A stretch of DNA of 5,955 bases from assembly GCA_021795255.1 (NCBI GenBank), contig JAJYPQ010000268.1, forward strand, positions 1 through 5,955. Direction: 5' to 3'. Below are positions 1 to 5,955 of this stretch, piece after piece. The position numbers were made by a program, and so were the translations under genes. Each line of letters opens with the position of its first letter. Positions within the stretch are counted from its first letter, which is position 1. The notes beneath the pieces were generated by a model. The model did not search any database and was not told the DNA's origin. It was given only the letters and a program-made list of their open reading frames with translations. The DNA is from Pseudomonadota bacterium (GTDB lineage: Bacteria > Pseudomonadota > Gammaproteobacteria > Acidiferrobacterales > Acidiferrobacteraceae).

Positions 1-931
1 GCTATGGCCCCAGCAAGCGGGGACGGGCCTCCCATCATCCCTTGATGGCCTTTATCTCGGATGTGCGCATGATCGCCAATTGCTGGTTGCGCCCGGGTAA
101 CAGTCACACCGCCCACAACGCCTCGGCGTTTCTCGATAACACCCTTGAGAACCTGGGGGACAAATGGGTCGCGCTGCTACGGGCCGACAGCGGTTTCAGT
201 GATCAGGCCTTTTTGCAGAAGTTGGAGCAAAAACAGCTCCATTACATCATCGCCATGCGTTTGAACCAACCCCTGCAACGGGCCCTCGTGGAGGCCTCAG
301 GCTGGTGGATGCTAGACGACGGTATTGATCTCGTCAGCATCGATTATCAGGCCCCGGGCTGGTCTCGACCGCGGCGCATCGTGGGGATTAGGCAACATCT
401 CGCGCGCCGCGCGGACGCGAAAGGCAAGATGCTCTCGCTTTTTGCGGATGACCCGCGGTGGGGTCAATATCGATTTGCCGCCCTGGTAACCGATTTGGAT
501 CTCCCATCCGTTGAGATCTGGCGCCTGTATCGCGGCCGTGCCGACTGTGAGAACCGCATCAAGGAATTGAAGTACGACTTCGCCGCCGATAGCTTTTGCT
601 TGGACGATTTCTGGGCCACCGAAGCGTCTCTCAACGCCGCCCTTCTGGCTTACAACCTGATGAGCCTCTTTCGCCAGGCGGTGCTGCGGGCGAGCGCCCT
701 GCAAAGCGGCGGCAAAGATGTCCAACACACCCTGAAGACCCTTCGCTACAAACTCTTTGCCAAGGCCGGCTACACCACCACCGAAGGCCGTAAGGATATC
801 CTGAAACTCGCGATCGCCATGCGCCAAAGAGAGTGGATGGAGGGCCTCTGGGATCGGTCGAAGATCTTCTCTTTGCCGATCCGTTTTACGCCCACGTTTT
901 CCTCGGCGTAGGGGCCTAATGGAAAATCTGG
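1..931 (+). mobile_element. Right part of an IS1380-type insertion sequence
   Basis: The transposase gene ends at 911, and homology to the integrase begins abruptly at 932, so the IS right end is placed between them, most likely at the run GAAAATCTGGG ending near 931. The terminal inverted repeat cannot be confirmed because the left end lies outside the window. The IS appears to have inserted into, or been joined by deletion to, an old integrase copy, since the last codons of that copy are missing exactly here. Confidence 0.6.
3..911 (+). CDS. IS1380-family transposase, 5'-truncated by window edge
   Basis: This is the catalytic and C-terminal part of a DDE transposase that cuts and joins the ends of its own insertion sequence. 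The frame is open from base 3, before any start codon, and the first codons (YGPSKRGRASHHPL) match the family's usual GYNPKKxGRPSHHPL block, so the gene begins outside the window. The TTG at 42 and ATG at 45 are internal. The second catalytic Asp is probably in LRADSGF (about 177-197) and the Glu in YRGRADCENRIKELK (about 529-573). The first Asp would lie upstream of the window. The C-terminus (AYNLMSLFRQ, then LRYKLFAKAGY) is also typical of the IS1380 group (DDE_Tnp_1). The frame has no stop and ends normally at TAG, so this end looks intact. I am sure of the family but cannot judge the missing part. Confidence 0.9.
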   Translation, partial: YGPSKRGRASHHPLMAFISDVRMIANCWLRPGNSHTAHNASAFLDNTLENLGDKWVALLRADSGFSDQAFLQKLEQKQLHYIIAMRLNQPLQRALVEASGWWMLDDGIDLVSIDYQAPGWSRPRRIVGIRQHLARRADAKGKMLSLFADDPRWGQYRFAALVTDLDLPSVEIWRLYRGRADCENRIKELKYDFAADSFCLDDFWATEASLNAALLAYNLMSLFRQAVLRASALQSGGKDVQHTLKTLRYKLFAKAGYTTTEGRKDILKLAIAMRQREWMEGLWDRSKIFSLPIRFTPTFSSA

Positions 932-1041
932 GTTCAACATCCGCAGGGTCTTATGGCCGGTGATCGCGCGGCGACCTCCATAGGGTTCAACCCCTTCTCA
1001 AAGAGTCGTGAGGGCGCCTTATGGCGCAAATCATGGCAGGC
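932..1041 (-). pseudogene. Remnant of a tyrosine integrase C-terminus
   Basis: Read on the minus strand, this stretch translates to HDLRHKAPSRLFEKGLNP followed by MEVAA, the same catalytic block as the integrase at 2189-3198 (HDLRHEATSRLFEKGLNP, MEVAA). At DNA level 932-1041 aligns with 2237-2343, including 32 identical bases (974-1005 against 2277-2308), and is about 85-90% identical by eye. A 2-bp insertion after MEVAA breaks the frame, and the end with the tyrosine nucleophile is replaced by the IS. Nothing upstream of HDLRH is recognisable beyond about 1041. It is a dead fragment of a related but diverged integrase, in the same orientation as the complete copy. Confidence 0.88.
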
Positions 1042-1107
1042 AAACCACTACTGCCAACTTGCCGGTCAGGCCGCCGAGGCGGTATGACTTAAACCCAACA
1101 GCCTCCG

Positions 1108-1124
1108 CGAAAACCGGGGCGGTT
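1108..1124 (-). terminator. Weak terminator-like hairpin after the NYN gene
   Basis: Thirteen bases beyond the stop of the NYN gene, the minus strand reads AACCG, CCC, CGGTT, then TT. This is a 5-bp stem with a 3-base loop and a very short T run. It is in the right place for an intrinsic terminator but is small. The rest of 1042-1137 holds only a 10-bp palindrome TCACGCGTGA (1124-1133) and a short GC-rich dyad at 1071-1082. Confidence 0.3.
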
Positions 1125-1137
1125 CACGCGTGACCCA

Positions 1138-2022
1138 TTACCTTAAGGCGCGTAAATGCTTTACGAATATCCCGCGGGCGAAGCGCTTCTCTTCCGCCAT
1201 TAGTTTCCGTCCGATAAGCGTCGCTGTTTTAGCGATCAGTTTACCGTCATACTCCGGAGGTACTGTGGTGTTCGAATCAAAATGGCTGTTAAGTTGTTGG
1301 ACCTCGCTGCCCGCCGTTTTCGTCACTAACTCATTGCACACGCACTGCACCGCTACATCTAACGACATCTCTGCTTGGCTGACGTTGTTATTTGGCGCCG
1401 AGGCGACCATAGACACAGGTGCTGCGGCACTTAGAGTGGATACCGAACGAACATCTGCGGTCGTGATTGCAACATGCTTTTGAAGCCATTGTTCGTTCAA
1501 AGTCTCAACAGAATCAGCTTCCATCTGGAGTGCTGTACTCACGTTTTTCTTTGGATCATCGACCGCGAGGACATGCACCCGAACTCCATACGTCTGCGCC
1601 ACCTGTACAGCAACACGCAGGTCTTCATCCCCAGAAACGAGGACAGCATCAGATACCGCCCGGTTCCGCGCTAGATCAATCAAATCCGTAACGATTAGCG
1701 AATCGACACCTTTTTGCTCGCCAGCGTTGTTCAACGATCCGAGCCGTATTTTGACTCCAGCAAGATGGGCTATCGTCATCTGTTCTAAGGATGGCCGCGG
1801 CCCCAGGAGTGCGTCATACCAGTACACCCGCAGTAACCGCGAAGACGACATCATTGCGTCAGCCATTGAAGCCTGCTGGCCTGCCCTCTCAATGAGTGCC
1901 TTGATAAAGTCCGCTGGTGATCCCAGTGAGATGTAGCGGCGGGAAGTGGATTTCTTATTGATGGCAAGCGCGCTAGCCGCAAAAAAGTAGCCAGCGTCAA
2001 CTAGAACAGCATAGCGGTCCAT
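1138..2022 (-). CDS. NYN-domain (PIN-like, LabA/DUF88-type) putative ribonuclease
   Basis: The gene encodes a 294-residue cytoplasmic protein. I chose ATG at 2022 because AAAGGAG (2036-2030) sits 7 bases upstream and the conserved MDRYAVLVDAG begins there. The frame is open further upstream to 2124, but with no matching signal. Residues 1 to about 155 look like a NYN domain: a first strand with Asp9 (VLVDAGYFF), then KGVDSLIVTDLIDLA with Asp107 and Asp113, then LVSGDEDLR with Asp132 and Asp134. Together these give the acidic metal-binding pocket of PIN/NYN RNases. Residues from about 165 are low in complexity (Ser/Ala/Val/Asn) and form a linker. The last 40 residues (LIAKTATLIGRKLMAEEKRFARGIFVKHL) form a basic helical tail that may bind nucleic acid. 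The base composition is visibly less GC-rich than the flanking integrase, as expected for acquired cargo. Its target is unknown. RNA decay, toxin-like or phage-defence roles are all possible. Confidence 0.82.
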   Translation of the reverse strand: MDRYAVLVDAGYFFAASALAINKKSTSRRYISLGSPADFIKALIERAGQQASMADAMMSSSRLLRVYWYDALLGPRPSLEQMTIAHLAGVKIRLGSLNNAGEQKGVDSLIVTDLIDLARNRAVSDAVLVSGDEDLRVAVQVAQTYGVRVHVLAVDDPKKNVSTALQMEADSVETLNEQWLQKHVAITTADVRSVSTLSAAAPVSMVASAPNNNVSQAEMSLDVAVQCVCNELVTKTAGSEVQQLNSHFDSNTTVPPEYDGKLIAKTATLIGRKLMAEEKRFARGIFVKHLRALR

Positions 2023-2047
2023 TAAGTAACTCCTTTCGGATTTTTTG

Positions 2048-2077
2048 GTAAATAAAGTAAGGCCCCTTTCGGGGCCC
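2048..2077 (-). terminator. Hairpin with U-rich tail in the NYN leader (terminator or attenuator)
   Basis: On the minus strand, GGGCCCC, GAAA, GGGGCCT forms a 7-bp stem with one outer G-U pair, capped by a GNRA tetraloop (2077-2060) and followed by TACTTTATTT. The tetraloop is favourable only in RNA read on this strand. It lies after the proposed NYN promoter and about 25 bases before the ribosome binding site. It could stop read-through from the integrase or attenuate NYN expression. Confidence 0.55.
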
Positions 2078-2129
2078 GTAGTAGGCTGCCGTGACCAAAT
2101 AGCGTAGGGTCGAACGGTCAGCAAGGAAA

Positions 2130-2158
2130 ATGATAGCTACCCTGATTTGAAAATGCAA
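2130..2158 (-). promoter_or_regulatory. Sigma70-like promoter for the NYN gene
   Basis: The minus strand carries TTGCAT (2158-2153) and TATCAT (2135-2130) separated by exactly 17 bp. A start at about 2123 would give a leader of about 100 nt that contains the hairpin at 2077-2060. It lies in the gap between the integrase stop (2189) and the NYN start, so NYN can be expressed independently of the integrase. It was identified by pattern only. Confidence 0.5.
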
Positions 2159-2188
2159 GCCTGCCCGTGCTGAGCTGTGCCGAGGGAC

Positions 2189-3198
2189 TTACCCCAACCT
2201 CCCCACCAAATCCTCAGCTCGCAGATGCGTATACCTGTTCAGCATCTGCAGGGTCTTGTGGCCGGTAATCGCGGCAACCTCCATAGGGTTCAACCCCTTC
2301 TCAAAGAGCCTGGAGGTCGCCTCATGCCGCAGATCATGGAAGGTCAGGCCCTCGATACCGGCCGCCTTACAGACCCTCTCGAAGGCCTGGGAAATCGAGT
2401 CGGGGCGCATGGCCCACACGCGCCCGTCCAGGCGCCGGGGGAGCTGATCCAGGACTCCCACGCCGCCGTGGAGAGCGGCACCCGCCGAGGCGTCCCGGTC
2501 TTCGTTTCCGGGATCAGGCGCACCCGTGCGTTCCGGTCTAGGTGCTCCCAGCGCATGGCCGCGATCTCCCCGCGGCGCATGGCGGTTTCGATAGCCCAAG
2601 TGATGAGGGGGCCGATCATTCCTCCCTGGTCTTTTGAGGCGGCCTCGACGAGGCGCTGATGCTCGTCATCGACCAGACGTCTCGTCCTGCCACCTGGGAG
2701 CTTGGGACGCTGGCCACGGATCCGCTTGACGGGGTTCCCCAGGGATTCCATGCCCCAGGCGGAGCCTGCGACAGTGAAGACGTGGGAGAGCAGGGCGAGG
2801 TCGAGGCGGATAGTATTGGCGCCCAGGCCTTCGGCTTGTCGCCCCCGGATGAAGGTCGCGATGTCCGAGCCCTTGATGGACGCCAGGGAGCGACGGGCGA
2901 GCGGGAGCCCGGCGATTACCCGGGCGCGGACCGTTTCGCGCGATTGCGTCGACGGTTTCTTGGTTGGCGTGATCTCATAGAGGTAGCGCTCCAAGGCCTC
3001 CGCCAGGGTTGTACCCTCGGCCTCAGCGCTGGAGACGAAGGTGCCCTGGCCCATCGCCGACTCGATACCGCCCGCCCAGGTCTCGGCCTTCCCCTTACTG
3101 TCAAAGGTGCGGGTTTGCTGAGGGTATCCCCGGCGCCTCACGAGCGCCTGCCAGACCCGCTTGCCGTTGGGCCCCCTCCGTTGCACGAACGTCGCCAT
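2189..3198 (-). pseudogene. Phage/ICE tyrosine integrase, split by a one-base frameshift
   Basis: This is a site-specific recombinase that would insert and excise the element at the nearby tRNA-Leu site. The start is ATG at 3198, with GGAGGT 5 bases upstream (3209-3204). The N-terminal part (about 1-65, MATFVQRRGPNGKRVWQALVRRRG) looks like the small arm-binding domain, followed by a SAM-like core-binding domain (about 65-165) and the catalytic domain. Numbered with the frame restored, the catalytic residues are Arg208 (TAMRRGEI), Lys233 (ETKTGT), His288 and Arg291 (HDLRH), His314 (TGHKT) and Tyr323 (NRYTH). The first frame runs through VPLSTAAWESW; the matching sequence LDQLPRRLDGRVW continues in the other frame. 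The shift falls near 2450-2465. The span is 1010 bp, one short of 337 codons, so one base appears lost. No slippery heptamer is visible. It is either a recent inactivation or a sequencing error. The LRAEDL terminus is intact. Confidence 0.88.
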
Positions 3199-3217
3199 GC
3201 GACACCTCCGCGTGTTA

Positions 3218-3237
3218 GTGAGGGGTGCATACCTCAC
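3218..3237 (-). promoter_or_regulatory. Inverted repeat in the integrase leader
   Basis: GTGAGG (3218-3223) and CCTCAC (3232-3237) are perfect 6-bp arms around 8 bases, ending 20 bases before the integrase ATG and just ahead of its GGAGGT. It could be an operator or a small leader hairpin. I see no clear -35/-10 pair for the integrase here. Confidence 0.3.
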
Positions 3238-3239
3238 GG

Positions 3240-3258
3240 ATTGTCGCGGCATTGTCGC
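3240..3258. repeat. Paired 8-bp direct repeats, candidate integrase or Xis arm site (left)
   Basis: ATTGTCGC occurs at 3240-3247 and 3251-3258, an 11-bp period that places both copies on nearly the same face of the helix. The pair lies about 115-130 bp from the tRNA-derived core. The shared core TTGTC recurs on the opposite strand in the right-hand pair at 3484-3503. Confidence 0.4.
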
Positions 3259-3322
3259 AAAAGGCAAGATTGAAAGCGAGCTAAGGGAAGGGAAGGGAAT
3301 GTGCGTAAGTCGTTGATTTTAT

Positions 3323-3385
3323 TGGTGCCGGGAGAGGGGGTCGAACCCACACGGTATCTCTACCACCGGATTTTGAGTCTCAAAA
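3323..3385 (-). other. Attachment site: 3' half of tRNA-Leu(CAA)
   Basis: Read on the minus strand from 3377 to 3323, the sequence follows a class II tRNA. It has anticodon loop CTCAAAA with anticodon CAA, 3' anticodon stem TCCGG, a long variable arm with a GGTA-GAGA-TACC hairpin, T loop TTCGACC, acceptor strand TCCCGGC, discriminator A and encoded CCA. The long variable arm and CAA anticodon make it tRNA-Leu. The tRNA match stops at the loop: the preceding bases read TGAGA where CCGGA is needed, and no D-arm or 5' acceptor strand is found upstream. The T stem has one U-U mismatch (GTGGG against CCCTC), so the copy may have drifted. The bases at the break form a 15-bp palindrome (TTTTGAG, T, CTCAAAA; 3371-3385), suggesting the crossover lies in the anticodon loop. 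This is a fragment, not a working tRNA gene. Confidence 0.85.
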
Positions 3386-3483
3386 AACGTTTATAAGCGT
3401 CAATCATTTACGACGTAACCACTTGAAACTCCATATAAACATGATCCCTCCATATCCCTCACTACCCCTCTGTTTTTGTGCGC

Positions 3484-3503
3484 AGGTGGACAAGAGGTGG
3501 ACA
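3484..3503. repeat. Paired 9-bp direct repeats, candidate integrase arm site (right)
   Basis: AGGTGGACA occurs at 3484-3492 and 3495-3503, again with an 11-bp period, about 105-125 bp from the core on the side opposite the left pair. On the minus strand the left copy reads TTGTCCACC, sharing TTGTC with the left pair ATTGTCGC, so the two pairs are in inverted relation. Confidence 0.4.
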
Positions 3504-3598
3504 CAGATTTGGTAAGGCGGCGCTGGCCGCGATGCGCACCCTCTTGCGTCGATAGCTCAGAGGCTGGGTCGGCTGTCGTCTCCGCGATAGGTATGAAC

Positions 3599-3889
3599 TC
3601 AGGCATGCGCATGCAGCGAAATACCCAGAGCGTTGACGACCTTCAGGATTGTGCTGAAATCCGGGCTGCGGTCCCCAGAGAGCGCCTTGTACAGGCTTTC
3701 CCGGGAAAGTCCCGCGTCCCGCGCGACTTGGCTCATCCCTTTTGCGCGGGCGATGTCGCCCAGTGCCTTGGCAATAAAACCCGCATCACCATCCGCCTCT
3801 TCCAGGCAGGCCTCCAGGTATGCTGCCATCTCTTTTGGGGTGCGCAGGTGTTCTGCCACATCGTAACGACTGGTTTTGGTTTTGGGCAT
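3599..3889 (-). CDS. Addiction-module antitoxin, HTH (HigA/HI1420-like)
   Basis: This 96-residue cytoplasmic DNA-binding protein should neutralise the toxin encoded just upstream and repress their shared promoter. The N-terminal segment DVAEHLRTPKEMAAYLEACLEEADGD (about 10-35) is the hallmark of the HI1420 group of toxin partners. A Cro/CI-type helix-turn-helix follows at about 46-72 (GMSQVARDAGLSRESLYKALSGD), then the FSTILKVVNALGISL helix. The length is normal for the family. The start is ATG at 3889; GCAGGAG lies 11 bases upstream, a longer spacing than ideal. It begins 29 bases after the toxin stop, in the toxin-first order normal for this group. Both genes look intact. Confidence 0.88.
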   Translation of the reverse strand: MPKTKTSRYDVAEHLRTPKEMAAYLEACLEEADGDAGFIAKALGDIARAKGMSQVARDAGLSRESLYKALSGDRSPDFSTILKVVNALGISLHAHA

Positions 3890-3918
3890 AAGTAAGGTAT
3901 CTCCTGCCGTAAGTCTTG

Positions 3919-4215
3919 CTAAGAGGAAAGATTCCTCGCTAATATCAAGGCCCTGCGAATATCGGCTTTTTGCGATCCCTTGTCGCCGCCGGCGAGCAGG
4001 ACGACGAGCGCCTGACCCCGACGCACGAAATACACCCGATAACCGGGGCCATAATCAATACGCAGTTCCGACACACCTCCGCCCACGGGCCGTGCATCAC
4101 CCGCATTGCCTGTAAGCAGACGTTCAACGCGCGCCAGAACGCGTGCCCGGGCCCGTTCATCGCGCAGGGTGTTGAGCCAGCGTACATAAACATCTGTTTT
4201 GCGGACCTCAATCAC
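3919..4215 (-). CDS. RelE/HigB-type addiction-module toxin (HI1419-like)
   Basis: This 98-residue protein is of the ParE/RelE fold, in the group annotated as addiction module killer proteins. Such toxins usually cut mRNA at the ribosome. The family opening IEVRKTDVYVRWLNTLRDERARARV (about 2-26) is present, followed by the core GGGVSELRIDYGPGYRVYFVRRG (45-67) and the C-terminal LLAGGDKGSQKADIRRA (73-89), which holds the strand and basic helix near the active site. The length is typical and there is no break. The start codon is GTG at 4215, because MIEVR is the conserved beginning. No Shine-Dalgarno lies before it; the -10 of the proposed promoter ends only 6 bases upstream. It forms a two-gene operon with the antitoxin and should stabilise the element. 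Confidence 0.88.
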   Translation of the reverse strand: MIEVRKTDVYVRWLNTLRDERARARVLARVERLLTGNAGDARPVGGGVSELRIDYGPGYRVYFVRRGQALVVLLAGGDKGSQKADIRRALILARNLSS

Positions 4216-4221
4216 GTTCTG

Positions 4222-4250
4222 AGTGTATCCGGATGGCTACATATTGTCGA
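4222..4250 (-). promoter_or_regulatory. Promoter of the toxin-antitoxin operon, possibly leaderless
   Basis: On the minus strand TCGACA (4250-4245) and TACACT (4227-4222) are 17 bp apart. Transcription would begin about 7 bases after the -10, which is at the G of the GTG start codon (4215). The lack of any Shine-Dalgarno before the toxin fits a leaderless message. It is a pattern match only. Confidence 0.45.
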
Positions 4251-4304
4251 GAGGAAACCGTTTGTCGGCCTTTTCATGCCGTCTGTCAGGACATAATTTA
4301 AAGG

Positions 4305-4493
4305 GCGTGTATAGGATACACATACCATCACTTACAACCCGATCAGACTTGAATTACTAGGAATTCAAGGCATTTTCCTTGTCAGAATAAAACCAGTTAC
4401 GAGTGCGTGTATAGGATACACATACCATCATATCCTATACAAAACAAGAACTTACAACCCTATCAGCCTTGAATCACTAGGAATTCAAGGCAT
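4305..4493. repeat. Two long direct repeats with internal dyads (candidate origin or control region)
   Basis: A 26-bp block at 4305-4330 is repeated exactly at 4405-4430, 100 bp apart. A 43-bp block at 4331-4373 is repeated at 4451-4493 with 3 mismatches, 120 bp apart. The second copy has a 20-bp insert (4431-4450). The 26-bp block contains the dyad GTGTAT-AGG-ATACAC. The 43-bp block contains CTTGAATT/AATTCAAG around 6 bases (4348-4369), with a slightly shifted version in copy two (4467-4490). The insert begins with TATCCTATAC, the reverse complement of GTATAGGATA in the 26-bp block, so copy two can form an extra 10-bp stem. A smaller pair, AAGGATAG, follows at 4503-4510 and 4513-4520. This occupies most of the gene-free 4251-4676. 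Being AT-rich, repeated and just before a replication-type operon, it could be an iteron origin, a partition site or paired operators. Confidence 0.75.
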
Positions 4494-4558
4494 AATTCGA
4501 CCAAGGATAGTGAAGGATAGAACGCATGTTGTATTCCCTCCATTATCCAGAAAATGGT

Positions 4559-4588
4559 GGTCTGGGGATGTTCGAGCACCCCCAGACC
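4559..4588. promoter_or_regulatory. Inverted repeat GGTCTGGGG/CCCCAGACC
   Basis: Perfect 9-bp arms at 4559-4567 and 4580-4588 flank 12 bases. No T run follows on either strand, so it is not an intrinsic terminator. The half-site GGTCTGG also occurs in the second dyad before the HTH gene (4666-4672), which suggests a shared protein-binding site. Confidence 0.45.
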
Positions 4589-4656
4589 GGTGCCACAAGC
4601 TAACCCCGATAAGAGCGCAAAATGGCTTTTTGAGTATACCATGCAGCGCGATTGCG

Positions 4657-4676
4657 GGGTCCAGAGGTCTGGACCC
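4657..4676 (+). promoter_or_regulatory. Inverted repeat containing the ribosome binding site of the HTH gene
   Basis: GGGTCCAGA (4657-4665) and TCTGGACCC (4668-4676) are perfect 9-bp arms around GG. The second arm ends on the base before ATG at 4677. The only Shine-Dalgarno, AGAGGT (4663-4668), lies at the top of this dyad. As RNA, a hairpin with so small a loop would need to open one or two pairs but would hide the site. As DNA it is a good operator for the HTH protein itself. Confidence 0.5.
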
Positions 4677-4940
4677 ATGAAGCGACCACAAACTAGCCTC
4701 GACTTACTGCTAAAACAATTCCCCGGAAAACTTTTCCTTAGCGTCCAAGAAACCGGCATCGCATCGGGCCGGTGTGGAAAAACTGTCCGTAACGAGATCA
4801 CGCTCGGTGTCTTTCCGGTCAAAACCGTAAAGATCGGTCGACGCCGCCTCGTCCCGATCGCGGATCTCGCGGCTTGGCTTGACACCATCACGGACCCTAA
4901 TCCTGTTGGCCGCCCCCGTAGTTCCGGGAAGGGGGTCTAG
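4677..4940 (+). CDS. Small AlpA/MerR-like helix-turn-helix DNA-binding protein
   Basis: The gene encodes an 87-residue protein. Residues about 20-70 (LFLSVQETGIASGRCGKTVRNEITLG, then VKIGRRRLVPIADLAAWLDTI) have the pattern of AlpA/excisionase/HTH_17 winged helices: a helix-turn-helix, a short wing with IGRRRLV, and the closing helix that ends such domains. The tail is basic and Pro/Gly-rich. I start it at ATG 4677 because AGAGGT is 8 bases upstream. An in-frame ATG at 4641 would add 12 residues but has no such signal. Proteins of this kind act as excisionases or as regulators of prophage and plasmid operons. It is the first gene of a plus-strand operon; the next gene starts 2 bases after its stop. 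Its likely binding sites are the GGTCTGG/CCAGACC dyads just upstream. Confidence 0.7.
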   Translation: MKRPQTSLDLLLKQFPGKLFLSVQETGIASGRCGKTVRNEITLGVFPVKTVKIGRRRLVPIADLAAWLDTITDPNPVGRPRSSGKGV

Positions 4941-4942
4941 CC

Positions 4943-5647
4943 ATGCGCGCCCAGACCACCACAGATCCCGATTGCGCCCGCGGCCTGCCCTGGGCTGGCC
5001 TCACGCGCGCCGAGGAGCGCGTCTGGATCGATCGCGCCGGCGGCGTTCAGGCGGCCACGAATTTTATTCTTAGTTTTGGCCGATCCCCACGCTATCAAAG
5101 CAATCGTGACTTCCGCGAGACGCACACCCAAGGACCGAGCTTGGACCTGGTCACTGTCGATGCCATGGAAATCGAAACGATATTCCAGACGGATAAGGTA
5201 TACCCGGGCGGTCCTGCGCGCGCCCTGGATTGCGATGAGTGGAACGCCATCCACGTCTTAGCCCCCAGTGACCTCCCTGACCACGACGTTCTGACACTCA
5301 GCGCAAAGTATGGGCGGGGTGAATCGGTGAAAATCGGGAAAGAAGTCGGGCTCTCCGGTCGGAGGGTAAGGCAAATTCAGGACTGGCAAAGCGAGTGGGC
5401 CGACACACACTTAACGCGTGCCGATCGAGACGCCCACCTGGACGACCCATTGCCGACTGAAGAAGTGAAGCGCCGTCCGCTGTCCAGGGCGGGCCGCAAG
5501 CCCAAAAGGCTTGCCACACCCATCTTGATGTTGGCGCCCCGCGTGCCGTTGCCACCCAAGGCGCCTCGCCGTGTAGCAAGCCGCCGTCCGCGCCGGCGGT
5601 TCGTGGACCCCCGGCAATGCGATTTCGGCTGGGGGATAGCGGCATGA
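4943..5647 (+). CDS. Hypothetical protein with sigma-region-4-like HTH and basic tail
   Basis: I do not recognise this 234-residue protein. Its start, ATG 4943, comes two bases after the previous stop, with GGAAGGGGG overlapping the end of that gene as ribosome binding site. Residues 14-50 are a mixed helical segment (LPWAGLTRAEERVWIDRAGG). Residues about 115-150 (VLTLSAKYGRGESVKIGKEVGLSGRRVRQIQDW) resemble the helix-turn-helix of sigma factor region 4, with a helix, a turn at GL and a recognition helix RRVRQIQ. Residues 176-220 are strongly basic and Pro-rich (KRRPLSRAGRKPKR, then RRVASRRPRRRF), which suggests nonspecific nucleic-acid binding. There is no signal peptide or membrane segment. 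Sitting between an HTH regulator and a replication-type protein, it is probably a DNA-binding regulator or replication accessory factor. That role is inferred from position. Confidence 0.7.
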   Translation: MRAQTTTDPDCARGLPWAGLTRAEERVWIDRAGGVQAATNFILSFGRSPRYQSNRDFRETHTQGPSLDLVTVDAMEIETIFQTDKVYPGGPARALDCDEWNAIHVLAPSDLPDHDVLTLSAKYGRGESVKIGKEVGLSGRRVRQIQDWQSEWADTHLTRADRDAHLDDPLPTEEVKRRPLSRAGRKPKRLATPILMLAPRVPLPPKAPRRVASRRPRRRFVDPRQCDFGWGIAA

Positions 5648-5955
5648 CGACCATCCAAGACACTCATAGTGGCGGGGTGCTTTCCGTATCTATGCCGCCC
5701 GGCAGTCGGTATGGCATCGTCCCGCGTGCGTTGTTGGAGGATCCACGCCTCAGCCTGGACACCCGGGCAGTAGCGGCCTGGTTATCCACGCAGGACGCCG
5801 GATTTCAAATCGTGATCGCCGTCCTCTGCCGCAAAATGGGGTTAGGCAAAGAGCGATGGCTGCGCATTGCGCGCGAATTGGAGGGGAGCGGTTACTTGAG
5901 CCGACGCAAGCGCCCCATTGGCGTCGACCCGGTGACAGGACGGAAAAACCAGTGG
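5644..5955 (+). CDS. Winged-helix protein, probable replication protein, cut by window end
   Basis: The first 104 residues are present and the frame is still open at the edge. The start, ATG 5644, overlaps the previous stop as ATGA, so translation is probably coupled. After a short variable N-terminus, residues about 23-35 (RYGIVPRALLEDP) lead into a winged helix at about 36-90: LSLDTRAVAAWLSTQ, then FQIVIAVLCRKMGLGKERWLRIARELEGSGYLSRR. This is the pattern of HTH domains in plasmid and phage replication proteins (HTH_36/DnaD-like or phage O-like), where the last helix and wing read origin DNA. The repeat region about 1.2 kb upstream would be a fitting partner. The C-terminal part that would settle the function is outside the window. 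Confidence 0.7.
   Translation, partial: MTTIQDTHSGGVLSVSMPPGSRYGIVPRALLEDPRLSLDTRAVAAWLSTQDAGFQIVIAVLCRKMGLGKERWLRIARELEGSGYLSRRKRPIGVDPVTGRKNQW

Follow-up and report, generated by a model that had tools for sequence, protein, structure and literature searches.

The att site beside the integrase gene of the 5,955-bp stretch analysed here (hereafter the window) is very probably the internal junction, or chimeric attI, between two different elements in what we infer to be a chromosomal stack at tRNA-Leu(CAA). A bare end of the tRNA gene stands at the junction. That its two half-sites belong to different elements is suggested by the arm types, TCCAC on the side of the toxin-antitoxin (TA) and rep genes and CGACA on the side of the integrase, read against controls in which both arms come from a single element. 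The left half would be the far end of one integrative element, carrying a TA pair, an AlpA-like gene, rep1 and TCCAC arms, whose own TCCAC-type integrase is expected at its other end, adjoining the intact tRNA. The right half would belong to a second element, probably an older one in decay, and would be its integrase end, with CGACA arms, a frameshifted integrase, NYN-domain cargo and an IS1380-like gene. Neither the intact tRNA nor the integrase of the left element lies within the 5,955-bp window, which is apparently a whole contig and ends inside both elements. The features of the window are the following.

3..911, plus strand: IS1380-like transposase gene, cut by the contig start, outside the att site (NF033539, 5.4e-50)
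932..1040, minus strand: additional, partial copy of the integrase 3' end (identity of 88-89% to 2237-2343)
1138..2022, minus strand: NYN-domain protein, presumably right-element cargo (PF01936 at 2.1e-13 for the longer ORF 1138-2124)
2189..3198, minus strand: tyrosine integrase of the right element, with a frame change (Pfam Phage_integrase in both pieces)
3199..3204, minus strand: inverted arm-core copy TGTCGC just before the integrase ATG (comparable inverted copies in several relatives, by eye)
3240..3262, minus strand: integrase-side arm pair, type CGACA (TTTTG-CGACA-ATGCCG-CGACA-AT)
3306..3318, minus strand: IHF-like site adjoining the CCA end of the tRNA, AATCAACGACTTA (similar stretch after most tRNA-integrase pairs, by eye)
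3323..3378, minus strand: bare 3' fragment of tRNA-Leu(CAA), 56 bp, from the anticodon loop to CCA (by identity to intact genes)
3369..3387, minus strand: core and left boundary, TTTTTTGAG/ACTCAAAATC (TTTTGAG/ACT also in relatives)
3416..3428, minus strand: IHF-like site of the left arm, one mismatch to the presumed consensus
3485..3503, minus strand: far-side arm pair of type TCCAC (TG-TCCAC-CTCTTG-TCCAC-C), attributed to the left (TA/rep) element
3599..3889, minus strand: HI1420-type antitoxin, left element (TIGR02684, 6.3e-36)
3919..4215, minus strand: HI1419 RelE/ParE-type toxin, left element (TIGR02683, 8.7e-37)
4302..4493, no strand: two direct-repeat families (29-bp and 44-bp units), each present in two copies
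4677..4940, plus strand: AlpA/excisionase-like HTH protein (phrog_1300, 0.00067)
4943..5647, plus strand: rep1, a 234-aa family-less protein (near the far end in several relatives)
5644..5955, plus strand: rep2, an HTH protein cut by the contig end (phrog_4221, 0.027, and others)

Anatomy of the site and its flanking genes

Read on the minus strand from the TA/rep side towards the integrase, the site is composed of the TCCAC arms, an IHF-like site, the core, the tRNA fragment, a second IHF-like site, the CGACA arms, TGTCGC and the integrase ATG. The fragment is identical over 56/56 nt to the intact tRNA-Leu(CAA) genes of L001, L002, L003, L007 and L065 (L and G numbers denote loci and genomes of relatives), and its 3' end, as a preliminary description of this DNA had stated, directly faces the start of the integrase (ATG at 3198). 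The same description had reported the 5' half of the tRNA to be missing and named a tRNA scanner as the means of detecting a D-arm or 5' acceptor strand; neither was found in the window. ARAGORN identified no tRNA gene in the whole window, Rfam gave no match at E <= 1, and the best ungapped window match to the 31-nt 5' half has 10 mismatches and does not adjoin the fragment, which together rule out a 5' half hidden nearby. An exact search of IMG/VR with the 56-bp core returned no match.

The heptamer at 3371-3377 is the anticodon loop and would be the overlap region. Bare fragments compared across relatives begin in or near the anticodon loop, and the overlap would therefore be the anticodon itself. 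The boundary TTTTGAG/ACT also precedes the fragments of Leu in L058, Asn in L074 and L079 and Lys in L075, and is absent at the L076 fragment, which has TTTTGGGAG instead. The palindrome TTTTGAG-A-CTCAAAA at the core, considered as an inverted core pair, is probably due to chance because TTTTGAG/ACT also precedes fragments with the anticodons TTT and GTT.

Both arm pairs show an 11-bp period and lie about 108 and 109 bp from the heptamer, in agreement with the paired repeats at similar distances from the core noted in the preliminary description, and are probably arm sites of the lambda type. That description had missed that the two pairs differ in sequence (GTCCACC versus GCGACAA), and it is this difference which decides between the interpretations. 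Both IHF-like sites were recognised by comparison with WATCAANNNNTTR, which we take to be the IHF consensus, and the inverted TGTCGC before the integrase ATG is a possible site of autoregulation. In the proposed mechanism, the integrase would bind the paired arm sites through its N-terminal sheet and exchange strands in the anticodon loop, with the DNA bent by IHF. A newcomer would insert at the intact tRNA and restore the gene through the 3' end that it carries, and the resident would be pushed outward, keeping only a bare 3' piece before its integrase.

On the upstream side, the preliminary description had placed toxin-antitoxin and replication genes. The former are present as an HI1419/HI1420-type pair, but the label “replication” is weak, as rep2 resembles replication initiators only by weak matches and rep1 has no match in Pfam, PHROG or NCBIfam. 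A protein search with rep1 gave 65 proteins at E <= 0.001 (the window's own counted), and the gene is found near the far att end in several elements. A 15-bp inverted repeat at 4559-4588 lies ahead of the AlpA-like gene and, together with the direct repeats at 4302-4493, could be an origin or regulatory region. L074 and L079, both with Asn fragments, share 81-84% identity with the window from 4372 to about 4680.

On the integrase side, the PF00589 catalytic domain is present in both reading-frame pieces of the integrase, which changes frame near 2455-2470, while L001-L005 read both pieces in one frame. The frameshift could fit a decayed inner element, a sequencing error being the alternative. 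The IS1380-like gene matches NF033539 at profile positions 163-416 of 419 with 170 bits (cut-off 180). The partial integrase tail at 932-1040 lies past the NYN gene, and extra integrase tails also occur behind the integrase in L006, L007, L011, L015, L020, L021, L028 and L029, a pattern that might arise if incoming segments of integrase and cargo had replaced older genes apart from their tails.

Arm types and the integrase N-terminus

The window integrase has 59 relatives among the genome contigs searched, the best 83% identical, whose hosts are mostly proteobacterial MAGs and, where named, include Acidiferrobacter and Acidithiobacillus. Layout classes were counted by hand for the 52 of these 59 loci that were inspected. 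In 33/52 loci, covering 15 isoacceptor types, the integrase comes directly after an intact tRNA gene, consistent with the expectation in the preliminary description that the integrase normally abuts a complete tRNA. A bare fragment faces the integrase in 6/52 (L006, L010, L039, L046, L050 and L058), the tRNA is in the opposite orientation beside the integrase in 5/52, and the remaining 8/52 have no tRNA or could not be judged. The opposite-orientation tRNA pieces are those of L033, L047, L049, L051 and L056, which are mostly deltaproteobacterial. In most loci the tRNA is followed by a AATCAAnnnnTTA-like stretch and then by a repeat pair with an 11-bp period, the central 5-mer of which varies (CGACA, TCCAC, CTGTA, GGACA, GTAAC, GTACA, CCATA, CTCCA and others). 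Typing of 46 integrase-side arms by eye, the window included, gave 13 types; for 13 of the 46, a single exact 5-mer copy was present in the stretch that was checked.

We compared arm type with the sequence of the integrase for 38 of the 46 proteins, seven having been dropped for length (< 200 residues) and L023 as the cut motif was not found in it; the start of L019 was probably set too early. The N-terminal part was defined as the residues up to a conserved T[FLC] motif (27-36 residues, 32 in most). Its identity is 73% for pairs with the same arm (n=81) versus 50% for pairs with different arms (n=622), compared with 59% versus 54% for the rest of the protein in the same pairs. The residual difference was reached by 0/2000 label shuffles, which leave relatedness in and carry no tree correction. 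The nearest neighbour shares the arm type in 29/33 cases by N-terminus versus 12/33 by the rest of the protein. Thus, the arm 5-mer appears to follow the N-terminal arm-binding sheet of the integrase, a correlation that is strong though not tree-corrected.

An AlphaFold model of L012 (mean pLDDT 86, pTM 0.58) has strands at residues 2-8, 14-20 and 28-32 and a helix at 35-50, with lambda integrase as its best PDB match, and the N-terminus of the window integrase is 88% identical to that of L012. As modelled on this relative, the family of the window integrase would have a three-stranded N-terminal arm-binding domain. The N-terminus of the window integrase is nearest to CGACA types; outside the N-terminus the protein is closest to TCCAC types at tRNA-Leu(CAA) (82-83% identity to L001-L003).

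Single elements, junctions and stacks in relatives

Where both arms of one element could be typed by eye, allowing one mismatch, they match in 9/11 cases: the first element of L006 (CTCCA), L029 (CCATA), L091 with L129 (TTGTA/CTGTA), L100 and L105 (CTGTA), and the Glu (TCCAC), Val-1 (GGAAA), Val-2 (ACGCC) and Leu (CTGTA) elements of G025. The two unlike pairs are L014 and G025 Val-3, a 1.2-kb remnant. By contrast, 0/13 bare-fragment junctions with both sides typable by eye have matching arms: TCCAC/CGACA in the window, TCCAC/GGACA in L058 and L075, CTCCA/GGACA in L006 and L039, GTCCA/CTGTA in L010, CCAAT/CCACA in L050, CTCCA/CCATA in L103, CTGTA/CGACA-like at the end of G006:C15, and, in G025, TCCAC/GTAAC (Glu), GGAAA/ACGCC (Val j1), ACGCC/GTACA-like (Val j2) and CTGTA/GTCCA (Leu). 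In L039, G006:C15, G025 Glu and Val j2 the right arm is a single or degenerate copy. The by-eye junction count omits L046 and Val j3; no left arm was seen by eye in L046, where the script described below took a pair that is also a mismatch. Fisher's test of pairs against junctions typed by eye gives p 4e-5 for two sets that are not independent, several stacks contributing to both.

The by-eye typing was not blind to the question. A script with a fixed detection rule and a threshold of 4 of 5 identities, chosen on reading its output, found matches in 6/7 same-element pairs and 0/10 junctions, having typed both arms of 7/11 pairs and both sides of 10/15 junction sites. The pairs left untyped were L006, L029, L014 and G025 Val-3, and the junctions L039, G006:C15, G025 Glu, Val j2 and Val j3. 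G025 Val-2 was scored by the script as a mismatch; both of its pairs contain GACGCC, one base out of register. Avoidance of like-on-like stacking was considered and is not supported, as with 11.7% random identity of arm types 0/13 matches has a probability of 0.20.

Stacks are directly visible in G025. On its 3,398,398-bp contig, a tRNA-Glu(TTC) gene at 1461733 has a TCCAC arm and an integrase behind it and then, 17 kb on, rep2, rep1 and AlpA homologues, a TCCAC arm and a bare Glu piece (1480624), past which lie a single GTAAC-type site and a broken integrase. The TCCAC type of the left half of the window thus marks both ends of this Glu element, and the stack appears comparable to the window in order, with the left element complete. 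The window TA pair has no match in the Glu element. This element encodes two coupling proteins of the TrwB type and an AAA_30 helicase that matches the TraI helicase below threshold, and on account of these it may be mobilizable; no relaxase was detected among the 10 of its proteins that were scanned. In the same genome, a tRNA-Leu(CAA) gene at 2275040 precedes a CTGTA arm, an interrupted integrase and later rep1. About 3.4 kb past rep1 stand another CTGTA arm and a bare Leu piece (2318754) with one mismatch to the window fragment, and beyond these a GTCCA arm followed by an integrase whose matches fall in two frames. This Leu stack gave no AlpA or TA match. A third stack, at tRNA-Val(CAC) (G025:C1, 2181005-2240357; L147, L148, L163), has three bare fragments, the third remnant being of about 1.2 kb.

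Other relatives give partial views. L006 contains a whole first element and then the beginning of a second. In MAG G001, one contig carries a TCCAC integrase beside an intact tRNA-Leu(CAA) (L003) and another a rep1/TCCAC end that has a bare Leu piece (L058); the contig names give similar coverages, 3.1 and 3.0, and the two loci may be opposite ends of one element. Near 816 kb of G025:C1 (L151), rep1 and AlpA homologues are followed by a TCCAC-like pair, with no tRNA fragment and no integrase match there; this site is perhaps a rearranged far end.

Alternative readings and related systems

The preliminary description had offered a circular form or a junction between tandem copies. Of these, the junction is upheld by the stacks in G025, but a circle or like copies are disfavoured by the differing arms, because like arms would be expected on both sides, as in single elements. 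An attP of a circular form, that is, a single plasmid-like or excised element in which the integrase and TA/rep genes flank the site, would account for the layout, the AlpA-like and weakly rep-like genes, the repeats at 4302-4493 and a window without an intact tRNA. We nevertheless consider it unlikely, as the arm types are unlike on the two sides and, judging from the correlation of arm type with N-terminus, one integrase would probably not read both. The integrase is also frameshifted, no close plasmid or phage record was found for the window, rep1-bearing relatives of the same order lie on the 3.4-Mb contig of G025, and L058 and L075 stand beside transporter-like genes (recognised by eye), L058 also beside a tRNA-Glu. 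The window has no terminal overlap, a result still compatible with a circle, and terminal overlaps indicative of circularity are likewise absent from L006, L010, L074, L075, L076, L078, L079, L080 and G001:C58. A junction of two copies of one element would be favoured by the layout alone and, with arm types that differ, is highly improbable.

A single element, integrated or circular, might instead have had its P' arm and integrase N-terminus replaced together, leaving the TCCAC far arm unmatched. The window integrase, with an N-terminus nearest to CGACA types and a remainder nearest to TCCAC types at the same tRNA, is what such a replacement would produce, but N-terminus and remainder disagree widely across the family and yet same-element arms mostly match, and stacks are present in G025 and L006; we give this reading as little chance as the circular form. 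An ordinary chromosomal attR with an unrelated integrase nearby by accident has nothing in its favour beyond the missing 5' half and is barely conceivable, as the integrase side has the family's own anatomy, with an IHF-like site at the CCA end, an arm pair and an inverted copy at the ATG. Counting against our preferred reading, a stack of two different elements, are the two same-element pairs with unlike arms and the rep1 ends without an adjoining integrase, namely the site near 816 kb of G025 and L074 and L076, where a bare fragment lies beside a rep1 homologue and no adjoining integrase was matched.

The attP of lambda comprises a core, an IHF site and paired arm sites, and the window shows the same parts. 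Unlike in lambda, the target is a tRNA and the arm motif varies within one integrase family. SGI1 tandem arrays, which reportedly contain internal att sites, are made up of one repeated element at a protein gene, whereas the window would hold two different elements at a tRNA. The three-stranded N-terminal domain is a further likeness to lambda Int, as treated in passages of PMC8138268, lambda Int being the best PDB match. In the passages of PMC2951348 dealing with KplE1 intS at argW, the integrase likewise adjoins the tRNA and the arm sites overlap its promoter region; unlike for the autoregulated intS described there, autoregulation in the window is suggested by the inverted arm copy before the ATG. 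A close parallel is the accretion of ICEs, IMEs and CIMEs in tandem at one att site, generally with a decayed partner, for which passages of PMC5704250 describe stacking at a single target such as the 3' end of a tRNA with an internal chimeric attI, and also tandem integration of SGI1. Compared with the accretion described in those passages, the arm types of the window indicate the element to which each half of the junction belongs, and one family accounts for many of the integrases here, with Acidiferrobacter and Acidithiobacillus among the host relatives. The stack arrangement is thus already known, and the window is a new example with an unusually legible arm code.

It is possible, and we propose it tentatively, that the arm sites serve as an interchangeable identity code, comprising 13 five-base types within a frame that varies little, each matched by a short N-terminal sheet that is swapped independently of the catalytic part. 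An element bearing its own code on both ends could then share a tRNA core with others, stack, and excise singly without mobilising its neighbours. In the portions of the open-access literature covered, no earlier account was found of an arm code inside a single family of integrases that target tRNA genes. Short metagenome contigs leave open whether such a site is a stack junction or a circular form, and arm-site typing can help to separate the two. The family furthermore offers naturally matched variants of arm site and arm domain, and these could serve to work out a recognition code for arm-binding domains.
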